Shown here one piece after another: positions 1-64,000 of a DNA stretch of 64,000 nt; positions within the stretch are counted from its first letter, which is position 1; every line of letters begins with the position of its first letter. Both the position numbers and the translations under genes were made by a program. The stretch is from Candidatus Zixiibacteriota bacterium (GTDB lineage: Bacteria > Zixibacteria > MSB-5A5 > GN15 > FEB-12). The DNA lies in contig CP070674.1 in assembly GCA_020351995.1 (NCBI GenBank), positions 1,949,077 through 2,013,076 of the forward strand, in the 5' to 3' direction. The notes under the pieces are model-generated. The model was not told where the DNA came from, ran no database searches, and saw nothing but the letters and a program-made list of their open reading frames with translations.

Positions 1-1579
1 CGAAAACCTCCACCACACCATCGGTATAGAGAACGACAACATCCCCCACGCCGAGGTACAGCGGCCGTTCCTCATAGGCCGCATCCGGGCTCACGCCCAT
101 AAGGGGTCCGCCCTCTTTCAATTGCTCGATTTCGCCATCGGCGCGTAAAAGGATGGGCAGATTATGGCCGGCGTTCGCAAAGGTTAGCACGTGATTCTTG
201 GCGTCGAGCACACCGTAAACAGCGGTGACAAAATTGCCCGCTTTGACCGACTCACACAGCAGGGCGTTGACCTTCTGACAGATTGTTCTGATGGAGTAGT
301 TGTTACGAATTTCCTCTATCAGGGAGGCCCTAAAGGATGCCATCAACAGCGAGGCGGGAATGCCCTTACCGGAGACATCCGCAATGGCGATGCCGATCTG
401 GTGTTTCACGATATTTATGAAGTCGTAGTAGTCGCCGCCGACTTCTCCGGAAGATATGTTTTCACCGGTAATGTCATAGCCTTCGATGTCCGGGTCTTGC
501 TTCGGCAAAAATGTTTGCTGGATTTCGCGGGCAATCCTGAGTTGTTCCTGCAGTTTCTGCCCCGATATCAGTTCATCATGCATGCGGGCTCGCTCTATGG
601 AAATACCAGCCTGCGCTGCGAAGGCCGTCATGAGCGACAGGTCATCATCGTCGTACGCGTTCAGTTCATCTGACTCGATATTGAAGACACCGATTACCCG
701 ACTATCCAATTTGATGGGAACCACCATCTCACTCTTGGTGCCGCAATGCAGGTCGATATAGTGCTTGTCTTTGCTCACATCTGACACGATGACCGGCTCG
801 CCCGTTTTTGCCACGTGACCAACCAGCCCCTGTCCGTATTGCAGGTGGATATCTTCCTCGGTACATTCTTCGTAACCAACAGTATAGATGGAGTCAACCT
901 CGTGGCTCTCACAATCGACGATGAAGATACCCCCGGAAGAGTAATCAAGGGCCTGCTTCAGGGAATCCATGATTTCCTTGAGGACCTCGTTCAAGCTCAG
1001 GGAACTGGATAGCTTCTTCCCTATTTCATACAGGAGATTCTTCTTCAGTGCCTCGCGTTTAGCCTGACGATAGAGATTGGCGTTATCGATGGCGATAGCG
1101 ATCTGGTTGGCCAGACCGATGACGACATCAAGATCCGATTCCTCGAAATCACCATCGATCTTGTTCATAGCCTCGATTACACCGATCATCTGTCCACGGC
1201 CGATCAGCGGCACAGACAACAGCGATCTCAGTTTCAGCTGCGTGCTTTCCCAGAAACGGTCATCGACCCGGGGGTCGCTGGCGGCATCGTTGATGATCAC
1301 GGCTTCCCGGTATTGCGCCACCCAGCCGACGACACCCTGACCGAGCTCCCAGTGGAAGATGTTCATCTTGCAGTCGGTGGAGCAGTTCATGAACCGAATC
1401 TTCATATCCGAGCGATTGTGATCAACACGGAACAGGAGGGCCGCCTCGGAGTTGACGGCCGTAGAGATCAGTCTCAGCACCATCTCAACCAGCTCTTCGT
1501 ATTCGAGGGTCGAGTTGAACATCCGGGCCGCTTCCAAAAGGAGTTTCTCGATTTTGGTATGTTGATTCTGGGCTTTCAT
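1..1579 (-). CDS. GAF-GAF-PP2C/SpoIIE serine phosphatase, 3' end cut by window edge
   Basis: Reading leftward from the ATG at 1579 gives 526 open codons that continue past position 1. Two GAF sensor domains (about residues 25-165 and 185-330, each with a G-Q-G-[LV]-V-G turn) precede a short linker with the LRIAREIQQTFLP signature and a SpoIIE-type PP2C domain from about residue 365. Metal-binding motifs are visible: GEVGGDYYD, DVSGKGIPASLLMA, NAGHN and YTDGV. This family dephosphorylates phosphoserine proteins, usually anti-anti-sigma factors in partner-switching circuits. No signal peptide or membrane segment is seen, so it should be cytosolic, sensing a ligand or redox state through the GAF domains. 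There is no Shine-Dalgarno before the ATG, and a TTGACA box begins 36 nt upstream. The family is certain, the target unknown. Confidence 0.93.
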   Translation of the reverse strand, partial: MKAQNQHTKIEKLLLEAARMFNSTLEYEELVEMVLRLISTAVNSEAALLFRVDHNRSDMKIRFMNCSTDCKMNIFHWELGQGVVGWVAQYREAVIINDAASDPRVDDRFWESTQLKLRSLLSVPLIGRGQMIGVIEAMNKIDGDFEESDLDVVIGLANQIAIAIDNANLYRQAKREALKKNLLYEIGKKLSSSLSLNEVLKEIMDSLKQALDYSSGGIFIVDCESHEVDSIYTVGYEECTEEDIHLQYGQGLVGHVAKTGEPVIVSDVSKDKHYIDLHCGTKSEMVVPIKLDSRVIGVFNIESDELNAYDDDDLSLMTAFAAQAGISIERARMHDELISGQKLQEQLRIAREIQQTFLPKQDPDIEGYDITGENISSGEVGGDYYDFINIVKHQIGIAIADVSGKGIPASLLMASFRASLIEEIRNNYSIRTICQKVNALLCESVKAGNFVTAVYGVLDAKNHVLTFANAGHNLPILLRADGEIEQLKEGGPLMGVSPDAAYEERPLYLGVGDVVVLYTDGVVEVF

Positions 1580-1587
1580 TTGCGTGA

Positions 1588-1615
1588 AAGGTACTGTTTT
1601 ATGGCTTTTTGTCAA
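1588..1615 (-). promoter_or_regulatory. Possible leaderless-type promoter of the SpoIIE-like gene
   Basis: On the minus strand TTGACA (1615-1610) is followed after 16 nt by TACCTT (1593-1588), a weak -10. The ATG at 1579 lies where transcription would start, and there is no Shine-Dalgarno. The perfect -35 box supports the call and the poor -10 weakens it. Confidence 0.35.
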
Positions 1616-1753
1616 TCGGTTTTGGCGGATCAGGTAAAGAGGCCGGAGCGGGCCGTCCGAGCTTCTGATAGAGTGCTCAAAATCACTGCTCTGCCTGTTG
1701 AAGTCACCGTGCTATTCTGGAGACAATACAGGCGGTTTTAACGGGGGATAGGG

Positions 1754-2518
1754 TTAATCATCCTTGACGGCTATCACTATCGATGCGATGGAAGTATAGC
1801 TGACAAGTCCGCCACGTATGAAGCCTGTGCCGACAAAATCATCAATCACCCCTAAACCGGTCAGGCCACTGGCGGCTCTGACGCGGAACTGCCAATACCC
1901 CTCAAATTGAGTATTCCAGCCTGAAATCGATATCGCGGTGTTGGACAGAGTATCGATTACGGCCAGGACGCGATTGCCAGATGAGTCGTAGTGATATTCC
2001 GCGGTGAGGCCATAGCAGTCGGCACCATCGACAGGGTTCCATGCCAATACAATGCCGGTTCCGGTACCGATAGTGTCCCAGGGGGTCTCGTTGGACCAAT
2101 CCAGAAAATTGATCAACCTTTCGTCATAGTCAAACAACATCACCATGCTTGTGTCCGTACCGTATGGCGTGAAGGCGAGAATTTCGATCTCCTGACCGGC
2201 TGTGAGCGCAGTATCAATTATATTTGTGTTGCAGTACGCTTCGGGGAAGGTTTCGGAATTGATAATCGTCAGAGGCAGTTTCGTACCGGCAAGTGTCATA
2301 GAGTCCAATTCGGGAGGTAGTGTATCTTCAACGTTGGAAACAGAACATTCTACCCACAGTGAGGAATCATATCTGAATATAAATCCGCCGGACACCTCTA
2401 TTTTATACGACGGGCCCGGGTCATCTGGGCCTGTTGGTGTATCGTTATCCTTACCGCATCCAGCGGCGACCAACATCGCTATGACCATAATAAGAGACAG
2501 ATGTCGCAGAACCTTCAT
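1754..2518 (-). CDS. Secreted lipoprotein with Ig/FN3-like C-terminal region
   Basis: 254 residues. A lipoprotein signal peptide (lipobox VAAGC, Cys21) is followed by a Gly/Pro/Asp-rich linker and beta-rich sequence. The second half has a W-x-P-V-x-G-A-x-x-Y pattern and a Y-x-D-S-S-G-N-R stretch typical of a fibronectin type III-like fold. The start is fixed by a strong GGGAGGAGGG Shine-Dalgarno just before ATG. It resembles the lipoproteins at 4351-5223, 5365-6204 and 6201-6977 in layout (lipobox, short Cys/Asp-rich linker, beta domain, FN3-like module), so the four look like a local paralogue family interrupted by an SLC13 transporter. No enzymatic motif is seen. Probably periplasmic or surface-exposed; function unknown. 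Confidence 0.85.
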   Translation of the reverse strand: MKVLRHLSLIMVIAMLVAAGCGKDNDTPTGPDDPGPSYKIEVSGGFIFRYDSSLWVECSVSNVEDTLPPELDSMTLAGTKLPLTIINSETFPEAYCNTNIIDTALTAGQEIEILAFTPYGTDTSMVMLFDYDERLINFLDWSNETPWDTIGTGTGIVLAWNPVDGADCYGLTAEYHYDSSGNRVLAVIDTLSNTAISISGWNTQFEGYWQFRVRAASGLTGLGVIDDFVGTGFIRGGLVSYTSIASIVIAVKDD

Positions 2519-2571
2519 CGAGCCCTCCTCCCATCAAAAATCGCGGGGTCTATATCAGTGAGCTATAATCA

Positions 2572-2600
2572 ATTCTACACCAACCGGTGCCCTAAAACAA
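2572..2600 (-). promoter_or_regulatory. Candidate sigma-70-like promoter for the 1754-2518 lipoprotein
   Basis: On the minus strand TTGTTT (2600-2595), a 17-nt spacer and TAGAAT (2577-2572). The -10 matches 5 of 6 consensus bases, the -35 only 3 of 6. A leader of about 50 nt ending in the strong Shine-Dalgarno would result. Confidence 0.4.
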
Positions 2601-2751
2601 GAGGTTTTTCGTCGGTACAAGACACGAGACACGAGTATATTCCGGTCTGGCTGCAGTTATCTCAAGCCAAAGGTAGCAAGTCCGGCCTTGCTCTGCAGTT
2701 GCAGAAAGTAGTGGCATCTAATCCGTCATCACCATATCATAGTGAAGTAAA

Positions 2752-4290
2752 ATGCACGACAGCACCAATAATAGAAGCAACACTAATCTAAAACAGAGAA
2801 TAGGTCTATTTGCCGGTCCTGCGGTCGCCTTGATCCTGCTGATATTCTTTGACCTCAAGTCCGGCGAGCCGGGTGTTACCCGCACCGCGGCCGTTGCAGC
2901 CCTGATGGCTATCTGGTGGATTACCGAGGCCATCCCTATTCCGGCGACGGCTTTGATTCCGGTCGCACTTTTCCCTCTTTTTGGGATCATGAAAGGCCGT
3001 GACGTAGCCACCACCTACTTCAATCATATAATCTTCCTGTTTATCGGCGGTTTTATCATGGCTCTGGCCATGCAGAAGTGGCAACTGCATCGACGGATCG
3101 CCCTGCGCATCATCTTGCTCATCGGTGCCAGCCCAAAACGGCTACTTCTGGGATTCATGGTGGCCACGGCGTTTCTTTCCATGTGGATATCCAATACCGC
3201 CACGACAATGATGATGGTCCCGATTGCGATGGCGATTATTATCAAGCTGAAAGACAGTTTCCCGGGTCGCCCGATGGCGCGTTTCGCGATCGGGTTACTG
3301 ATCGGTATTGCCTATTCCGCCTCCATCGGAGGAACGGCGACACTTATAGGAACGCCGCCAAACCTGTCGTTCACGCGCATATTCAATATCTATTTCCCCG
3401 GTGCGCCAGAGGTGACGTTTGCACAGTGGTTTCAATTCGGGCTTCCGTTCGCGGCCATATTCCTTCTGGTATCGTGGCTCATTCTCATTGCCCTGTTCGT
3501 ACCAAGAAAACGAACTGTAAAAGCGGAGACAGAGATATTCCGCAAGGAGTATGAACAGCTGGGTAGTATGTCTTATGAGGAGAAGTTCATCCTTACCTTA
3601 TTCACAATCATGGCGCTGCTGTGGCTGACGCGGGGAGATATCGTTCTGGGAGGGTTTACCATTCCCGGGTGGTCGACACTTATGCCCGTACCGGCTTTTG
3701 TCGACGACGGTACCATCGCGATAGTTGTTGCCATGATATTGTTTGTGATTCCATCTCGGACAAATAGAGGACAGCGACTGATGGACTGGAATACGGCGGT
3801 CAAGCTACAATGGGGAATAGTGATTCTTTTCGGGGGTGGTTTCGCCCTGGCCAGCGGCTTCAAAGAATCCGGCCTATCGATCTGGATTGCCGAACAACTG
3901 ACTGGCCTTGGGGGGATTCAACCGGTATTCCTAACCGGCTCAATATGCACTATGCTGACCTTCCTCACCGAGCTGACGTCCAATACCGCTACCACGGAGA
4001 TGATCCTGCCGCTATTGGGATCATTAGCCACTGCCATTGAAGCCAATCCCTTGCTGCTGATGATACCGGCGACCCTGTCTGCCTCATGCGCTTTCATGCT
4101 GCCTGTGGCCACGCCGCCCAACGCGATTGTGTTCGGCACCGGCGAGGTCACTATGGCTGACATGATGAAAGCGGGTATCATAATGAACATTGTCGGTGTT
4201 ATCCTGATAACGTCGCTGATGTACCTGATCGGTGTACTGGTATTCGGTATTGATCTGGGTGTCATGCCCGACTGGGCGGCTAGCCACTGA
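2752..4290 (+). CDS. SLC13/DASS-family sodium-coupled anion transporter
   Basis: 512 residues, almost entirely hydrophobic helices. Two inverted-repeat SNT signatures are clear: SNTATTMMMVPIA in the first half and TSNTATTEMILPLL in the second. Near the end is the family signature around LPVATPPNAIVFGTG. The family uses a sodium gradient to import di- and tricarboxylates or sulfate across the inner membrane. The substrate cannot be told from sequence alone, but the SNT/SNT pair and the P-x-x-T-P-P-N-A pattern are typical of dicarboxylate carriers. It stands alone among minus-strand lipoprotein genes. No convincing Shine-Dalgarno precedes the ATG, and no other start suits the N-terminal segment better. 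Confidence 0.93.
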   Translation: MHDSTNNRSNTNLKQRIGLFAGPAVALILLIFFDLKSGEPGVTRTAAVAALMAIWWITEAIPIPATALIPVALFPLFGIMKGRDVATTYFNHIIFLFIGGFIMALAMQKWQLHRRIALRIILLIGASPKRLLLGFMVATAFLSMWISNTATTMMMVPIAMAIIIKLKDSFPGRPMARFAIGLLIGIAYSASIGGTATLIGTPPNLSFTRIFNIYFPGAPEVTFAQWFQFGLPFAAIFLLVSWLILIALFVPRKRTVKAETEIFRKEYEQLGSMSYEEKFILTLFTIMALLWLTRGDIVLGGFTIPGWSTLMPVPAFVDDGTIAIVVAMILFVIPSRTNRGQRLMDWNTAVKLQWGIVILFGGGFALASGFKESGLSIWIAEQLTGLGGIQPVFLTGSICTMLTFLTELTSNTATTEMILPLLGSLATAIEANPLLLMIPATLSASCAFMLPVATPPNAIVFGTGEVTMADMMKAGIIMNIVGVILITSLMYLIGVLVFGIDLGVMPDWAASH

Positions 4291-4295
4291 AGAAA

Positions 4296-4320
4296 AGCCA
4301 TTGCCTCTCCGGCAATGGCT
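4296..4320 (-). terminator. Intrinsic terminator (minus strand; may serve both convergent genes)
   Basis: A perfect 10-bp stem (4296-4305 with 4311-4320, 5-nt loop) lies between the convergent SLC13 and lipoprotein genes. On the minus strand the stem is followed by TTTTCTTC, on the plus strand by no T-run, so it mainly ends the 5223-4351 transcript. Confidence 0.75.
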
Positions 4321-4350
4321 AATACACAAATTCCTCCAGAAATTATCCTG

Positions 4351-5223
4351 TCACCTGTAAGTGTTGCGCAGGCCCTTGAGAATCGACGCGGGTGTGCGTG
4401 GGGTACCGGATTGGTCATTGATAGCCACCGGCATGCGCTGAGCAGGGCCAACAAAAGCAACCCGGGAGTACGCCGTTTGGCTCACGCTGTACAGTTTGCC
4501 CGCCACATAGTCGCCTTCCCAGTTGCCAAGCCCGGATTCGGGGTCCGGACCGGTGGTGGGGAGAACCCAGATATCGCACTGCAGCACGGTCATATTGTCC
4601 ATTGTAGACGGTACCGTAAACGCTGTGTCGAAAGTATAAGTGTAATAACTTCTTTCGAACGGCACGAAGCCGGTATCCAATTGACACAGGAGTTCTATGC
4701 CGTACCATTCGGCATTCGTTACCCGTGACCAGGAGAACTCCATTTCGCTACCGGGAGGAACGATCGTATCGGACCCGCTCGGGACAACTATATCGGTGAC
4801 GTCATCGTCATAGCTCAGAATTACGACCGTGGCGGAACCAGACATGTTGTTACCCCAGATGGTCACAGTGGCCAGATCCCCGCTCTCATACATGAACGGT
4901 TCGGTTTCATCCTCAGACCAATCCAGATATATATAGGGGTCGCTTTCATGCCACCACCAGGTGTGCCACGATTCTGTGGTTACCGAGTCGCCCACGCCAA
5001 AAGAATCGATCCGGGGAATCGCGCCGCCATTACCGAAACAGTCAATTCCCACCCAGGTGTACGGCCAGAGGGCAATATAACCATCGGCCCACACCATGCG
5101 TTCCTCCGGTAGGTACACCGTATCAACCTCGGCGGGGCAACTGGGGCAGTCGTCATCGCCGCATCCGGCGGCGATTAGCAGGGCCACAATCATGAAACCA
5201 AATAGAAACACTAGCCTTCGCAT
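4351..5223 (-). CDS. Secreted lipoprotein, paralogue family member
   Basis: 290 residues. N-terminal hydrophobic helix with lipobox IAAGC (Cys21), then an acidic Cys-rich linker containing D-C-P-S-C-P, the same hallmark seen at 6201-6977 (D-C-P-S-C-P) and 5365-6204 (F-C-P-V-C). Remaining sequence is beta-rich and aromatic, with a W-S-R-V-T-N-A-x-x-Y core that recalls the FN3-like module of the neighbouring paralogues. A GGGAGGA Shine-Dalgarno supports the ATG at 5223. It is separated from the upstream pair by a good terminator, so it is probably transcribed alone. It has no catalytic motif; the two-cysteine motif after the lipid anchor could bind metal or form a disulfide. Function unknown. 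Confidence 0.85.
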   Translation of the reverse strand: MRRLVFLFGFMIVALLIAAGCGDDDCPSCPAEVDTVYLPEERMVWADGYIALWPYTWVGIDCFGNGGAIPRIDSFGVGDSVTTESWHTWWWHESDPYIYLDWSEDETEPFMYESGDLATVTIWGNNMSGSATVVILSYDDDVTDIVVPSGSDTIVPPGSEMEFSWSRVTNAEWYGIELLCQLDTGFVPFERSYYTYTFDTAFTVPSTMDNMTVLQCDIWVLPTTGPDPESGLGNWEGDYVAGKLYSVSQTAYSRVAFVGPAQRMPVAINDQSGTPRTPASILKGLRNTYR

Positions 5224-5311
5224 TTATTCTGTCCTCCCTGATCAGTTAATGGATACTGTTGTTTTAGCCTATGAATATTTTGCCACACGCCCGGCCTCAA
5301 GTTTTAAATTT

Positions 5312-5341
5312 AAAAAAAGCCGGAACGGTCAGTCCCGGCTT
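5312..5341 (-). terminator. Intrinsic terminator of the 6977-5365 lipoprotein pair
   Basis: On the minus strand AAGCCGG pairs with CCGGCTT (5341-5335 with 5323-5317), followed directly by a run of T and an A/T-rich stretch. It sits 24 nt after the stop of the 5365-6204 gene. Confidence 0.85.
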
Positions 5342-5364
5342 GGTTTTTCAAGGGAGCTTTTGCC

Positions 5365-6204
5365 TCACAACCCTGACAATTCTCTGGCTAGTTGGTGAAA
5401 ATCAAATTCCGGCTCGTCTGATGGAGATATTAATCGGGCGGTGCCCACCGGACCCGGATCGCCAGTGCCAACATAGATGTATTGAGTGCTCCATCCACCC
5501 CGGCACAAAACCGACCCTGTGACAATCTTGCTGTACTTGAAACTGCCTCCATAGAAGGTCGGCTCCGGCACACTGACAGGCGAAATCACAACATACCATA
5601 CCCCGTCGTATCTGTTTTCCTTGGCCTCGATGGCGAACACGGTGTCGGCCTGGAAGCCGGTGATGAGTTCCGACCGGTTGCCGGACGAGTCAAAGTAATG
5701 ATAAATTATATAAGCGTAAGCCTCGGCTCCCTCAACCTTACTCCAGACAATATCAAAACTCGTATTTAGATCAAGGGTATCATAATACGGGAAGGTTACC
5801 AGATCATGTTCAAAATTCAGCAAGTCAACCTCACAGACACCGCAATCGACCGGGTTGTAGATTTTCAGAGTAGCTATATCGCCCGACGAAAGAGTCGTGT
5901 CGTACTGGCCAACACCTACCCGCAGGTATACAATGGACCCGAACATACTGTAGGCCTCGAACCAGGCGTAATGATTGTTAAGTTTGATAGAATCCACCGC
6001 CGGCAAAGTATCTCCAGCTGTTACCGTGACGAGCATATCCAGCATAATGGCGTCATCGTACAACAGAATTTCCCCGGTGGCAACCATCCGGTCAACATCC
6101 GCCGGCGTCCGGCATACAGGGCAGAACTCATCGCGACATCCAAGCGAAATGAGCAATGCGAGGATAACACCAGCCAGTGTGATTATTAGTATGAATGTCC
6201 TCAT
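5365..6204 (-). CDS. Secreted lipoprotein, paralogue family member
   Basis: 279 residues. Signal peptide ending in lipobox ISLGC, then a short linker with F-C-P-V-C. The beta-rich body carries W-S-K-V-E-G-A-E-A-Y and a Y-F-D-S-S-G-N-R stretch almost matching that of the 1754-2518 lipoprotein (Y-x-D-S-S-G-N-R), so these two are the closest pair in the family. The ATG at 6204 overlaps the TGA of the upstream gene (ATGA) and has GGAGGG seven nucleotides before it, so the two are translationally coupled. No enzyme motif is visible. Likely a periplasmic or surface lipoprotein working with, or replacing, its neighbour; function unknown. Confidence 0.86.
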   Translation of the reverse strand: MRTFILIITLAGVILALLISLGCRDEFCPVCRTPADVDRMVATGEILLYDDAIMLDMLVTVTAGDTLPAVDSIKLNNHYAWFEAYSMFGSIVYLRVGVGQYDTTLSSGDIATLKIYNPVDCGVCEVDLLNFEHDLVTFPYYDTLDLNTSFDIVWSKVEGAEAYAYIIYHYFDSSGNRSELITGFQADTVFAIEAKENRYDGVWYVVISPVSVPEPTFYGGSFKYSKIVTGSVLCRGGWSTQYIYVGTGDPGPVGTARLISPSDEPEFDFHQLARELSGL

Positions 6205-6977
6205 CGGTTACCCTCCGTACTGACAGTGGTGGGGAAGCCGTCATCCACATAGATTATTAGCTCACTCAAATTGGTGCGAGTAAAAAGCCGCCATACCACC
6301 GCACCGCTACCGGAATAGTCAGAGGTGTTACCTTCCATATCGGTGCCGCCGTAGCCCACAACGTAAAATTGCCAATGACCCTCAGCGTCGTTTTCCTCCG
6401 CCGCCACGGTAGTGACCGTATCTATTTGCTCATCCATGAAATTCAACGAGGAAGCTGATATACCGATGGCGAATTGAAACCTTTGAACCCAGTAGTAGCT
6501 GACACCTACGTCGGAATGCCATGCAACTTCAAATCCGGTGTTGACATCCACCGTATCCCAGGGTGGTTCCTGCGCCCAGTCATAAAATTCGATCTCGCTG
6601 AGAAGACAGAGGCGACACGAATCGACCCCAAATGGCGTATAAATGACAATATCGGCGGTGTCGCCCAACTTCAGGGTGGTATCCGTTATCCCTCCGTTGA
6701 AATAGATCAGCGTCATATCATAACCTCGGCGCAACTCGACCCTGTGGCCGGCGACTGTCATAGAATCCACCTCCGGAGTGGCTTCGCCAGTCGTGGTTAT
6801 GATAACGAAATTTAGACGAAAACCGTTGCCCTCGCTAAATTGCATGTAGCCGTCGATGAGAATCTTCTCACCCGGGTCATACGGGCAGGATGGGCAGTCT
6901 TCATCGGTGCATCCGAACAGTAATGTCAGAGCGATGAGGACTATGGTGAGGCTTAATGATAATATTGGGATACGCAT
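6201..6977 (-). CDS. Secreted lipoprotein, first gene of a coupled pair
   Basis: 258 residues. Hydrophobic N-terminus with lipobox LLFGC, then D-E-D-C-P-S-C-P, the same cysteine motif as at 4351-5223. The body is beta-rich with a repeated pattern shared with the paralogues: a P-E-V-D-S-M-T-V-x-G strand, a D-T-x-L-K-x-G-D-x-A strand and a late W-x-F-Y-V-V-G segment. The start has AGGGGGAGAG directly upstream and a near-consensus promoter 40-70 nt before it. It ends by ATGA overlap with the next lipoprotein. No catalytic residues recognised. The clustering of four such genes suggests variants of one surface or periplasmic module. Confidence 0.86.
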   Translation of the reverse strand: MRIPILSLSLTIVLIALTLLFGCTDEDCPSCPYDPGEKILIDGYMQFSEGNGFRLNFVIITTTGEATPEVDSMTVAGHRVELRRGYDMTLIYFNGGITDTTLKLGDTADIVIYTPFGVDSCRLCLLSEIEFYDWAQEPPWDTVDVNTGFEVAWHSDVGVSYYWVQRFQFAIGISASSLNFMDEQIDTVTTVAAEENDAEGHWQFYVVGYGGTDMEGNTSDYSGSGAVVWRLFTRTNLSELIIYVDDGFPTTVSTEGNR

Positions 6978-7015
6978 CTCTCCCCCTGCGATGCTTAGAG
7001 TTTACTCTTATTCAT

Positions 7016-7044
7016 AATATAAATCAGTACGAGGGAACTGGCAA
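7016..7044 (-). promoter_or_regulatory. Sigma-70-like promoter of the lipoprotein pair
   Basis: Minus strand: TTGCCA (7044-7039), 17-nt spacer, TATATT (7021-7016). Both boxes match 5 of 6 consensus bases with ideal spacing. Transcription would start about 30 nt before the ATG at 6977. Confidence 0.72.
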
Positions 7045-7092
7045 CACTTTTTAGGGCTATGCGACAGGGGAGTCCGTATGAATCACGACATG

Positions 7093-8076
7093 TTACTGAC
7101 CAAGTTGCTGCAGGCGTTCGTTGATGTTCTCCCAGACCTCGGGCCAAGTTTCGTCAAAACCGGCTTTCTTGTACTCGTCGCGCGCGCGTTTGAAAAAATT
7201 GATGCCTTCCGTTTTTCTCCCCTTTACAATGGCGATCTCACCGAGGTCCTCGCAGGTCTGGCCGATCGCGGAATGGTTATCGAGTCTTTCTGCCCAGGCC
7301 AGAACCGGGCGTAGCCACTTGCCGGCGTTAACAAGATCGCCCATAGAACGGTACGTCATACCAACGTGATAGTCGGCGAACAACTTCCCCTGTTCATCGG
7401 AATAGCGCCAGTGGTAATCACGAGCCTTGAGATAACATTCCAAGGCCGAGTCCAGCTGTTTGAGGTCATAGTATGTAGCGGCCAAATTGTTCCAGAGCGG
7501 GCCCAGCCAGCGCTCTTCCTCGGCTGCCTCGGCCGCCTCAATGCCTCGCCGGCTCCATTCAATCTGCTCCTCGGTTGACTCCGACACAATGGCCAGCATA
7601 TTGGCGGCGTCGATAGCTCTACCCCAGAGGGCGTTGGTATGACAGTAGGTGTATAAGTCGTCAAAGGTCTTTCTCGCTGAGTTCAGGTCACCGTCTTTCC
7701 ACTCATACCTTCCCTTCACACCTAAATACCGTGACCAACCCATGGGGTCACTTTCGGAAGCCCGGGCTCCGGCTTCCTCCAAATATCCCCAACCTTCGTC
7801 CTTTTTATTTAGCAACAAACTCATTCGCGCCATTTGTGAGAGAGCCTCCACTTCCACCGAGCGGTTGAACTCGCTTTTGGCCCGCTGCACGGCCTGCCGG
7901 TACTTCTCCGTGGCAGCCTGGTAGTCTTTGGTCTGAAAAATACTGTCCGCTTCCTGCAGCAGTGAGTCGGCGCTTATGGATTCTGATGACACGTCTTCTC
8001 CTCTCGGTCTAACCTCTACCGCGTAGGATAGAGTAGTAATCGACAAACACAATAAAAAGCCGATCGATTTTCTCAC
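7093..8076 (-). CDS. Secreted TPR-repeat protein
   Basis: 327 residues starting at a GTG (8076), preceded by GGAG; the ATG at 8093 leads straight into a stop in its own frame, so GTG is the only good start. A signal peptide (about 1-19, cleavage after SYA) is followed by helical repeats to the end. TPR-like A/G/Y-x-x-A patterns occur at about residues 41-75 (A-D-S-I-F-Q-T-K-D-Y-Q-A-A), 150-240 and 285-320. The final repeat (E-G-I-N-F-F-K-R-A-R-D-E-Y) is well formed. TPRs bind peptides or proteins, so this should be a periplasmic scaffold. It is a single gene, divergent from gmd, with no obvious partner. Confidence 0.85.
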   Translation of the reverse strand: MRKSIGFLLCLSITTLSYAVEVRPRGEDVSSESISADSLLQEADSIFQTKDYQAATEKYRQAVQRAKSEFNRSVEVEALSQMARMSLLLNKKDEGWGYLEEAGARASESDPMGWSRYLGVKGRYEWKDGDLNSARKTFDDLYTYCHTNALWGRAIDAANMLAIVSESTEEQIEWSRRGIEAAEAAEEERWLGPLWNNLAATYYDLKQLDSALECYLKARDYHWRYSDEQGKLFADYHVGMTYRSMGDLVNAGKWLRPVLAWAERLDNHSAIGQTCEDLGEIAIVKGRKTEGINFFKRARDEYKKAGFDETWPEVWENINERLQQLGQ

Positions 8077-8167
8077 AAGTAGTCGTTCTCCATACGAGAT
8101 AATATCCCTCGGATTTGCGCAGTTACCTATTTTTATACGGCAGAAAATTTACCTATAATTAATACAT

Positions 8168-8196
8168 TTGACCTGTATAAGCATAGAACTTATATT
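8168..8196 (+). promoter_or_regulatory. Sigma-70-like promoter of the gmd-rmd-dehydrogenase unit
   Basis: TTGACC (8168-8173), 17-nt spacer, TATATT (8191-8196): 5 of 6 matches in each box. The leader of about 75 nt contains a small hairpin (CCTTAG 8213-8218 with CTAAGG 8224-8229) and an AAAGGA Shine-Dalgarno. Confidence 0.75.
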
Positions 8197-8258
8197 CAGG
8201 GCCACCGACTGCCCTTAGAAAGACTAAGGTAATTAACAAGATATAAGATATTTGTTAG

Positions 8259-10198
<1,940 letters not shown>

Positions 10199-10237
10199 AG
10201 TTGAGTTTTACAGATACGCTCAACAGGAGTTTTTGAA

Positions 10238-11578
10238 ATGGCAAGAGCAGGGACTAAGAAATCCAGAACCGCGAATGTTCTGGAGAAGAAAATAATTGAA
10301 CGAAAAGCCAAGGCGGGTGTTGTCGGGCTTGGCTACGTGGGCTTACCGTTGTCAATCGAGTTAGCCAGCTCAGGTTTCAATGTTACCGGTTTTGACATCT
10401 CGGAAAAGAAGGTAGCTCTGCTGAACTCCGGAAGGTCGGATATTGATGACATTTCCGATGCCGCCGTCAAGAAAGCGGTATCTTCCGGCAACCTCACGGC
10501 TACGACTGATTGGAAAAAAATCAGCACAATGGATACTATCTCCATCTGTGTTCCAACACCGCTGTCCAAAACCAAAGACCCCGATGTAAGCTATATTCTG
10601 AATGCTCTCAACAGCCTGAAGCCTTATCTCAGAAAGGCGACGCTGGTTGTGCTGGAGTCGACAACCTATCCCGGCACAACCGAAGATCTGATCCTTCCGC
10701 TTCTGACCGGTAAAGGAATGAAAGTGGGTGTGGACTTCTTTCTCGCGTTCTCACCGGAGCGGGTTGATCCTGGCAATCCTACTTTCACCACCAAGAATAC
10801 CCCGCGGGTTGTTGGAGGCATCACCCCGGACTGCACCCGAATCGCGAAACTGTTTTATGAGCAGACGCTGCCACTGGTTTACACGGTATCATCTACCCGG
10901 GCGGCCGAGATGGTAAAACTCCTGGAAAACACTTTCCGCTCGGTGAACATCGGTCTTGTGAATGAAGTCGCTGTCATGTGTGACCGGCTGAAACTTGACG
11001 TCTGGGAGATTATTGATGCTGCGGCCACGAAGCCGTTCGGCTTCATGCCCTTTTATCCGGGCCCCGGTCTGGGTGGCCACTGTATTCCAATCGACCCACA
11101 TTACCTGTCATGGAAACTCAAGTCACTGAACTACTATGCACGCTTTATTGAGTTAGCTGGAGACATCAACAGCCACATGCCTGAGTACGTGGTGGACCGA
11201 ATCAACGCTTTGCTTAACAAACGATTCGCAAAAGCCCTCAATAAATCGACCATTCTCGTTTTGGGGGTAGCCTACAAACGGGATATCAAAGACATGCGGG
11301 AATCCCCTGCCCTGGACGTAATCAGTTTGCTGGAAGCCAGGGGAGCCAGCGTAATCTATAATGATCCCTTCGTTCCGGGGTTCGATTTCAGCGGCCAAAA
11401 GCACAAATCGGTCAAGCTATCAGAGGGTTTGCTAAAACGGGTTGATCTGGTCGTGATTGCCACGGATCATACCCAGTATGACTACGAGTACATTGTTGCA
11501 CACGCTAAAGCCGTCTTTGACAGCCGCAACGCAACTAAGAAAGTCAGAAAAAACCGCAAGAAGATAGAGCTCTTGTAG
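10238..11578 (+). CDS. wbpA: Nucleotide-sugar 6-dehydrogenase, UDP-N-acetylglucosamine (WbpA) type
   Basis: 446 residues, typical of the UDP-glucose/GDP-mannose dehydrogenase family: Rossmann G-x-G-Y-V-G-L-P at 30-37, S-I-C-V-P-T-P-L, L-E-S-T-T-Y-P-G-T-T, F-S-P-E-R-V-D-P-G-N, catalytic Lys227 and catalytic Cys282 in G-G-H-C-I-P-I-D-P. The P-F-G-F-M-P-F-Y-P-G-P-G-L segment before the Cys is characteristic of the UDP-GlcNAc branch, so it should oxidise UDP-HexNAc to its uronic acid with two NAD+. A related amino-sugar substrate is possible. AGGAG lies 8 nt before the ATG. It follows rmd by 39 nt and is followed by a strong terminator, so it is the last gene of the surface-sugar operon. Confidence 0.88.
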   Translation: MARAGTKKSRTANVLEKKIIERKAKAGVVGLGYVGLPLSIELASSGFNVTGFDISEKKVALLNSGRSDIDDISDAAVKKAVSSGNLTATTDWKKISTMDTISICVPTPLSKTKDPDVSYILNALNSLKPYLRKATLVVLESTTYPGTTEDLILPLLTGKGMKVGVDFFLAFSPERVDPGNPTFTTKNTPRVVGGITPDCTRIAKLFYEQTLPLVYTVSSTRAAEMVKLLENTFRSVNIGLVNEVAVMCDRLKLDVWEIIDAAATKPFGFMPFYPGPGLGGHCIPIDPHYLSWKLKSLNYYARFIELAGDINSHMPEYVVDRINALLNKRFAKALNKSTILVLGVAYKRDIKDMRESPALDVISLLEARGASVIYNDPFVPGFDFSGQKHKSVKLSEGLLKRVDLVVIATDHTQYDYEYIVAHAKAVFDSRNATKKVRKNRKKIELL

Positions 11579-11600
11579 CATAAGATCTTATGAGTCCCTG

Positions 11601-11627
11601 AAGCCCGCCTTTTGGTGGGCTTTTTTT
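11601..11627 (+). terminator. Intrinsic terminator of the nucleotide-sugar operon
   Basis: AAGCCCGCC (11601-11609) pairs with GGTGGGCTT (11614-11622) around a TTTT loop with one G-T wobble, followed by a T-run. It sits 22 nt after the stop. Confidence 0.93.
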
Positions 11628-11707
11628 CATTACATGAAAATCAAAAAACCGCTCAAAATGCCGATATAGATACAGAATAGGCTTATTCGTTAATATTGAT
11701 TTGCACA

Positions 11708-13720
11708 ATGACAGCGACCGACAGAAAAATCAAAGACATTTCACTAATACTTAAGGACTTGCTTAAGGTCATCAAGGTTGTTTCGATGTACCCTGCGGAC
11801 AACCCTCTGCCGCAATCCTTGAGGCGTTCTTTTAGCGAAAAGCTCGAAGCAATCGTAGACGATTATGGGGATATTACAATCCAGGTGCAGGCCCAATGCC
11901 TGATCTATGACGGCCAAACAGTTTTCCAGAACAACTCGAAGGAAGACAACCTAGCGGGTATTTTTTACGAAGCGGGCATAACGGAATTCGCCTTCAAGTC
12001 CGGTCTCGACGTACTCGAGATATACAAGCTGCTTGATGTTATAAAGACTTATATGAATTCTCCTGACAAGTCCCAGGATTTGGCCGCATATATCTGGGAG
12101 GCGGGTATAACCGGTTTTGCTCTAAAGACGCTCGAAGATATAGCTCTTTCTGAGTACGACAGCAACTTCAACATCCAGGAGTACATTGCCTCGGACGGCG
12201 CGTCCCAAGACGTTCAGGGAGTGTTCCACACTGGGGTGTCGGATGGATACCAATCCATTTTTACATCCGAGGCGGATTCCGGCAAATGGGAACAGGCAGA
12301 TTTTCGCGAGTCAGGGTCCCAGTCTCTGGAGGATCCCGACGAGGGATATGTCTCTTTGGGAGACTCGCCAGATGACGATGTGTCTTCTCCGGGCGACCCC
12401 GGCTGGAGGGCCGTTGTTTCTGGACCACGTAGGGCTACAAGCGCCGGCGGCCCCGCCGGACAGCGGGTGACGGAGAAGGGCACCAACGGTCTGCAATACG
12501 CCGAACTCGACGATTCAACGCCCGATCAGCCGGGAGCTCAGATACTCAGTGAATTCCTGTCTGATAGTCCGAGAGATGCAAAACCAATACCCGACGCTAC
12601 TCTAATCTTAAACGACGAGTTCAAGCTCTCTGAAGAAGAAGAAGAGGTCATTCGCGTTATCATAGAAGAGGATGCCTCCTTTGAGCCATATCAATCGACA
12701 ATCTCTTTATTGCAGGAAATGTTACTTCAAGAAACAGAGTTACCCGGCTTCAGCGAAACGATCACGATCTGTGAGAAGGTGATGGGCGAATTCATTCGAC
12801 TCGCGAGACTGGCTGAAGCCAGTTCATTGCTCGAACACCTTAAGAAGCTGGAAGGGCGAGTCCGAAAAGAAAAGCCAATGTGGGCTGACCGGCTTAAAGA
12901 GGCCCACATCGCGGCTGGAAGCCGGGGACGCTTCGAGGCGCTGGCGCAGGCGCTCAACGACAACGCCGATATTAATCCTGCCGAGCTACAGCGGTATCTC
13001 GGTAATTTTGGCTGGGAAGCCCTGAGTGGAGTTACCGAACTGGTCGGCCAGCTCGAGCATCGGCAACATCGCAATACGGTACTGGCGTTCCTATCACAAC
13101 GCGGCAAGGATAATCTGGATTTGATCGCTCGAGGCGTTCACGACCGAAATCTCGAGGTTGTACGTAACGCCATGTCAATCCTGGCCGAGGTAGCCAGTGA
13201 CAAGGCCCTTAATTACCTCGCCCAGCTGGCAAAGCACACCGACGCCGATATCCGGCGGCAGCTCGTTCTATTACTTAGAGATTGTCCGAATGAAAGAGCG
13301 ATACCGATCCTTCAGCAAATAGTTGGTGATTCCGATCCTCAGATTCGGCGCGGCGCAGTTAATTCCATCGTCTCCCGGCGCGGACCGGCCGCATTTGAAG
13401 CAATTACGAATGTCATTAACGATGAGAAATTCCCCTCACTGGACGAGGAGGACCAGAGGGCGCTGCTTAACGCCTTCTCAATTCTGGGTGGCGACCGGGC
13501 CCTGAAGTATCTCTGCGAGCTAATCACGACTTACAACCATTTTCATAATCGGACTTTGAGCTTCCTGAGAAGCGCCGCTTTCGAAGCCCTTGTTGTCAGC
13601 CGCAGTGAGAAGACTGACTTGCTCCTGCACAGGTTTTCCAAGAGTTGGCGACCCGATATCAAACGGCAGGCGTTGGCGGCCATTCGCCAGCGCGCCGAGA
13701 TGCGATCAGGAGATGAATGA
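11708..13720 (+). CDS. HEAT-repeat protein partnered with HD-GYP
   Basis: About 670 residues from the ATG at 11708; a TTG at 11696 could add four residues. Three parts are visible: an N-terminal alpha/beta domain (1-170) with Y-P-A-D-N-P-L and G-I-T-E-F-A-F-K-S-G-L, an acidic low-complexity linker (about 175-295), and helical HEAT-like repeats from about 420 to the end (for example E-V-V-R-N-A-M-S-I-L-A-E-V and D-I-R-R-Q-L-V-L-L-L-R-D). No signal peptide, so cytosolic. The stop overlaps the ATG of the HD-GYP gene. HEAT arrays are protein-binding scaffolds, so the likely role is to bind or regulate the HD-GYP phosphodiesterase; that is inferred from coupling. There is no Shine-Dalgarno. Confidence 0.85.
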   Translation: MTATDRKIKDISLILKDLLKVIKVVSMYPADNPLPQSLRRSFSEKLEAIVDDYGDITIQVQAQCLIYDGQTVFQNNSKEDNLAGIFYEAGITEFAFKSGLDVLEIYKLLDVIKTYMNSPDKSQDLAAYIWEAGITGFALKTLEDIALSEYDSNFNIQEYIASDGASQDVQGVFHTGVSDGYQSIFTSEADSGKWEQADFRESGSQSLEDPDEGYVSLGDSPDDDVSSPGDPGWRAVVSGPRRATSAGGPAGQRVTEKGTNGLQYAELDDSTPDQPGAQILSEFLSDSPRDAKPIPDATLILNDEFKLSEEEEEVIRVIIEEDASFEPYQSTISLLQEMLLQETELPGFSETITICEKVMGEFIRLARLAEASSLLEHLKKLEGRVRKEKPMWADRLKEAHIAAGSRGRFEALAQALNDNADINPAELQRYLGNFGWEALSGVTELVGQLEHRQHRNTVLAFLSQRGKDNLDLIARGVHDRNLEVVRNAMSILAEVASDKALNYLAQLAKHTDADIRRQLVLLLRDCPNERAIPILQQIVGDSDPQIRRGAVNSIVSRRGPAAFEAITNVINDEKFPSLDEEDQRALLNAFSILGGDRALKYLCELITTYNHFHNRTLSFLRSAAFEALVVSRSEKTDLLLHRFSKSWRPDIKRQALAAIRQRAEMRSGDE

Positions 13721-15168
13721 TGGAAGCCGTCAAGAACAAATCCGCTAATCGGCGCTCCCTGGCCGGCCGTAATGAACAGAAACTACTGAACAGCTTCTTT
13801 GTGCTGTATAAGACGGCGCGTATCATCGAGGAGAGCAACGCCACTTTCAAACGACAGGCGGCCAACTTTTATGCGAGTCTGCGACTCATTTCCGAGGAAA
13901 CCGAGGCGGTCAGCATCAAATCGATATCCGGTCGCTATTTTGTCAACCAGCAAATGGTGCGCTTTGATGACCAGGGTCCATCAGGCGCGTCTACAGTCGT
14001 GGCTGAATGGGATAGCCTGGGTATCGGCGGCGTTAATTTCGCTCCTCACATTTCCCTCGGTGAAATCGAGCAGTTTTTCACCTTTATTGCCAAGGTCAAG
14101 CCCAACTCGGAGAACCTCGAGTCCCTTTCGGAGAAACTGAAAGCTCATGAGATGTCGAGCATAAAGCTGTTATCCCGGACGAGCGGGGCGGACAAAGACT
14201 CGCTCATTACCGAAGAACAGCGCAAGGAACTTCGCCGGGGTGCCCGGACTACGTTTTTCAAGGCCATGTCGGTTGTCCAGGAAGTCATGGTCAACACCAA
14301 GCAGGATCGAGAGATCAATATCTCCAAAACAAAACGAGTGGTACATTCGCTCATCGATCACATAACACGTGATGAATCTTCACTGATGGAACTAGCGGCG
14401 ATTAAGGACTTCGATGACTACACCTACGCGCACTGCACCAACGTATGTGTATACGCCCTCACCCTTGGAGTTAGACTCGGCCTGGATCGTTCCCGGCTTT
14501 CGCAGCTCGGCATGACGGCGCTATTTCACGATATCGGCAAGGTTAAACTGCCCACCGATCTGATTCGTAAACCGGAAGCCTACAACGAAAATGATTGGAT
14601 CCAGATGCAGACCCACCCTTTGTTGGGATCGAAGACGATCCTGCGAAATTTGAAATTCGATGTCCACACCGCCCGGGCGGCCCGGGGCGCACTTGAGCAT
14701 CACGTCAATAAAGACTTTACGGGTTACCCGATGTTAAGAAGTAAGAGGAAGGCGCTGAACCTATTCTCGAAAATCATCTCCATCGTCGATACTTTCGACG
14801 CCCTGACATCCGGAAGAATTTACATCCGTAAACCTATCCCACCCGAGGACGTCCTGAAAAAGATGCACTACCAGATGAACGTGAAGTTTGACGCTTTCCT
14901 GCTCAAGATTTTCAATGACGTGATTGGTATCTATCCGGCCGGAACGGTAGTACTGCTCAGCACCGACGAGATTGCCCTCGTCCTGACCAATAACGAGACG
15001 GATAAAGCCCGTCCGTACGTGAAAATCGTAGGGAATAAGGACGGTCTTCTGGAGTCTCCGGAGTGGGTGGACCTTTCCCTTGAGGAGAATCACCACCGCT
15101 CAATCTTGCGCAAGATCGATCCAACTCGCTACGGGCTCGACCTCAAGCACTTTGTACTCTGCGATTAA
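13717..15168 (+). CDS. HD-GYP domain cyclic-nucleotide phosphodiesterase-like protein
   Basis: 483 residues. An N-terminal domain of about 150 residues is followed by a helical linker and an HD-GYP domain (about 225-415). Metal-site motifs are H-D-I-G-K (H271, D272), the early Y-A-H-C helix, E-H-H and G-Y-P, then I-V-D-T-F-D-A-L-T. HD-GYP enzymes hydrolyse cyclic di-GMP or cGAMP. The usual H-H-E-R-x-D-G-x-G-Y-P is changed to H-H-V-N-K-D-F-T-G-Y-P: the Glu/Arg/Asp positions differ but the metal ligands are mostly kept, so activity is likely but specificity is open. The N-terminal domain resembles that of the overlapping HEAT protein. AGGAG precedes two adjacent ATGs (13717, 13720). Confidence 0.93.
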   Translation: MMEAVKNKSANRRSLAGRNEQKLLNSFFVLYKTARIIEESNATFKRQAANFYASLRLISEETEAVSIKSISGRYFVNQQMVRFDDQGPSGASTVVAEWDSLGIGGVNFAPHISLGEIEQFFTFIAKVKPNSENLESLSEKLKAHEMSSIKLLSRTSGADKDSLITEEQRKELRRGARTTFFKAMSVVQEVMVNTKQDREINISKTKRVVHSLIDHITRDESSLMELAAIKDFDDYTYAHCTNVCVYALTLGVRLGLDRSRLSQLGMTALFHDIGKVKLPTDLIRKPEAYNENDWIQMQTHPLLGSKTILRNLKFDVHTARAARGALEHHVNKDFTGYPMLRSKRKALNLFSKIISIVDTFDALTSGRIYIRKPIPPEDVLKKMHYQMNVKFDAFLLKIFNDVIGIYPAGTVVLLSTDEIALVLTNNETDKARPYVKIVGNKDGLLESPEWVDLSLEENHHRSILRKIDPTRYGLDLKHFVLCD

Positions 15169-15749
15169 AAATCCAGCGAGAGTGATGCCACGAAGCCACC
15201 GTCTTCCATCGGCCTGACTTCCAGCGTTAATTCATCATCAGCTTTATGCGGATAGCCTGAAAGGTGAGCATCGACATATGCATCGAACATCGAGACAAAG
15301 GTCACAATCACAGCAAACCAGGTATACTTGTTCCGACTGTCCTTACGATCAAGGTACAGGTTGTACAACTCACGTCGGTCAACTAAATCGATTGCCGATT
15401 CATACTGGTCATAATAATCGGACGCCTGACCACCGTAGCGAATAGCCGAACTGATAAACCAGGCATCTAAACCGGCAAACAAGATCGCCTTGAGATATCG
15501 TCTATTTCCGAGCTGACCCCATCCGGGGATAACCATTGATTTGAAGAGTCCGACCGTGGGATTCTGGTACATCCGCTTCTCAAAATCAATGTCACTGGTT
15601 ACCGCGCTCGCGTGTTGCAGCAGATCCTGACCGTCGAAGAGCACGGTATCGACAACCTGTGCTGAATCCGACTCGGAATCCGCAGCCCAACCTGTCCTCG
15701 AAAGGACAGACATCAGGAGTATCATCGATATCAATAGTGGCTTGCCCAT
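15165..15749 (-). CDS. DUF5683-like membrane protein with signal peptide
   Basis: 194 residues. A signal peptide (to about residue 22, ending G-W-A-A) leads into F-K-S-M-V-I-P-G-W-G-Q-L, the hallmark of the DUF5683 family, then two hydrophobic segments (about 85-103 and 138-157). The family is common in Bacteroidetes and relatives and has no known function. The ATG follows the TGA of the lipid kinase with no gap (TGAATG), so the two are translationally coupled. The 3' end overlaps the convergent HD-GYP gene by 4 nt, leaving no room for a terminator between them. Confidence 0.83.
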   Translation of the reverse strand: MGKPLLISMILLMSVLSRTGWAADSESDSAQVVDTVLFDGQDLLQHASAVTSDIDFEKRMYQNPTVGLFKSMVIPGWGQLGNRRYLKAILFAGLDAWFISSAIRYGGQASDYYDQYESAIDLVDRRELYNLYLDRKDSRNKYTWFAVIVTFVSMFDAYVDAHLSGYPHKADDELTLEVRPMEDGGFVASLSLDF

Positions 15750-16694
15750 TCAGCAAAATACCTTCAATTGCGCGGCTCCAATCTTTATATCAACCTTGTC
15801 GTTGATCAGATCCATTAACTCGCCATCGTAGCAGAGTTTTCTCCGGCCAACCAACTCAAGACTGATCTCCTGCCCCCGGAATAGTCTCACGGTATTGCCG
15901 TAGACGTATTTCTTTCGACAAACCTGCCGAACGAAAGTGGAAAACGGCTCGGTGTCGACTCCAACATTGAAGATGACCTCCGCCGTTTTGTCATCCGGGA
16001 CCGACAGCGGCGTAAGAGGAAGTCCAAAGCTATAAGGGAGAAGATTTATGTTGAGGATTGTAGGATGAACCTCGAAACGAAAGGCGTCAATTCGGACAAT
16101 TACTTTTTTCAATTCGACAGCGCTGGCAGCTTTGGATGCCAGACCGGACCAACCCAGGCAGAATCGTGGAGGTCTGCGACCTCGCAGCTGTTCTGTCATT
16201 TCCGGTGCGAAGCCGATCCCAGCAGAACCAATGAACATCTGTCCCGCAATTGTAGCAGTGTCAATCTTGCGATAGTTCCGAGCCATGATCTTGCTTATAG
16301 CCAGAGCCGGATCGGCACTTCCGCAAAGAGACCTTGCTATGTTATTCAGCTTTCCCAAAGGTAAAATACCCAGAGGCAGGTTGGCTTTCACGGCAACCCG
16401 GGCAACCTGATTGACGGTACCATCACCGCCGCACGCGATCAGCGAAGTAACTTTGCCCCGCCTGGAAAACTGCTGTGGGGTCGCACGGGACCATCGGCGC
16501 AGACCGCAGGCTCGCTGTGCAGTCTGATACAGCTGGGTGCGAGACTCCGGCTCGAAGACAGTATAGTACCCTCCTTTTTGCCGGATACGCTCAATGAGCT
16601 TTTTCACGAAATGCTGGCTGTATTCCGAAGCCGAGCGATTGACAAGGAGGCAATAATGAATGTGCTTCCCTTTTTCGTGTCTGCGGCGTTTCAC
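15750..16694 (-). CDS. Diacylglycerol/lipid kinase family protein (YegS-like)
   Basis: 314 residues from a GTG (16694); no in-frame ATG fits before the conserved core. The DAGK catalytic signature G-G-D-G-T-V-N-Q-V-A is at 89-98, followed by G-I-L-P-L-G-K-L-N-N-I-A-R-S-L, where the N-x-x-A-R-x-L element of the family is clear. The C-terminal beta-sandwich has C-Y-D-G-E-L near residue 290, the usual Y-D-G-E of the family. It should phosphorylate a lipid alcohol such as diacylglycerol at the inner membrane face. The usual G-T-x-N-D-F is here G-K-L-N-N-I, a family-internal variant. Coupled directly to the DUF5683-like gene. Confidence 0.9.
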   Translation of the reverse strand: MKRRRHEKGKHIHYCLLVNRSASEYSQHFVKKLIERIRQKGGYYTVFEPESRTQLYQTAQRACGLRRWSRATPQQFSRRGKVTSLIACGGDGTVNQVARVAVKANLPLGILPLGKLNNIARSLCGSADPALAISKIMARNYRKIDTATIAGQMFIGSAGIGFAPEMTEQLRGRRPPRFCLGWSGLASKAASAVELKKVIVRIDAFRFEVHPTILNINLLPYSFGLPLTPLSVPDDKTAEVIFNVGVDTEPFSTFVRQVCRKKYVYGNTVRLFRGQEISLELVGRRKLCYDGELMDLINDKVDIKIGAAQLKVFC

Positions 16695-16787
16695 CTGTCC
16701 ATTATACGCAAATCGTTAAATCAAGAAAAGCCCAATATGGCCGCGCTCTGATCCCGGACCCGCCCCCTCCCCGAGGTCAAATAAAAC

Positions 16788-16816
16788 TTGTAACAGCCTG
16801 CGGCATTCCTTATCGT
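16788..16816 (+). promoter_or_regulatory. Possible leaderless-type promoter of the UbiA-family gene
   Basis: TTGTAA (16788-16793), 17-nt spacer, TATCGT (16811-16816). The ATG at 16823 falls at the expected transcription start, and there is no Shine-Dalgarno. Confidence 0.45.
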
Positions 16817-16822
16817 TGATTT

Positions 16823-17695
16823 ATGTTATCCGGACTGGTCAGGTTAGCTCGTCCCACACAGTGGCTTAAGAACGGTATTCTGTTGGCTCCACTGATTTTT
16901 GCCGGGGAATTGACCGATACAACTAAACTGGCCACCGCGCTTGAAGCGACTATACTGTTTTGCCTTCTTTCGTCCGCTGTTTACGTTTTCAACGATATAA
17001 TTGACCGCGAGAAGGACAAGCTCCACCCCCTGAAAAAAGGGCGTCCAATCGCATCGGGACAGGTTTCAGCAGCCCAGGCAGCGATATTTATTTTGATTCT
17101 CATGATTGTTGGATTGGCATTCGCCTGGAATATCAACGCGCAATTCTTTTCCATTACGGCAGTCTTCCTGATACTCAATTTGCTTTACACCGTTTGGCTG
17201 AAACACATTGTCATTGTTGATTCAATGGCAGTGGCCGTTAGCTTCGTTCTTCGGGCCTATGCGGGGGCCTTCGCGATTGCCGTGCCGGCGTCTAAGTGGA
17301 TGCTTATCAACACCTTACTCCTGGCGCTGTTTCTTGCCTTTGGAAAGAGACGTCACGAACTGGTCTTTCTGGAGGAGACCGCAACAGCACACCGAAAAGC
17401 CCTGATGAGCTATTCTCCGTATCTTCTGGATCAGTTGATCGGAGTGGTGACACCAGCGGTGGTCGTGATGTATATGCTCTACTCGTTTTCGACCGAGGTG
17501 TCTCACAAGCTCGGTACCGAGAACCTATTTCTGACCATCCCGTTTGTCGTATACGGCATTTTCAGATACCTATATCTGATTCACAAGGAGGAAAAGGGCG
17601 GCTCTCCGACCCGGGTACTGATTAGCGATCTGCCTATCCTTCTGACCGTCGTCTTGTGGCTGCTTACGGCCGTAATTGTGCTTTACTATGTATAG
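16823..17695 (+). CDS. UbiA-family prenyltransferase, decaprenyl-phosphate phosphoribosyltransferase-like
   Basis: 290 residues with about eight or nine membrane helices. The first Asp-rich motif is N-D-I-I-D-R-E-K-D-K-L-H-P followed by K-K-G-R-P-I-A-S-G, and the second region has L-K-H-I-V-I-V-D-S-M-A-V and F-V-L-R-A-Y-A-G. The H-P-x-K-x-x-R-P-I-A-S-G pattern and the V-L-R-A-x-A-G segment resemble Rv3806c-type enzymes, which move phosphoribose from PRPP onto polyprenyl phosphate; other UbiA enzymes use quinone, heme or digeranylgeranyl acceptors. No arabinan or partner genes are nearby, so the substrate call is tentative while the family is firm. The enzyme sits in the inner membrane. Confidence 0.85.
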   Translation: MLSGLVRLARPTQWLKNGILLAPLIFAGELTDTTKLATALEATILFCLLSSAVYVFNDIIDREKDKLHPLKKGRPIASGQVSAAQAAIFILILMIVGLAFAWNINAQFFSITAVFLILNLLYTVWLKHIVIVDSMAVAVSFVLRAYAGAFAIAVPASKWMLINTLLLALFLAFGKRRHELVFLEETATAHRKALMSYSPYLLDQLIGVVTPAVVVMYMLYSFSTEVSHKLGTENLFLTIPFVVYGIFRYLYLIHKEEKGGSPTRVLISDLPILLTVVLWLLTAVIVLYYV

Positions 17696-17900
17696 AAAGA
17701 CACCCCGAATTCGGGGCATCTCTCAGGGGAGGTAATACATAAGGTGCTGACCTCTCAACTCTTCAACTCTACCATCGGCGTAGTGTCCTGGCCGTGGTAT
17801 CATTATCAACCTGACAATTGGGAAAATGTTCCGGGTCTTCGAGGATGGTGGACCATTAAGCGATGGGCAATCAAGAATGAAGGCTGTCCCGGCCGCGTTG

Positions 17901-18212
17901 TCAATCTTTGAAGAGGTCGTCGAAACGCTTCTTGCGCTCTTCTTTCGAATCAGTAATCCGGGTAACTCCCCCGGCAGTCTTCATAGCGTCACGCTGGCTG
18001 AAGAAGTCGCAAAAATTGGCCTTTTCTTTGTTGACGGTGTTGGTTTCTATGGGTTCCCGGCAGTGGAAGCGTCGGGTGGGGTCAAAATGACGACACCCCC
18101 TGCAGCAGCGCATATCCGCCAGACAACTTGTGCAGGCATCCGAGCGCATCACCCTACCGGTAATGCCGGTAGGTTTACCGCAATTCCAGCAGAGTAGTCC
18201 TTCCAGAGCCAT
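17901..18212 (-). CDS. Small cysteine-rich (probable zinc-binding) protein
   Basis: 103 residues. An AAAGGAA Shine-Dalgarno sits 7 nt before the ATG. The first 70 residues hold ten cysteines arranged as C-x2-C (8, 11), C-x2-C (27, 30), C-C-x2-C (36, 37, 40), then single cysteines near 51 and 67 in H-C-R-E-P and N-F-C-D-F-F. This suggests two or more zinc ribbons or a metal cluster. The tail is charged and helical (S-K-E-E-R-K-K-R-F-D-D-L-F). No signal peptide, so cytosolic. It faces selD divergently. I do not recognise a named family. Confidence 0.78.
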   Translation of the reverse strand: MALEGLLCWNCGKPTGITGRVMRSDACTSCLADMRCCRGCRHFDPTRRFHCREPIETNTVNKEKANFCDFFSQRDAMKTAGGVTRITDSKEERKKRFDDLFKD

Positions 18213-18321
18213 ATTGCTGTTCCTTTCATTTGTTGCCTGGTCAAAGTATATCAGTTAACTCCGTATTTGTCAACCGGGGGCGAGCAAGCTTGAACTCCGG
18301 CCAATAACTGAGGACGAATGG

Positions 18322-18350
18322 TTGCCAACGGCGCTGATATGTGTTAATTT
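18322..18350 (+). promoter_or_regulatory. Possible leaderless-type promoter of selD
   Basis: TTGCCA (18322-18327), 17-nt spacer, TAATTT (18345-18350). The ATG at 18358 begins 36 nt after the -35 start and lacks a Shine-Dalgarno. Confidence 0.42.
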
Positions 18351-18357
18351 ACGCTCC

Positions 18358-19410
18358 ATGGATGACAAACGTCGCGAAATGAGTATAAAGCTGACGGCCG
18401 AGGTGAGTTGTGCGGGTTGAGCTTCCAAACTGGCGCCAAAGTTTTTGGCCGAAGCCCTAAAAGATATTCCGCAGTCCAGCCATCCTGACCTGCTCGTTGG
18501 ATATAACAAGGCCGATGACGCGGGGGTTTTTCGCATCAATGACCGTCAGGCGCTGGTGCAGACGGTGGACTTTTTTCCGCCCATTGTGGATGATGCCTAT
18601 AATTTCGGTTTGATAGCCGCAGCTAACGCCTTATCCGATATCTACGCCATGGGCGGAACGCCGATTACGGCTCTGAGCATAGTCGGTTTTCCAAGTAACC
18701 TCGAGGCTGGCATTCTCACGGATATCCTCCGGGGCGGCTCGGAAAAAATCGAGGAAGCGGGCGCGGTCGTCATTGGCGGCCATTCAATCAAGGATAAGGA
18801 GCTGAAATATGGTCTGGCCGTAACAGGTTTAGTTGACCCTCAGCGAGTCATGACCAACGCCGGGGCGAGGCCGGGCGACAAGCTCTATCTGACCAAGCCT
18901 CTTGGCACCGGGCTGATAACCACCGGGATAAAACACAGCCGGGTAGGTTCGCAATTGGCTACCGTTGTGATGAAACAAATGGCGCAACTCAACCGAAAAG
19001 CCGCTGGCCTGATGCTTAAGTTCAGGGCCAATGCCGCCACCGACATAACCGGCTACGGGCTGCTGGGTCATGCATACGAAATGGCGGCAGCCTCAAACGT
19101 GAGCATAAGGATTTTTTCGAGACTCTTGCCGTTGCTCCCGGAGGCCCTTGAACTGGCCGCCGCCGGCATGATACCGGGAGGCGCTATGGCCAACCGTGAG
19201 TTCCTTGAGAACAAGTACACTCTGGCGGGCAGCATCGAACCGAATCTCGAGCATGTCCTGTTTGACCCGCAGACATCAGGCGGGCTATTCATATCGATTG
19301 CCGAACAGGTCAGCCGGCAGTTCGAAAACGAGCTGGAAAGAGAAAGCGTGTTCGCACAGCTTGTTGGCCAGGTGGAAACTCCGGGAAAGTTTCCTCTGAT
19401 AGTTGAATAG
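18358..19410 (+). CDS. selD: Selenide, water dikinase (selenophosphate synthetase) with selenocysteine at codon 21
   Basis: The conserved frame runs from ATG 18358 through an in-frame TGA at 18418-18420 to TAG at 19410, giving 350 residues including Sec21. Around the TGA the translation is K-L-T-A-E-V-S-C-A-G-U-A-S-K-L-A-P, which matches the SelD active site: Sec replaces the catalytic Cys17 of E. coli, and Lys24 keeps the +3 spacing of Lys20. Downstream are A-D-D-A-G-V, L-V-Q-T-V-D-F-F, G-G-H-S-I-K-D and D-P-Q-T-S-G-G-L. SelD makes selenophosphate from selenide and ATP for Sec and selenouridine synthesis. A reading that starts after the TGA would miss the active site. A start at Met8 (18379) is a less likely alternative. 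Confidence 0.95.
18421..18455 (+). promoter_or_regulatory. Bacterial SECIS-like hairpin after the selD UGA
   Basis: Immediately after TGA, GCTTC (18421-18425) pairs with GAAGC (18451-18455), and an upper stem GCCAAA (18435-18440) pairs with TTTGGC (18444-18449) around a GTT loop. The apical loop begins with G and lies 20 nt after the UGA, within the range known for bacterial SECIS elements that bind SelB. Confidence 0.75.
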
Positions 19411-19426
19411 TACCTTTGAGGTACCC

Positions 19427-21538
19427 ATGAAGACACCGATCAGTAAGATCATTCTCTACATATGCACCCTGGCCGTTATTGTGGGAGGTGTTGTTTTCTG
19501 GATGTCGGGGCTGGAACTTGATCCACCGATGTATTTCTCGGGACTGGGCCAATCGTTATCGACAGACCCGGCGCAGTATGTCTACCACGCCAGAAATTCC
19601 GTGTTGTTCGGTGATTCTGATCCATTTGACTATCCCCGATGGTTGGTCTATCAGCGCTCTCTTACGTCGCTCGTGGCCCATGTATGGTTCTCTATCGCCG
19701 GCGTGTCGCTCAGGCAGGCCAACATGGTCGGTATCCTCTTGTCAATCGGGGGTCTGATCTTTTTTATCCTTGCGGTCGGGAAACACCATCGACCATGGGT
19801 GGCCCTGGTATTAGCCTGCTGCTACCTGATGAACGTAAGTTTGGTAGTACATGGCCGTCTGCCGTACCTGGAAAACGGGCTGATCTTTATCACCGCGATG
19901 TTATTTTTCATCTATTCGTGGTGGGGTGATCGACGGTGGGGGTTGATAGTGTCCGGGGTACTGGTGGCTATGGCGATGATGATGGGAAAGCTCTTTGGAT
20001 CATTGCTTCTGCCGGCATTGTTGATGACGGAGTTCTTCACGCACCGCAAAGACAGGATTCGTAGAATAGTCGTTGTCCTGGCAGCTTTTATCAGCACCGT
20101 CGTGGTACTTATTTTTGTTCTATATGGGAGTCATTTATCCGCTGTTTACGGCTATTTCGGGGAACAATCGTACGGTCTGCGCGGATTCCCGGCCGGACTT
20201 AGTTCGCCGTGGGCGTTCGTCGATCACCTGATATCCTACGGCTTTGCCAATCGACTTTTCTTCCTAGATGGCGACATCTACGTTTTCTACTGGTGGGGTG
20301 CCATTCTCATCACAACTCTATTTGTCACCGGCGTCAGACTCGACCGATTGCCGCGTCCCACGGTACTGGCCATGTTCGCCGTTCTATGCATCATATTTGG
20401 CCTGATGCCGTTGAATTATTCGCCGGTCAGATACGCCCTCTTTCTTATTCCGATAAGCATTGTATTTGGTTTCGGCCTGTCGGACTACATGCTTTCCGCT
20501 AAAAAGCGTCGGCCGGAAAAAACCGGGTTGGCGCGATTCATATTGCTGGCCCTGATAGTGTGGCAGGTCCTATTTCAACTGATTGGCGTGATGTTTTTCG
20601 TCAATGAGACCGACAGCCGCATTCACCTGTGGTTTTCGCTGCCAGCGGCACTCGCCATCACCTATTTCATTCGATATTTGATAATGAGGTACAGATTCGC
20701 ACCCGGGCGAAAATTTCTCATCGGCGGTATCGTCACGATTTTATTCGTTTCCGTTAATGTAAATATCCAGCACCTTGTCATGCGGGTAACGGCCAGTCAC
20801 AATATCAGCATTAAAGAAGCCAATGCTGATCTGAAAGATATTCTCGGTGAGAACGCTGTCGTATCAGGTCCCTATGGCCCAGTACTGACCGTTGATAACA
20901 AACTGAAGTCGTTTATTCACCTGTTCGGCGTTGCCACGGTAGACACAACATTGTTCCAGCGTTATCCTATCACACACCTGGCGGTAGATTCATCCAACTG
21001 GCTCGAAGCGGTGAAAAATTACCCCGCTCTGGCTAATATGCAGCCGGTTACCGCTTACTGGGTCCGCGACTTTGGCGTCAAAATTACGGACATTTCCAGA
21101 CAGTTTGGCAACCGCGAAGCGGCCAACTATCAGCCAACGGCATACGAGAGAGCAGCTAACTACTACTCGGCGGGATTTATCGACAGCGCTTTTGGAGCCC
21201 TCAGGGAGTTTCTTTCCGAAAAGCCGTATAACCGTTCCGGCAACCTTTTGCTGGCCGATATATATATGATCAAGAGGCGTTTCAATGAGGCATCCAACGT
21301 ACTGACGAGCCTGGCGGCCCGCCACCCCGAAGACTATTACACTAATCTCGTCTGCGGGCGATCACTTCAGATAATCGGGATGGTCCTGAAGGACAACATG
21401 AAGATAGCCCTGGCACGAAGGTACTATGAGAAAGCAGTTAAGAATAACCCGTTCAAGGCACACCACGCCAAGAACGTGTATGATTGGACATTCAAGCAGT
21501 ATAACCCCGGGGCAGCCGCCCCGAAGACGAATCCTTAG
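19427..21538 (+). CDS. GT-C-like polytopic membrane protein with TPR tail (first of a tandem pair)
   Basis: 703 residues from the ATG at 19427, which has GAGGT just before it; a TTG at 19403 is in frame but lacks a ribosome site. About ten or eleven membrane helices occupy residues 10-460. The first loop has an acidic signature (L-D-P-P-M-Y-F, then S-T-D-P-A-Q-Y-V-Y-H-A-R-N) and the second has H-G-R-L-P-Y-L-E-N, as in PMT/ArnT-like (GT39) lipid-sugar transferases. Residues 560-690 are helical TPR-like repeats outside the membrane. It is likely to transfer a sugar from a polyprenyl-phosphate donor to protein or lipid A. That role is inferred from fold-type features, not from a specific motif. 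Confidence 0.8.
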   Translation: MKTPISKIILYICTLAVIVGGVVFWMSGLELDPPMYFSGLGQSLSTDPAQYVYHARNSVLFGDSDPFDYPRWLVYQRSLTSLVAHVWFSIAGVSLRQANMVGILLSIGGLIFFILAVGKHHRPWVALVLACCYLMNVSLVVHGRLPYLENGLIFITAMLFFIYSWWGDRRWGLIVSGVLVAMAMMMGKLFGSLLLPALLMTEFFTHRKDRIRRIVVVLAAFISTVVVLIFVLYGSHLSAVYGYFGEQSYGLRGFPAGLSSPWAFVDHLISYGFANRLFFLDGDIYVFYWWGAILITTLFVTGVRLDRLPRPTVLAMFAVLCIIFGLMPLNYSPVRYALFLIPISIVFGFGLSDYMLSAKKRRPEKTGLARFILLALIVWQVLFQLIGVMFFVNETDSRIHLWFSLPAALAITYFIRYLIMRYRFAPGRKFLIGGIVTILFVSVNVNIQHLVMRVTASHNISIKEANADLKDILGENAVVSGPYGPVLTVDNKLKSFIHLFGVATVDTTLFQRYPITHLAVDSSNWLEAVKNYPALANMQPVTAYWVRDFGVKITDISRQFGNREAANYQPTAYERAANYYSAGFIDSAFGALREFLSEKPYNRSGNLLLADIYMIKRRFNEASNVLTSLAARHPEDYYTNLVCGRSLQIIGMVLKDNMKIALARRYYEKAVKNNPFKAHHAKNVYDWTFKQYNPGAAAPKTNP

Positions 21539-21552
21539 TCCGGGCTCACCTC

Positions 21553-23673
21553 ATGGCGAGAGCCAAACAACGCAAGGAATATCTTTTCTATCTTTTGACC
21601 CTGGTAATACTAATTGCCGGAGTCTTGCTGTGGACCCACAACTTAGGTTCCGATCCCCCGGCATACTTTGGCAACCTGGGCCAATCTCTAGCGACTGACC
21701 CGGGCCACTGCGTTTATCACGCCAGAAACAGGGCAATGTTCGGTGACCCGGATCCTTTCGATTTCCCGCGATGGATCGTTATAGAACGATCGCTGACTTC
21801 ACTGGCAGCCTATCTCTGGTTTTCGGTTGCCGGAGTATCTCTGAAGCAAGCCGGCATGGTGGGCGTTCTTTTGTCGATCGGAGCCTTGTTGTTCTTCCTG
21901 CTCGCGGTTGGGGCAACAAGCCGACCATGGGTATCAGTAGCTGTTGCTATCTGTTATCTGGCGAACATTTGCCTTATGGTGCATGGTCGCCTGTCATTAC
22001 TCGAAAACGGCCTGATGTTCCTGACGTCGCTACTCTTTTTTGTGTATTCCCGCTGGGGTGATCGACTATGGGGGCTTGTCGTATCCGGCCTTTTGGTGGC
22101 GGCAGCGGTACTGACAGGGAAGTTATTTGGCATATTGTTGCTACCTGCCCTTTTACTGGCGGTGTGGATATGCGGTGGACCAACTAAACGCAGGAATATC
22201 TTAGCTGGCGGTATGGCCTTCGCCACAGGCGCGACCATCTTGTTTTTCACGTTGTATGGCAGCAAGCTTTCGTCTGCATACCGGTATTACGTTGAGGGGT
22301 CCTATAGTTTGCACGGCTTTCCACAAGGGCTTACTTCCCCGTGGGCATTTTTCGAGCACCTCGTATCTTATGGAGGCCAGAATTCACTTTTCCGCTTCAG
22401 TCCTGATTTGCTGGTTTTCTTCTGGCTGGGAGGGTTTATGCTGACATACCTGATTGTCAGCGGCAAAAGATTTGAGCGGTTGCCGAGAATAAGCGTACTA
22501 TCGGCTCTTGTGATCGCATTCCTGTGGCTTGGCTTGAGTCCACTAAACTATTCTCCCTTGCGGTACGGGGTTCTGCTCATTCCGCCCGCAATCATACTTT
22601 TGTTCACACTGTCGGACCGCTCGTTTGAAAATGTTCAGACAGATCCGTCGAAGAACGTCAGTTACGCGATATTCGTGCTCCTGTTGCTGGTTACGTGGCA
22701 GGCTCTTTTCCATGTAGCAGGAATGAGCTTTGCCTTCAAAACCGTTTCCGTTCGGGTAGTCATATGGGGTATGCTGCCTGTAGCGGTGGCTGTCACGATA
22801 ACTATTCGCCATTTTTTCCTTGAACGACGGACACCGTTTGGCCGATCGTTTTTTTGCCTCCTGGCGGCGATAGCCCTTACGTTATCGATAACAGTCAATG
22901 GCTATCGTATCCATACCCATCTCTGGAATAGCAGCGACTCTACCATCAGATCGGCCAATACCGATCTTGGCTGTATTTTAGGCCAGGGAGCTGTCGTGGC
23001 GGGACCGTACGCCGCGGTGCTGACGCTGGAGAACAATCTGAAATCGTTCATCTACTATTTCGGAGTGGCTGAGGCCGATCTTGACCTGTTGAATCGCATT
23101 CCGATAACACATCTTGCGATAGACAGCACCAACTGGATCGAGGCTGTGAAACTTTACCCCGCCCTTCAGGGTGAGATCCCTATTACAACCTACCATATCC
23201 GCAATTATGATGTGCGGATATATGATATTGCCGATCAGTTTGGCCTAGCAGAAGAAAAGGACTATCAGAGGACTGGCTACGAGCGGGCCGCGATATATCG
23301 GAATCAACAGAAATACCCCGAGGCGTACGCGGAGATCACGGGCTTTGTGAAGAAACACCCCACCTGCTGGTCAGCTAACCTCGTTCTAGTGGAATTACTT
23401 ATGAGGGCGCAGCAGTTTGATCGCGCCGCTACCTTACTGGAGGCACTGGCTTCGCGGCATGCAGATGATTACTATACCAACCTTATTTGTGGCCGTTCTT
23501 TTCAGGTAATGGGTATCCACGCCGGGGACAACCGGCTATTAGCCCGAGCGCAGAGGCATTATGAGAAAGCGGCTGGAGACGATCCTCTCAAAGCTGAAAA
23601 CGTGTGGCTGGTTTACCAAGCTACTATGCGACAATTGAATGCGGACTCTGGCAGTGCGCGCGACGAGCCTTAG
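21553..23673 (+). CDS. GT-C-like polytopic membrane protein with TPR tail (second of a tandem pair)
   Basis: 706 residues, collinear with the preceding gene over its whole length: the same first-loop motif (S-D-P-P-A-Y-F, then A-T-D-P-G-H-C-V-Y-H-A-R-N), H-G-R-L-S-L-L-E-N, G-K-L-F-G, S-P-W-A-F, L-N-Y-S-P-x-R-Y, V-V-A-G-P-Y-A-A-V-L-T and T-H-L-A-I-D-S-T-N-W. The C-terminal TPR region is also shared (Y-Y-T-N-L-I-C-G-R-S-F-Q). It starts 15 nt after its neighbour's stop, so this is a tandem duplication in one operon. The two have clearly diverged, so they may use different acceptors or form a heterodimer. The stop overlaps sodB by 4 nt on the other strand. Confidence 0.8.
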   Translation: MARAKQRKEYLFYLLTLVILIAGVLLWTHNLGSDPPAYFGNLGQSLATDPGHCVYHARNRAMFGDPDPFDFPRWIVIERSLTSLAAYLWFSVAGVSLKQAGMVGVLLSIGALLFFLLAVGATSRPWVSVAVAICYLANICLMVHGRLSLLENGLMFLTSLLFFVYSRWGDRLWGLVVSGLLVAAAVLTGKLFGILLLPALLLAVWICGGPTKRRNILAGGMAFATGATILFFTLYGSKLSSAYRYYVEGSYSLHGFPQGLTSPWAFFEHLVSYGGQNSLFRFSPDLLVFFWLGGFMLTYLIVSGKRFERLPRISVLSALVIAFLWLGLSPLNYSPLRYGVLLIPPAIILLFTLSDRSFENVQTDPSKNVSYAIFVLLLLVTWQALFHVAGMSFAFKTVSVRVVIWGMLPVAVAVTITIRHFFLERRTPFGRSFFCLLAAIALTLSITVNGYRIHTHLWNSSDSTIRSANTDLGCILGQGAVVAGPYAAVLTLENNLKSFIYYFGVAEADLDLLNRIPITHLAIDSTNWIEAVKLYPALQGEIPITTYHIRNYDVRIYDIADQFGLAEEKDYQRTGYERAAIYRNQQKYPEAYAEITGFVKKHPTCWSANLVLVELLMRAQQFDRAATLLEALASRHADDYYTNLICGRSFQVMGIHAGDNRLLARAQRHYEKAAGDDPLKAENVWLVYQATMRQLNADSGSARDEP

Positions 23674-24248
23674 CCGAGATTCTTCTGTACAAAATCCCAG
23701 TTTATAAGGCTCCAGAAGGCCTCCACGTACTTCGGTCGGGCGTTCCGGTAGTCAATGTAGTAAGCGTGCTCCCACACGTCACAGGTCAACAGGGGTCGGT
23801 AGCCCTCGGCGACGGGGCAGCAGGCGTTGGGACCGGCCAGAATATCGAGCCCGCCACTGGACTTTTGAATCAGCCAGACCCATCCAGAACCAAACCAGAT
23901 TACGGCCGTTTTGATGAATACTTCCTTGAATGTCTCAACACCCCCGAATGACTCCTCAAGAGCGGCTTCCAGTCCGCCAGAGGGCTGGCCGCCACCACCC
24001 GGCTTGAGGCAGTTCCAGTAAAAGGTATGGTTGAACACCTGGGCAGCATTGTTGAATATGTCGCCTCCGGCTTTTCGGATTATGTCCTCAAGGGCCATGT
24101 TCGCGTACTCGGTCCCGACAATGAGCTTGTTGACATTATTTACATAAGCCTGATGATGCTTGCCGTAATGGTAATCGATGGTCTCAGCCGAGATCAAGGG
24201 CGCCAGGGCGTCTTTGGGATAGGGCAGATCCGGTAATTTATGCTCCAT
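23670..24248 (-). CDS. sodB: Iron/manganese superoxide dismutase
   Basis: 192 residues, full length. It converts superoxide to hydrogen peroxide and oxygen. Metal ligands are visible: His27 (T-I-D-Y-H-Y-G-K-H-H), the F-N-H-T-F-Y-W-N histidine, and Asp and His in D-V-W-E-H-A-Y-Y. No signal peptide, so cytosolic. Start supported by GGGAGG 6 nt before ATG. Iron versus manganese use cannot be settled by eye. An unusual feature is several cysteines just before and in the ligand strand (N-A-C-C-P-V and L-L-T-C-D-V), where most SODs have I or V. Convergent 4-nt overlap with the upstream GT-C gene. Confidence 0.94.
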   Translation of the reverse strand: MEHKLPDLPYPKDALAPLISAETIDYHYGKHHQAYVNNVNKLIVGTEYANMALEDIIRKAGGDIFNNAAQVFNHTFYWNCLKPGGGGQPSGGLEAALEESFGGVETFKEVFIKTAVIWFGSGWVWLIQKSSGGLDILAGPNACCPVAEGYRPLLTCDVWEHAYYIDYRNARPKYVEAFWSLINWDFVQKNLG

Positions 24249-24285
24249 GGATTCCTCCCTTTGTTTTTATTGCTTGAAGTACTTT

Positions 24286-24314
24286 ACATTAGCCGATTGA
24301 ATCTGGAATGTCAA
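24286..24314 (-). promoter_or_regulatory. Candidate promoter of sodB
   Basis: Minus strand: perfect TTGACA (24314-24309), 17-nt spacer, TAATGT (24291-24286), whose -10 is weak (3 of 6). A leader of about 30-40 nt would follow before the ATG. Confidence 0.45.
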
Positions 24315-24474
24315 ATCCTTTTAGACCACATTAGGTTGATACGCAACGCTATGCGCAGTGCCTTTTCATGTTACGATAACGGTATTAAAAATCAAAATAT
24401 GGGTTCTATAATCCGAATGGGTTGCAACGAAGGACCCCACTAAGCGTATTACTTATTGCAAGTGCCAGTTCTTG

Positions 24475-24503
24475 TTGACATTGGTCGAATAATCTGTTAT
24501 TGA
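24475..24503 (+). promoter_or_regulatory. Candidate promoter of the 85-residue protein gene
   Basis: TTGACA (24475-24480), 17-nt spacer, TATTGA (24498-24503). A perfect -35 and a moderate -10, with the ATG about 32 nt after the expected start. Confidence 0.5.
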
Positions 24504-24541
24504 ACGAGTAGCTCCTTGAAAAACGTTAGGGTAGGACCAAA

Positions 24542-24799
24542 ATGGAAGTTGGGCTCGTTTATTCAAGCAGAGATCCTCGCCAGTTAAAGGCCCGGGATTT
24601 CGTCATCAACTACATTAAGGAGCGGGGCATCTTAGCCAGAATAGTTGAATCGGACGAACCAGTGGAATCGCCTCAAGTAATTGTCAACGGTCAACGCCTG
24701 ATTGATCTTCGTAAGAAGCCGCGCGGTAGAGGCGCGGCGATGTTTCCAGATCTCGAAGCCATCGCCAGAATCCTTGAGCAGCACGCTTGGTGCCTGTAA
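24542..24799 (+). CDS. Small thioredoxin-fold-like protein without catalytic cysteines
   Basis: 85 residues. The order beta (M-E-V-G-L-V-Y-S), helix (Q-L-K-A-R-D-F-V-I-N-Y-I-K-E), beta (A-R-I-V-E), a V-x-S-P-Q-V-I-V-N-G strand-turn and a C-terminal helix (D-L-E-A-I-A-R-I-L-E) follows a glutaredoxin-like thioredoxin fold, including a Pro in the cis-Pro position. However, the loop after strand 1, where C-x-x-C would sit, reads S-S-R-D-P-R. The only Cys is near the C-terminus (A-W-C-L). It may be a binding or regulatory fold. TAGGA precedes the ATG and a strong hairpin follows. The fold call is inference; the gene is well supported by promoter, RBS and terminator. Confidence 0.62.
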   Translation: MEVGLVYSSRDPRQLKARDFVINYIKERGILARIVESDEPVESPQVIVNGQRLIDLRKKPRGRGAAMFPDLEAIARILEQHAWCL

Positions 24800-24904
24800 C
24801 CGCTTTCTTCTGTAATTGAGCGCAGTCACAGTTGATTTGGAAAAGCTCCTTTTTATAAGGGGTATGGTGTATTAATCCGCCAGATTGTAACTGGCACTGG
24901 TATT

Positions 24905-24931
24905 ACGGGCGGGGGTCTTTGCCCCGCCCGT
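24905..24931 (+). terminator. GC-rich terminator-like hairpin
   Basis: ACGGGCGGGG (24905-24914) pairs perfectly with CCCCGCCCGT (24922-24931) around a 7-nt loop. It is followed by GATTTATAA, a weak U-tract. It lies 105 nt after the 85-residue gene and should end that transcript. Confidence 0.65.
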
Positions 24932-25081
24932 GATTTATAACCTTCACTGAGCGGGTTTCAGTCCCGTTATTTCCAAGCCATTATCTGACCGGCAATTACC
25001 GATTAGCATTTGACTTTAGCGGTCTTCACAGTACTTTAGTGTCAAGACTAATTCTGGCGGATAGACCGGGAGAATAATGTT

Positions 25082-27814
25082 GTGCTCGCTGTGTTCCGTA
25101 CGGTCTTGGCTATTCTTATTATTTTGAGCCTGAACGGCACTGCCCCCACTTTCGCGGGCAGCATAGTCGGAAGAGTTCTGGATGCGGGTACCGGCAGGCC
25201 CGTGGCTGGTGCCACAGTGACAGTTGTGTGTGGCGACGGGCCGTGTCCGCACATCGGTTGTTCAACAGACAAGAGCGGGCACTACGCACTATCCGGCTTA
25301 GCCCCGGGCCTGCACACGTTGACTTTTTCACACGTGGGTTTCACGACCCAGACAATTACTTCTACCGGTGGACCACAGATCGCCGTCGATACGGTCAATG
25401 TGGAGCTGGTGGCGGCGATTATAAACATAAACGCCATTTCAGTTTCGGCATCTCGACGTCCGGAGAAAGTCGTTGAGGCCCCGGCTTCAATAGCTGTCAT
25501 CGATTCGTCCCAGGTGCAGGCCAGAACCATCCTGTCGACTGCCGATCACCTGAAATCGGTTCCAGCTGTTGACGCTGTTGCCACCGGTATGAATTCCTCG
25601 AGCGTAGTGGTCAGGGGTTTCAACACTGTTTTCAGTTCCACCCTGCTGTCGATGATCGACTATCGCCTGACCCATGTTCCATCTCTGCGCGTGAACGCCT
25701 ACCAGTTTCTGCCAATCGTTAATGAGGATATCGAGCGGGTCGAGGTCGTGCTTGGGCCGGGTTCAGCTCTCTACGGCCCGAACTGCGCGGACGGTGTCAT
25801 GCATATTATCACCAAGTCGCCGTTCGTCTCCACCGGCACCCGGATATCGTTGTCCGGCGGGGAGCGCGAGCTGCTAATGGGATCATTTCGCCACGCCAGT
25901 CGTTTCAGCGACAAAGTAGGGTTCCGCTTATCCGGACAGTATTATCAGGCCGAGGACTGGCAGGTTGACGATCCTGCCGAGCCGGATTCAATCTGGCTTT
26001 TCAGGCAGACCCCGGACGGTAATGACTACGATCCGGCGCCGACCGACAACAGTCGTGATTTCGGGATCGAGAAACTGTCACTCGACGGCCGGTTGGACGT
26101 TTCGCTGGGTGATCATACGGTACTTATATCCAATGCCGGTCTGGCCCGATCGAGCAACATCGAGATGACCGATCTCGGGGCTGCCCAGGCTCGCGACTGG
26201 ACCTACGGCTACCTGCAATCACGGCTTCTGTACAAAGATCTCTTTGTGCAGGGTTTCGTCAATATGAGCGATGCCGGCGAAACCTACCTGCGCCGAAGTG
26301 GCGCCAGGATAGTCGACAACTCCAAGTATTACACGGCGCAGGTTCAGCATGCCCTGCGGTTTGGTGAACGTCATTCACTCACTTACGGGTTCGATGCCTT
26401 TTTCACCCGGCCTTCGACCGATGGTACCCTTAACGGCCGCAACGAACGGCGTGACAATTACACGGAGTACGGTGTGTACCTTCAGTCCGAGTCGCAATTA
26501 AGATCGTGGCTTACCTTTGTCGCCGCCGGAAGGCTTGACGATCACAGTCTGGTCGACAAGCCGATTGCCTCGCCGCGCGCGGCGCTGACGGTTCACCCTT
26601 CTCCGTCACACAATTTCCGGCTTACCTATAACCAGGCCTACGGTACCCCGTCTTCGCCCAATTTCTTCCTGGACATATTATCTGCGACGGTGCCAACCGA
26701 TGATCCCGCGCTGGAAGCACTTATCGGTCCGACTATCATGAATATTCGGGGTATGGGTACAGTTGACGGGTTCTCTTTCCGATACTCCCCCGACGGCCGA
26801 CCGGAGATGGTATCGCTTTACGGCGGCACTCTCGATGACATGGGTCTGATAGCTTCCGCCAACAGCTACCTGCCTGCGGATGTCAACTCGGTCTGGCCGG
26901 CGATAAGACAGGCGGCAATTGACTCCGACCCGGCCCTTGAAGCCGTTCTCCCGGAGACGCTCAGCCAACAGATCGCCGGGCAGTTCGCGGTGCTGGACCC
27001 CAATACCGGCGAACATCAGCCAATAGGCCCGTTGAGTGTAACCGACGTTGAGAACTTGAGAGAAAGAAGAACGACGGCGTTCGAGGTCGGCTACAAAGGT
27101 CTCATTGCTGACAGGTTGTCTGTACGGGCGGATGTCTATTACACGCGCATCCACGATTTCATTGGTTCCCTGATGATCGAAACGCCGCATGTATTCATTG
27201 ATTCCTCCGCTTTTGTGGAAACACTTACGGGGGACATTGTCGACAACAGTGGCGGCGCTATCGATACCGCGTCAGCCGAGGCGGTGGCGATATCGATGTA
27301 TGACGAGTTTGGCCCGTTGCCGATCGGGCTGGCATCACCGGAACAGTTGCAGAACGCAACCGATGTAGTGATGACCTATCGCAACTTCGGTGAGGTCGAC
27401 CTGGCCGGGGCCGATGTCGCTCTCACTTATCATGCCAGCGAGCACTTTAACGTGTCGGGTTACTATTCGTTCATCAGTAAGAATTACTTTCACAACCTGG
27501 ATAACATCGCTGATCTATCGGCCAACGCCCCGCGCCACAAGTTCGGCGGGTGCCTGGAATACCTCAGTGCCGGGCTGGGTTTCAGCGGGCGTCTGAATTT
27601 CCGTTATGTGGACGGCTTTCCGGTGAACTCGGGCGTATACGTGGGCGAAGTTGACCGGTACGCCATCTTTGATCTGTGTCTTACATATGATCCTTTTGTT
27701 CGCTCCCGGCTTTCGCTGACGGTACAGAACCTTTTCGACAACCGTCATGCCGAGTTCGTGGGCGCCCCCGAGTTAGGTCGGCTGGCTATTCTTCGCGTCT
27801 TGTACCGGCTGTAA
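25082..27814 (+). CDS. TonB-dependent outer-membrane receptor with N-terminal carboxypeptidase-like domain
   Basis: 910 residues starting at GTG 25082, with GGGAGA about 9 nt upstream; the ATG five bases earlier is out of frame. Signal peptide (to about A25, F-A-G), a CarboxypepD_reg-like domain (26-112, G-R-V-L-D-A-G-T-G-R-P-V-A-G-A-T-V), then a plug domain with S-V-S-A-S-R-R-P-E and P-A-S-I-A-V-I, R-G-F-N-T-V and G-P-G-S-A-L-Y-G-P-N, and a long beta-barrel ending in L-R-V-L-Y-R-L. Such receptors take up siderophores, vitamin B12 or sugars with energy from TonB-ExbBD; none of those genes are here. A C-G-D-G-P-C-P-H-I-G-C stretch in the N-terminal domain is unusual. The substrate is unknown. 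Confidence 0.93.
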   Translation: MLAVFRTVLAILIILSLNGTAPTFAGSIVGRVLDAGTGRPVAGATVTVVCGDGPCPHIGCSTDKSGHYALSGLAPGLHTLTFSHVGFTTQTITSTGGPQIAVDTVNVELVAAIININAISVSASRRPEKVVEAPASIAVIDSSQVQARTILSTADHLKSVPAVDAVATGMNSSSVVVRGFNTVFSSTLLSMIDYRLTHVPSLRVNAYQFLPIVNEDIERVEVVLGPGSALYGPNCADGVMHIITKSPFVSTGTRISLSGGERELLMGSFRHASRFSDKVGFRLSGQYYQAEDWQVDDPAEPDSIWLFRQTPDGNDYDPAPTDNSRDFGIEKLSLDGRLDVSLGDHTVLISNAGLARSSNIEMTDLGAAQARDWTYGYLQSRLLYKDLFVQGFVNMSDAGETYLRRSGARIVDNSKYYTAQVQHALRFGERHSLTYGFDAFFTRPSTDGTLNGRNERRDNYTEYGVYLQSESQLRSWLTFVAAGRLDDHSLVDKPIASPRAALTVHPSPSHNFRLTYNQAYGTPSSPNFFLDILSATVPTDDPALEALIGPTIMNIRGMGTVDGFSFRYSPDGRPEMVSLYGGTLDDMGLIASANSYLPADVNSVWPAIRQAAIDSDPALEAVLPETLSQQIAGQFAVLDPNTGEHQPIGPLSVTDVENLRERRTTAFEVGYKGLIADRLSVRADVYYTRIHDFIGSLMIETPHVFIDSSAFVETLTGDIVDNSGGAIDTASAEAVAISMYDEFGPLPIGLASPEQLQNATDVVMTYRNFGEVDLAGADVALTYHASEHFNVSGYYSFISKNYFHNLDNIADLSANAPRHKFGGCLEYLSAGLGFSGRLNFRYVDGFPVNSGVYVGEVDRYAIFDLCLTYDPFVRSRLSLTVQNLFDNRHAEFVGAPELGRLAILRVLYRL

Positions 27815-27978
27815 GTGGCGATGCCACAAGGACTAGCCTATAAAATCCTGCTTGCCTGTTGCACATCCGTTTGTGTATAACGTTTATATATTACGAGTAA
27901 TTTGTCCCTAGTGTATCTTCCTGATCGAACCGGCTTCGAGAGGACGTTTAGAAACAAAACTGTGGTAGGGAGGTTGCC

Positions 27979-28941
27979 ATGAGATTCAAAGGCATAAATT
28001 CATATTCCGGCTCTCTTCTGGTCGTCGTACCGCTAGTAGCGGTTGTGCTGCTTGCTCTCGTAATCGCATGTGAAGATGACAGCACCCGACCAATCATTCC
28101 GAGTCAGCAAATTACCGGCAGGGTAATCGACTTCAGTGAATGCGGAGGTTTCGTCACTGACGATCCCATAGTCAATGCTACTTACGGCCCTAGTTGCATT
28201 CTCTACTCGTACAACGACACCACCAATACTCTTTCGATAAGACATGAGAATGCGATTTTTAACTGTTGCATCGACGAGATCACCGCGGAGTTTACTGTAA
28301 TTGACAACGTCATCGTAATCAGTGAGGACGACGTGGAGTCGGACCCGTGTGATTGCGTTTGTCCGTACGACGTTGACATAGAGATCAGCAACCTTCCGGC
28401 GGGATATTACCTGGTAATCTTTACAGGTCCTTATTTGCGTGATCCTATTCAGTTCACACTTAACCTTATCGAAGAGCCATCGGGTCATTTATGTGCCGAT
28501 TCGACTGTTCCCGTGCCCGCTGACACCGCCTGGGGAGCGTTTCTTGGAATGCACGGGTGCGGTGTCCCGGAGGGCGGCGTTGAGGTTCCCGAGTCCCTGG
28601 AGTTTTACCCTCATGTCACGTGGGAATATGACGAAGATAACACTCTGAAATTTGGGGCCAATAATACCGTAGCCAACTGCTGTACCGATAATTTCATGGT
28701 GCTGTTCTCAATCGAGGACAATGTTATCAACATGACCGCGGTCGATTCCTCGACGGAAATCTGTCTCTGTATCTGTGCCATTGGTTTCGATGTCGCGATC
28801 TACAATCTGCCCATGGGGCAATATCATGTCTTCCTTTATCCGGAGCCGGGGAGTGTGCTTCCCACTGATTTCTGGATCGATTTAGAGTCCGAACCGTCGG
28901 GTTATTACTGTCCGAATCCGGTGGAGGTATCAGAGCCGTAG
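27979..28941 (+). CDS. Lipoprotein with two cysteine-rich tandem repeats
   Basis: 320 residues. A hydrophobic segment ends in lipobox V-I-A-C (Cys31), then two tandem copies of about 140 residues. Copy 1 has F-N-C-C-I-D-E, V-I-D-N-V-I, C-D-C-V-C and I-S-N-L-P-A-G-Y-Y; copy 2 has A-N-C-C-T-D-N, I-E-D-N-V-I, C-L-C-I-C and I-Y-N-L-P-M-G-Q-Y. Each repeat therefore carries a C-C and a C-x-C-x-C cluster plus an N-L-P-x-G-x-Y beta turn, suggesting disulfides in a secreted beta-sandwich, or metal binding. GGGAGG precedes the ATG. It follows the TonB receptor by 164 nt on the same strand, so it could be its partner, but that is only positional. No known family recognised. Confidence 0.83.
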   Translation: MRFKGINSYSGSLLVVVPLVAVVLLALVIACEDDSTRPIIPSQQITGRVIDFSECGGFVTDDPIVNATYGPSCILYSYNDTTNTLSIRHENAIFNCCIDEITAEFTVIDNVIVISEDDVESDPCDCVCPYDVDIEISNLPAGYYLVIFTGPYLRDPIQFTLNLIEEPSGHLCADSTVPVPADTAWGAFLGMHGCGVPEGGVEVPESLEFYPHVTWEYDEDNTLKFGANNTVANCCTDNFMVLFSIEDNVINMTAVDSSTEICLCICAIGFDVAIYNLPMGQYHVFLYPEPGSVLPTDFWIDLESEPSGYYCPNPVEVSEP

Positions 28942-29069
28942 GTCATGAGAATTCCGTCAGGTCCACAGCAAGTTTGAGCCTGCCACCCATCAGCATAAAC
29001 GCTACAGTTATTGTATCCGTGCGTTTTCGATAATCACGGTAAGCGGATGTTGCATTGTCGCTTACGGGA

Positions 29070-29235
29070 GTTTGGGTTCGTTTCGTCATTTTTTTAGTTT
29101 TCAGTTCGGATGTCGAAACCTCCGCCTGTCGGCGGACCTGACGGCAGGGGATTTCGACCTACTTCTTGCCGTAATCGCATACCAGTTTGCTAATTGCGCG
29201 GGTTTGGGTTCGTTTCGGCATTTTTTTGTTTTTGC
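29070..29235 (+). repeat. Two direct copies of a GTTTGGGTTCGTTTCG-type repeat
   Basis: Copies begin at 29070 and 29202, each about 32 nt and almost identical: GTTTGGGTTCGTTTCG, then CATTTTTTT after one changed base. They bracket an inverted repeat. The stretch 28942-29477 holds no supportable gene; a 63-codon frame across it arises from the repeats themselves. Confidence 0.75.
29112..29158. repeat. Imperfect inverted repeat between the direct repeats
   Basis: GTCGAAA (29112-29118) pairs with TTTCGAC (29152-29158). Inner arms match at about 14 of 19 positions and contain a CCGCCTGTCGGCGG palindrome. Together with the flanking direct repeats it looks like a non-coding palindromic element. Confidence 0.55.
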
Positions 29236-29477
29236 TTTTTTCATCTCTTTGATCGCAGCATGATGCGGTCACTCTTTTCCTTTCTACTTAGGCCTCTGAA
29301 TTGGGAATTTGCTGAGGTTTTGTAGCTGAAGTGTTTACCAAGCGACATCACCATGCAAGTTAGACTTCGTTTCCGGAAAACCGACCTACCTCTTTTTCTG
29401 ATTGACTCGCGATAATACAGGTTCTATCCTTGATTGGTTTCGGAAATCTATCCAGTTTCAATATAAAGGTGCGCGCT

Positions 29478-31676
29478 ATGAGACTGCGTATCACAGCTAT
29501 GGTTCTCGCTCTATTGGCCCTGCCAGCGGTCGTTGGAGCACAAAAGAAGCAACTGACTCTTGAAGATATAATCCTGTCAGACAAATTCGACGGCGACTTT
29601 CTGAATCAACCCCGGTGGCACGCCGACAGCCAATATTTCACGTTTCTGATGACCGACACCACTGACGGCGTAACCTCGGTCTGGCGGCACGATGCCGAAA
29701 CAGGCGAAGAGACAATCATGCTCGACGGCCACGAACTGACCCGACCCGGGTCGGAAGACCCGATCAGCCTTGACGAATACTGCCTTTCGGACGACGGTTC
29801 GAAAATCCTGATCCATACCGATACGGTTTCGGTCTGGCGGTGGTCGCAGTTAGGCAGGTGTTTTGTTTATAACCTTACAACCGAGGCAGTTCAGCCGGTT
29901 TACGAAGGCGAAGAGACGATCACCAATGTCAAGTTCTCCCCCGACGGCAACATGGTCGGGTTTGTTCTTAACAACGATATTTACGTGAAAGACCTTACGA
30001 GCGGCAATACCTGCCGGTGGACCCACGACGGTTCGGAGGTAATCATTAACGGCAAGTTTGACTGGGCGTACGAGGAAGAATTCGGTTGTGTAAATGGGTG
30101 GGAGTGGTCGCCCGACAGCAAGAAGATAGCTTTCTGGCGATTGGATCAATCGGGCGTGCCGGAGTTCAGCTGGATAGACTACAATCCACTGCATCAGGAG
30201 ATCATCACGATCCGTTACCCCAAGGCAGGCGATCCGGTGGCGGTGCCGCAAATCGGTGTAATAAATATCGAAGCCGACACTACGGTATGGATAGATATCG
30301 GTGAAGAGACCGATGTTTATATCCCCCGCATTAAATGGACGAACAGTAGCGATACGCTCAGTATCATGTGGCTCAACCGCGCCCAGAACCATCTGGAACT
30401 GCTTCTGGTGGACGTAAATAACGGGCAGACCGACATCGTGCTGACGGAGACGGATTCGTGCTATGTGGATGTTCACGATAACCTGATTTTTCTCGAAGGG
30501 AAGGATCAACTCGTCTGGACCTCGGAGATTGACGGTTACAATCATATCTACATCTACACTACCAACGGACAGTTGGTACAACAGGTGACTATCGGCGAGT
30601 GGGATGTAATCGAGGTATACGGCGTGGATGAAGAGAACGAGACCGTATATTTCCGGGCCAACAAAGACGGGTATACCGAGTGGCATATATACGCGGCGTC
30701 GATGGACGGCAGAGAGGTCAAGAAAATATCGGCAGAGCCGGGATGGCACAAGGCGTATTTCTCAAAGGATTGTCGTTATTTCATCGATGAGTATTCCAAC
30801 GCCCGAACCCCTCTTAAGACGGCGTTGAAGAGGGCCGACGGAACTACTGCGCGGATGCTTCGAGAGAACGAGATGCCGGTGCTGGATGAATACGAGCTTT
30901 CGTTTTTGGAGACATTCACATTCACGGCCGAAGACGGCGCCATACTGGACGCCTTTATGATTAGACCGGCGGATTTCGACGAATCCAAGAAGTACCCGGT
31001 CCTGGTTTATTGTTATGGCGGGCCGTACGGGCAGCAGGTGATGAATGAGTGGGGCAAGGACAGTGGAACGAGATGGCTTCTTCAGCAAAATTATCTCGCG
31101 CAACATGGTTATATTGTTTTCTGTGTTGATAATCGCGGGGTCGGTTGTCGCGGTAAAGCGGACCGTAATCTTGTCTTCGGTGACCTAGCCAAGTGGCCGG
31201 TGCATGATCATATCCGGGCGGCCAAGTACCTGACGAGTCTCCCTTATGTAGATAGAGATCGGATTGGCATTTATGGCTGGAGTTTCGGTGGATACGTGAC
31301 ACTTCATGCAATGTGCAGGGCGCCGGAGTATTTCAAGGTTGGTGTGGCCGGAGCGCCCGTTACGAATTACGAGCTATACGATGCGATATACACCGAACGG
31401 TTCATGATGGAGCCGGGGGAGAATCCGGAGGGTTACAAAACGTCTTCAGTGTTTACATACATTGACGGGCTTGAGGGCAAGCTTCTGATAGTGCACGGTG
31501 CTAAGGACGACAATGTACATTTTCAAAACACGATGCAGTTGGCTGAGGTGCTCCAGAAAGCAGGTAAGAAGTTCGAGATGATGATTTATCCGAGTCAGCC
31601 TCATGGGTTTTCCGGCAAGCAGATTAAGTTGCATCAGACCCGGACGATGTTTGATTTTATTATTGACAATTTGTGA
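29478..31676 (+). CDS. Secreted S9-family prolyl oligopeptidase / dipeptidyl peptidase IV-like protease
   Basis: 733 residues. Start at ATG 29478, the one that gives a clean signal peptide (to about A22) and has AAAGGTG before it; a start 48 nt earlier would add an unlikely extension. The N-terminal part is a beta-propeller (W-S-P-D-S-K-K-I-A-F-W, S-W-I-D-Y and similar blades), including E-E-E-F, which in DPP IV holds the substrate amino terminus. The C-terminal alpha/beta-hydrolase domain has G-W-S-F-G-G (Ser602), Asp677 in G-A-K-D-D-N and His709 in Q-P-H-G-F. It probably removes X-Pro dipeptides from peptides in the periplasm. Flanked by non-coding repeats. Confidence 0.93.
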   Translation: MRLRITAMVLALLALPAVVGAQKKQLTLEDIILSDKFDGDFLNQPRWHADSQYFTFLMTDTTDGVTSVWRHDAETGEETIMLDGHELTRPGSEDPISLDEYCLSDDGSKILIHTDTVSVWRWSQLGRCFVYNLTTEAVQPVYEGEETITNVKFSPDGNMVGFVLNNDIYVKDLTSGNTCRWTHDGSEVIINGKFDWAYEEEFGCVNGWEWSPDSKKIAFWRLDQSGVPEFSWIDYNPLHQEIITIRYPKAGDPVAVPQIGVINIEADTTVWIDIGEETDVYIPRIKWTNSSDTLSIMWLNRAQNHLELLLVDVNNGQTDIVLTETDSCYVDVHDNLIFLEGKDQLVWTSEIDGYNHIYIYTTNGQLVQQVTIGEWDVIEVYGVDEENETVYFRANKDGYTEWHIYAASMDGREVKKISAEPGWHKAYFSKDCRYFIDEYSNARTPLKTALKRADGTTARMLRENEMPVLDEYELSFLETFTFTAEDGAILDAFMIRPADFDESKKYPVLVYCYGGPYGQQVMNEWGKDSGTRWLLQQNYLAQHGYIVFCVDNRGVGCRGKADRNLVFGDLAKWPVHDHIRAAKYLTSLPYVDRDRIGIYGWSFGGYVTLHAMCRAPEYFKVGVAGAPVTNYELYDAIYTERFMMEPGENPEGYKTSSVFTYIDGLEGKLLIVHGAKDDNVHFQNTMQLAEVLQKAGKKFEMMIYPSQPHGFSGKQIKLHQTRTMFDFIIDNL

Positions 31677-31806
31677 GCCCGAAAAGTATGACGCCGGGGT
31701 CATTCTCTTCTGAGTAGAAACCCCCTCAGTCGCCCTTATCAGGGGGAGGAAGAGGCCGGTTGCTGTGTCAAAGCAGAGGAGGTTATGCGTTATGACCCCA
31801 CCGCAA

Positions 31807-31820
31807 GCTGTGGGGCACCC
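31807..31820 (+). repeat. Copy 1 of a 14-nt repeat flanking the FG-GAP gene
   Basis: GCTGTGGGGCACCC, identical to 33634-33647 on the other side of the gene at 31914-33383. The surrounding 31677-31913 region has no other gene that I can support. Confidence 0.5.
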
Positions 31821-31913
31821 GGCACAGATTGTGATGTAAAGACTCTTCAATGGCGGGTTCGAATCCTTCGGAGCTCGGGACAGAAACAGACCCGCTCTAC
31901 TTGTTGGATCGAA

Positions 31914-33383
31914 TTATTTCAGCAGAGCCATCTTCTTGATGGCCTCCTGGTCGCCAGCCTTTAAACGGCACAGATAGACTCCTGTGGCAACAGGTATTCC
32001 CTCGTCATTGGTGCCGTTCCACGCGACATTGTGGGTTCCGGCCGGAAGCTCTGCATTCAGCAGGTGACGGACGGCCTGTCCACTGATATTGTAAATCGTA
32101 ATATCGACCCCTGACCGGCTGGGCAGATCAAACCCGATCGTAGTGAACGGATTGAAAGGGTTGGGATAGTTTTGGCGAAGCTCGAATTTGTCGGGGAGGC
32201 TGAATGTCTCCGTATCCTCGCCGATGGCCGTCAAAACCGTTGTGTTCATGAGGATGGCGACGTCGTTTGAGGCGGTATTGACCACGGCCAGATCTACCTT
32301 ACCATCGCCGTCATAGTCTTCCGAATTCAAGAAAATAGGCCTGGTGCAGACTTCATACTTTGAATCCAGAGTAAAACCGCCATCGCCGTCGTTGATCAGA
32401 ATAGAAACCGTATCGTGAGTATGACAGGTGACGGCAACGTCATCGTATCCATCACTGTCAAAATCGGCCATTGAGATTGAATATGGCATGGTCAGCACGG
32501 GGTAAAAGACCATATCGGCAAAGGTGGCGTCGCCGTAGTTATCGAAAACCGTAACCATGTCTATGCTCTGGTCGGCCAGGACAAGGTCCTTGTCGCCGTC
32601 ATCATTGATATCGCTGGCGCATATTCCGGAGAAGCCGGCGTAACCTCCGCCTATCTGGTTTTCGAGGGTGAAGTCAGCGCTCCCGTCATTGGTAAATATC
32701 CAGATACTGTTGGCGGGGTCCCAGGTGCTTGTGACAGCCAGGTCACAATTGCCATCGGAGTTTAGATCGCTGGCGCACAGGCGCATAATTGATTCTCCGG
32801 CAGTGAAGGAAGTATCCAGTGTAAAGGCCCCGGCGCCATCGTTCAGGAATATACAAACGGTATCATTGGCATAGCCCGCCATGGCCAGGTCGTCGTAAGT
32901 ATCGCCGTTGAAGTCGGCGGCACAAATGTCCCGGCTGCTTTTTAAGGTGGACTCATACGATGCCATTAAAGTGAAGACTCCGTTTCCGTCATTGTCCCAG
33001 ATACGCAGGGAATCCTTTTTGTTTTCGTCCCACATGGTCATGGAGGCGGCCAAGTCAATATCGCCATCATGGTCAAAATCACCGGAACAGACGACAGTTG
33101 GACAATCGCCAATAGCGTATTCGACAGCAGAGGCGAATGTGCCATCACCGTTGTTGAGAAGAATCGAGACTCCGCTGTTGGGGTCCATAACCGGCAGAAG
33201 GTCCCAATCCTGATGGGTCACAGCCAGATCAGGATGGCCATCGCCATCAAAATCAGCGGAGCAGAACGCGCCGGGTTCCTCTCCGGTGGAGTATTTGACG
33301 GGCGGATCAAAGGTTGCGGCGGAAGCCAGCGAGCCGGCAAAAAGGATAAGCAGCGTGACGGTCAATTTTCTGGCAATCAACAT
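31914..33383 (-). CDS. Secreted FG-GAP/VCBS repeat protein with YPNPFNP-type C-terminal sorting domain
   Basis: 489 residues. Signal peptide to about A23 (S-L-A-S-A-A), then seven or more FG-GAP/VCBS repeats of about 45 residues, each with D-F-D-x-D-G or D-I-N-D-D-G calcium-binding loops (for example D-F-D-G-D-G-H-P-D-L-A-V). The last 80 residues form a sorting-type module: F-E-L-R-Q-N-Y-P-N-P-F-N-P, then a beta-sandwich with G-V-Y-L-C-R-L. That module is typical of proteins exported by type IX-like systems in FCB bacteria. GGGAGGA precedes the ATG. Likely a cell-surface, calcium-stabilised propeller that binds ligand or matrix. No secretion-system genes are present here. Confidence 0.9.
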   Translation of the reverse strand: MLIARKLTVTLLILFAGSLASAATFDPPVKYSTGEEPGAFCSADFDGDGHPDLAVTHQDWDLLPVMDPNSGVSILLNNGDGTFASAVEYAIGDCPTVVCSGDFDHDGDIDLAASMTMWDENKKDSLRIWDNDGNGVFTLMASYESTLKSSRDICAADFNGDTYDDLAMAGYANDTVCIFLNDGAGAFTLDTSFTAGESIMRLCASDLNSDGNCDLAVTSTWDPANSIWIFTNDGSADFTLENQIGGGYAGFSGICASDINDDGDKDLVLADQSIDMVTVFDNYGDATFADMVFYPVLTMPYSISMADFDSDGYDDVAVTCHTHDTVSILINDGDGGFTLDSKYEVCTRPIFLNSEDYDGDGKVDLAVVNTASNDVAILMNTTVLTAIGEDTETFSLPDKFELRQNYPNPFNPFTTIGFDLPSRSGVDITIYNISGQAVRHLLNAELPAGTHNVAWNGTNDEGIPVATGVYLCRLKAGDQEAIKKMALLK

Positions 33384-33552
33384 GGTATTCCTCCCTGTGG
33401 CCGAGTGCAGTCGGACCTGTTGAGATTCTCAAGTTTCTACTTCTGTTGATCTGCTCGGACGGAGAGGTAAAAAGGCACGATGAATAGCAGATTCCCCTGT
33501 ATTATATGGATATCGGAGTCTGAGGGCGGGGGCTTTAGAAAAGAGAAGATGG

Positions 33553-33572
33553 ATTCCTGCTTTCGCAGGAAT
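33553..33572. repeat. Palindromic intergenic element
   Basis: ATTCCTGC (33553-33560) and GCAGGAAT (33565-33572) form a perfect 8-bp stem with a TTTC loop. This type of palindrome is common in bacterial intergenic DNA. Region 33384-33743 holds this and the second 14-nt repeat, but no gene. Confidence 0.6.
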
Positions 33573-33633
33573 GACGCGACACTTGGGTTTCGCGGTTCAT
33601 AGCAGGATCGCGTCCTCTGAAGCCCAGGACCGG

Positions 33634-33647
33634 GCTGTGGGGCACCC
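33634..33647 (+). repeat. Copy 2 of the 14-nt repeat flanking the FG-GAP gene
   Basis: GCTGTGGGGCACCC, exact match to 31807-31820, same orientation. Confidence 0.5.
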
Positions 33648-33743
33648 AACTTTAGAACAGGGACGGCGGGAAGGTACGGAGCATTTTGAGTTCAGCCCGG
33701 CAGGACGATTTCTCAAGGATAGCATGAGCGGGAGCAGTGATTA

Positions 33744-35129
33744 TCAGAAGAAGGGCTGCCACTTCGCCTTATCTGGGGGTGAGGTAGCGTAACTGACGAA
33801 TATCAGGCAGAATAATGACAGACCGAGAGCGGGATAAATGGTTTCAAGCCCCCACGGTTGCCCGGCAACTTCCCACAGGATAGTGATGATCATTCCGGCT
33901 GCGATCGAGCAGACGCCACCGGCGGGAGTGGCGCGTTTCCAGAAGAAAGCGGCCATGACGGCGGGAGTTATTCCAACACCGTACATCGTGTAAGCATAAA
34001 TAGCCATCTCGAGCACTTTTTCAAAGAACTGTACTTGTAGATACGCGATCAGACCGAGAAAAACTACGACGATGCGTGAATAGAGGACCATCTTCTTCTG
34101 AGGCAGGTCAGGGTTAACGAAACGCTGGTAAATATCACGCATTATGTTCGTGGCCGGTACCAGCAGGAATGAGTCGGCGGTGGAAACTATGACGGCAACG
34201 ATGGCCGACAGACACAAACATCCGATGAGTATTGGCAAAGCTTCCTTAACCGAGTAGAGGATGACAGATTCGGAGTCGATGCCCTTGAAAACAGAACTGC
34301 CAATGACCGCCAGAAAAACAATGAGAGTTTCTATAATTACTGTTCCAATTATCCAGCCAACCACAGATCGTTTAGCGGTGCGTTCATCGCGAGCCGAGAA
34401 GAAACGTTGATACATGCCGGACTCTCCCAGTAGCAAGAGCATCGTCGGCAAAGAGTAGCTTAAGGCTTTGCGCACGGTCATATCGCCCAGCACGGAGAAG
34501 TGGGTTTCGGGCAGATTGTTCATCACGCCCTCCCATCCCCCGGCGTTGTTTAAGAGAAACGGCAGGGCAATGAATAGGCCGATGATCATGATAACGCCGT
34601 TGACGACATCGGTATATGCCACCGATATCAGTCCCGCCAGAACGGTATAACCGATGACAAATATAGCGGTGATGATGATGCCCTCTTCGACAGGAATGCC
34701 GGTAATTAAATTGAGGACCATCCCCCCCGCTCGGAACTGGTAACTGACGATAGCGGTGTAGGCGATAATAGTTACGATAGTGCCCAAAAGGCGGGCGTAC
34801 TTGTTGAAGCGGGCTTCGAGGATATCCGGCACGGTGTATTGTCCGAATTTGCGCGCGCGTCCGGCGATGAGGTACAGTATTATCAGGGCTGCCCAGACAC
34901 CGGCATCGAACCACAGAGCGGGCAGGCCCCGGTCATAAGCGAGTCCGGCGGAGGCGATAATTGAGCCCGACCCGATCCAGGTGGCCAGCAGGGTGCCAAC
35001 CAACACTTTGGCCGAGAGTTTGCGGCCGGCAACCATGAAGTCGTCCTGAGTTTTGACATATTTGCTTCGGTAGGCGCCGACGCCGATGAGGATTATCAGG
35101 TAGGCGATTATGACCCAGAAGTAGATCAT
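33744..35129 (-). CDS. Sodium:solute symporter (SSS family)
   Basis: 461 residues with about 12 or 13 membrane helices. Family signatures: the first helix-loop with Y-x-x-T-Q-D-D-F-M-V-A-G-R-K-L (the SSS R-x-L motif), G-T-L-L-A-T-W-I-G-S-G-S, Y-T-V-P-D-I-L-E-A-R-F, the helix-5 stretch A-Y-T-D-V-V-N-G-V-I-M, and S-T-A-D-S-F-L-L-V-P-A-T-N in helix 8 (the sodium site). It imports a solute with sodium across the inner membrane. The substrate cannot be read from sequence; proline, sugars, pantothenate and others are possible. It stands alone; the FG-GAP gene lies downstream and an M14 peptidase upstream, all in the same direction. Confidence 0.92.
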   Translation of the reverse strand: MIYFWVIIAYLIILIGVGAYRSKYVKTQDDFMVAGRKLSAKVLVGTLLATWIGSGSIIASAGLAYDRGLPALWFDAGVWAALIILYLIAGRARKFGQYTVPDILEARFNKYARLLGTIVTIIAYTAIVSYQFRAGGMVLNLITGIPVEEGIIITAIFVIGYTVLAGLISVAYTDVVNGVIMIIGLFIALPFLLNNAGGWEGVMNNLPETHFSVLGDMTVRKALSYSLPTMLLLLGESGMYQRFFSARDERTAKRSVVGWIIGTVIIETLIVFLAVIGSSVFKGIDSESVILYSVKEALPILIGCLCLSAIVAVIVSTADSFLLVPATNIMRDIYQRFVNPDLPQKKMVLYSRIVVVFLGLIAYLQVQFFEKVLEMAIYAYTMYGVGITPAVMAAFFWKRATPAGGVCSIAAGMIITILWEVAGQPWGLETIYPALGLSLFCLIFVSYATSPPDKAKWQPFF

Positions 35130-35233
35130 GAGCGATGCTGCTTCAACGTTAAGATTGATTCAGAAATTACTTTAGACAAAGCTAAAGGGTCAGGGTTGAG
35201 GGGGCAAGTAGTTTTTGCGTTTCCGCAATACAA

Positions 35234-35261
35234 AGGCCACCCGCATTGAAGCAGGTGGCCT
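35234..35261 (-). terminator. Terminator-like hairpin after the first M14 peptidase gene
   Basis: AGGCCACC (35234-35241) pairs with GGTGGCCT (35254-35261); on the minus strand the stem is followed only by TTTG. It lies 42 nt past the peptidase stop. Confidence 0.6.
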
Positions 35262-35303
35262 GGTTTGTTCAGACATCGCCAGACGTCCCTGGTGGATTCG
35301 CGT

Positions 35304-37607
35304 CTACGGACAGATTGGCTCGGGTCCGTCTTTCTTGAGGTAGTTGATCAGGTACCTGGCGTCAAGCTGGTCCACGCTGCCGTCACCATTCGCGTCGCCC
35401 GCTTCCATCGGGTCCGGGGCCGGACCACCCTTGTGAAGATAATCGATCAGGAACGAGACATCGTCCATCGTTACCTCCCCGTCGCCATCGGCATCGCCGC
35501 AGACGTATGCCTCTTCGCAGGCATCGCCGATACCGTCGCCGTCGCTATCCGTCTGGTCGGGGTTCCAGACGTATGGGCAGTTGTCGTCGGGGCAGGTGTT
35601 TTCGGGATGGTCGGGATCGCCGAAACCGTCGCCGTCGGTATCGAAACAGATTTCTTCTTCGACGGTAACGTTACCAAAAGTAGAAAAGTCGCTCCATTGA
35701 TTCTCGGCATCCTTAGCGGCGACGCGGTAATAGTAATCGCCGGCGGCTTTGTCGTAGAAGTTGTAAACAGTGTCAGTTATATCTGAAGCTATTACCGTTT
35801 CTGTTTCGAAGTGCATGACAGGGTAAATGTCATCAATTTTAAAATGGCCGGCATCTTTGTGTGAGTCGGCAATCAGCCGCACCCAGACGGTTTGACCGAC
35901 ATATGCTGAAAGGTCAAACAGTCCTTCTATCCACCCGAAGGACTTTCCGGTGATGCCATTGCCGAGGTTGAAGCCCTGCGGGTCATCATTGGTGGTGATG
36001 TTGCCGGGAATCGATTCGAAGGTTACGCCGTCGGTAGATACCTGAACATACATATACTCGAAACCGCTGTTCATATCATAGTCAGTCCAGAATTTAAGCG
36101 AGTCCCCATCGGTGACAAAAACAGGATCCTTGCTCAGTAACGTCTCGCCGCCCCAGAAGATGACGTAGAACGATGAGGGTGCCGAATAAAATTCATAAGT
36201 GTAGATGGCGAAGAGTTCTGTAATCCAGTTGTCAGCATTGTCGACAGGGTCAAGTGTCTTAAGCGGCGTCTGAAACTCCTTAAGTTCATACGAAACCGCG
36301 GGATTTACGTCATCAACATGTGTCCAATAGATAGTGTAGTCGGGACCCTGAACGCCGTCCGGCGCAAAGATAATAGGCCGTTCCGGCGGCAGGAGAGTGA
36401 AAATTGTATCGGCCAGGTACAGGGAGTCGGCCGCCCGGCACAGGAACATGCTTATGGGAATATTCTCTTCCACGTATTGCGGAATGAGGGCCGGATCCGG
36501 CCACAGGTCGCCGTCGGGAACCTCAACACAGATGCCGATAATCTTATCCTTAAGCGTCTGTTCGCCGTAATTCCAGTCGGCCGAACAACCGTTGGCTCGA
36601 CCGTACTCTTGCGGTACGTGGTTGCTGACGGCCGCCAGGGTATCGGTGATCAATCGATATATAATATCGTCAGGAGTCGCTGTCTGATTGTATGACCATG
36701 GCCAGAGGAAACTCCATCCGGCCGCGTGGTAGTCGGCCACAATTTCGAAGTGACGCGACAGGATGAAATCCCGCAGAGCCTGAGCTTCCGGCTCGGAGAA
36801 AGGCGCCGTTCCGCGGTAGTCGCCAGCATTAGTCATGGGAGAGGAGCCCTCATCGTCATAACCCCACATATAGTCGAAATTGCGGTTCAGGTCCACACCA
36901 TAGGTGCCATCGAGGTTGTCGCGACGATTTTTCCGCCAAATGCCTCCGCCTTCCGGATCTGTGAGTTCGTTGTAGTAGTATCCATCCGGATTGACCACGA
37001 GTACGAACCAGACCTCGCGGTTATCGACGATTTCCGTCACCTCGGGCAGAACACCGTAGTTGTCGGTGAGGTGATCCATGAAATGGAGCAGGGATTCGAC
37101 AGTCAAAGGTTCGCTGGCGTGAATGAGAGAGTTGAAGAACACCTCCGGTTCGTCCTCGTCTATGCCCGGATTGTCCGAGATTTTCACCGCCCAGATATCC
37201 CTGCCTTCAATGGTTTGACCGATGCTTGTTTTGTCGGTCATTATATCCGGGTGGGCGGCAATCATGGCGTCGAGGTAGGCATAGACCTCGCTGAGGGTTT
37301 TGTATCCGCCCATGCCGTCATACTCCGCGAGCATGGAGGCATAGTGGGCGGCAAGGTCATGATGCAGGATTTCGATACGAAAGCCGCGATTTCTGAGTCG
37401 GTCAAGACCATTCCGGTCACTGAACACATCGATGTAGTCCCCTTCAATCAGCGAGCCCTCGAAGCCCATGGCCTGAACCGCACGGGCCTGAAACGGGTGG
37501 TCGAGATAGACGCGAATTTGCATCATCTTCTCGTCAGCCGCCGAGACAGTGATGGAGAAAATAGCCAGAGCGGCCACTGTCACCATCACGCATCTTCTCA
37601 GTAGCAT
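35304..37607 (-). CDS. Secreted zinc carboxypeptidase (M14) with lectin-like, TSP3 and dockerin modules
   Basis: 767 residues. Signal peptide to about A24, a short pro-region, then an M14 domain (about 98-405) with zinc ligands H163 and E166 (I-H-A-S-E) and a later H in D-Y-H-A-A-G-W; the catalytic Glu is in G-I-C-V-E-V-P. The usual Arg of H-A-R-E is Ser here. The next 200 residues resemble the beta-sandwich of immune-inhibitor-A proteases, then a thrombospondin type 3 calcium stretch (D-T-D-G-D-G-F-G-D, D-S-D-G-D-G-I-G-D) and two dockerin repeats (G-D-A-D-G-D-G and G-D-A-N-G-D-G). Strong AAGGAGG before ATG. Exported peptidase on a calcium-dependent scaffold. Confidence 0.93.
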   Translation of the reverse strand: MLLRRCVMVTVAALAIFSITVSAADEKMMQIRVYLDHPFQARAVQAMGFEGSLIEGDYIDVFSDRNGLDRLRNRGFRIEILHHDLAAHYASMLAEYDGMGGYKTLSEVYAYLDAMIAAHPDIMTDKTSIGQTIEGRDIWAVKISDNPGIDEDEPEVFFNSLIHASEPLTVESLLHFMDHLTDNYGVLPEVTEIVDNREVWFVLVVNPDGYYYNELTDPEGGGIWRKNRRDNLDGTYGVDLNRNFDYMWGYDDEGSSPMTNAGDYRGTAPFSEPEAQALRDFILSRHFEIVADYHAAGWSFLWPWSYNQTATPDDIIYRLITDTLAAVSNHVPQEYGRANGCSADWNYGEQTLKDKIIGICVEVPDGDLWPDPALIPQYVEENIPISMFLCRAADSLYLADTIFTLLPPERPIIFAPDGVQGPDYTIYWTHVDDVNPAVSYELKEFQTPLKTLDPVDNADNWITELFAIYTYEFYSAPSSFYVIFWGGETLLSKDPVFVTDGDSLKFWTDYDMNSGFEYMYVQVSTDGVTFESIPGNITTNDDPQGFNLGNGITGKSFGWIEGLFDLSAYVGQTVWVRLIADSHKDAGHFKIDDIYPVMHFETETVIASDITDTVYNFYDKAAGDYYYRVAAKDAENQWSDFSTFGNVTVEEEICFDTDGDGFGDPDHPENTCPDDNCPYVWNPDQTDSDGDGIGDACEEAYVCGDADGDGEVTMDDVSFLIDYLHKGGPAPDPMEAGDANGDGSVDQLDARYLINYLKKDGPEPICP

Positions 37608-37747
37608 AATTCCTCCTTCTGTTGAATTGACTTTGTCGTGAAGTGTTTTACAGGGACAATGTCGTCTTTTGGAAGCGTGTGCACTCCCCTATCTTGTGCG
37701 CTACGGTAAAGAGTATTCGGTCAATTTATAAGCGAACCCGCCACGGC

Positions 37748-39190
37748 TCACGGGCATTCGGGCAGGGACGGGTAATCTTGCCTGAGTAAGTATCCGATGA
37801 GATAGTCGATATCGAGAATGTCGAGTGATCCGTCAGGAACACCGGCTGTGGCACCGGATACGTCGACTGCCTCGAAGCACACTTCCGGACAGGTCATATT
37901 GTTCAGTTCGCAGCGTATGAAATCATCGATATCCAGGATGTCGAATCTACCGTCGTGATTGTAATCACCCATGACTTCGCAGCAGCCCTCGCCGCCGAGA
38001 TTGGCCGCACGGCACAGAAAGAGGTTGACTGGCAGGTTCTCGGACACCAGCTGGGGGACTCTTGACAGCTTGGGCCAGAAACCATCGGAATTACCGCCGA
38101 CTTCGATACAGAATTCGAAATTCTTGTCTTTCACTTCCTGTTCACCGTAAGCCCAGTCGAGGCTGACGCCATTGGCAAGGTACATATCCCAGGCGGGCGA
38201 CGGCTCGTAGCCGTTGTAGTACGCCATAGAGTCACCCAGTGCACGGAAGATGTCGTCGTCATCGCACAGGAGGTAGTCGTACCACCAGGGCCACAGAATG
38301 AGGTTCGAGTAGGAGTGATAATAGACAATGATGGAGAAGTCGCGGCTGATGATGAAATCGCGCATGGTTTGAGTTTCGGGTTCGGAGAATGGTCCGGTAC
38401 CGCGGTAGGTTTCCCGAGATGTGACCGGGGTGGAACCGACGTTATCATATCCCCACATGTAACCGAAGTTGCGGTTGAGATCCACGCCGAAGGTGCCATC
38501 GAGATTATCGCGGCGATTTTTCCGCCACATGCCGCCCCCATCGGGCGCAATCAGTTCGTTGTAATAGTAACCGTCCGGATTAACAACCATGACAAACCAT
38601 ATCTCGCGGTTGTTGACGATTCCATCCACTTCAGCAAGACTGCCGTAATTGTCGGTCAGGTAGTCCATGGTGTAGAACAGTACTTCGGGCGTGATGACCT
38701 CGCGAGCGTGGGTAACGCCGGTGAAGAGCAGTTCCGGTTCATCTTCATCGAGACCGGGGTTGTCCGATATTTTGACGGCCCAGATATCGCGGCCTTCGAT
38801 ACTCTGCCCGATGCTGATTTTGTCGCTCATGATATCACCATGGTCGGCGATCATGGCATCCAGATAGGTGTAAATTTCGCTGAGCGTTTTATATCCGCCC
38901 ATGTCCTCGAGAACCGGTAATCGCGATTTGTAGAATTCGGTTATGTTTTCGTGAATTACCTGGTACTGAAGACCCATTGATTGGAGTTGGGCCAGGTCGG
39001 ATTGATTCAGAAACAAGTCGACATGGTCTCTCTGCGGATGGGCCATGTCAAAGCCAGCCGCCTGCAACGTGTGCAGTTGTGAGGCATTTTCGTAAGTTAC
39101 TTTCACCTGCATTATCGGGTCCTGAGCCGATGCCGGTGATGCGGCTGCAATAGCGAGGAGTATAATCAGGGCTGCGACTTTTGCGGACAT
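37748..39190 (-). CDS. Secreted zinc carboxypeptidase (M14) with dockerin tail
   Basis: 480 residues. Signal peptide to about A22, pro-region, M14 domain with zinc ligands H161 and E164 (T-H-A-R-E, with the classical Arg), a later H in V-Y-Y-H-S-Y-S, and the catalytic Glu in F-C-I-E-V-G-G. The last 75 residues form two dockerin-like calcium repeats (G-D-Y-N-H-D-G-R-F-D and D-V-S-G). It is collinear with the 35304-37607 peptidase over the first 420 residues but lacks the beta-sandwich and TSP3 modules. GGGAGG precedes the ATG, itself preceded by an 8-bp hairpin and a long leader. Probably degrades peptides outside the cell. Confidence 0.93.
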   Translation of the reverse strand: MSAKVAALIILLAIAAASPASAQDPIMQVKVTYENASQLHTLQAAGFDMAHPQRDHVDLFLNQSDLAQLQSMGLQYQVIHENITEFYKSRLPVLEDMGGYKTLSEIYTYLDAMIADHGDIMSDKISIGQSIEGRDIWAVKISDNPGLDEDEPELLFTGVTHAREVITPEVLFYTMDYLTDNYGSLAEVDGIVNNREIWFVMVVNPDGYYYNELIAPDGGGMWRKNRRDNLDGTFGVDLNRNFGYMWGYDNVGSTPVTSRETYRGTGPFSEPETQTMRDFIISRDFSIIVYYHSYSNLILWPWWYDYLLCDDDDIFRALGDSMAYYNGYEPSPAWDMYLANGVSLDWAYGEQEVKDKNFEFCIEVGGNSDGFWPKLSRVPQLVSENLPVNLFLCRAANLGGEGCCEVMGDYNHDGRFDILDIDDFIRCELNNMTCPEVCFEAVDVSGATAGVPDGSLDILDIDYLIGYLLRQDYPSLPECP

Positions 39191-39201
39191 ATTTGCCTCC
39201 C

Positions 39202-39265
39202 GATGAACACCAATCCCGCGATGTTCATCTAATTATAAAGTCGGAAGAAAGTTCAGCTAATGAAC
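39202..39265 (-). promoter_or_regulatory. Hairpins in the long 5' leader of the M14/dockerin gene
   Basis: Just before the GGGAGG Shine-Dalgarno, GATGAACA (39202-39209) pairs with TGTTCATC (39222-39229). A second small hairpin pairs GTTCA (39251-39255) with TGAAC (39261-39265). They could affect ribosome access or mRNA stability; no riboswitch class recognised. Confidence 0.45.
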
Positions 39266-39366
39266 TGTTCTCATTTCCCTTTATTTGCTGCTCTAACTAT
39301 ATACTGGACAAACGCCGGAGCGCGGTAATTTCCGTCGTAATGGTTTGGGTAATCGCTATTGAATAT

Positions 39367-39395
39367 AATATACAATCCACTCTTTTTTCGGTCAA
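39367..39395 (-). promoter_or_regulatory. Sigma-70-like promoter of the M14/dockerin gene
   Basis: Minus strand: TTGACC (39395-39390), 17-nt spacer, TATATT (39372-39367). Both match 5 of 6 consensus bases. It would give a leader of about 170 nt. Confidence 0.68.
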
Positions 39396-39433
39396 GTGAT
39401 TCCCGACAGCGCCGATCCGGCCAGAAATCCGGG

Positions 39434-40450
39434 TCAGCGGAATTCCGAGAAGTCGATGTCAATCACCGGGATATCGTTTTCGATACGGTGTTTTCGGTCC
39501 TTGAAGAAATCCCGGCACCAGTCATTGAGTTCGAAGGCCTGTTCGGCATGAATAATAATATAAAGCATCATTTCCCGCAGTTTGTGAAACAGGGGTATTT
39601 GGGTCAGCCATTCACGTTCGAGGCTGTTTTCCCGGTTGTAGCCTTCAAGGAAGTGGCTGAAGAAATGTCTGGCGAACTGCGGTGTGCCCTGGTTGAGACG
39701 CTTGTTTCTCATCACGTAGAACAACGGAATCGAAATATCGGCGGCGAACCAGTGATACTGGCAATCGTCGAAATCGAAAACGGTGATTTTTCCGTTATCG
39801 ACGAAGAAATTACCGTGGTGCATGTCCTCGTGAACGAGTCCGAAGGAATCGCGGTCGGTCGGGAGAGACCGGATTCGCTCTATCAGCGCCGCGCATTTCT
39901 CACGTACGAGGTGTTCCGACGGCGGCAGATACTTCTCGGGATTCAGGTCCTCGTCCTCATACCATTGGTGGCGGGTGAGGGACGGATGCGAAGGTCGGTA
40001 GTCTTTGGTCAGGGCGTGCATGCGGCCCATCGTCCGGCCCCATTCGGTGAAGAGTTTCTCGCTCCAGTCTTCCTCGGTGGCGGTACGCCCCATGGCTTTT
40101 TCGAAGACTACGAGGCTGTAAGGTTCGCTGTCCGGGTCATTTTGACTGGCCGGTTCGACGAGCTCGACAAGGGACCCGGTATTCGACCGGACGGGCCGCG
40201 CCGCCGAGACACCCCCTTCGACCAGGTAATTGATCCATTCCAGTTCCCCGTGTATCCGGGGCGGTAGGCGATGCGAGCCGGGAATTACTTTGAGGATGTG
40301 CGGCTGTCCGTTTTGTGCGAACTCGAAGACAAAACTTTCGAAGGAACCGAGTTTGTTGAGGTCCTCCGGCCTGAAATCGTAGAGTTCCGAGGCCCGACCC
40401 AGTACCCGGGTGCTGTTTGTGGTAAATACATCTTCGGTATGTTTAAGCAT
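39434..40450 (-). CDS. Aminoglycoside/choline kinase-like phosphotransferase
   Basis: 338 residues with the APH/choline-kinase fold. The N-lobe has a beta-rich G-S-F-E-S-F-V-F-E-F glycine loop and L-K-V-I (ATP lysine). The C-lobe has the Brenner-type catalytic segment H-E-D-M-H-H-G-N-F-F and the metal-binding D-F-D-D. Such enzymes phosphorylate small alcohols (choline, homoserine, aminoglycosides, fructosamine and others) in the cytosol; this one cannot be assigned a substrate. It follows rsgA by 27 nt on the same strand with AGGGA before the ATG, so the two are probably cotranscribed. No resistance role should be assumed from the fold. Confidence 0.88.
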   Translation of the reverse strand: MLKHTEDVFTTNSTRVLGRASELYDFRPEDLNKLGSFESFVFEFAQNGQPHILKVIPGSHRLPPRIHGELEWINYLVEGGVSAARPVRSNTGSLVELVEPASQNDPDSEPYSLVVFEKAMGRTATEEDWSEKLFTEWGRTMGRMHALTKDYRPSHPSLTRHQWYEDEDLNPEKYLPPSEHLVREKCAALIERIRSLPTDRDSFGLVHEDMHHGNFFVDNGKITVFDFDDCQYHWFAADISIPLFYVMRNKRLNQGTPQFARHFFSHFLEGYNRENSLEREWLTQIPLFHKLREMMLYIIIHAEQAFELNDWCRDFFKDRKHRIENDIPVIDIDFSEFR

Positions 40451-40477
40451 GGTGTTTTCCCTATATACTCACCCGCT

Positions 40478-41608
40478 TTAGCGCGATTGGAATTTCTTGT
40501 TAATCTTTTGCATCTCCTTGAAAAACCGGCGGTACCTTTTGTCGCGTGCCCGTTCACGGCGGCGGCTGAGGGCTACGTTTTTCCGTCGTTGCATATGACG
40601 AATTTCCTTTTGCAGTTTCAGGTAGTTGGCAAAGCGACCACGATCAAGTTGTCCGCCGTCGATAGCGGCGAGGACAGCACAACCGGGTTCATTGGTGTGT
40701 GAGCAGTCATCAAACCGGCACTGGCGGGCGAGCGTCTCGATATCGTCGAAGACGTGACCGAGACCGTTTTCATCCCCCCATAACTGTAGCTCGCGCATAC
40801 CCGGAGTGTCAATTACGATACCTCCCTCGGGCAACACGATAAGCTCACGATGAGACGTGGTGTGGCGTCCTTTGCTGTCGTACTCGCGAACGGTATTCGT
40901 TGCCAGGCGCTCCTCGCCGAGCAACGCGTTTATGATGGTTGACTTGCCAACCCCAGACGACCCCATGAAAGCTATCGTCTTTCCCACTGTCACATATTGG
41001 CCGACGCCATCGAGGCCATCGCCGGTGGCGGCACTGAGAGTCAGTACGGGCACTCCGACAGCGACGGATTCTACTGCCTGAATCCGTTCATCGATATCAT
41101 CGCATAAATCGGCTTTATTTAAGACGATTACTGCCGTGGCGCCGCTATTGTATGCCGTGATCACGTAGCGTTCGATGCGGCGCAGATTGAAGTCGCCATC
41201 AAGACCGCTGACGAGAAAGACGGTGTCAATGTTGGCGGCCAGCACCTGTTCATCGGTTTTGCCGCCGGTATCGGGCATACCGCCGGACAGGATCGCTTTG
41301 CGCGAGAAACAACTTATTCTCGGAAGAATAGCGTGAATAATCGCGTTGCCATCGCCCGGCGACGTTTTCATGGCGACCCAGTCCCCTACGGCCGGGAAAT
41401 CGGCCCGGGATTGAGCGGCGTTTCGGAATCGCCCGGAGACCTCGGCGTTGATCTGGCCCTGATCGAAGGCGACCGAATACAGGTTCTTATGTTCGCGCTC
41501 GATTCTTCCGGGAATCATCCCTTGCTCGCGGTATGGAGCGAAGTGCTCCTTAAAGTACTGGTTCCATCCCAGGGGGATGAGGTTCGAATACAAATTATCG
41601 TTAGACAT
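40478..41608 (-). CDS. rsgA: Ribosome small-subunit-dependent GTPase A
   Basis: 376 residues. RsgA checks maturation of the 30S ribosomal subunit. The layout is OB fold (about 30-110), then a circularly permuted GTPase with motif order G4 (V-L-N-K-A-D), G1 (G-S-S-G-V-G-K-S-T) and G3 (D-T-P-G-M-R-E), followed by a C-terminal zinc domain with C-R-F-D-D-C-S-H-T-N-E-P-G-C. An AAGGA lies 12 nt before the ATG. The tandem hairpins upstream of it (41638-41709) sit in its leader if transcription starts at the promoter at 41886-41913. Confidence 0.96.
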   Translation of the reverse strand: MSNDNLYSNLIPLGWNQYFKEHFAPYREQGMIPGRIEREHKNLYSVAFDQGQINAEVSGRFRNAAQSRADFPAVGDWVAMKTSPGDGNAIIHAILPRISCFSRKAILSGGMPDTGGKTDEQVLAANIDTVFLVSGLDGDFNLRRIERYVITAYNSGATAVIVLNKADLCDDIDERIQAVESVAVGVPVLTLSAATGDGLDGVGQYVTVGKTIAFMGSSGVGKSTIINALLGEERLATNTVREYDSKGRHTTSHRELIVLPEGGIVIDTPGMRELQLWGDENGLGHVFDDIETLARQCRFDDCSHTNEPGCAVLAAIDGGQLDRGRFANYLKLQKEIRHMQRRKNVALSRRRERARDKRYRRFFKEMQKINKKFQSR

Positions 41609-41637
41609 CGTTAAATATTTTCCTTACAAAATAGAAA

Positions 41638-41663
41638 GGCCGCAGATTGGTTCATCCGCGGCC
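41638..41663 (-). terminator. Hairpin 1 before rsgA (terminator or attenuator)
   Basis: A 10-bp stem (41638-41647 with 41654-41663, 6-nt loop). One A-C mismatch on the plus strand becomes a G-U pair on the minus strand, supporting minus-strand RNA. It is followed by TTTCTATTTT, then the rsgA Shine-Dalgarno. Confidence 0.75.
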
Positions 41664-41683
41664 ACAAGTTTACATACAAAAAT

Positions 41684-41709
41684 ACCGCGGTGTCAGTTTT
41701 GCCCGCGGT
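41684..41709 (-). terminator. Hairpin 2 before rsgA (terminator or attenuator)
   Basis: ACCGCGG (41684-41690) pairs with CCGCGGT (41703-41709); on the minus strand ATTTTTG follows. It lies about 50 nt after the 21-codon ORF. Confidence 0.72.
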
Positions 41710-41760
41710 GCTGATTTACATTAAACCGGCTCAATCAGAGTGGTTCTCAGGGGGGTACCC

Positions 41761-41826
41761 CTATTCGATCAAAACCGTTACCTCCGGGCGTAACTTCTTA
41801 TCGACATGTCCCACAATCGCTGTCAT
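41761..41826 (-). CDS. 21-codon ORF with perfect Shine-Dalgarno and own promoter
   Basis: ATG at 41826, stop TAG at 41761, 21 residues beginning M-T-A-I-V-G-H-V-D-K-K-L-R-P and ending V-T-V-L-I-E. A complete AAAGGAGG (41838-41845) lies 11 nt before the ATG, and a near-consensus promoter (41886-41913) begins about 80 nt upstream. Two hairpins with T-runs follow, then rsgA. It could be a leader peptide controlling rsgA by attenuation, though there is no run of one amino acid, or an independent small protein. It is also the next ORF after the last TPR-CHAT gene, so a link to that system is possible. Real translation is likely, function unknown. Confidence 0.5.
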   Translation of the reverse strand: MTAIVGHVDKKLRPEVTVLIE

Positions 41827-41885
41827 ACTTTGATACGCCTCCTTTCGGGGTCGGCCAGTTAAGTCGATTTAAATCTACGGCAAAC

Positions 41886-41913
41886 AATATATAAGGTTTC
41901 GAGAAATTGTCAA
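41886..41913 (-). promoter_or_regulatory. Near-consensus promoter upstream of the 21-codon ORF
   Basis: Minus strand: TTGACA (41913-41908), 16-nt spacer, TATATT (41891-41886). It lies 38 nt after the stop of the last TPR-CHAT gene and would drive the small ORF and perhaps rsgA and the APH-like kinase. Confidence 0.75.
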
Positions 41914-41951
41914 TAAAGAACCGAAGCCTCCAGAATGAAATTGACCCTGAT

Positions 41952-44900
41952 TCAGTTGGGATTACCGGCCAGGATAAAGCCGCCCCAGAGCAGCGGGTGG
42001 CCGCAGCCGCGTTTTGCGCGAGACTGGCGGAGAACCTCCAAAGCCGATTCACGCAGAGCATCTCTTCTTGATGAGCCGGCCAGCCAGCGACGGTAGAAGC
42101 CGTCCATTAGTTCTGATGTCTCCTTGTCAGGCACTGACCACAGGCTCATTACAATCGTTTCCACCCCGGCATGCTGAAAGGCCCGGCGCAGGCCAAACAG
42201 TCCTTCACCATTGACGAACTCGCCCACCCCACTCTCACAGGCCGACAATACGGCCAGGTCTGTCCCGACAAGATTAAGACCGGACACTTCGAGGGCCGTG
42301 AGGATACCATCCTCGGTCATCGTAGAGTCGTCGCGCTCGCCTGATATCGTCCTGTTGGCTCCGGTAAGTACCAGACCGGATCTAAGCAAAGGGTTGTTCA
42401 GCAGCTCTATGCTTGTATCGACACTCTCACAGAAGAACCCATGAGTGGCCAGATGAATCACCTTCGGAGCAGTGGTCAAATCCTTCAGCGATTCTTCGCT
42501 GGCCATTGTACCGTAACGCTCGCGCAAGCTGGTTGCGTTGGCGTTTCTGAAGCAGGCGGCCACCGATGAGGCCTCAGTGCGGCTGTACGGGAGGGGATTG
42601 AACCTCTGGTCCAGACAATCGGTATTACCACGCATGTCCGGACCAAAGAGCTCGTCAGAGATGATAGTCCTGGTGGCAGTTCCGTCAAAATCGGGGTCAG
42701 CGAAGAGCAGTATCTCTCCTTCCGACTCCATATAGCCTTTTTGTTTTATCAGATCGCGGCCTGACGAGAGGTAACTGATACGGTATTTTTCAATGGCATA
42801 AGACCCGTCGGGCAGCACGAGTATCTCTAGAGGAAGCAGATTTAACAGGCCGTCGGGGGAAACGTATATATCGCTTTCCGCGCTCGATAAGGGGGCAAAA
42901 AGCAGGTCGTATAGCTGCCTCGTGACTTCGTTAAGTCTTTGCTCAGCTATCCTGGCCGCCGCCGAATAGATTTGAGGTTGAGCTTTGTAGATCATTTCGC
43001 GTGCGGTGATAATCAGGCTGTCGATCCGATGAGCGTCACCAAGGTCCTTAAGTTTCACATTGCCGGTCCGATTAACGGTAAAAGCCAAATAACGAGGCGG
43101 TTCCAGTTTGTCATCACCGGTAACGGACATATCCAGGTTGGCCGGTTGATATCGGACGAACTCCCACAACACTGCACCGTTTGGTATCAATGACACGATA
43201 TCACCTACCTCAAACCGTCGTGCTGCAAGGGCATCACTAAACTCACTGCAGTGGAGGCTAAGAGCAACTTCAATGGAGTCTTTCATCTTGTACAAGGTGG
43301 CCACGCTGTCAATATAGTACCCTCCGGCCAGCGACAGGGAAGCGATAAGACTGTTGATTTCATTGAGTCGATCCAGCTCGACCAGAATTTCGTCATCGTA
43401 ATGACAGTAGGCCGCCTGTTTTTCAGCCATCACGGCCTCGATTACCATCGCCTTCGACTTGAGAAGCATCTCCAGCGCCAGCTTTCTGGACGAAGGTGCT
43501 TTGTCCTTTAGAGCCAGGGAGAAGACAGTCGGGTCAACGATGGGATATTTGGAGATCCAGACCAGTTTCTGCTGTTCGGATGAATACGGGAAGACGTTTT
43601 CCAGGTAACGCTGACTCCAGTCGATGAATTTGTCATAAGAATCACGGCTTTCTGCTGACATCCCGGCGCAGGCATACAGCCGACCAAGGTCTTTGCGAAA
43701 CTTGGCTACCTCGGGGTGCTGTGGGCCGAGGGCAGTTTCGAGAATACTCACCGCCCGTTCCTGAATTGGCCGGGCCTGGTCATACTTTCCCATGTGAGTG
43801 TAGAGATTAGCCAGATTGTTCAGAGCGTGGGCCAGCCCCGGGTTCTGCGGACCGAGGGCTTCCTCACCGATTTCTATCGAAAGCCTCAGGACGGAATCAG
43901 CTTCGCTATAGCGATGCAGAGCTTTATAGATCAGTCCGAGGTTGGATAGGCCGATGGCGATACTGCTGTACCGGGGACCGAAAAGTGCCTCCAAAAGCGC
44001 AAGTGCTTCTTCCTGGTTTGTCTCCGCCTGCTCAAGCCGCTGAGCATCGTAATACACCATTGCAAGATTCAGTTTCGCCACGGCATTGGTTTCTGATGTA
44101 TCTTGCTCGGGAAACTCCCCGAGGATGCTAAGAGCCTGCTGGAACATCTCAATCGCCTCGTCATACCGCCCTTGCCCATGATATATAAGCGCAAGGTCAC
44201 CCATCACATCCGCCACACCCGGACTTCTCTCGCCGCGTACCTGACGATAAATTTCGAGAGCCCGCATGAACTCTGTTTCCGCCTTATCAAAACTGCCCAG
44301 CCGGTAGTATAAAAATCCAACATCCCGGAATGCCGTCGCCAAGGGAAGGCTGGATTCACCGTAGATCTTCGCCGCTAGGAGTTTGGTCTGCTGATACAGT
44401 GGCATGGCTTCCATAAACTGACCCTGATCGTCAAAAAGATTGGCAAGCAGCTTGATGGTGTGGTAATATCTTGGATACTCTGTCCCAAAGATGGTCTCAA
44501 TAAGAGGCAGCGCGCGGTGAGCGTAAGCTTCGGCCTCCTGGTATTTTTGTTCATTTTTCGAAACAGCGCCCATCCGGTAGACTATCTCGGCGAAATCGGG
44601 ATGAAGCGTGTCCAGAGTTCGCTGTCTTATATCAAAAGCGGCATAGTATAACGATTCGGCCTGCACATAGTTCATAAGGTTTAGTTGCTGCAATTGACCC
44701 CGGTAGTAAAGCACCTCGGCTACCTCGGGATGAGCGGAACCAAATATGGCCCCCCGAAGCTCAGCGGCTCGCACATAGAATGAATCACTTTCCTCAAAAC
44801 GGTCCATAAACCTGTAAACATTGGCGAGACGCAGATACGTGGTCGCGATATCCGGATGCCTCGTGCCGAGATGCCGCAGGCGAATTTCAAGTGCCATCAC

Positions 44901-45692
44901 ATAGAGTGACTCGGCTGGAGCATTGTCGTTACGGAAGTAAAGTGACATGCCGATCCACTCGAGGCAGTCTGCAACTTCGATACTCCCATCACCGAAGTGT
45001 GCCTCGACGATGTCCATAGCCCGGCGCGAGAGCTGTTCGGCATCATCATAATACCCCAATTTGATTAAGACCCGCGCCATGTTCAGGCAGCTGCGGGCGA
45101 CCGCCGGGTGCTCGGGCCCAAGCAAGCTATCACGCATGATGAAGGCGCTGTCGATGTACGTAACGGCATTGATACCCCTGCCCAACCAGTAATACGTGAC
45201 ACCCAGCGCGTCGAGAGCCTCGGCAACGCGAGCGTCATGCGAGCCGAAGGCTTTCTCTCTGATATCAAGGGCACGCCTTGCCAGCGGCTGAGCATCATAA
45301 TACTTGCCCATCAGGCGCTTGACTTCGACCAGCTTAAAAAGGGCATCCGACGTTTCGACAGCATCAGGGCCGAAGATTTTCTCAGCGGAAGACAGCAGAG
45401 CGGAATAGGCCTCTTCGGCGGCAACAAAGGAATCAAAATAAACGGGCGTGCGGACACCGTCGGGAAAGAAGATGATATCAACGGTGCTGTCGGTACTTGT
45501 GTACTGCCATTCGGCGGCCTGAACGGCCTGGCGGTAAACGGTACGTGCGGAATCGAGCTGACCGGATGCCGCCAGTTCCTCGGCTACGGGTAGCCAATCC
45601 TCGTAGGGTTGGCTTGCCAGAGAAGACAATGCCAAGGCCGCTAACGTCGGCAGGATCCACAATTTCGTTTTCTGTGAGGGAGACCTCCTCAT
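41952..45692 (-). CDS. Secreted TPR-CHAT protein 1 (putative caspase-like protease), last gene of the sigma operon
   Basis: 1246 residues. Signal peptide to about residue 27 (A-L-A-L-S-S-L-A-S), then about a dozen kinesin-light-chain-type TPRs of 42 residues (L-G-P-E-H-P-x-V-A-x-S-L-x-x-L-A pattern) from about 30 to 640, a helical linker, and a CHAT domain from about 950. The catalytic pair is His1084 (T-H-G) and Cys1152 (S-A-C-E-S-G). The C-terminus G-G-F-I-L-A-G-N-P-N is shared with the two upstream paralogues. CHAT domains are caspase-like peptidases; TPR versions respond to or recruit partners. It follows the second CHAT gene by 28 nt. Periplasmic location is predicted from the signal peptide. 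Confidence 0.93.
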   Translation of the reverse strand: MRRSPSQKTKLWILPTLAALALSSLASQPYEDWLPVAEELAASGQLDSARTVYRQAVQAAEWQYTSTDSTVDIIFFPDGVRTPVYFDSFVAAEEAYSALLSSAEKIFGPDAVETSDALFKLVEVKRLMGKYYDAQPLARRALDIREKAFGSHDARVAEALDALGVTYYWLGRGINAVTYIDSAFIMRDSLLGPEHPAVARSCLNMARVLIKLGYYDDAEQLSRRAMDIVEAHFGDGSIEVADCLEWIGMSLYFRNDNAPAESLYVMALEIRLRHLGTRHPDIATTYLRLANVYRFMDRFEESDSFYVRAAELRGAIFGSAHPEVAEVLYYRGQLQQLNLMNYVQAESLYYAAFDIRQRTLDTLHPDFAEIVYRMGAVSKNEQKYQEAEAYAHRALPLIETIFGTEYPRYYHTIKLLANLFDDQGQFMEAMPLYQQTKLLAAKIYGESSLPLATAFRDVGFLYYRLGSFDKAETEFMRALEIYRQVRGERSPGVADVMGDLALIYHGQGRYDEAIEMFQQALSILGEFPEQDTSETNAVAKLNLAMVYYDAQRLEQAETNQEEALALLEALFGPRYSSIAIGLSNLGLIYKALHRYSEADSVLRLSIEIGEEALGPQNPGLAHALNNLANLYTHMGKYDQARPIQERAVSILETALGPQHPEVAKFRKDLGRLYACAGMSAESRDSYDKFIDWSQRYLENVFPYSSEQQKLVWISKYPIVDPTVFSLALKDKAPSSRKLALEMLLKSKAMVIEAVMAEKQAAYCHYDDEILVELDRLNEINSLIASLSLAGGYYIDSVATLYKMKDSIEVALSLHCSEFSDALAARRFEVGDIVSLIPNGAVLWEFVRYQPANLDMSVTGDDKLEPPRYLAFTVNRTGNVKLKDLGDAHRIDSLIITAREMIYKAQPQIYSAAARIAEQRLNEVTRQLYDLLFAPLSSAESDIYVSPDGLLNLLPLEILVLPDGSYAIEKYRISYLSSGRDLIKQKGYMESEGEILLFADPDFDGTATRTIISDELFGPDMRGNTDCLDQRFNPLPYSRTEASSVAACFRNANATSLRERYGTMASEESLKDLTTAPKVIHLATHGFFCESVDTSIELLNNPLLRSGLVLTGANRTISGERDDSTMTEDGILTALEVSGLNLVGTDLAVLSACESGVGEFVNGEGLFGLRRAFQHAGVETIVMSLWSVPDKETSELMDGFYRRWLAGSSRRDALRESALEVLRQSRAKRGCGHPLLWGGFILAGNPN

Positions 45693-45720
45693 CCTAAACT
45701 ACATACGTGAATAAAGGCAA

Positions 45721-48700
45721 TTAGTTCGGGTTGCCGGCCAGAATAAAGCCGCCCCAGAGAAGTGGGTGGCCACAACCTCGTTTTTCACGAGACTGGTTGA
45801 GAATTTCCAGGGCCGATTCTCGCAGAGCATCCCGTTTGGTTTTACCGTTCAGCCAGCGCCGATAGAAACCATCCATGAGTTGTGAGGTTTCCCTGTCCGG
45901 TACCGACCACAGGCTCATGACAATTGTCTCAGCACCGGCATGCTGAAAGGCCCGGCGAAGACCGAACATACCTTCGCCATTTACGAACTCACCTACCCCG
46001 CTTTCGCAGGCGGAGAGGACAGCAAGGTCGGTTCCGACAAGATTCAACCCTGATACTTCCAACGCTGTCAGGATACCATCCTCGGTCATGGTCGAGTCAG
46101 CCTCACCGGAGATAGTTCGGTTGGCCCCGGCCAGAGCCAATCCGGAGCGCAGGAGGGGGTTGTCTTTTATGGTGGCAGTTTCTTTCTCGGTCTCGCAGAA
46201 GAATCCATGAGTGGCCAGGTGTAGTACTCTAGGTGGTTCTGATATCCTTTTGAGAATGTCCTCCAGTGCCAAAGAATCGTAGTATTCGTTAACCTCGCTC
46301 TCACCGAGATCCCTCATATGCTTAGTGACCGATTCGGCTTCGGTTCGACTATGACCAAGACGGGTAAAATCCGTCTCCAGGCAGTCGAGTATGCCTCGCA
46401 TAGGCGGTCCGTGGAGTTCAGCATCCAACGACACCGACGACAACATTGTCGCAGGGTCGATCACAGCGCCCGGCTCGGCAGAATCGAAATCGGGATCAGC
46501 GACCACGTACATGCTGCCTTCTGGCGGCGGTGTATCGCGGTACCTTAACAGATCGCGCCCGGACGACAGGTAGCTCAGACGGTAGTTTTCTATCAGATAA
46601 GACCCATCGGGGGCAGACAGGATCTCAAACGGCAAGAGGTTAAGTAATCCGTCGGGGGAGATAAAAATCTCTGTTTTGTTGTCCAGAATTTCAGCCAGCG
46701 GCGCAAAAACCACTTCATAGAGACGACTGGTCGTTTGCCTGAGTCGGTCTTCAGCACTGACCGCTGCCGGTGAGTAGATCTGACCCTGAGTTCTATAGAT
46801 GAGTTCGCGGGCGGACATAACGAGACTGTCGATCAGGTCGGCGGGGCCAATATCGTGGAACGCGATTCTGCCATTGCGGTCGGCGCTTATGGCCAAATAT
46901 CGGTCAGACCCATTGTCCAGACTGTCCAAGGAAGATCCTTCGATATCCACCGAAGTATACCTGTTGATTTCATAGAGTACGCCAGTCTCGGGGATGGCGC
47001 GATAGATGGCCTGCAGTTGAAAGGACTGCGAAGCGAGATCATCTTTGAACTCGCTGCAGGCGATACTCAATTCCGCTTCCAGCGAATCCTTGGTCTTGTA
47101 AAGACTTTGTATGCTGTCGGCGAAGGAATCACTCCAGACATCGGTGAATGACATATTGGCTATTTCAGCACAAATGGCGCTGTGCATCTTGAAATTGTGG
47201 ACGATTTCCGGGTTTTTAGAGCAGTAGGCGACTTCTTTCTGAGACATCATAGCTTCCACCACAAACGCTTTTTGTCTCAGGACCATCTCGAACCCGAGTT
47301 CAAAGAGGTCGGACATGCCTTGGGCGGTCGCCAAGGTCAGCAAGACATCATCGGAGATGGGATACTTTTCGGCCCAGAGCAACTTTCGTTCCTCAGATGA
47401 ATAAGAAAACACGTGCTCTATGAACTGGGCGTAGCACTCCGTATATTTTTCATAGGCGGCCCTACAGTTGTCGTAATCACCACCCATAGCGTACAATCGG
47501 GCCAGTCGGCGAGCGCAACCGGAGGCGTTGGATCTAAGAATATTATTACCTGTCATCCAAACCTGTAATGCTCGCGCCATGGCCTGCTGACTCTTGTCAA
47601 TCTGCCCGAGACGCTCATACGTAATACTCAGATCCGTAAGGATAGACGCATAATAGGCGCTCTCAGTATCGAGAGCCGTGTCTGCCAGGGAAGCTGCAAT
47701 CTCAAAGTGCTCAAGGGCTTTGCGCACGTCCTTGCGGCCCTCGTAGATGCAACCGAGATAGTGGTGTGTTTCAGCGATCTTGTCAGCCCTTTGCGATTCT
47801 TCCCAAATCGGCAGGTAATCCGTCAGAAGCGACTCCGCCTCGGAGTATTTTTCCAGCTCCCGCAGGGCGTCGGTCATATTTAGCACGGCATCGGCGGCCG
47901 GTTGACTTCGGGGTCCGTATAGTTCTTCGAGGAATGTTTTCTGATCCAGGTAGTAGGCCAGCGCCGCATCCCAGTCCTCCTGTTCAGACTTAAGTCTGGC
48001 AAGGGTCAGGTAAGTTTGGAACATTTTGGGACGCTCTGGATGTCGCGGCCCGTATACTTTCTTTTGAAGCTCCAGGGCTCTTGTTAGATAGTGCTCGGCC
48101 TCTGCCGGTCTCTCCAACTTATAATACAACCAACCGACGGCCCAATTTCCCATTGCCGCCCAAGCACTCTCAGGGCCATAGACTGATTCCAAGATGCGCA
48201 GCCAGCGCTCACGCACCGGTTTCATATCAGTGTACCGTACCTGGAAATTAAACAGGTTGCCAATATGCGACAGTGTCGAGGCCACTTCCCCATGATTAGG
48301 TCCGTAGGCTTTCTCACGAATTCGAAGCGATTCGAACAGGTAATGCTCAGACTCATAGTAATTTCCCTGTGAGTAAAGAGCGACCCCGATGTCTTCCAGC
48401 ACACGTGCGATCTCAGGATGATCGGCGGAGAAGATTTGCTGCCTTATATTCAGGGACCTTCTGAAACGTTCTTCGGCCCTGGAATACTCCTTGGCCAGTT
48501 GAAAATTCCAGCCGCTGAATCTCAGTATGTCGGACAACTGTTCATTTTCAGAACCGAACCGTTTTTCGGTGACGTCGATTGCCCGCGTGTACAGGGAATC
48601 CGCCACTTCATACTCTTTGGTCAGGGACATGATATTAGCCAGGTAAGTCAGGCTCTGGGCTAAAACGGCATGGTCCGGCTCAAGATTAGATTCCGCGAGC

Positions 48701-49254
48701 GAGAGCGCATTTTGGAAAGTCTCTTTTGCCTGGTCGAATTTCCACGTCCTGTAAAGACTTCTCCCGTAGATGTTCATTGCCCCTATCGTAAGGGCGTCAG
48801 CGGGTCCAAGAAGTTTCTCCAGGGCGGCCAACGCAACCTCGGATGCCTGGGCAGCTTTCGGGTACATGTCAAGTACCGAGTAGGCCTGCGTTAGTTTAAG
48901 AAGCACTGTGGCGGTCAGCAAGTGCTCTACACCGAATGCGCTGTCCGCGCCAGCAGCCAACTGTTCATAGGTCGCAATGGCCGATTCATAGCTGGAGAAG
49001 AAGTAGTGGTGCAGCACTCCGGACTCGTAGACGATTATGTCGACAGTGCTGTCGGATTTTGAGAATTGCGTTTCGGCTAATTTCAGAGCCTCTTCGAATA
49101 AGATCTGGGCAGAATCGGCATTGCCGGCGGCAGCCTGCGTCTGGGTGTGCGCGAGTACATCCTGCCACGACGCGCACAAGCCGACTTCGCTTGCCACCAG
49201 CAGGCAAATGCCTACTGCCACCAACTGGAAAGCTCTAAGCAACGTATTATTCAC
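45721..49254 (-). CDS. Secreted TPR-CHAT protein 2 (putative caspase-like protease)
   Basis: 1177 residues from a GTG (49254) with GGGGTG just upstream. Signal peptide to about residue 28 (V-G-L-C-A), TPR array to about 620, linker, CHAT domain with His1016 (T-H-G) and Cys1083 (S-A-C-E-S-G). The TPR region is more diverged from the other two than the CHAT end is. Its last 407 nt are about 96% identical to those of the third CHAT gene. The N-terminal block shares the S-D-S-T-V-D-I-I segment with its paralogues. Lies between the other two CHAT genes, with 40- and 28-nt gaps, in one operon. Confidence 0.93.
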   Translation of the reverse strand: MNNTLLRAFQLVAVGICLLVASEVGLCASWQDVLAHTQTQAAAGNADSAQILFEEALKLAETQFSKSDSTVDIIVYESGVLHHYFFSSYESAIATYEQLAAGADSAFGVEHLLTATVLLKLTQAYSVLDMYPKAAQASEVALAALEKLLGPADALTIGAMNIYGRSLYRTWKFDQAKETFQNALSLAESNLEPDHAVLAQSLTYLANIMSLTKEYEVADSLYTRAIDVTEKRFGSENEQLSDILRFSGWNFQLAKEYSRAEERFRRSLNIRQQIFSADHPEIARVLEDIGVALYSQGNYYESEHYLFESLRIREKAYGPNHGEVASTLSHIGNLFNFQVRYTDMKPVRERWLRILESVYGPESAWAAMGNWAVGWLYYKLERPAEAEHYLTRALELQKKVYGPRHPERPKMFQTYLTLARLKSEQEDWDAALAYYLDQKTFLEELYGPRSQPAADAVLNMTDALRELEKYSEAESLLTDYLPIWEESQRADKIAETHHYLGCIYEGRKDVRKALEHFEIAASLADTALDTESAYYASILTDLSITYERLGQIDKSQQAMARALQVWMTGNNILRSNASGCARRLARLYAMGGDYDNCRAAYEKYTECYAQFIEHVFSYSSEERKLLWAEKYPISDDVLLTLATAQGMSDLFELGFEMVLRQKAFVVEAMMSQKEVAYCSKNPEIVHNFKMHSAICAEIANMSFTDVWSDSFADSIQSLYKTKDSLEAELSIACSEFKDDLASQSFQLQAIYRAIPETGVLYEINRYTSVDIEGSSLDSLDNGSDRYLAISADRNGRIAFHDIGPADLIDSLVMSARELIYRTQGQIYSPAAVSAEDRLRQTTSRLYEVVFAPLAEILDNKTEIFISPDGLLNLLPFEILSAPDGSYLIENYRLSYLSSGRDLLRYRDTPPPEGSMYVVADPDFDSAEPGAVIDPATMLSSVSLDAELHGPPMRGILDCLETDFTRLGHSRTEAESVTKHMRDLGESEVNEYYDSLALEDILKRISEPPRVLHLATHGFFCETEKETATIKDNPLLRSGLALAGANRTISGEADSTMTEDGILTALEVSGLNLVGTDLAVLSACESGVGEFVNGEGMFGLRRAFQHAGAETIVMSLWSVPDRETSQLMDGFYRRWLNGKTKRDALRESALEILNQSREKRGCGHPLLWGGFILAGNPN
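45724..46130 (-). repeat. CHAT 3' end, near-identical to 49298-49704
   Basis: 407-nt block from the last sense codon inward. By eye it differs from its counterpart at about 17 positions with no indels; identity drops sharply just beyond. Confidence 0.85.
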
Positions 49255-49294
49255 TTAATCACCCCATTTATAATCATCAATCGTGAATTCTTCT

Positions 49295-52200
49295 TCAGTT
49301 TGGGTTGCCGGCCAGAATAAAGCCGCCCCAGAGAAGTGGGTGGCCACAACCTCGTTTTTCACGAGACTGGTTCAGAATTTCCAGGGCCGATTCTCGCAGA
49401 GCATCCCGTTTGGTTTTACCGTTCAGCCAGCGCCGATAGAAGCCTTCCATGAGTTGTGAGGTTTCTTTGTCCGGTACTGACCACAGGCTCATGATAATTG
49501 TCTTGGCACCGGCATGCTGAAAGGCCCGACGAAGACCGAACATACCTTCGCCATTGACGAACTCACCCACACCGCTCTCGCAGGCGGAGAGGACAGCAAG
49601 GTCGGTTCCGACAAGATTCAACCCTGATACTTCCAACGCTGTCAGGATACCATCCTCGGTCATAGTCGAGTCAGCCTGACCGGAGATAGTTCGGTTGGCC
49701 CCGGTAAGAGCCAGACCGGACCTCAAAAGAGGACTGTTTTTCATGATCGGAGCCGATTCAGAACTTTCACAGAAGAAGCCGTGAGTGGCCAAGTGCAGAA
49801 CGCGTGGCGGTTCATCGACGGACTTGAGAATCTCTTCCACAGCGTTGTCATCGTAGTATTCCCCCACCCTTGTGGCTCCAGCAGCCCTGAGGGTCGCCGA
49901 GACTGATTCCGCCTCGGCCCGGGTGTGGCTCAGCCGGCTAAACCCGGCATTAAGGCAGTTTCCCACGCTGCGCATATCCGGACCATAAGTTTCCGATGCC
50001 AGTGATACCCCTGTCAAGCTGGAGTCTTGCCTGACGGTCATGTCACCGATGCCGTCAAAATTCGCGTCAGCCATGACCAGTACTTCACCATCGGCTTCTA
50101 ATTCTCTCTCGTATTTCAGCAAGTCGCGACCGGATGACAGATAGCCGATACGGTAGTTTTCTACTGCATAGGAGCCATCGGTCATTGGTAATATTTCGAA
50201 CGGGAGCAGGTTCAACATGCCATCCGGCGCAATAAACACATCTCCGCTTACACCAATCGACGCTGCCAGTGGCTCGAAGAGCATGGCAGAAAGCTGTGAA
50301 GTGACTTCATTCAGCCGATTCTCGGACGCCAGGGCGGCTGGTGAATATATCTGACCCTGGGCTTTGTATATTATTTCACGGGTTAGAGTTATCAAGCTGT
50401 CAATCTGGTGGGCGTCCCCCAGGTCGCTGGCCGAAATTTCACCGTTGTGACGGACGAGGAAAGCGAGATAGCGCGGTGTACCGAGCTTAGCCTGGCCTAT
50501 AACGGAGCTGTCGAGGTCATGCGGTTCGTACTTTACGAATTCCCACAAGACAGAGCCATCCGGAATGGCGGACAGGATGTCGTCCAGCGCGAAGCGACGG
50601 GCCGCGAGGGCATCGCCGAACTCGCTACAGTGTCGGCTGAGCGTAATTTCGATAGAGTCCTTTACCTGGTAGAGAATCTGCAGGCTGTCGGCCAGTTCAC
50701 CGCCCGCCATCGCGACTGAGGCAATCTCGGTATGCACTTCACTGAGCCGGTCGAGCTGTTCAAGCAGAGCAGAATCATAGGTGCAGTATGCGACCTGCCG
50801 TTCGCTCATGACGGCCTCGACTACCACCGCTTTTGATTTCAGCACCATCTCCAGCGCAAGCTTGCAAGCCGCTTCACTCTTGTCCCACAGGGCCAGCGAC
50901 AATATTGCGTGGTCGAGAAGAGGATATTCTTGTATCCATCGCAACCGCTGGTTCTCCGATGAGTACGGGAAAACATTTTCCAGAAACCGCTGACTCCAGT
51001 CTATGAATTTGCGATAAGTCTGAAGACACCTCTCCGATTTTCCAGCGTAGACGTACATTCGGCCCAAATCGCGACAGAACTTGGCTACCTCAGGGTGCTC
51101 GGGTCCCAGCGCATGTTCAAGAATGCTGACGGCTCGTTCGAGAACCGGTTCAGCCTCGGCATAGCGACCCTGATGAGTGTACACATTGCCCAGGTTGTCG
51201 CAGGCATGGGCCAGGGCCGGGTGCTGTAGCCCCATCGACTCCTCGGCAATCTCGATCGAAAGTCGCAGGACAGAATCAGCCTCACGGTAGCGTTCCTGAC
51301 TGTCATACGTGAGCCCAAGATTGAGATAGCTGATGGCTACCTGGTAATGCCGCGGGCCATGTGTTCGGGCGAAGATTTCGACAGCCTGCTCCAAAGAAGA
51401 TGCTGCCTGGTCATAATCCTTCAAGCTCCAGTAAAGCCCTCCGAGATTCATTAGCGCAGGAGCGATCTGTTTGCTGGTATCCCCGAAAAGTTTCTTGTCA
51501 ATCTCCATCGAGCGGCGATACAGTTTCTCAGCCTCCGCAAAGCGACACTGGACGTCATACGTGAGCGCAAAATCGTTGAGAACACTGGCTACACTTGTAT
51601 GTTCGGGCCCGTAGATGGCCTCCATGCACGAGAGGGCTTCTTTCAGATACTTCTCTGCCTCGTCGAACCTGCCCAGCCGCCTATTCACTACTCCCACGTT
51701 CCGCAGAGCCCAAGCAAGGGCGTCATTACCCGGTTGGTGAATTTCTGTCTGTATACTCACGATTTTTTCGCGAATCGGCAAAGCCTCCGAAAATTTGCCC
51801 TGGTCATGGAGACAGTTCGCTACATCCCAAAGATAACGTGAATAGTCACTCTTATTGAGTGGTTCGACTTGCGATATGATCTCTGCCGCTTGCGTGTATA
51901 GCGATTCCGCTGTCTGATAATCGTTATATTTATTGTAAAACAACCAGGCAAGAGCGCGAAGGCTGTAAGCTATCTCCGTGTGCACAGGATCGTAAAGCTC
52001 ACGGCGTATTTCCAGCGCCCTTACGTAAAGTGATTCGGCCGCCGCATGGTTGCCGTCCATCGCCCGGGCGTGTGCCAGTCTGGTGACCAACCGAGCTACG
52101 TCGTCGGAGACTTTCCCATATTGTTCCTCCCACACCGGCAGGACAGCTTCATAGGCCTTAGCAGCGCGCCGGTAATCGTCGAGACAATACGCTATGCGCC

Positions 52201-52933
52201 CCTCTACATCCCGGAATCTGGACAGTTCAGCGGCGTCCTGCGCGTAGGCTTTTTCTACAATTGTCCAGGCCCGCAATATCAGGGAGTCCGCATGGTGACA
52301 CTTGTTCTGATAACGAAATTGATCCGCCAGGTAGTACAGACACTGGGCGACGAGAGGATGATCAGAGCCCCCTACCTCCTCGGCCATGTTGAGAGCCTCC
52401 ACAAGCAAACTCTCCGATTTGTCCAACCGGTCCCAGTAATAATTTATCTTGGCCTGAAGTAGCAGGACCTCAACCACCTTGAGACTGCGCCGGCCGGATT
52501 GTTGCTGGCGCAGTACCAGAGCCTCGTTGGCAATTGTCTCGGCAACTTCATACTTCTCCTCCCGGTAGTAAGCTTTGGCCAGCTTATGATGCAGTTCGGC
52601 CGTTTGAGGGGCGTTATGACCGAAGATGATTTCCGCCCCCGAGAGCAAACGGGAGTAGACCTGCTGGGCCTGTTCGAAACTTCTAAAATACGCCCGATGA
52701 GGATAGCCGCCATCAAAATACACGACCCGAACCGTAGAATCGGATTGAGCATACTGATTTTCGGCCATCAGCAGTGCTCGCTGATATGCTGATTGAGCCG
52801 AATCAACGTTTCCCTGTTCAGCGAACAATTCAGCCTGCATGAGAAGATCTTCCCACGTCTGAGATGCAGCCTGATTTGCAAAAGAAAAAAGGGCAATAAG
52901 AAGTATTGCCCTCGCGGATATCTTGAGCATCAT
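49295..52933 (-). CDS. Secreted TPR-CHAT protein 3 (putative caspase-like protease), first CHAT gene of the operon
   Basis: 1212 residues from ATG 52933 (AAAGGTG upstream; the next codon is also ATG). Signal peptide to about residue 24 (N-Q-A-A-S-Q), long 42-residue TPR array (for example E-A-E-K-Y-L-K-E-A-L-S-C-M-E), linker with F-I-D-W-S-Q-R, and a CHAT domain with His1051 (T-H-G) and Cys1118 (S-A-C-E-S-G). It begins 64 nt after the anti-sigma stop. The N-terminal segment between the first TPR helices (S-D-S-T-V, then a Y-F-x-S-F aromatic strand) is found in all three CHAT proteins. Probably a periplasmic protease whose TPRs recognise protein partners. Confidence 0.93.
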   Translation of the reverse strand: MMLKISARAILLIALFSFANQAASQTWEDLLMQAELFAEQGNVDSAQSAYQRALLMAENQYAQSDSTVRVVYFDGGYPHRAYFRSFEQAQQVYSRLLSGAEIIFGHNAPQTAELHHKLAKAYYREEKYEVAETIANEALVLRQQQSGRRSLKVVEVLLLQAKINYYWDRLDKSESLLVEALNMAEEVGGSDHPLVAQCLYYLADQFRYQNKCHHADSLILRAWTIVEKAYAQDAAELSRFRDVEGRIAYCLDDYRRAAKAYEAVLPVWEEQYGKVSDDVARLVTRLAHARAMDGNHAAAESLYVRALEIRRELYDPVHTEIAYSLRALAWLFYNKYNDYQTAESLYTQAAEIISQVEPLNKSDYSRYLWDVANCLHDQGKFSEALPIREKIVSIQTEIHQPGNDALAWALRNVGVVNRRLGRFDEAEKYLKEALSCMEAIYGPEHTSVASVLNDFALTYDVQCRFAEAEKLYRRSMEIDKKLFGDTSKQIAPALMNLGGLYWSLKDYDQAASSLEQAVEIFARTHGPRHYQVAISYLNLGLTYDSQERYREADSVLRLSIEIAEESMGLQHPALAHACDNLGNVYTHQGRYAEAEPVLERAVSILEHALGPEHPEVAKFCRDLGRMYVYAGKSERCLQTYRKFIDWSQRFLENVFPYSSENQRLRWIQEYPLLDHAILSLALWDKSEAACKLALEMVLKSKAVVVEAVMSERQVAYCTYDSALLEQLDRLSEVHTEIASVAMAGGELADSLQILYQVKDSIEITLSRHCSEFGDALAARRFALDDILSAIPDGSVLWEFVKYEPHDLDSSVIGQAKLGTPRYLAFLVRHNGEISASDLGDAHQIDSLITLTREIIYKAQGQIYSPAALASENRLNEVTSQLSAMLFEPLAASIGVSGDVFIAPDGMLNLLPFEILPMTDGSYAVENYRIGYLSSGRDLLKYERELEADGEVLVMADANFDGIGDMTVRQDSSLTGVSLASETYGPDMRSVGNCLNAGFSRLSHTRAEAESVSATLRAAGATRVGEYYDDNAVEEILKSVDEPPRVLHLATHGFFCESSESAPIMKNSPLLRSGLALTGANRTISGQADSTMTEDGILTALEVSGLNLVGTDLAVLSACESGVGEFVNGEGMFGLRRAFQHAGAKTIIMSLWSVPDKETSQLMEGFYRRWLNGKTKRDALRESALEILNQSREKRGCGHPLLWGGFILAGNPN
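49298..49704 (-). repeat. CHAT 3' end, near-identical to 45724-46130
   Basis: 407-nt counterpart of the block at the end of the second CHAT gene; see that entry. Confidence 0.85.
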
Positions 52934-52997
52934 CAGTTCACCTTTCCCATTTCCCGGTGAACCGCTGTGCGAACCGAATCAGTTATTCAGCCTGCGG

Positions 52998-53684
52998 CTA
53001 CCGGCGTACTTCAAACACGTACACTTGCTCTCGGCCGGGATCGGTGCCTTTAGGGTCGGATATGACCAGGCGGTAGGTGCCTTTGCTCATGCGACCCAGC
53101 GGAACCACAATCCTTCCGGTTTCGTACTCATCAAAGCCGGTGAAATTGTCGATCGACATAACCTCGGTGCCATCGGTGTCTTCAATCACCAGCCGATATT
53201 TTTTACCGACCTCGGCACCCGGGAAGACGAACGAAATCAGACCATCATGGTCCGAGGCTTCATTGAAAACTGCTGTGGCGATTGATCGAGAAGGTATGAG
53301 GCTGATTGACTGAATCTGCCGAAGCTCCGAGTCACCGTCTTTCATCCCTTGATAGGCGGGATAGATCATCAGGGCCAGGAGAAAGAAGGCCACCGCCGGT
53401 CGGAACACGAGTGGTGTTTCCGGCCAGAGGTAGCGCAGAAGGTTGGTAACCAGCGAAGGCTGGCGCTCTTTAGCTTCCGCCGCCATCCGAGCCTCGCGCC
53501 GCACATCCATATCGGTGCGCAGCAGGGTTGAGGCTTGATCGAACCGGGCTACTTCCTCATAGCAGCTTTCGCAACTGAGAAGATGAATCTCAAACTTTTC
53601 GGTGTCTTCCACCGAAAGGGCACCCAGTTCGTACGCATGTCGAAGCTCGCCTATAGCTGAATCCGAACACTTTTTAGCCGTCAT
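52998..53684 (-). CDS. Membrane anti-sigma factor with zinc finger and periplasmic beta domain
   Basis: 228 residues. I start at ATG 53684, which has GGAGGAG just before it and leaves one nucleotide after the sigma stop; an in-frame upstream start would overlap sigma and lacks a ribosome site. An N-terminal zf-HC2 domain has Cys6, His34, Cys38 and Cys41 (H-L-L-S-C-E-S-C), which bind zinc and hold the sigma factor. One membrane helix lies at about 93-112 and residues 113-228 form a beta-rich outer domain (Y-R-L-V-I-E-D, G-T-Y-R-L-V-I-S-D). Such proteins release sigma when the outer part senses a signal or is cut. The three secreted CHAT proteases downstream are natural candidates to make or modify that cut; this is inference. 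Confidence 0.9.
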   Translation of the reverse strand: MTAKKCSDSAIGELRHAYELGALSVEDTEKFEIHLLSCESCYEEVARFDQASTLLRTDMDVRREARMAAEAKERQPSLVTNLLRYLWPETPLVFRPAVAFFLLALMIYPAYQGMKDGDSELRQIQSISLIPSRSIATAVFNEASDHDGLISFVFPGAEVGKKYRLVIEDTDGTEVMSIDNFTGFDEYETGRIVVPLGRMSKGTYRLVISDPKGTDPGREQVYVFEVRR

Positions 53685-53685
53685 T

Positions 53686-54213
53686 TTATACTCCTCCTTC
53701 AAGGCAGTCACTGAGCATCTTGCGGCTGCGGTTCAGCATGACATAGAGGTGGTTGGACTTCATTTCCATGCGCTGGCAGATTTCTTCGGTGTCGAATCCC
53801 TGATGAGCTAAGTTGAGAACCCGGGCATAACGGCGGTTGGACTTGATAAGCTTCCGCAGGCAGTCCATCAGCCTTTTCTTGAAGATTGGGTCCAGGTCGG
53901 CTGCCGCCGGTTTGTCCAGATATTCGATGTGCTCCGTGCTGACCATTTTCTTCTGCCGCAAGTTTTTGCCTTGTAAATAGTTACCTATTTTGTTCCGGAG
54001 CACCTGGTACGCCCAAGCTTCAAAATTCTCTTCCGGTGAGTCCGTTTTGAGCTTTTCAAGTACCGTTATGCATGCTTCCTGCGCCATATCTTCACAGTGC
54101 TCCTCTCCTATTCTTCTTTTAGCGAGAAGAACGAATCTTACGCGGAGATACTCGAAAATCTGGGTTTCGGCGGCTTTATCGCCCTGTTTGGCTTTGATTA
54201 CAAGTTGCTGCAA
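53686..54213 (-). CDS. ECF-like RNA polymerase sigma factor
   Basis: 175 residues starting at TTG 54213; no ATG or GTG fits, and an AAGAG sits about 10 nt upstream. Region 2 (residues about 20-85) has the C-E-D-M-A-Q-E-A core-binding and -10-recognition helices and F-E-A-W-A-Y-Q-V-L-R-N-K. A short linker leads to region 4 (about 120-170) with an HTH (T-E-E-I-C-Q-R-M-E-M-K-S-N-H-L-Y). Region 1 is absent, as in ECF factors. It should direct RNA polymerase to a stress or envelope regulon. It is the first gene of the operon and is stop-start coupled to its anti-sigma factor. Confidence 0.93.
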   Translation of the reverse strand: MQQLVIKAKQGDKAAETQIFEYLRVRFVLLAKRRIGEEHCEDMAQEACITVLEKLKTDSPEENFEAWAYQVLRNKIGNYLQGKNLRQKKMVSTEHIEYLDKPAAADLDPIFKKRLMDCLRKLIKSNRRYARVLNLAHQGFDTEEICQRMEMKSNHLYVMLNRSRKMLSDCLEGGV

Positions 54214-54253
54214 AGTGTACAGCTCTTAGCTTAAGTGTTTCCCCTCTTAAGTT

Positions 54254-54283
54254 AATATAGCCTAACATTCTATTGTCTGTCAA
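54254..54283 (-). promoter_or_regulatory. Near-consensus promoter of the sigma/anti-sigma/CHAT operon
   Basis: Minus strand: perfect TTGACA (54283-54278), 18-nt spacer, TATATT (54259-54254). This looks like a housekeeping promoter rather than the operon's own ECF target, which suggests constant basal expression. Confidence 0.72.
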
Positions 54284-54357
54284 GAAAGTACAGGAACCAG
54301 CCTGCTAATCATAAGCTTAGACTGTAATATCCGTGCTGATCGTCAAATATCAGTTAT

Positions 54358-54478
54358 GTAAACGGTCTGTTGGGGTAACAGCCGGGAGTCACCTGAACTG
54401 GAGGGGACAGGTGTAAAACAGGGACTTGGTCCCCTCAGGGAGGTATATAGTTTGGCTGCCCCGACGGACCGTTGTTAC
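54358..54478 (+). other. Structured inverted-repeat element (candidate ncRNA or MITE-like)
   Basis: Ends GTA...TAC bracket a 15-bp stem (54361-54375 with 54459-54473) whose two non-Watson-Crick pairs are U-G only if read on the plus strand. Inside are a 5-bp stem (54379-54383 with 54454-54458) and two hairpins (54390-54413, 54421-54433). An alternative 8-bp pairing (54401-54408 with 54429-54436) competes with those hairpins. It resembles a multi-branched RNA or a small terminal-inverted-repeat element. No coding sequence here; the rest of 54214-54569 shows only the sigma promoter. Confidence 0.6.
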
Positions 54479-54569
54479 TTTGCCTGCAATACGGCCCAGG
54501 GCACTTAAGACATTAAATCACAGATAGTTAGTATAATTTTGCGGCGGAATTTACCTTTGCTGATCGTTG

Positions 54570-55193
54570 TTAGTGGCCTATGTGTTTATCCCAGTAATAC
54601 TTATTGTAGTCGTCTCTTGCGAAGCCCAGTAATCCGAGAGCTAAGAACTTTCGGCCGTGTTCACCGGCCCGCTCCACAAGTAAATCCTGACTTTTTTCGT
54701 AGATGAGAAGCCCGGTTTCGAGTTCATATAATCGCATCTTAGCCGTTCCTGAGGTGACATAACCCGGTGCCGACATATAGAAAACTACCGGGAAGAGGAC
54801 GACATCGGAGTTATCAAGAGCGACTTTGAGATAATCGAATTCGTCATCGGTAAGTGTCTTCAATATAGATGGTCCCTGCTTGAAATCATCTTTTGTGTAC
54901 TCCACTGATCCCAACTTGTTGAGGATTGATATTAAGCGATCATCAGCATTGATGGCTTGTCGTATGTCAGCCGGTGCGACCAGGCTCTGCGCCTTGCCGG
55001 TGTCATCGAAGATCAGCACTGATATCGAATCTATAAACTGTGCATCATCATCGACAACCGGAATCATGGCTAACTTCACCGCAGAAGGAGTTACCTTGTA
55101 GCTGAAGCCCTTGTTAACATAGAGCCCTCCCCCGCATCCAGCGAGATAGACCAAAGCCACAGATACCCACAGTACGCTCAGAGTCCGTTTCAC
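54570..55193 (-). CDS. Lipoprotein of unknown function
   Basis: 207 residues. I start at GTG 55193 (MKRTLSVLW...), which has GGAGG five nucleotides before it; a TTG four codons upstream is less likely. Signal peptide ends in lipobox L-A-G-C (about Cys20). The mature protein has alternating beta/helix with K-L-A-M-I-P-V-V-D-D-D, an I-R-Q-A-I helix, V-L-F-P-V-V-F-Y, and M-R-L-Y-E-L-E-T-G-L-L-I-Y-E-K-S near residue 165, a layout that recalls CsgG-like or periplasmic assembly lipoproteins. No catalytic residue. Likely anchored to a membrane facing the periplasm. Single gene; the structured element at 54358-54478 lies downstream. Confidence 0.8.
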   Translation of the reverse strand: MKRTLSVLWVSVALVYLAGCGGGLYVNKGFSYKVTPSAVKLAMIPVVDDDAQFIDSISVLIFDDTGKAQSLVAPADIRQAINADDRLISILNKLGSVEYTKDDFKQGPSILKTLTDDEFDYLKVALDNSDVVLFPVVFYMSAPGYVTSGTAKMRLYELETGLLIYEKSQDLLVERAGEHGRKFLALGLLGFARDDYNKYYWDKHIGH

Positions 55194-55256
55194 TTCAACC
55201 TCCAAATAACTTATTGGTTTGCAAAGCCGATTGATTACGATAGGTTACCGCCCGGC

Positions 55257-55598
55257 CTAATACAACCTGGCTCCGAGAACGGCCTCGTGGGCGGGGCTGA
55301 TCAGGGAAATCCCGCCCCCCTGACGGTCAACTCCCAAAACCAGGACTTCGGACATATACCCGGCGATGTTTTTCGGCTCAAAATTCACCACTGCCAGACA
55401 TTGTCGTCCGAGAAGTTCTTCGGGAGAGTAATTCTCTTTGTAGCGGCCGGAGGACTGCTTTGTACCTATCTCGGGTCCGAAATCGATTTTGAACTTGTAG
55501 GATGGAAACCGGGCCCGCTCGAAGTCTTCCACCTCGACGATCCTGCCGACCCGGATATCAACCTTCTCGAAATCCTCAAAGGCAATAATGTCGCTCAT
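55257..55598 (-). CDS. csaA: CsaA-like tRNA-binding domain protein
   Basis: 113 residues consisting of one OB-fold tRNA-binding domain: F-E-K-V-D-I-R-V-G-R-I at the start, the K-F-K-I-D-F-G-P-E-I-G central strands, C-L-A-V-V-N-F-E-P, and a final L-I-S-P-A-H strand. CsaA is a small export-linked chaperone in Bacillus and a structural cousin of the methionyl-tRNA synthetase C-terminal domain; both act in the cytosol. The ATG lies 3 nt after the stop of the upstream beta-barrel gene and overlaps its AAGGA ribosome site, so the two are coupled. Confidence 0.9.
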   Translation of the reverse strand: MSDIIAFEDFEKVDIRVGRIVEVEDFERARFPSYKFKIDFGPEIGTKQSSGRYKENYSPEELLGRQCLAVVNFEPKNIAGYMSEVLVLGVDRQGGGISLISPAHEAVLGARLY

Positions 55599-55601
55599 TC
55601 C

Positions 55602-57272
55602 TTAATATATATAATGGCTGAGCGACACCCCAGCAAAATACCGATCTTCCGTATAGCGACTGTTGACATAGTACCACGAGGCATCACCGGGTCGGTCGTG
55701 TCGGTACCCGACCGATGCCGTCAGGGCAGTTGGAATAGAGATTCGGTAAGTTACGCCTCCGGCGAGCAAAAACTCTTTCTTTGTGGTCTCGCGAACATCC
55801 GGATCCAAAAGAAAATCCGATTCGGGATCAGCCTTGAAATATTCGTACGAATAGTCGGTTCGGAAGCTCAGCTGTGTTCGTGAGTTCAGTATGTAGGTCG
55901 CGGTTCCGACCAGATCGAAACGATAACGGCTGTCGATATCGTTTTCGAATCCATATGTCGATGACCCGGCATTGGAGCCATCGTCGTCAACGACATACCT
56001 ACTGTACCATTCAGCCCGGGTGATATGCGAGCTGAAGTAGTATTTCCCGGAAGCCCACAAGTCGAGTTGCCATTGGCGCGACAGGGGTTTGGCGTATTCG
56101 ACTATGGCCCGGAGGTAGGTGTCATACGCTTCAGTGATGGTGGATTGGTAGCGATATTCATGCTCGTTGTAATCATATAAGGTGTCGACCACGCCGGGGT
56201 TTGAGATATCGTAATAGGAAAGGAAGCGGTAGTAATCAGAGATGGTCGTCGAGCGATCCCGGTTGTGTGAGTAATCGAATCCCGGTCCGAGCCGCGCCCT
56301 GAAACCGAAGGTTCTGCCGTAACGCGGGAAATAATCCCAGACATCCTGGATGAGAAGACAGGCCCGGCCGTTGCCGGCATCGCTGATTCCCACATCGCTC
56401 AGATAGCTCATGATGGCATCGAGCGATTCTATCTTGCGAATACGCTCGTCGACGGCGTGCTCGAGTCGATTCTGATACACAATATCGCAGAGGGCGAGCA
56501 TTTCGTCGTGAGTCGGCTCGCGCAAGAGGACACCATTGCTACGCAACTCCTCGATTATATACATAGCTGTGGAAGCGTAGTTACCCCGGTAGAGACGTCC
56601 CCAGCCCGGCAGCAGAACCATGGATACTAATACGTGCCTCATGTCAGGTGAGTGTTCACTGCTACGTTCTTCCAGCAGGGTTCTGACCCGCGGCGCATAA
56701 TAATCTACTCTGTCTTGAAAATAGTAATCGGTAGCACCCGGTGATTCCTCATACATGAATCTTACCGAGGCCCCGATCGACGCAAAGAAATCTCCAGAAA
56801 GGTACTGACCGACGTCGGCGTAGGCCACCGTGCTGAGCTCTCTTCGGGCGCTTTTTGACTCGCTTCGGGACAGTTCGTATTCCTCAACTATTTCGCTGAA
56901 ATCAGACCCTGTTCGGTTTCTCGTAGTATTTTCCTTTTCCCAGTCATAAGAACCTGTAATGTCGAGTGTGGTAGACAAGAAGCGTGGCACCGTTTGGTAC
57001 CGATAAGCCAACCTGGACTTGAGCCCGCCGGACCAGGTGGCTATATCACGAGTCTGAGTGGAGTGATGGAGATTCGAGGTCGGACGATAGGTCGAGCTCC
57101 ATATGTCATAATTATTAAGGCCGAGATTGCCCATAACTTTCCATTCAAGGTCCACAAATTTCTCGGGAATGTAATCACTAATATTGAATGTTGATTCCTC
57201 CGCTAACGCCATACTGCCCCCGGCCGCGGCTAGCAACGCGGCACAGCACATCACAAGGAATGATTTCCGCAC
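55602..57272 (-). CDS. Predicted outer-membrane beta-barrel protein
   Basis: 556 residues. Signal peptide ends at about A24 (M-A-L-A). The rest is rich in amphipathic, alternating aromatic strands (for example L-S-F-R-T-D-Y-S-Y-E-Y-F, T-A-S-V-G-Y-R-H-D) and ends in S-L-S-H-Y-I-Y, an aromatic-terminated strand typical for BAM-inserted barrels. A helical plug-like segment spans about 200-330. It is co-directional and coupled with csaA, which could assist its export. No named family recognised. Position 57273-57415 upstream holds no gene. Confidence 0.82.
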   Translation of the reverse strand: MRKSFLVMCCAALLAAAGGSMALAEESTFNISDYIPEKFVDLEWKVMGNLGLNNYDIWSSTYRPTSNLHHSTQTRDIATWSGGLKSRLAYRYQTVPRFLSTTLDITGSYDWEKENTTRNRTGSDFSEIVEEYELSRSESKSARRELSTVAYADVGQYLSGDFFASIGASVRFMYEESPGATDYYFQDRVDYYAPRVRTLLEERSSEHSPDMRHVLVSMVLLPGWGRLYRGNYASTAMYIIEELRSNGVLLREPTHDEMLALCDIVYQNRLEHAVDERIRKIESLDAIMSYLSDVGISDAGNGRACLLIQDVWDYFPRYGRTFGFRARLGPGFDYSHNRDRSTTISDYYRFLSYYDISNPGVVDTLYDYNEHEYRYQSTITEAYDTYLRAIVEYAKPLSRQWQLDLWASGKYYFSSHITRAEWYSRYVVDDDGSNAGSSTYGFENDIDSRYRFDLVGTATYILNSRTQLSFRTDYSYEYFKADPESDFLLDPDVRETTKKEFLLAGGVTYRISIPTALTASVGYRHDRPGDASWYYVNSRYTEDRYFAGVSLSHYIY

Positions 57273-57415
57273 GATTCTCTCCCATGACTCAGATGTTGAT
57301 ATTTCAGTGTACTGCGTAAACCGGGCGCCAGATCAGGTAAGACTGCTGAAAGGCGGCCTGTTGCTACACATTATAACCCGTAGCAACAGAAATCTTCCAG
57401 ACTTTTTTCTTTTTT

Positions 57416-57970
57416 TTAGAAATCGAAATTGTCGAACGAGATTATTTCTACGATGTCCTTACGAGTTCGCGGGGCTTCGTCCTTTTTTCTCGTACGTTCG
57501 TCAAGCTGGTCAACGGAGCCCTCGTAGCCGAGCGAGATTACACAGAGGACGTGATACTCATCCGGAATATCCAGGGCTGTTTTCACACCAGCGGCATCGT
57601 AGCCGGCCATGGGATGGCCCATGAGTCCTTCCTGTACCGCACCCAGCAGAAGCGACAGGGTGGCCATGCCGCTGTCGAACTGGTAGTACTTAACGGGGTC
57701 GTCCTCGCGACTGTAATCGTCGGCCTCGCGGGCACACACGACAACGAGCACCGGCGCTTTGGCGGCCCATTCATTTCCACGTGACAGCGCCGCTGACAGT
57801 TTTTCATGACGCTGCTTGTTCTGCACGAATATCACCCGCCAGGGTTGTTTGTTGGCACATGATGGTGTCCAGCGGACAATTTCGAAGATGCGCTCGAGTG
57901 ATTCTTTGGTAATCGGTTTGTCAAGATAAGAACGCTTGCTGTAGCGTTTAAAGAAGATTGATTCCTGCAT
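57416..57970 (-). CDS. Nitroreductase-family FMN flavoprotein
   Basis: 184 residues. FMN-binding nitroreductase fold: the N-terminal R-Y-S-K-R-S-Y motif holds the flavin phosphate, and W-T-P-S-C-A-N-K-Q-P-W-R-V-I-F-V is the typical SxxN-x-Q-P-W segment. The Q-x-G-L-M-G-H-P-M-A-G-Y stretch in the middle and V-I-S-L-G-Y near residue 148 complete the fold. It reduces nitro compounds, quinones or flavins with NAD(P)H in the cytosol; substrate unknown. A GGGGGAG ribosome site precedes ATG 57970. The gene is followed by an A/T-rich tract (57400-57415). Confidence 0.9.
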   Translation of the reverse strand: MQESIFFKRYSKRSYLDKPITKESLERIFEIVRWTPSCANKQPWRVIFVQNKQRHEKLSAALSRGNEWAAKAPVLVVVCAREADDYSREDDPVKYYQFDSGMATLSLLLGAVQEGLMGHPMAGYDAAGVKTALDIPDEYHVLCVISLGYEGSVDQLDERTRKKDEAPRTRKDIVEIISFDNFDF

Positions 57971-58004
57971 GATCGCTCCCCCTTCGTTTCAGAGTGTCTG
58001 ATAG

Positions 58005-58940
58005 CTACTGATTTATCGCTACATTGACTTTATAGCCGGCTATGGTCAGAAGCTTCTCCTGGCGCTGACGAATCATGGATTCGGTCATCTCGTAATCGGG
58101 GCCGACGTTCTCAATCATGATTGACGACGTTGCCGATGCAAAGCAACCAGCCGTGAACAAGTCGCCGCCGGTTTTGAGATACTCGAAGACAAACGCGCCC
58201 ATATAGGTATCCCCCGCGCCCGTGGCGTCGACAAGGTCAATCTCGTAGGGCGGAATATCGATGAATTGATCGCCGTCGAATATAATCGAGCCGAGTTCCG
58301 CGAGGGTAAGGATAACAATTTTCGGACCCCATGACTTGATGATACGAGCAGCTTCGTACGGATCTTCACGACAATTTATACCCGTCAGAACCATGCCCTC
58401 GAGTTCGTTCGGTTTGACGATATCGAAAGCGCCCAGCGCATCTTCTATACCGTCGACCTTCTTGTGATATATGCGGCCGTCGTCCTCGGCTCCGCGCAGC
58501 AATCCCTGCGGGTCACAGAAGAAGAGACCGTTGAAGTTGTCGCGGATATGCCCGATCTGTTCAAGAGAAATCTCACCGAGAATCGGTGCAATCAGAACGG
58601 CTTCCGATGTTTCGTACCATTCTGATTTGATATTGGCGATGTTGTCGGCGCGCCCGAGAAGATCGAGGGTGCGATTGCCGAAGTCATCGTAGTATATCAG
58701 TGAGAATCCGCCCGTTTCCTTAGACGGCACAACCTCATAATCGATATTAAATCTCTCGAGGTCGGCTACGAATTTTTCTCTGTAATCATTGCCAACGGCT
58801 CCGACCAGCATGACTTTCTCCCCGATCTTCGAAAGAGCCAGGGCGGCGTTGGTCGAACAGCCTGAGAGGATACGTGTTTCGGTGTTGACTTTTTGGGTCT
58901 TTATGTAGTCATAGACGGGGTTACCAATAGCTGTAATCAA
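58005..58940 (-). CDS. PfkB-family sugar or nucleoside kinase
   Basis: 311 residues from TTG 58940 (AAAGG 8 nt upstream). PfkB signatures: N-terminal A-I-G-N-P-V-Y-D, G-x-x-T-N-A-A-L-A-L-S-K-I-G, and D-A-T-G-A-G-D-T-Y-M-G-A-F at about 238-250 with the catalytic Asp. Family members phosphorylate ribose, fructose, adenosine, tagatose phosphate and others. The first motif is G-C-S-T-N instead of the usual G-G-x-x-N-x-A, so substrate cannot be chosen. Cytosolic. It precedes the nitroreductase by 34 nt on the same strand. Confidence 0.9.
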   Translation of the reverse strand: MITAIGNPVYDYIKTQKVNTETRILSGCSTNAALALSKIGEKVMLVGAVGNDYREKFVADLERFNIDYEVVPSKETGGFSLIYYDDFGNRTLDLLGRADNIANIKSEWYETSEAVLIAPILGEISLEQIGHIRDNFNGLFFCDPQGLLRGAEDDGRIYHKKVDGIEDALGAFDIVKPNELEGMVLTGINCREDPYEAARIIKSWGPKIVILTLAELGSIIFDGDQFIDIPPYEIDLVDATGAGDTYMGAFVFEYLKTGGDLFTAGCFASATSSIMIENVGPDYEMTESMIRQRQEKLLTIAGYKVNVAINQ

Positions 58941-59022
58941 GATGCAGCCTTTCTGCGTTTATTGATGGTAATCGGCATGAATATAGCGCTACGGATGTAA
59001 TATGTAAAGCCGGTGGATATGA

Positions 59023-59646
59023 TCAGACTTCCTTTTTGTCACCGAGAATCTTCTTGGTATACGCGAGTCGCTGGATAGCGGTTATGATGGAGGTGACACC
59101 GACAACGATCAGGGCGAACTCCAGCCAGCCGCCTTTGGGCCATTTGCCCATCGGCAGAAAATGCTCCAGAACGGAACCGATGACTATGAGAATGAACTTC
59201 TCCAATCTGCCCATAATTCCCACGGCGCAGTTTTCGATCTTCCCCATTGACTCCGCCGCGGCGCGAGTATAGCTGGCTATCATCATTCCGAACAGGGCGA
59301 ACAATCCCCATCCGGCATGAACTGTTCCTGACATGGTAATTCCGGCCAGAATGAAAAACTCCCCGTACCGGTCGGCGACATGGTCGAGAATCCCGCCATA
59401 GACAGTGCCCATGTTTCCGGCTCGAGCTGTGGAGCCGTCGAGCATATCCATAAACGAGGTCAGGACCATCCAGACCACACCCCAGATCATCTCCCCCTTC
59501 CAGAAGTAGATTCCTGAAACGATGGAACAGATCAACGAGATAGCGGTGAGGAAATTCGGTTTGAGACCGATTTTCACGCAGGCTTTCCCCAGAAAGAGTG
59601 ATGATTCCTCGTAAAACTGTCTTTTGCGCTGGTTGATTCCCGGCAA
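59023..59646 (-). CDS. CDP-alcohol phosphatidyltransferase
   Basis: 207 residues with about five or six membrane helices. The complete family signature is present: D-x2-D-G-x2-A-R-x8-G-x3-D-x3-D (D-M-L-D-G-S-T-A-R, then G-G-I-L-D-H-V-A-D). These inner-membrane enzymes transfer a diacylglyceryl or other phosphoalkyl group from CDP to an alcohol (glycerol phosphate, serine, inositol phosphate). No specific subfamily marker is visible. Starts at TTG 59646 with GAGGGA about 11 nt before it. It runs 82 nt before the PfkB kinase on the same strand. Confidence 0.92.
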   Translation of the reverse strand: MPGINQRKRQFYEESSLFLGKACVKIGLKPNFLTAISLICSIVSGIYFWKGEMIWGVVWMVLTSFMDMLDGSTARAGNMGTVYGGILDHVADRYGEFFILAGITMSGTVHAGWGLFALFGMMIASYTRAAAESMGKIENCAVGIMGRLEKFILIVIGSVLEHFLPMGKWPKGGWLEFALIVVGVTSIITAIQRLAYTKKILGDKKEV

Positions 59647-59779
59647 GACTGATATTCCCTCGACTTAAAATTCAGTCAAATATATGGTCTTTTGAGATAC
59701 CCGTCAACGACCATAATAGACATTTCACCGAGCACGAAGGCCTTAATCAGCAATGTCTTGTGGTGTAAAGAATCCCTGT

Positions 59780-59808
59780 TTGACATTTTTGGCCGGGCAA
59801 CGGATATT
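59780..59808 (+). promoter_or_regulatory. Leaderless-type promoter of obg
   Basis: Perfect TTGACA (59780-59785), 17-nt spacer, GATATT (59803-59808). The ATG at 59816 is 36 nt from the -35 start and lacks a Shine-Dalgarno. Confidence 0.52.
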
Positions 59809-59815
59809 GACAGCA

Positions 59816-60799
59816 ATGTTTATCGACTACGTGGAGATAGAAATTACGGCCGGGAGTGGCGGTCACGGATGTGTGGCTTTTCATACTGAAAAATTCATCC
59901 CGAAGGGTGGTCCCGACGGAGGTGACGGCGGACACGGCGGAAGCATTATCGCCCAAGCCGACCGCAATCTGAGGACGCTGTTGGATTTCCGGTATCGTCG
60001 CGTCTACCGGGCCGAAAACGGTCAACCCGGAAGCGGTGGCCTGAAGACCGGGCGATCGGGAGAGGACACAATTCTGAGGCTGCCGGTAGGTACGATCATC
60101 AGAGACCTCTCTTCGGGTCAGGTATTGTTTGATCTCGACCGACCGGATGTCCAATTCGTTGTTGCCAGGGGAGGAAAGGGTGGCCATGGCAACGCTTATT
60201 ACAAGTCTCCCACCAACCAATCGCCGCGCAAGGCCCAGGAGGGTTTTCCCGGTGAGAGTCGAAAAATCGCGCTTGAATTGAAGCTACTGGCCGACGTCGG
60301 GCTGGTGGGACTTCCCAACGCGGGGAAATCCACAATTCTGTCGGCGTTTTCTCAGGCGCGCCCGAAGATAGCTGATTATCCTTTCACGACTCTGACGCCC
60401 AGCTTAGGTATTGTGAAATTCCGTGAGTACAAGTCATGTGTGATGGCCGATATCCCCGGTCTCATTGAGGGTGCCTCGGATGGAAAAGGTCTGGGCCATC
60501 AGTTTCTCAGACATATTCAGCGCACGGCCCTGATAGTTTACGTAATCGACATCAATGATATCGATATCGAGGAGACAAGGCAGGTTCTGTACAAGGAGCT
60601 GGTCAGTTTCGACCGGCAGCTTGCGGCGCGCCCTACTGTCATAGTCGTGACAAAAATAGATACCGTAAGCGAAAGTGATTTAAAAGATATTTCCAGAGAA
60701 TTGCCGGATGACTATATTTATATGTCAGCCGTCACCCGGCAAGGCGCCCGTGATTTTTTGGAAGCCATTGAGAACAAACTTGACCAGCAAGGAGCTTAA
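59816..60799 (+). CDS. obg: GTPase Obg (ribosome assembly)
   Basis: 327 residues from ATG 59816, the start that gives the conserved M-F-I-D-Y-V; an ATG 63 nt earlier would add a non-conserved extension. The glycine-rich Obg fold spans 1-155 (G-G-P-D-G-G-D-G-G-H-G-G), then the GTPase domain with G1 G-L-P-N-A-G-K-S-T (165-173), T-T-L-T-P, D-I-P-G-L-I-E-G-A and G4 V-T-K-I-D. It has no extra C-terminal domain, as in the shorter Obg class. Obg assists 50S assembly and stress responses. dprA begins within its last codons, so the two are co-transcribed. Confidence 0.95.
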   Translation: MFIDYVEIEITAGSGGHGCVAFHTEKFIPKGGPDGGDGGHGGSIIAQADRNLRTLLDFRYRRVYRAENGQPGSGGLKTGRSGEDTILRLPVGTIIRDLSSGQVLFDLDRPDVQFVVARGGKGGHGNAYYKSPTNQSPRKAQEGFPGESRKIALELKLLADVGLVGLPNAGKSTILSAFSQARPKIADYPFTTLTPSLGIVKFREYKSCVMADIPGLIEGASDGKGLGHQFLRHIQRTALIVYVIDINDIDIEETRQVLYKELVSFDRQLAARPTVIVVTKIDTVSESDLKDISRELPDDYIYMSAVTRQGARDFLEAIENKLDQQGA

Positions 60800-61898
60800 A
60801 GAGAAACTGATTGACGCCATTGGGCTGCTTGCCATACCCGGCGTTGGATCAGGGCGGTACAACCGGCTTGTAAAGGCGTTCGGCAGTCCATCAGCGGTGC
60901 TGCACGCCTCGCGTCTGGAGTTGGAGGCCGTGAGCGGGATATCGGCCACGATTGCTTCCAACGTCAAATCACTGTTTGACGGCAGCCGGGCGTGCGAGAT
61001 AGCGTCAAGGATTACCGAGCTTGGTTGGACGGTTCTTTTCCGCGATGACCCGGCTTATCCGCAACCGCTTCTCAATATTCCCGAGGCTGATATTCCCCCG
61101 TTACTTTTTGCCGAAGGTGAACTTTCCGGCATCGATACGGCCGTCGCCATCGTCGGTACCAGGCATCCCACGGAACAGGGTCGTATGTTTGCTTATGACC
61201 TTGCCGCATCGCTGGCCAGGGCGGGGATCACCGTCGTTTCGGGAATGGCCGAGGGGATTGACGCCGCCGCTCACAAGGGGGCTCTGGAGACCGGCGGCCG
61301 TACCGTGGCCGTCTGGGGAAATTCACTCGATATCGTCTATCCGCCCGCGAACAAGACCCTGGCCTGTCAGATAAAGAAGAGAGGTCTGGTACTTTCGGAG
61401 TACCTGCCGGGTACATCGCCCGATCGGGCCAATTTCCCGGAGAGAAACCGGATAATATCGGGGCTTTCGGAAGGAGTGGTCGTTATCGAGGCGGGCAAGA
61501 AATCCGGCGCGTTGATAACGGCTGAGCGTGCTCTTGGTCAGGGGCGCGAACTGTTCGCGGTTCCGGGTCGGCCGGGCGCCACGATGAGCCAGGGTACCAA
61601 CGCGCTGATAAAGAAAGGCGCGCGGCTGCTGACCTCGATAGACGATATTTTTGAGGAATTGCCCCGCCTCAGGGGAGAAGTACTCACTAAGAAATTCTCG
61701 CAATTGCCCGATATGACTGACATTGAGACCAGAATTGTCGATCTGTTTTCTCAGGGTCCACAGCAGCTTGACCAGTTGGCTCGCATGGCGGATTTGCCCG
61801 TGCAGGAAGTCATGGAATTCATCCTGGCGCTGGAGTTGAAAGGTATTGTTCGCGAAGTGTCGGGCAAAAGGTTCGTTTTGAATGAAGAATACCTATGA
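60780..61898 (+). CDS. dprA: DNA-processing protein DprA
   Basis: 372 residues if started at TTG 60780, which overlaps the end of obg by 20 nt; no ATG or GTG is available near the conserved start, and the exact start is uncertain. An N-terminal helix-hairpin region (I-P-G-V-G-S-G) precedes the Rossmann-like DprA core (V-A-I-V-G-T-R, V-S-G-M-A-E-G-I-D-A-A-A-H, E-R-N-R-I-I-S-G-L-S, S-G-A-L-I-T-A-E). A winged-helix tail (about 300-370) ends it. DprA loads RecA on incoming single strands in natural transformation. Overlaps ptsH by ATGA. Confidence 0.93.
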   Translation: MTSKELKEKLIDAIGLLAIPGVGSGRYNRLVKAFGSPSAVLHASRLELEAVSGISATIASNVKSLFDGSRACEIASRITELGWTVLFRDDPAYPQPLLNIPEADIPPLLFAEGELSGIDTAVAIVGTRHPTEQGRMFAYDLAASLARAGITVVSGMAEGIDAAAHKGALETGGRTVAVWGNSLDIVYPPANKTLACQIKKRGLVLSEYLPGTSPDRANFPERNRIISGLSEGVVVIEAGKKSGALITAERALGQGRELFAVPGRPGATMSQGTNALIKKGARLLTSIDDIFEELPRLRGEVLTKKFSQLPDMTDIETRIVDLFSQGPQQLDQLARMADLPVQEVMEFILALELKGIVREVSGKRFVLNEEYL

Positions 61899-62164
61899 TC
61901 AAGCAAAGAGCAAAAATTCTAAACAAGCTTGGCCTGCACGCTCGCCCCTCGGCAATGCTGGTGACGGCGGCGAGCAAGTTCGAATCACAGGTGTTCCTTA
62001 CCAAGGATGGATTGCGAGTTAATGCCAAGTCAATTATGGGGGTGATGATGCTGGCTGCTGAACAGGGGACTGAACTTACGCTTGAGATTGACGGTGCTGA
62101 CGAAGAGGCTGCCATGCAGGAGATATTGGCGGTGATCGAGTCCGGGTTCGGTGAAATGGACTGA
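61895..62164 (+). CDS. ptsH: Phosphocarrier protein HPr
   Basis: 89 residues. Active-site His15 lies in G-L-H-A-R-P-S-A and regulatory Ser46 in N-A-K-S-I-M-G-V-M-M-L-A-A, so the protein can be phosphorylated by Enzyme I and, if HPr kinase exists, at Ser46. ATGA overlap with dprA. Enzyme I follows by 79 nt. No sugar permease (EII) is visible, which is common in FCB bacteria and suggests a regulatory PTS. Confidence 0.96.
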   Translation: MIKQRAKILNKLGLHARPSAMLVTAASKFESQVFLTKDGLRVNAKSIMGVMMLAAEQGTELTLEIDGADEEAAMQEILAVIESGFGEMD

Positions 62165-62243
62165 TATTCCTCTTGCCTTAACAACTCAACGCCATATACC
62201 TTGATAGTTGATAGTGAATTAACCAGGAGGGTTAATTTCGGAA

Positions 62244-64000
62244 GTGCTTTCCAGACGAACCATAATAAAGGGCACGCCCATTTCGGGAGGGCTCGTACTG
62301 GGTCAGGCACGTGTAATATTGCCCGGCGATGTTGAATTCGCGGAAATAACGGTGCCCGTATCGCGCGTCAGCGAAGAGATCGAAGCCCTGGAACAGGCCG
62401 TCGCGCAGACCATTGAAGAGATCCACGAGTTGCTGGATTCGGCCGGTAAGAAGATTGGCGGTCCGGTGGCCAAGATCTTTGACGCACAGCTCCTCATAGC
62501 TGATGACGAGCAATTTCTCAATCAGGTCAAACACCAAATCCGGTCTCAGCGACGTAATGCCGGATTCATTTACAACAGCCTTGTTCGCAGCACGACAGCA
62601 CCATTGAAAAGCTCGCCAGACTCTTACATGCAACAAATGGCGACGGATATCGAGGCTGTGGCCCAGCGGGTTCTGTCACACCTGAGCGGTCATAACAAGA
62701 GCGACCAGAAGTTCCCACCCCACACGATTCTGGTGGGAAAAATGTTCACTCCCGGCGACATTCTCAGCTATCGCAAACGTAAGGCGATCGGCTTCCTGGT
62801 CGGCGAGGGCGGCGTTAATTCGCATATGGCTTTGATCAGCCGCGCGCTGAGATTGCCGATGGTCATGGCCCATGACGTGCATTTTGAAATCGTCAATGAC
62901 GCCAAGCTCATAATTGACGGTACATCCGGTGAGGTCATTGTCAACCCCAGTGATTCTGATTGGTCCGAATACCAGAAGAGAAAGAAACGCCAGGGGCCGG
63001 CGGCCATAACGCGCATTCGAAAGCTGGCCGATATACCGCCGGTGACGGCGGACGGCAAAGTCGTCCATGTCGGCGCCAATCTCACCCTCAGGGGACCCGC
63101 CGATGATGTGCTTTCGGAAAGAAAGATACCGGTGGGATTGTATCGGACCGAGTTTCTCTACCTTGCGAATTACGACTTCCCGGACGAGGACTACCAATTC
63201 CAGTATTACTATCAGATCGCGGAGAAGTATGCCGACACAACCGTAACATTCAGGGTTTTTGATCTGGGCTATGACAAACTGGTGGCCGACACCGGCTGGC
63301 CGTCGGAAGATAACCCGGCGTTGGGGTGGCGTGGTATGCGGGCCATGCTTGACATGAATCATATATTCAAGACGCAGCTTGGAGCCATCCTCAGGGCATC
63401 GGTGCTTAAGAACGTGAAAATCCTCCTGCCCATGATAACCGACGTATCGGAGCTGGAGCAGGCGCGGAAGCTGATATCTCAAGCCAAGTTCAGGTTACGT
63501 AAGAACAGCGTTCCTTTCGACGAGGATATCGAGGTCGGCATCATGATAGAGGTACCTTCAGCGGCTATGACCGCTGACATTCTGGTCAGGAAAGCTGACT
63601 TTGTATCTATTGGTACTAACGATCTGGCGCAGTATACGCTGGCCGCCGATCGCACCAACAACCGGGTTTCCAGCCTTTACAGTTCCTATCATCCCTCCGT
63701 TCTCAAGCTGATCAGGATGATTGTAGAAGCGGCCCGACGACACGGAAAGTCGATTTCGGTATGCGGCGAAATGGCCGGCGATCTTCTGGCCTTACCGCTC
63801 TTTGTGGGGATGGAACTGGACTTACTGTCGATGAATCCCGCCCGAATTTTTGATGTCTGCCGGATGGTGCGCAAGATGGATTCAAGCATGGCCCGGCACC
63901 TGCTGAATTCCGTGCTGTCCAGCGATACGCAACAACAGGTCATACATAAGCTTCAGACGTACAAGAATGAGCTGGACAAGATGAAAACGATCAGAAGAAG
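62244..64000 (+). CDS. ptsI: PTS Enzyme I (PEP-protein phosphotransferase), 3' end cut by window edge
   Basis: 585 open codons run off the right edge from GTG 62244. AGGAGG lies 13 nt before it; no nearer start is in frame after the stop at 62220. The N-terminal HPr-binding domain is followed by G-E-G-G-V-N-S-H (His194, the phosphorylated residue; E. coli His189) and the PEP-binding barrel with G-L-Y-R-T-E-F-L-Y, G-I-M-I-E-V-P-S-A, G-T-N-D-L-A-Q-Y and V-C-G-E-M-A-G-D (active-site Cys). It takes phosphate from PEP and gives it to HPr. The usual G-G-x-T-S-H is V-N-S-H here. Confidence 0.93.
   Translation, partial: MLSRRTIIKGTPISGGLVLGQARVILPGDVEFAEITVPVSRVSEEIEALEQAVAQTIEEIHELLDSAGKKIGGPVAKIFDAQLLIADDEQFLNQVKHQIRSQRRNAGFIYNSLVRSTTAPLKSSPDSYMQQMATDIEAVAQRVLSHLSGHNKSDQKFPPHTILVGKMFTPGDILSYRKRKAIGFLVGEGGVNSHMALISRALRLPMVMAHDVHFEIVNDAKLIIDGTSGEVIVNPSDSDWSEYQKRKKRQGPAAITRIRKLADIPPVTADGKVVHVGANLTLRGPADDVLSERKIPVGLYRTEFLYLANYDFPDEDYQFQYYYQIAEKYADTTVTFRVFDLGYDKLVADTGWPSEDNPALGWRGMRAMLDMNHIFKTQLGAILRASVLKNVKILLPMITDVSELEQARKLISQAKFRLRKNSVPFDEDIEVGIMIEVPSAAMTADILVRKADFVSIGTNDLAQYTLAADRTNNRVSSLYSSYHPSVLKLIRMIVEAARRHGKSISVCGEMAGDLLALPLFVGMELDLLSMNPARIFDVCRMVRKMDSSMARHLLNSVLSSDTQQQVIHKLQTYKNELDKMKTIRR

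Follow-up and report, generated by a model that had tools for sequence, protein, structure and literature searches.

An ECF sigma factor, a zf-HC2 membrane anti-sigma factor and three TPR-CHAT proteins are encoded by a genuine operon on the - strand of the window, the 64-kb stretch of DNA analysed here, and this gene set is conserved within the phylum, which is probably Zixibacteria/GN15. The operon is likely an envelope-to-transcription switch in which the CHAT proteins would serve as dedicated site-1 proteases of the anti-sigma factor, although cleavage and binding are inferred only. The cleavage idea gains specific support from two residues found by sequence comparison, an invariant arginine in the stalk of the anti-sigma factor and an invariant acidic residue on the predicted helix alpha-1 of the CHAT domain.

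Organization of the operon

The five open reading frames, described previously in a reading of the DNA made without database searches (the sequence-only reading), were all recovered at the same coordinates. They encode, in order of transcription, the ECF sigma factor (53686..54213; 175 aa, TTG start), the anti-sigma factor (52998..53684) and TPR-CHAT proteases 3 (P0003, 49295..52933, 1212 aa), 2 (P0002, 45721..49254, 1177 aa) and 1 (P0001, 41952..45692, 1246 aa). That reading had placed the genes in one transcript on the strength of a single promoter and short gaps, and both were confirmed: a sigma70-like promoter, TTGACA-18-TATATT, lies at 54254..54283 on the - strand and matches at 11/12 positions, and the gaps are 1 nt between the sigma and anti-sigma genes, then 64, 40 and 28 nt. 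Comparison by eye revealed similar promoter-like boxes at the equivalent place in three congeneric loci. Autoregulation of the operon by its ECF sigma factor is unsupported, the promoter being sigma70-like instead.

The sigma protein scores 57.9 bits against TIGR02937 (cut-off 42.9) and 37 bits against PF04542 (Sigma70_r2; cut-off 24), with 17.8 bits for Sigma70_r4_2, under the cut-off of 25.7; the criterion for an ECF sigma factor, presence of regions 2 and 4, was considered met. In its 3.6 Mb the genome carries 21 genes with sigma-70 region 2, an M50 (RseP-type, site-2) protease gene and no CHAT genes other than these three. Immediate neighbours of the operon code for RsgA, a CsaA-like tRNA-binding protein and two unknowns, and the few neighbours examined include no recognisable CRISPR gene. 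The 64-kb window gave no matches in scans for Rfam families and tRNAs, and PADLOC returned generic TPR matches only.

Three CHAT proteins with diverged TPRs

All three CHAT proteins score well above the PF12770 cut-off of 24 bits (223, 231 and 223 bits for proteases 1, 2 and 3) and carry long KLC-like TPRs. Their dyads are intact (H1084/C1152, H1016/C1083 and H1051/C1118), as are those of 82/82 CHATs linked to a sigma-partner pair, and their N-termini resemble Sec signal peptides by hydropathy, SignalP not having been used. The His-Cys spacings of 68, 67 and 67 residues and the hydropathy agree with the sequence-only reading, which had proposed a distance of 67-68 together with signal peptides and had named cytosolic or inactive CHATs as grounds for refutation; neither was encountered, activity being judged by sequence only. 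An AF2 model of residues 600-1177 of protease 2 (pTM 0.84) matches the Craspase TPR-CHAT (Z 29), separase (Z 25-27) and gingipain R (Z 19), so that the predicted structure satisfies the criterion of a caspase/separase fold.

Conservation in the CHAT proteins is highest at the catalytic end, while the TPRs of the three paralogs have diverged. A 300-nt C-terminal tract of the protease 2 gene (45723..46022, - strand) has copies at 49297-49596 (95% identical) and 41954-42253 (79%), and concerted evolution of the catalytic end was found in two genomes, the TPRs remaining orthologous. Given diverged TPRs and homogenised catalytic ends, the paralogs most likely bring different inputs to one anti-sigma factor, although the homogenised ends could also be the product of neutral gene conversion. 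Of the two explanations offered earlier for the triplication, different inputs or a cascade, the first is thus favoured and nothing was found to support the second.

Conservation of the gene set and compartment match

The related-genome neighbourhoods that were fetched hold 124 CHAT genes, and for 86 of them an ECF sigma gene is found no more than 3.5 kb away. Sigma gene density alone would predict about 4%, which excludes chance adjacency. A reverse search with the profile of the extracytoplasmic domain gave the same picture, with a CHAT gene adjoining 9/10 anti-sigma matches in six genomes that this profile was the first to bring up. A search for the same gene order had been suggested as a check, operons without CHAT genes being taken as refutation; homologous operons do contain them. 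In several related loci the CHAT gene is separate and convergent.

The compartment of a CHAT matches that of its partner, exported for membrane-anchored and cytosolic for soluble partners (36/2/4/40). This match was downgraded because the switch in topology amounts to one change on the CHAT tree and is not independently replicated. A scan of genome contigs, using one CHAT protein as the query, found a single relative, from candidate division GN15. Plasmid records contained CHAT matches in other phyla, including Flammeovirga, where no sigma gene is listed in the neighbourhood, and a Nonomuraea record without usable annotation; the same type of records gave no match to the anti-sigma factor.

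An invariant arginine in the anti-sigma stalk

The likeliest start codon of the anti-sigma factor is an ATG (53684), 1 nt past the sigma stop; ORF P0004, whose numbering is used for R142 below, starts at the GTG at 53711. The zf-HC2 match is right at the cut-off (22.2 bits), with the HxxxCxxC motif formed by H43, C47 and C50, and a TM segment spans residues 101-119 by hydropathy, within a helix at 101-127 in the model. With the extracytoplasmic beta-sandwich that follows, the protein meets the definition of a membrane zf-HC2 anti-sigma factor (HxxxCxxC, one TM helix and an extracytoplasmic domain), bearing out the earlier description of a zf-HC2 protein with an outer beta domain. A PDB fold search gave diffuse beta-sandwich matches only, and other zf-HC2 proteins of these genomes reach no more than 25 bits with the anti-sigma profile, a weak match beside 300 bits.

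One basic position of the stalk is kept throughout. R142 (codon 53286..53288, - strand) corresponds to 36 Arg and 1 Lys among 37 linked anti-sigma factors, was found again in 18/18 held-out sequences and is the sole invariant column of a 26-sequence alignment (A7). It is common to short zf-HC2, long two-zinc and non-zinc anti-sigma types, and as a rule is located 16-30 residues outside the membrane. The residue that follows is S, A, G, T or N in 37/37 (background 31%), and the proposed cleavage site is IxLxPxRS, cut between R and S. In the model R142 sits in a loop (139-146, mean pLDDT about 69) between the first strand and the beta-sandwich. The stalk motif was not seen in other zf-HC2 proteins among the matches listed; some anti-sigma factors (G056, G069 and G073), however, have the arginine without an adjoining CHAT gene, a point against the cleavage model. 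In one soluble-partner family the conserved arginine is mostly followed by proline, a poor P1' residue that counts against cleavage.

On the protease side, Arg is the residue after which separases and gingipain R cleave (PMC4357240), and the acid that recognises P1-Arg in RgpB (D163) and MALT1 (D365) sits on helix alpha-1. The window CHATs have a Glu on this element (E1040, E972 and E1007 in proteases 1, 2 and 3), conserved in 38/38 membrane-type CHATs and in 43/44 soluble-type CHATs, the remaining one having Asp. The alpha-1 acid would thus occupy the same element as that of RgpB and MALT1. Recognition through the separase-type S1 Asp (D2151/D2070) was ruled out, the equivalent position (W+8) not being acidic in these CHATs, and the putative S1 role of the Glu for this reason rests on analogy.

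Proposed mechanism and alternatives

By analogy with its family, the zf-HC2 domain would hold the ECF sigma factor at the membrane. A ligand may bind the N-terminal TPRs of the CHATs and activate them, as inferred from the allosteric activation of Csx29; the dyad would then cut the stalk after Arg 142, as the conservation of this residue suggests, and the M50/RseP-type protease could cleave within the membrane to release the sigma factor. The sequence-only reading had already suggested that the CHATs may cut the anti-sigma factor, and the present findings support it. The site-1/site-2 features actually observed are the signal peptides by hydropathy, the invariant stalk arginine and the presence of an M50 protease in the genome.

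An invariant arginine would likewise be expected of a docking motif, and separase, the closest eukaryotic fold, is held by securin as a pseudosubstrate inhibitor according to PMC6858450. The beta-domain and stalk could in the same manner inhibit the CHATs, with signal-induced loss of the anti-sigma factor freeing both sigma and proteases, but we regard this as unlikely: the small residue always found after the arginine is typical of a cut site, and the stalk is single-copy against up to three proteases per operon.

Slightly less likely still, the beta-domain would sense the signal and the sigma factor would drive the CHATs as exported effector proteases of lysis, predation or cell-death type. 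The downstream position of the CHAT genes in the operon and the separate convergent CHAT genes of related loci are compatible with such outputs, yet the consensus sigma70-type promoter, with its counterparts in congeners, is not an obvious ECF promoter, and the stalk arginine and the matching compartments of protease and partner would be left unexplained. That the CHATs are non-proteolytic periplasmic co-sensors of the beta-domain is very improbable, since the KLC-like TPRs would fit peptide or protein binding but the invariant dyad and the conserved catalytic end do not.

Comparison with known systems

What is known of bacterial caspase-like enzymes comes mainly from defence and cell death. 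Because this gene set is found again and again across the phylum, it is now possible to test for a caspase-type route that leads from the cell envelope to gene expression, and the predicted cut site in the stalk is exact and easily tested. If the cleavage model is true, CHAT proteases gain a general signalling role, with exported separase-like enzymes opening a membrane anti-sigma factor at a defined Arg.

The DegS-RseA-RseP system combines, as is proposed for the window operon, an exported site-1 protease, a membrane anti-sigma factor and an M50 site-2 protease; DegS, however, is a PDZ serine protease, whereas the candidates here are clan CD caspase/separase-like enzymes that carry TPRs and have their genes in the sigma operon. 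In Craspase/CASP (type III-E; Csx29, Csx30 and CASP-sigma; PMC10028731), a TPR-CHAT protease also cuts the inhibitor of an ECF-type sigma factor, which remains an inference for the window operon. Craspase is cytosolic and activated by Cas7-11 with target RNA, and Csx30 does not belong to the zf-HC2 membrane proteins, in contrast to the exported proteases and membrane anti-sigma factor described here. Craspase is reported to cut after L407, not Arg, and to have Lys at the separase S1 Asp position (PMC9729208). The window sigma factor is not a member of the CASP-sigma family (NF041236, 31.9 bits, cut-off 100).

In Myxococcus DdvS/DdvA (PDB 8rot, 8rw5), where DdvS sets an anti-phage island (PMC12288465), a transmembrane anti-sigma factor and a CHAT domain also control an ECF sigma factor. 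They are fused in DdvA (zf/TM and CHAT in one polypeptide), whereas the window genes are separate and code for exported proteases in up to three copies. ECF54 shares the ECF-CHAT neighbourhood; its genes adjoin CHAT, subtilase and carboxypeptidase-domain genes, proteolytic control has been proposed for it, and the group is described as having no anti-sigma factor (PMC8999054). The window operon, with a membrane anti-sigma factor and no subtilase, does not fit this group, which is resembled instead by the cytosolic CHAT/soluble partner/subtilase loci of related genomes.

The operon is a variant on known CHAT/sigma systems, and an earlier mention of its gene order cannot be excluded. The cleavage model, if true, would hint at where the sigma-control logic of Craspase may originate. 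More tentatively, and with rather more doubt than conviction, we suggest a CRISPR-free, phylum-wide envelope 'separase' pathway, in which exported Arg-specific TPR-CHAT site-1 proteases connect several sensors to one lock, and of which Craspase (CASP), DdvA and ECF54 might be offshoots, derived from an older sigma/inhibitor/CHAT module.

Organization of the operon

The window carries a single operon of five genes on the minus strand, separated by gaps of 1, 64, 40 and 28 nt. The ECF sigma gene (53686-54213, clear domain match) is followed by that of the zf-HC2 anti-sigma factor (52998-53684, in an ORF reaching 53711; zf-HC2 score at the cut-off) and by TPR-CHAT 3 (P0003, 49295-52933), TPR-CHAT 2 (P0002, 45721-49254) and TPR-CHAT 1 (P0001, 41952-45692), all with clear CHAT matches and the only CHAT genes of the 3.6-Mb genome. 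The operon promoter (54283-54254, minus strand) shares 11 of 12 bases with the sigma70 consensus, and boxes that resemble it by eye occupy the equivalent place in three congeneric loci.

Upstream of the sigma gene, two minus-strand ORFs (54570-55205, 211 aa; 55602-57272, 556 aa) matched no Pfam, NCBIfam or PHROG family. Between CHAT1 and rsgA lie a strong sigma70-like promoter (TTGACA-16-TATATT, at 41913, minus strand) and a 10-bp terminator hairpin (41663-41638, minus strand); the possible transcript of about 220 nt predicted there (41638-41913, minus strand) had no Rfam match. In the congener G002, an additional ECF sigma gene (L034:17156-17734) is located immediately upstream of the sigma/anti-sigma/CHAT operon.

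Conservation of the gene set

CHAT genes were present in 70 of 98 related genomes, and the 124 distinct CHAT genes in the neighbourhoods retrieved were classified. The sequence-only reading had called for a search for the same gene order elsewhere, and the gene set does recur: an ECF sigma gene lies within 3.5 kb of 86 of the 124 CHAT genes (85 of these within 2 kb), where chance proximity of about 4% would be expected from 21 sigma-70 genes in 3.6 Mb. Among the other 38, 20 lie close to the end of a contig or to masked sequence, and 3 are tandem members. In the reverse direction, 132 genomes of the phylum were scanned with a profile built only from the extracytoplasmic domain of the anti-sigma; the ten matches came from six previously unexamined genomes (G105, G106, G107, G119, G122 and G125), and by coordinate comparison nine of the ten have a neighbouring CHAT gene.

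Three arrangements can be distinguished: (i) sigma, membrane anti-sigma and exported CHAT in line; (ii) the same genes with CHAT convergent; and (iii) sigma, a soluble partner of about 196 aa and a cytosolic CHAT of about 920 aa, in many cases with a subtilase after it. The last arrangement is similar to the published ECF54 context (PMC8999054). This second, cytosolic version (L087, L090, L088 and others, the subtilase being secreted) has partners with a conserved FDSxxLPLPEGVR motif, which may be unrecognised anti-sigma factors of an ECF54-like context. The soluble partners, too, have an Arg that never varies, located between the two halves of the protein (R102 in alignment A3, R81 in A4); in A3 it mostly precedes Pro and is therefore a poor fit to cleavage. 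In one genus, an exported CHAT and an Arg-bearing anti-sigma occupy separate loci (L056 and L066 with L234 and L235), suggesting that action in trans is feasible.

The stalk arginine

The membrane anti-sigmas align on a short motif outside the membrane, which reads IxLxPxR[SA] in the short type. Its arginine, R142 in the window protein, is the sole invariant column in an alignment of 26 sequences of mixed types. Of 37 distinct anti-sigmas linked to CHAT genes, 36 have Arg and one has Lys at this position, which lies 16-30 residues past the predicted transmembrane segment (47 residues in a single protein); the next residue is always Ser, Ala, Gly, Thr or Asn (37/37; background 31%). The motif is kept in short zf-HC2, long two-zinc and non-zinc types, and held-out anti-sigmas, absent from the alignment, have Arg at the site in 18 of 18, then Ser, Ala or Thr. 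No other zf-HC2 protein of these genomes exceeds 25 bits with the anti-sigma profile (window protein, 300), and the motif is absent from all of those whose sequences were listed. An AF2 model (mean pLDDT 82.6, pTM 0.48) puts the Arg in a loop (139-146; block mean pLDDT 69) between strand 133-138 and the beta-sandwich. An invariant residue in a loop predicted to be poorly ordered is what a protease site would give, or a docking site.

Fold, putative specificity and predicted compartment of the CHAT proteins

The modelled CHAT region of P0002 (pTM 0.84) matched the Craspase TPR-CHAT protease (Z 29, about 400 residues), separases (Z 25-27), and the anti-sigma DdvA and gingipain R (Z 19 each). Cutting after basic residues is common to separases, gingipain R, metacaspases and paracaspases (PMC4357240); Craspase has Lys in place of the separase Asp, with a cut reported after Leu (PMC9729208). 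In gingipain R, Asp163 of helix alpha-1 holds the P1 arginine (Asp365 in MALT1). The separase position is not acidic in the present CHATs and was rejected as the holder, which leaves as candidate a Glu starting the corresponding helix (E972 in P0002, E1007 in P0003), present in 41/41 sequences of alignment A6 and in 38/38 and 43/44 of the two linked classes. This putative assignment rests on analogy and not on superposition.

Every CHAT that is linked to a pair of sigma and partner genes has its His and Cys intact (82 of 82). An N-terminal hydrophobic export signal, assessed from hydropathy alone, tracks a membrane-anchored partner and is missing with a soluble one (counts 36, 2, 4 and 40); cases that break the rule mostly involve truncated ORFs, misassigned partners or a protein much extended at its N-terminus. 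The switch is one change on the CHAT tree, so the compartments match in two clades and do not represent repeated coevolution.

In their TPR and middle regions the paralogs reflect older relationships, CHAT1 and CHAT3 each having a G002 orthologue (TPR identity 44% and 52%). Over the last 128 residues, catalytic Cys included, similarity is highest between copies from one genome: CHAT2 and CHAT3 are 96% identical in DNA (91% at the third codon positions of shared residues), and the G002 pair is 95% identical in protein (orthologues, 84-85%). A catalytic end under gene conversion, with the TPRs left free, is what one would expect of several inputs acting on a single substrate; neutral conversion remains possible.

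Proposed mechanism and known systems

In the most likely scheme, in which cleavage is inferred, a signal would reach the TPR part, which would activate CHAT; CHAT would cut the anti-sigma after Arg 142, and an M50 protease, for which the genome has a gene, would act next and lead to sigma release. Csx29 offers a precedent for the proposed activation: binding relayed via its TPR region reorganises the CHAT dyad, and the sigma inhibitor is cleaved (PMC10028731).

Large genes, mostly divergent, stand beside the sigma gene at several related loci (L041:5435-9631, L043:14075-17938, L047:12308-16318, L058:1334-5821, L075:2608-8307, L072 and L073). Nearly all those tested (large ORFs only) code for surface proteins that bear Por_Secre_tail/FlgD-Ig sorting domains and may be targets of the regulon or cargo that is sensed; no gene of this kind adjoins the window operon. 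One further locus has a protease gene of the gingipain type (Peptidase_C25, L060:14817-19622), with a sorting tail, that diverges from a sigma/anti-sigma/CHAT operon.

Exported CHATs with a membrane anti-sigma were not described in the open-access full texts searched, whose coverage is incomplete for key papers. What is new is the way the parts are combined, together with the stalk Arg and the design with several proteases; the parts themselves are already known, and Craspase, DdvA and DegS/RseA are precedents for the principle.
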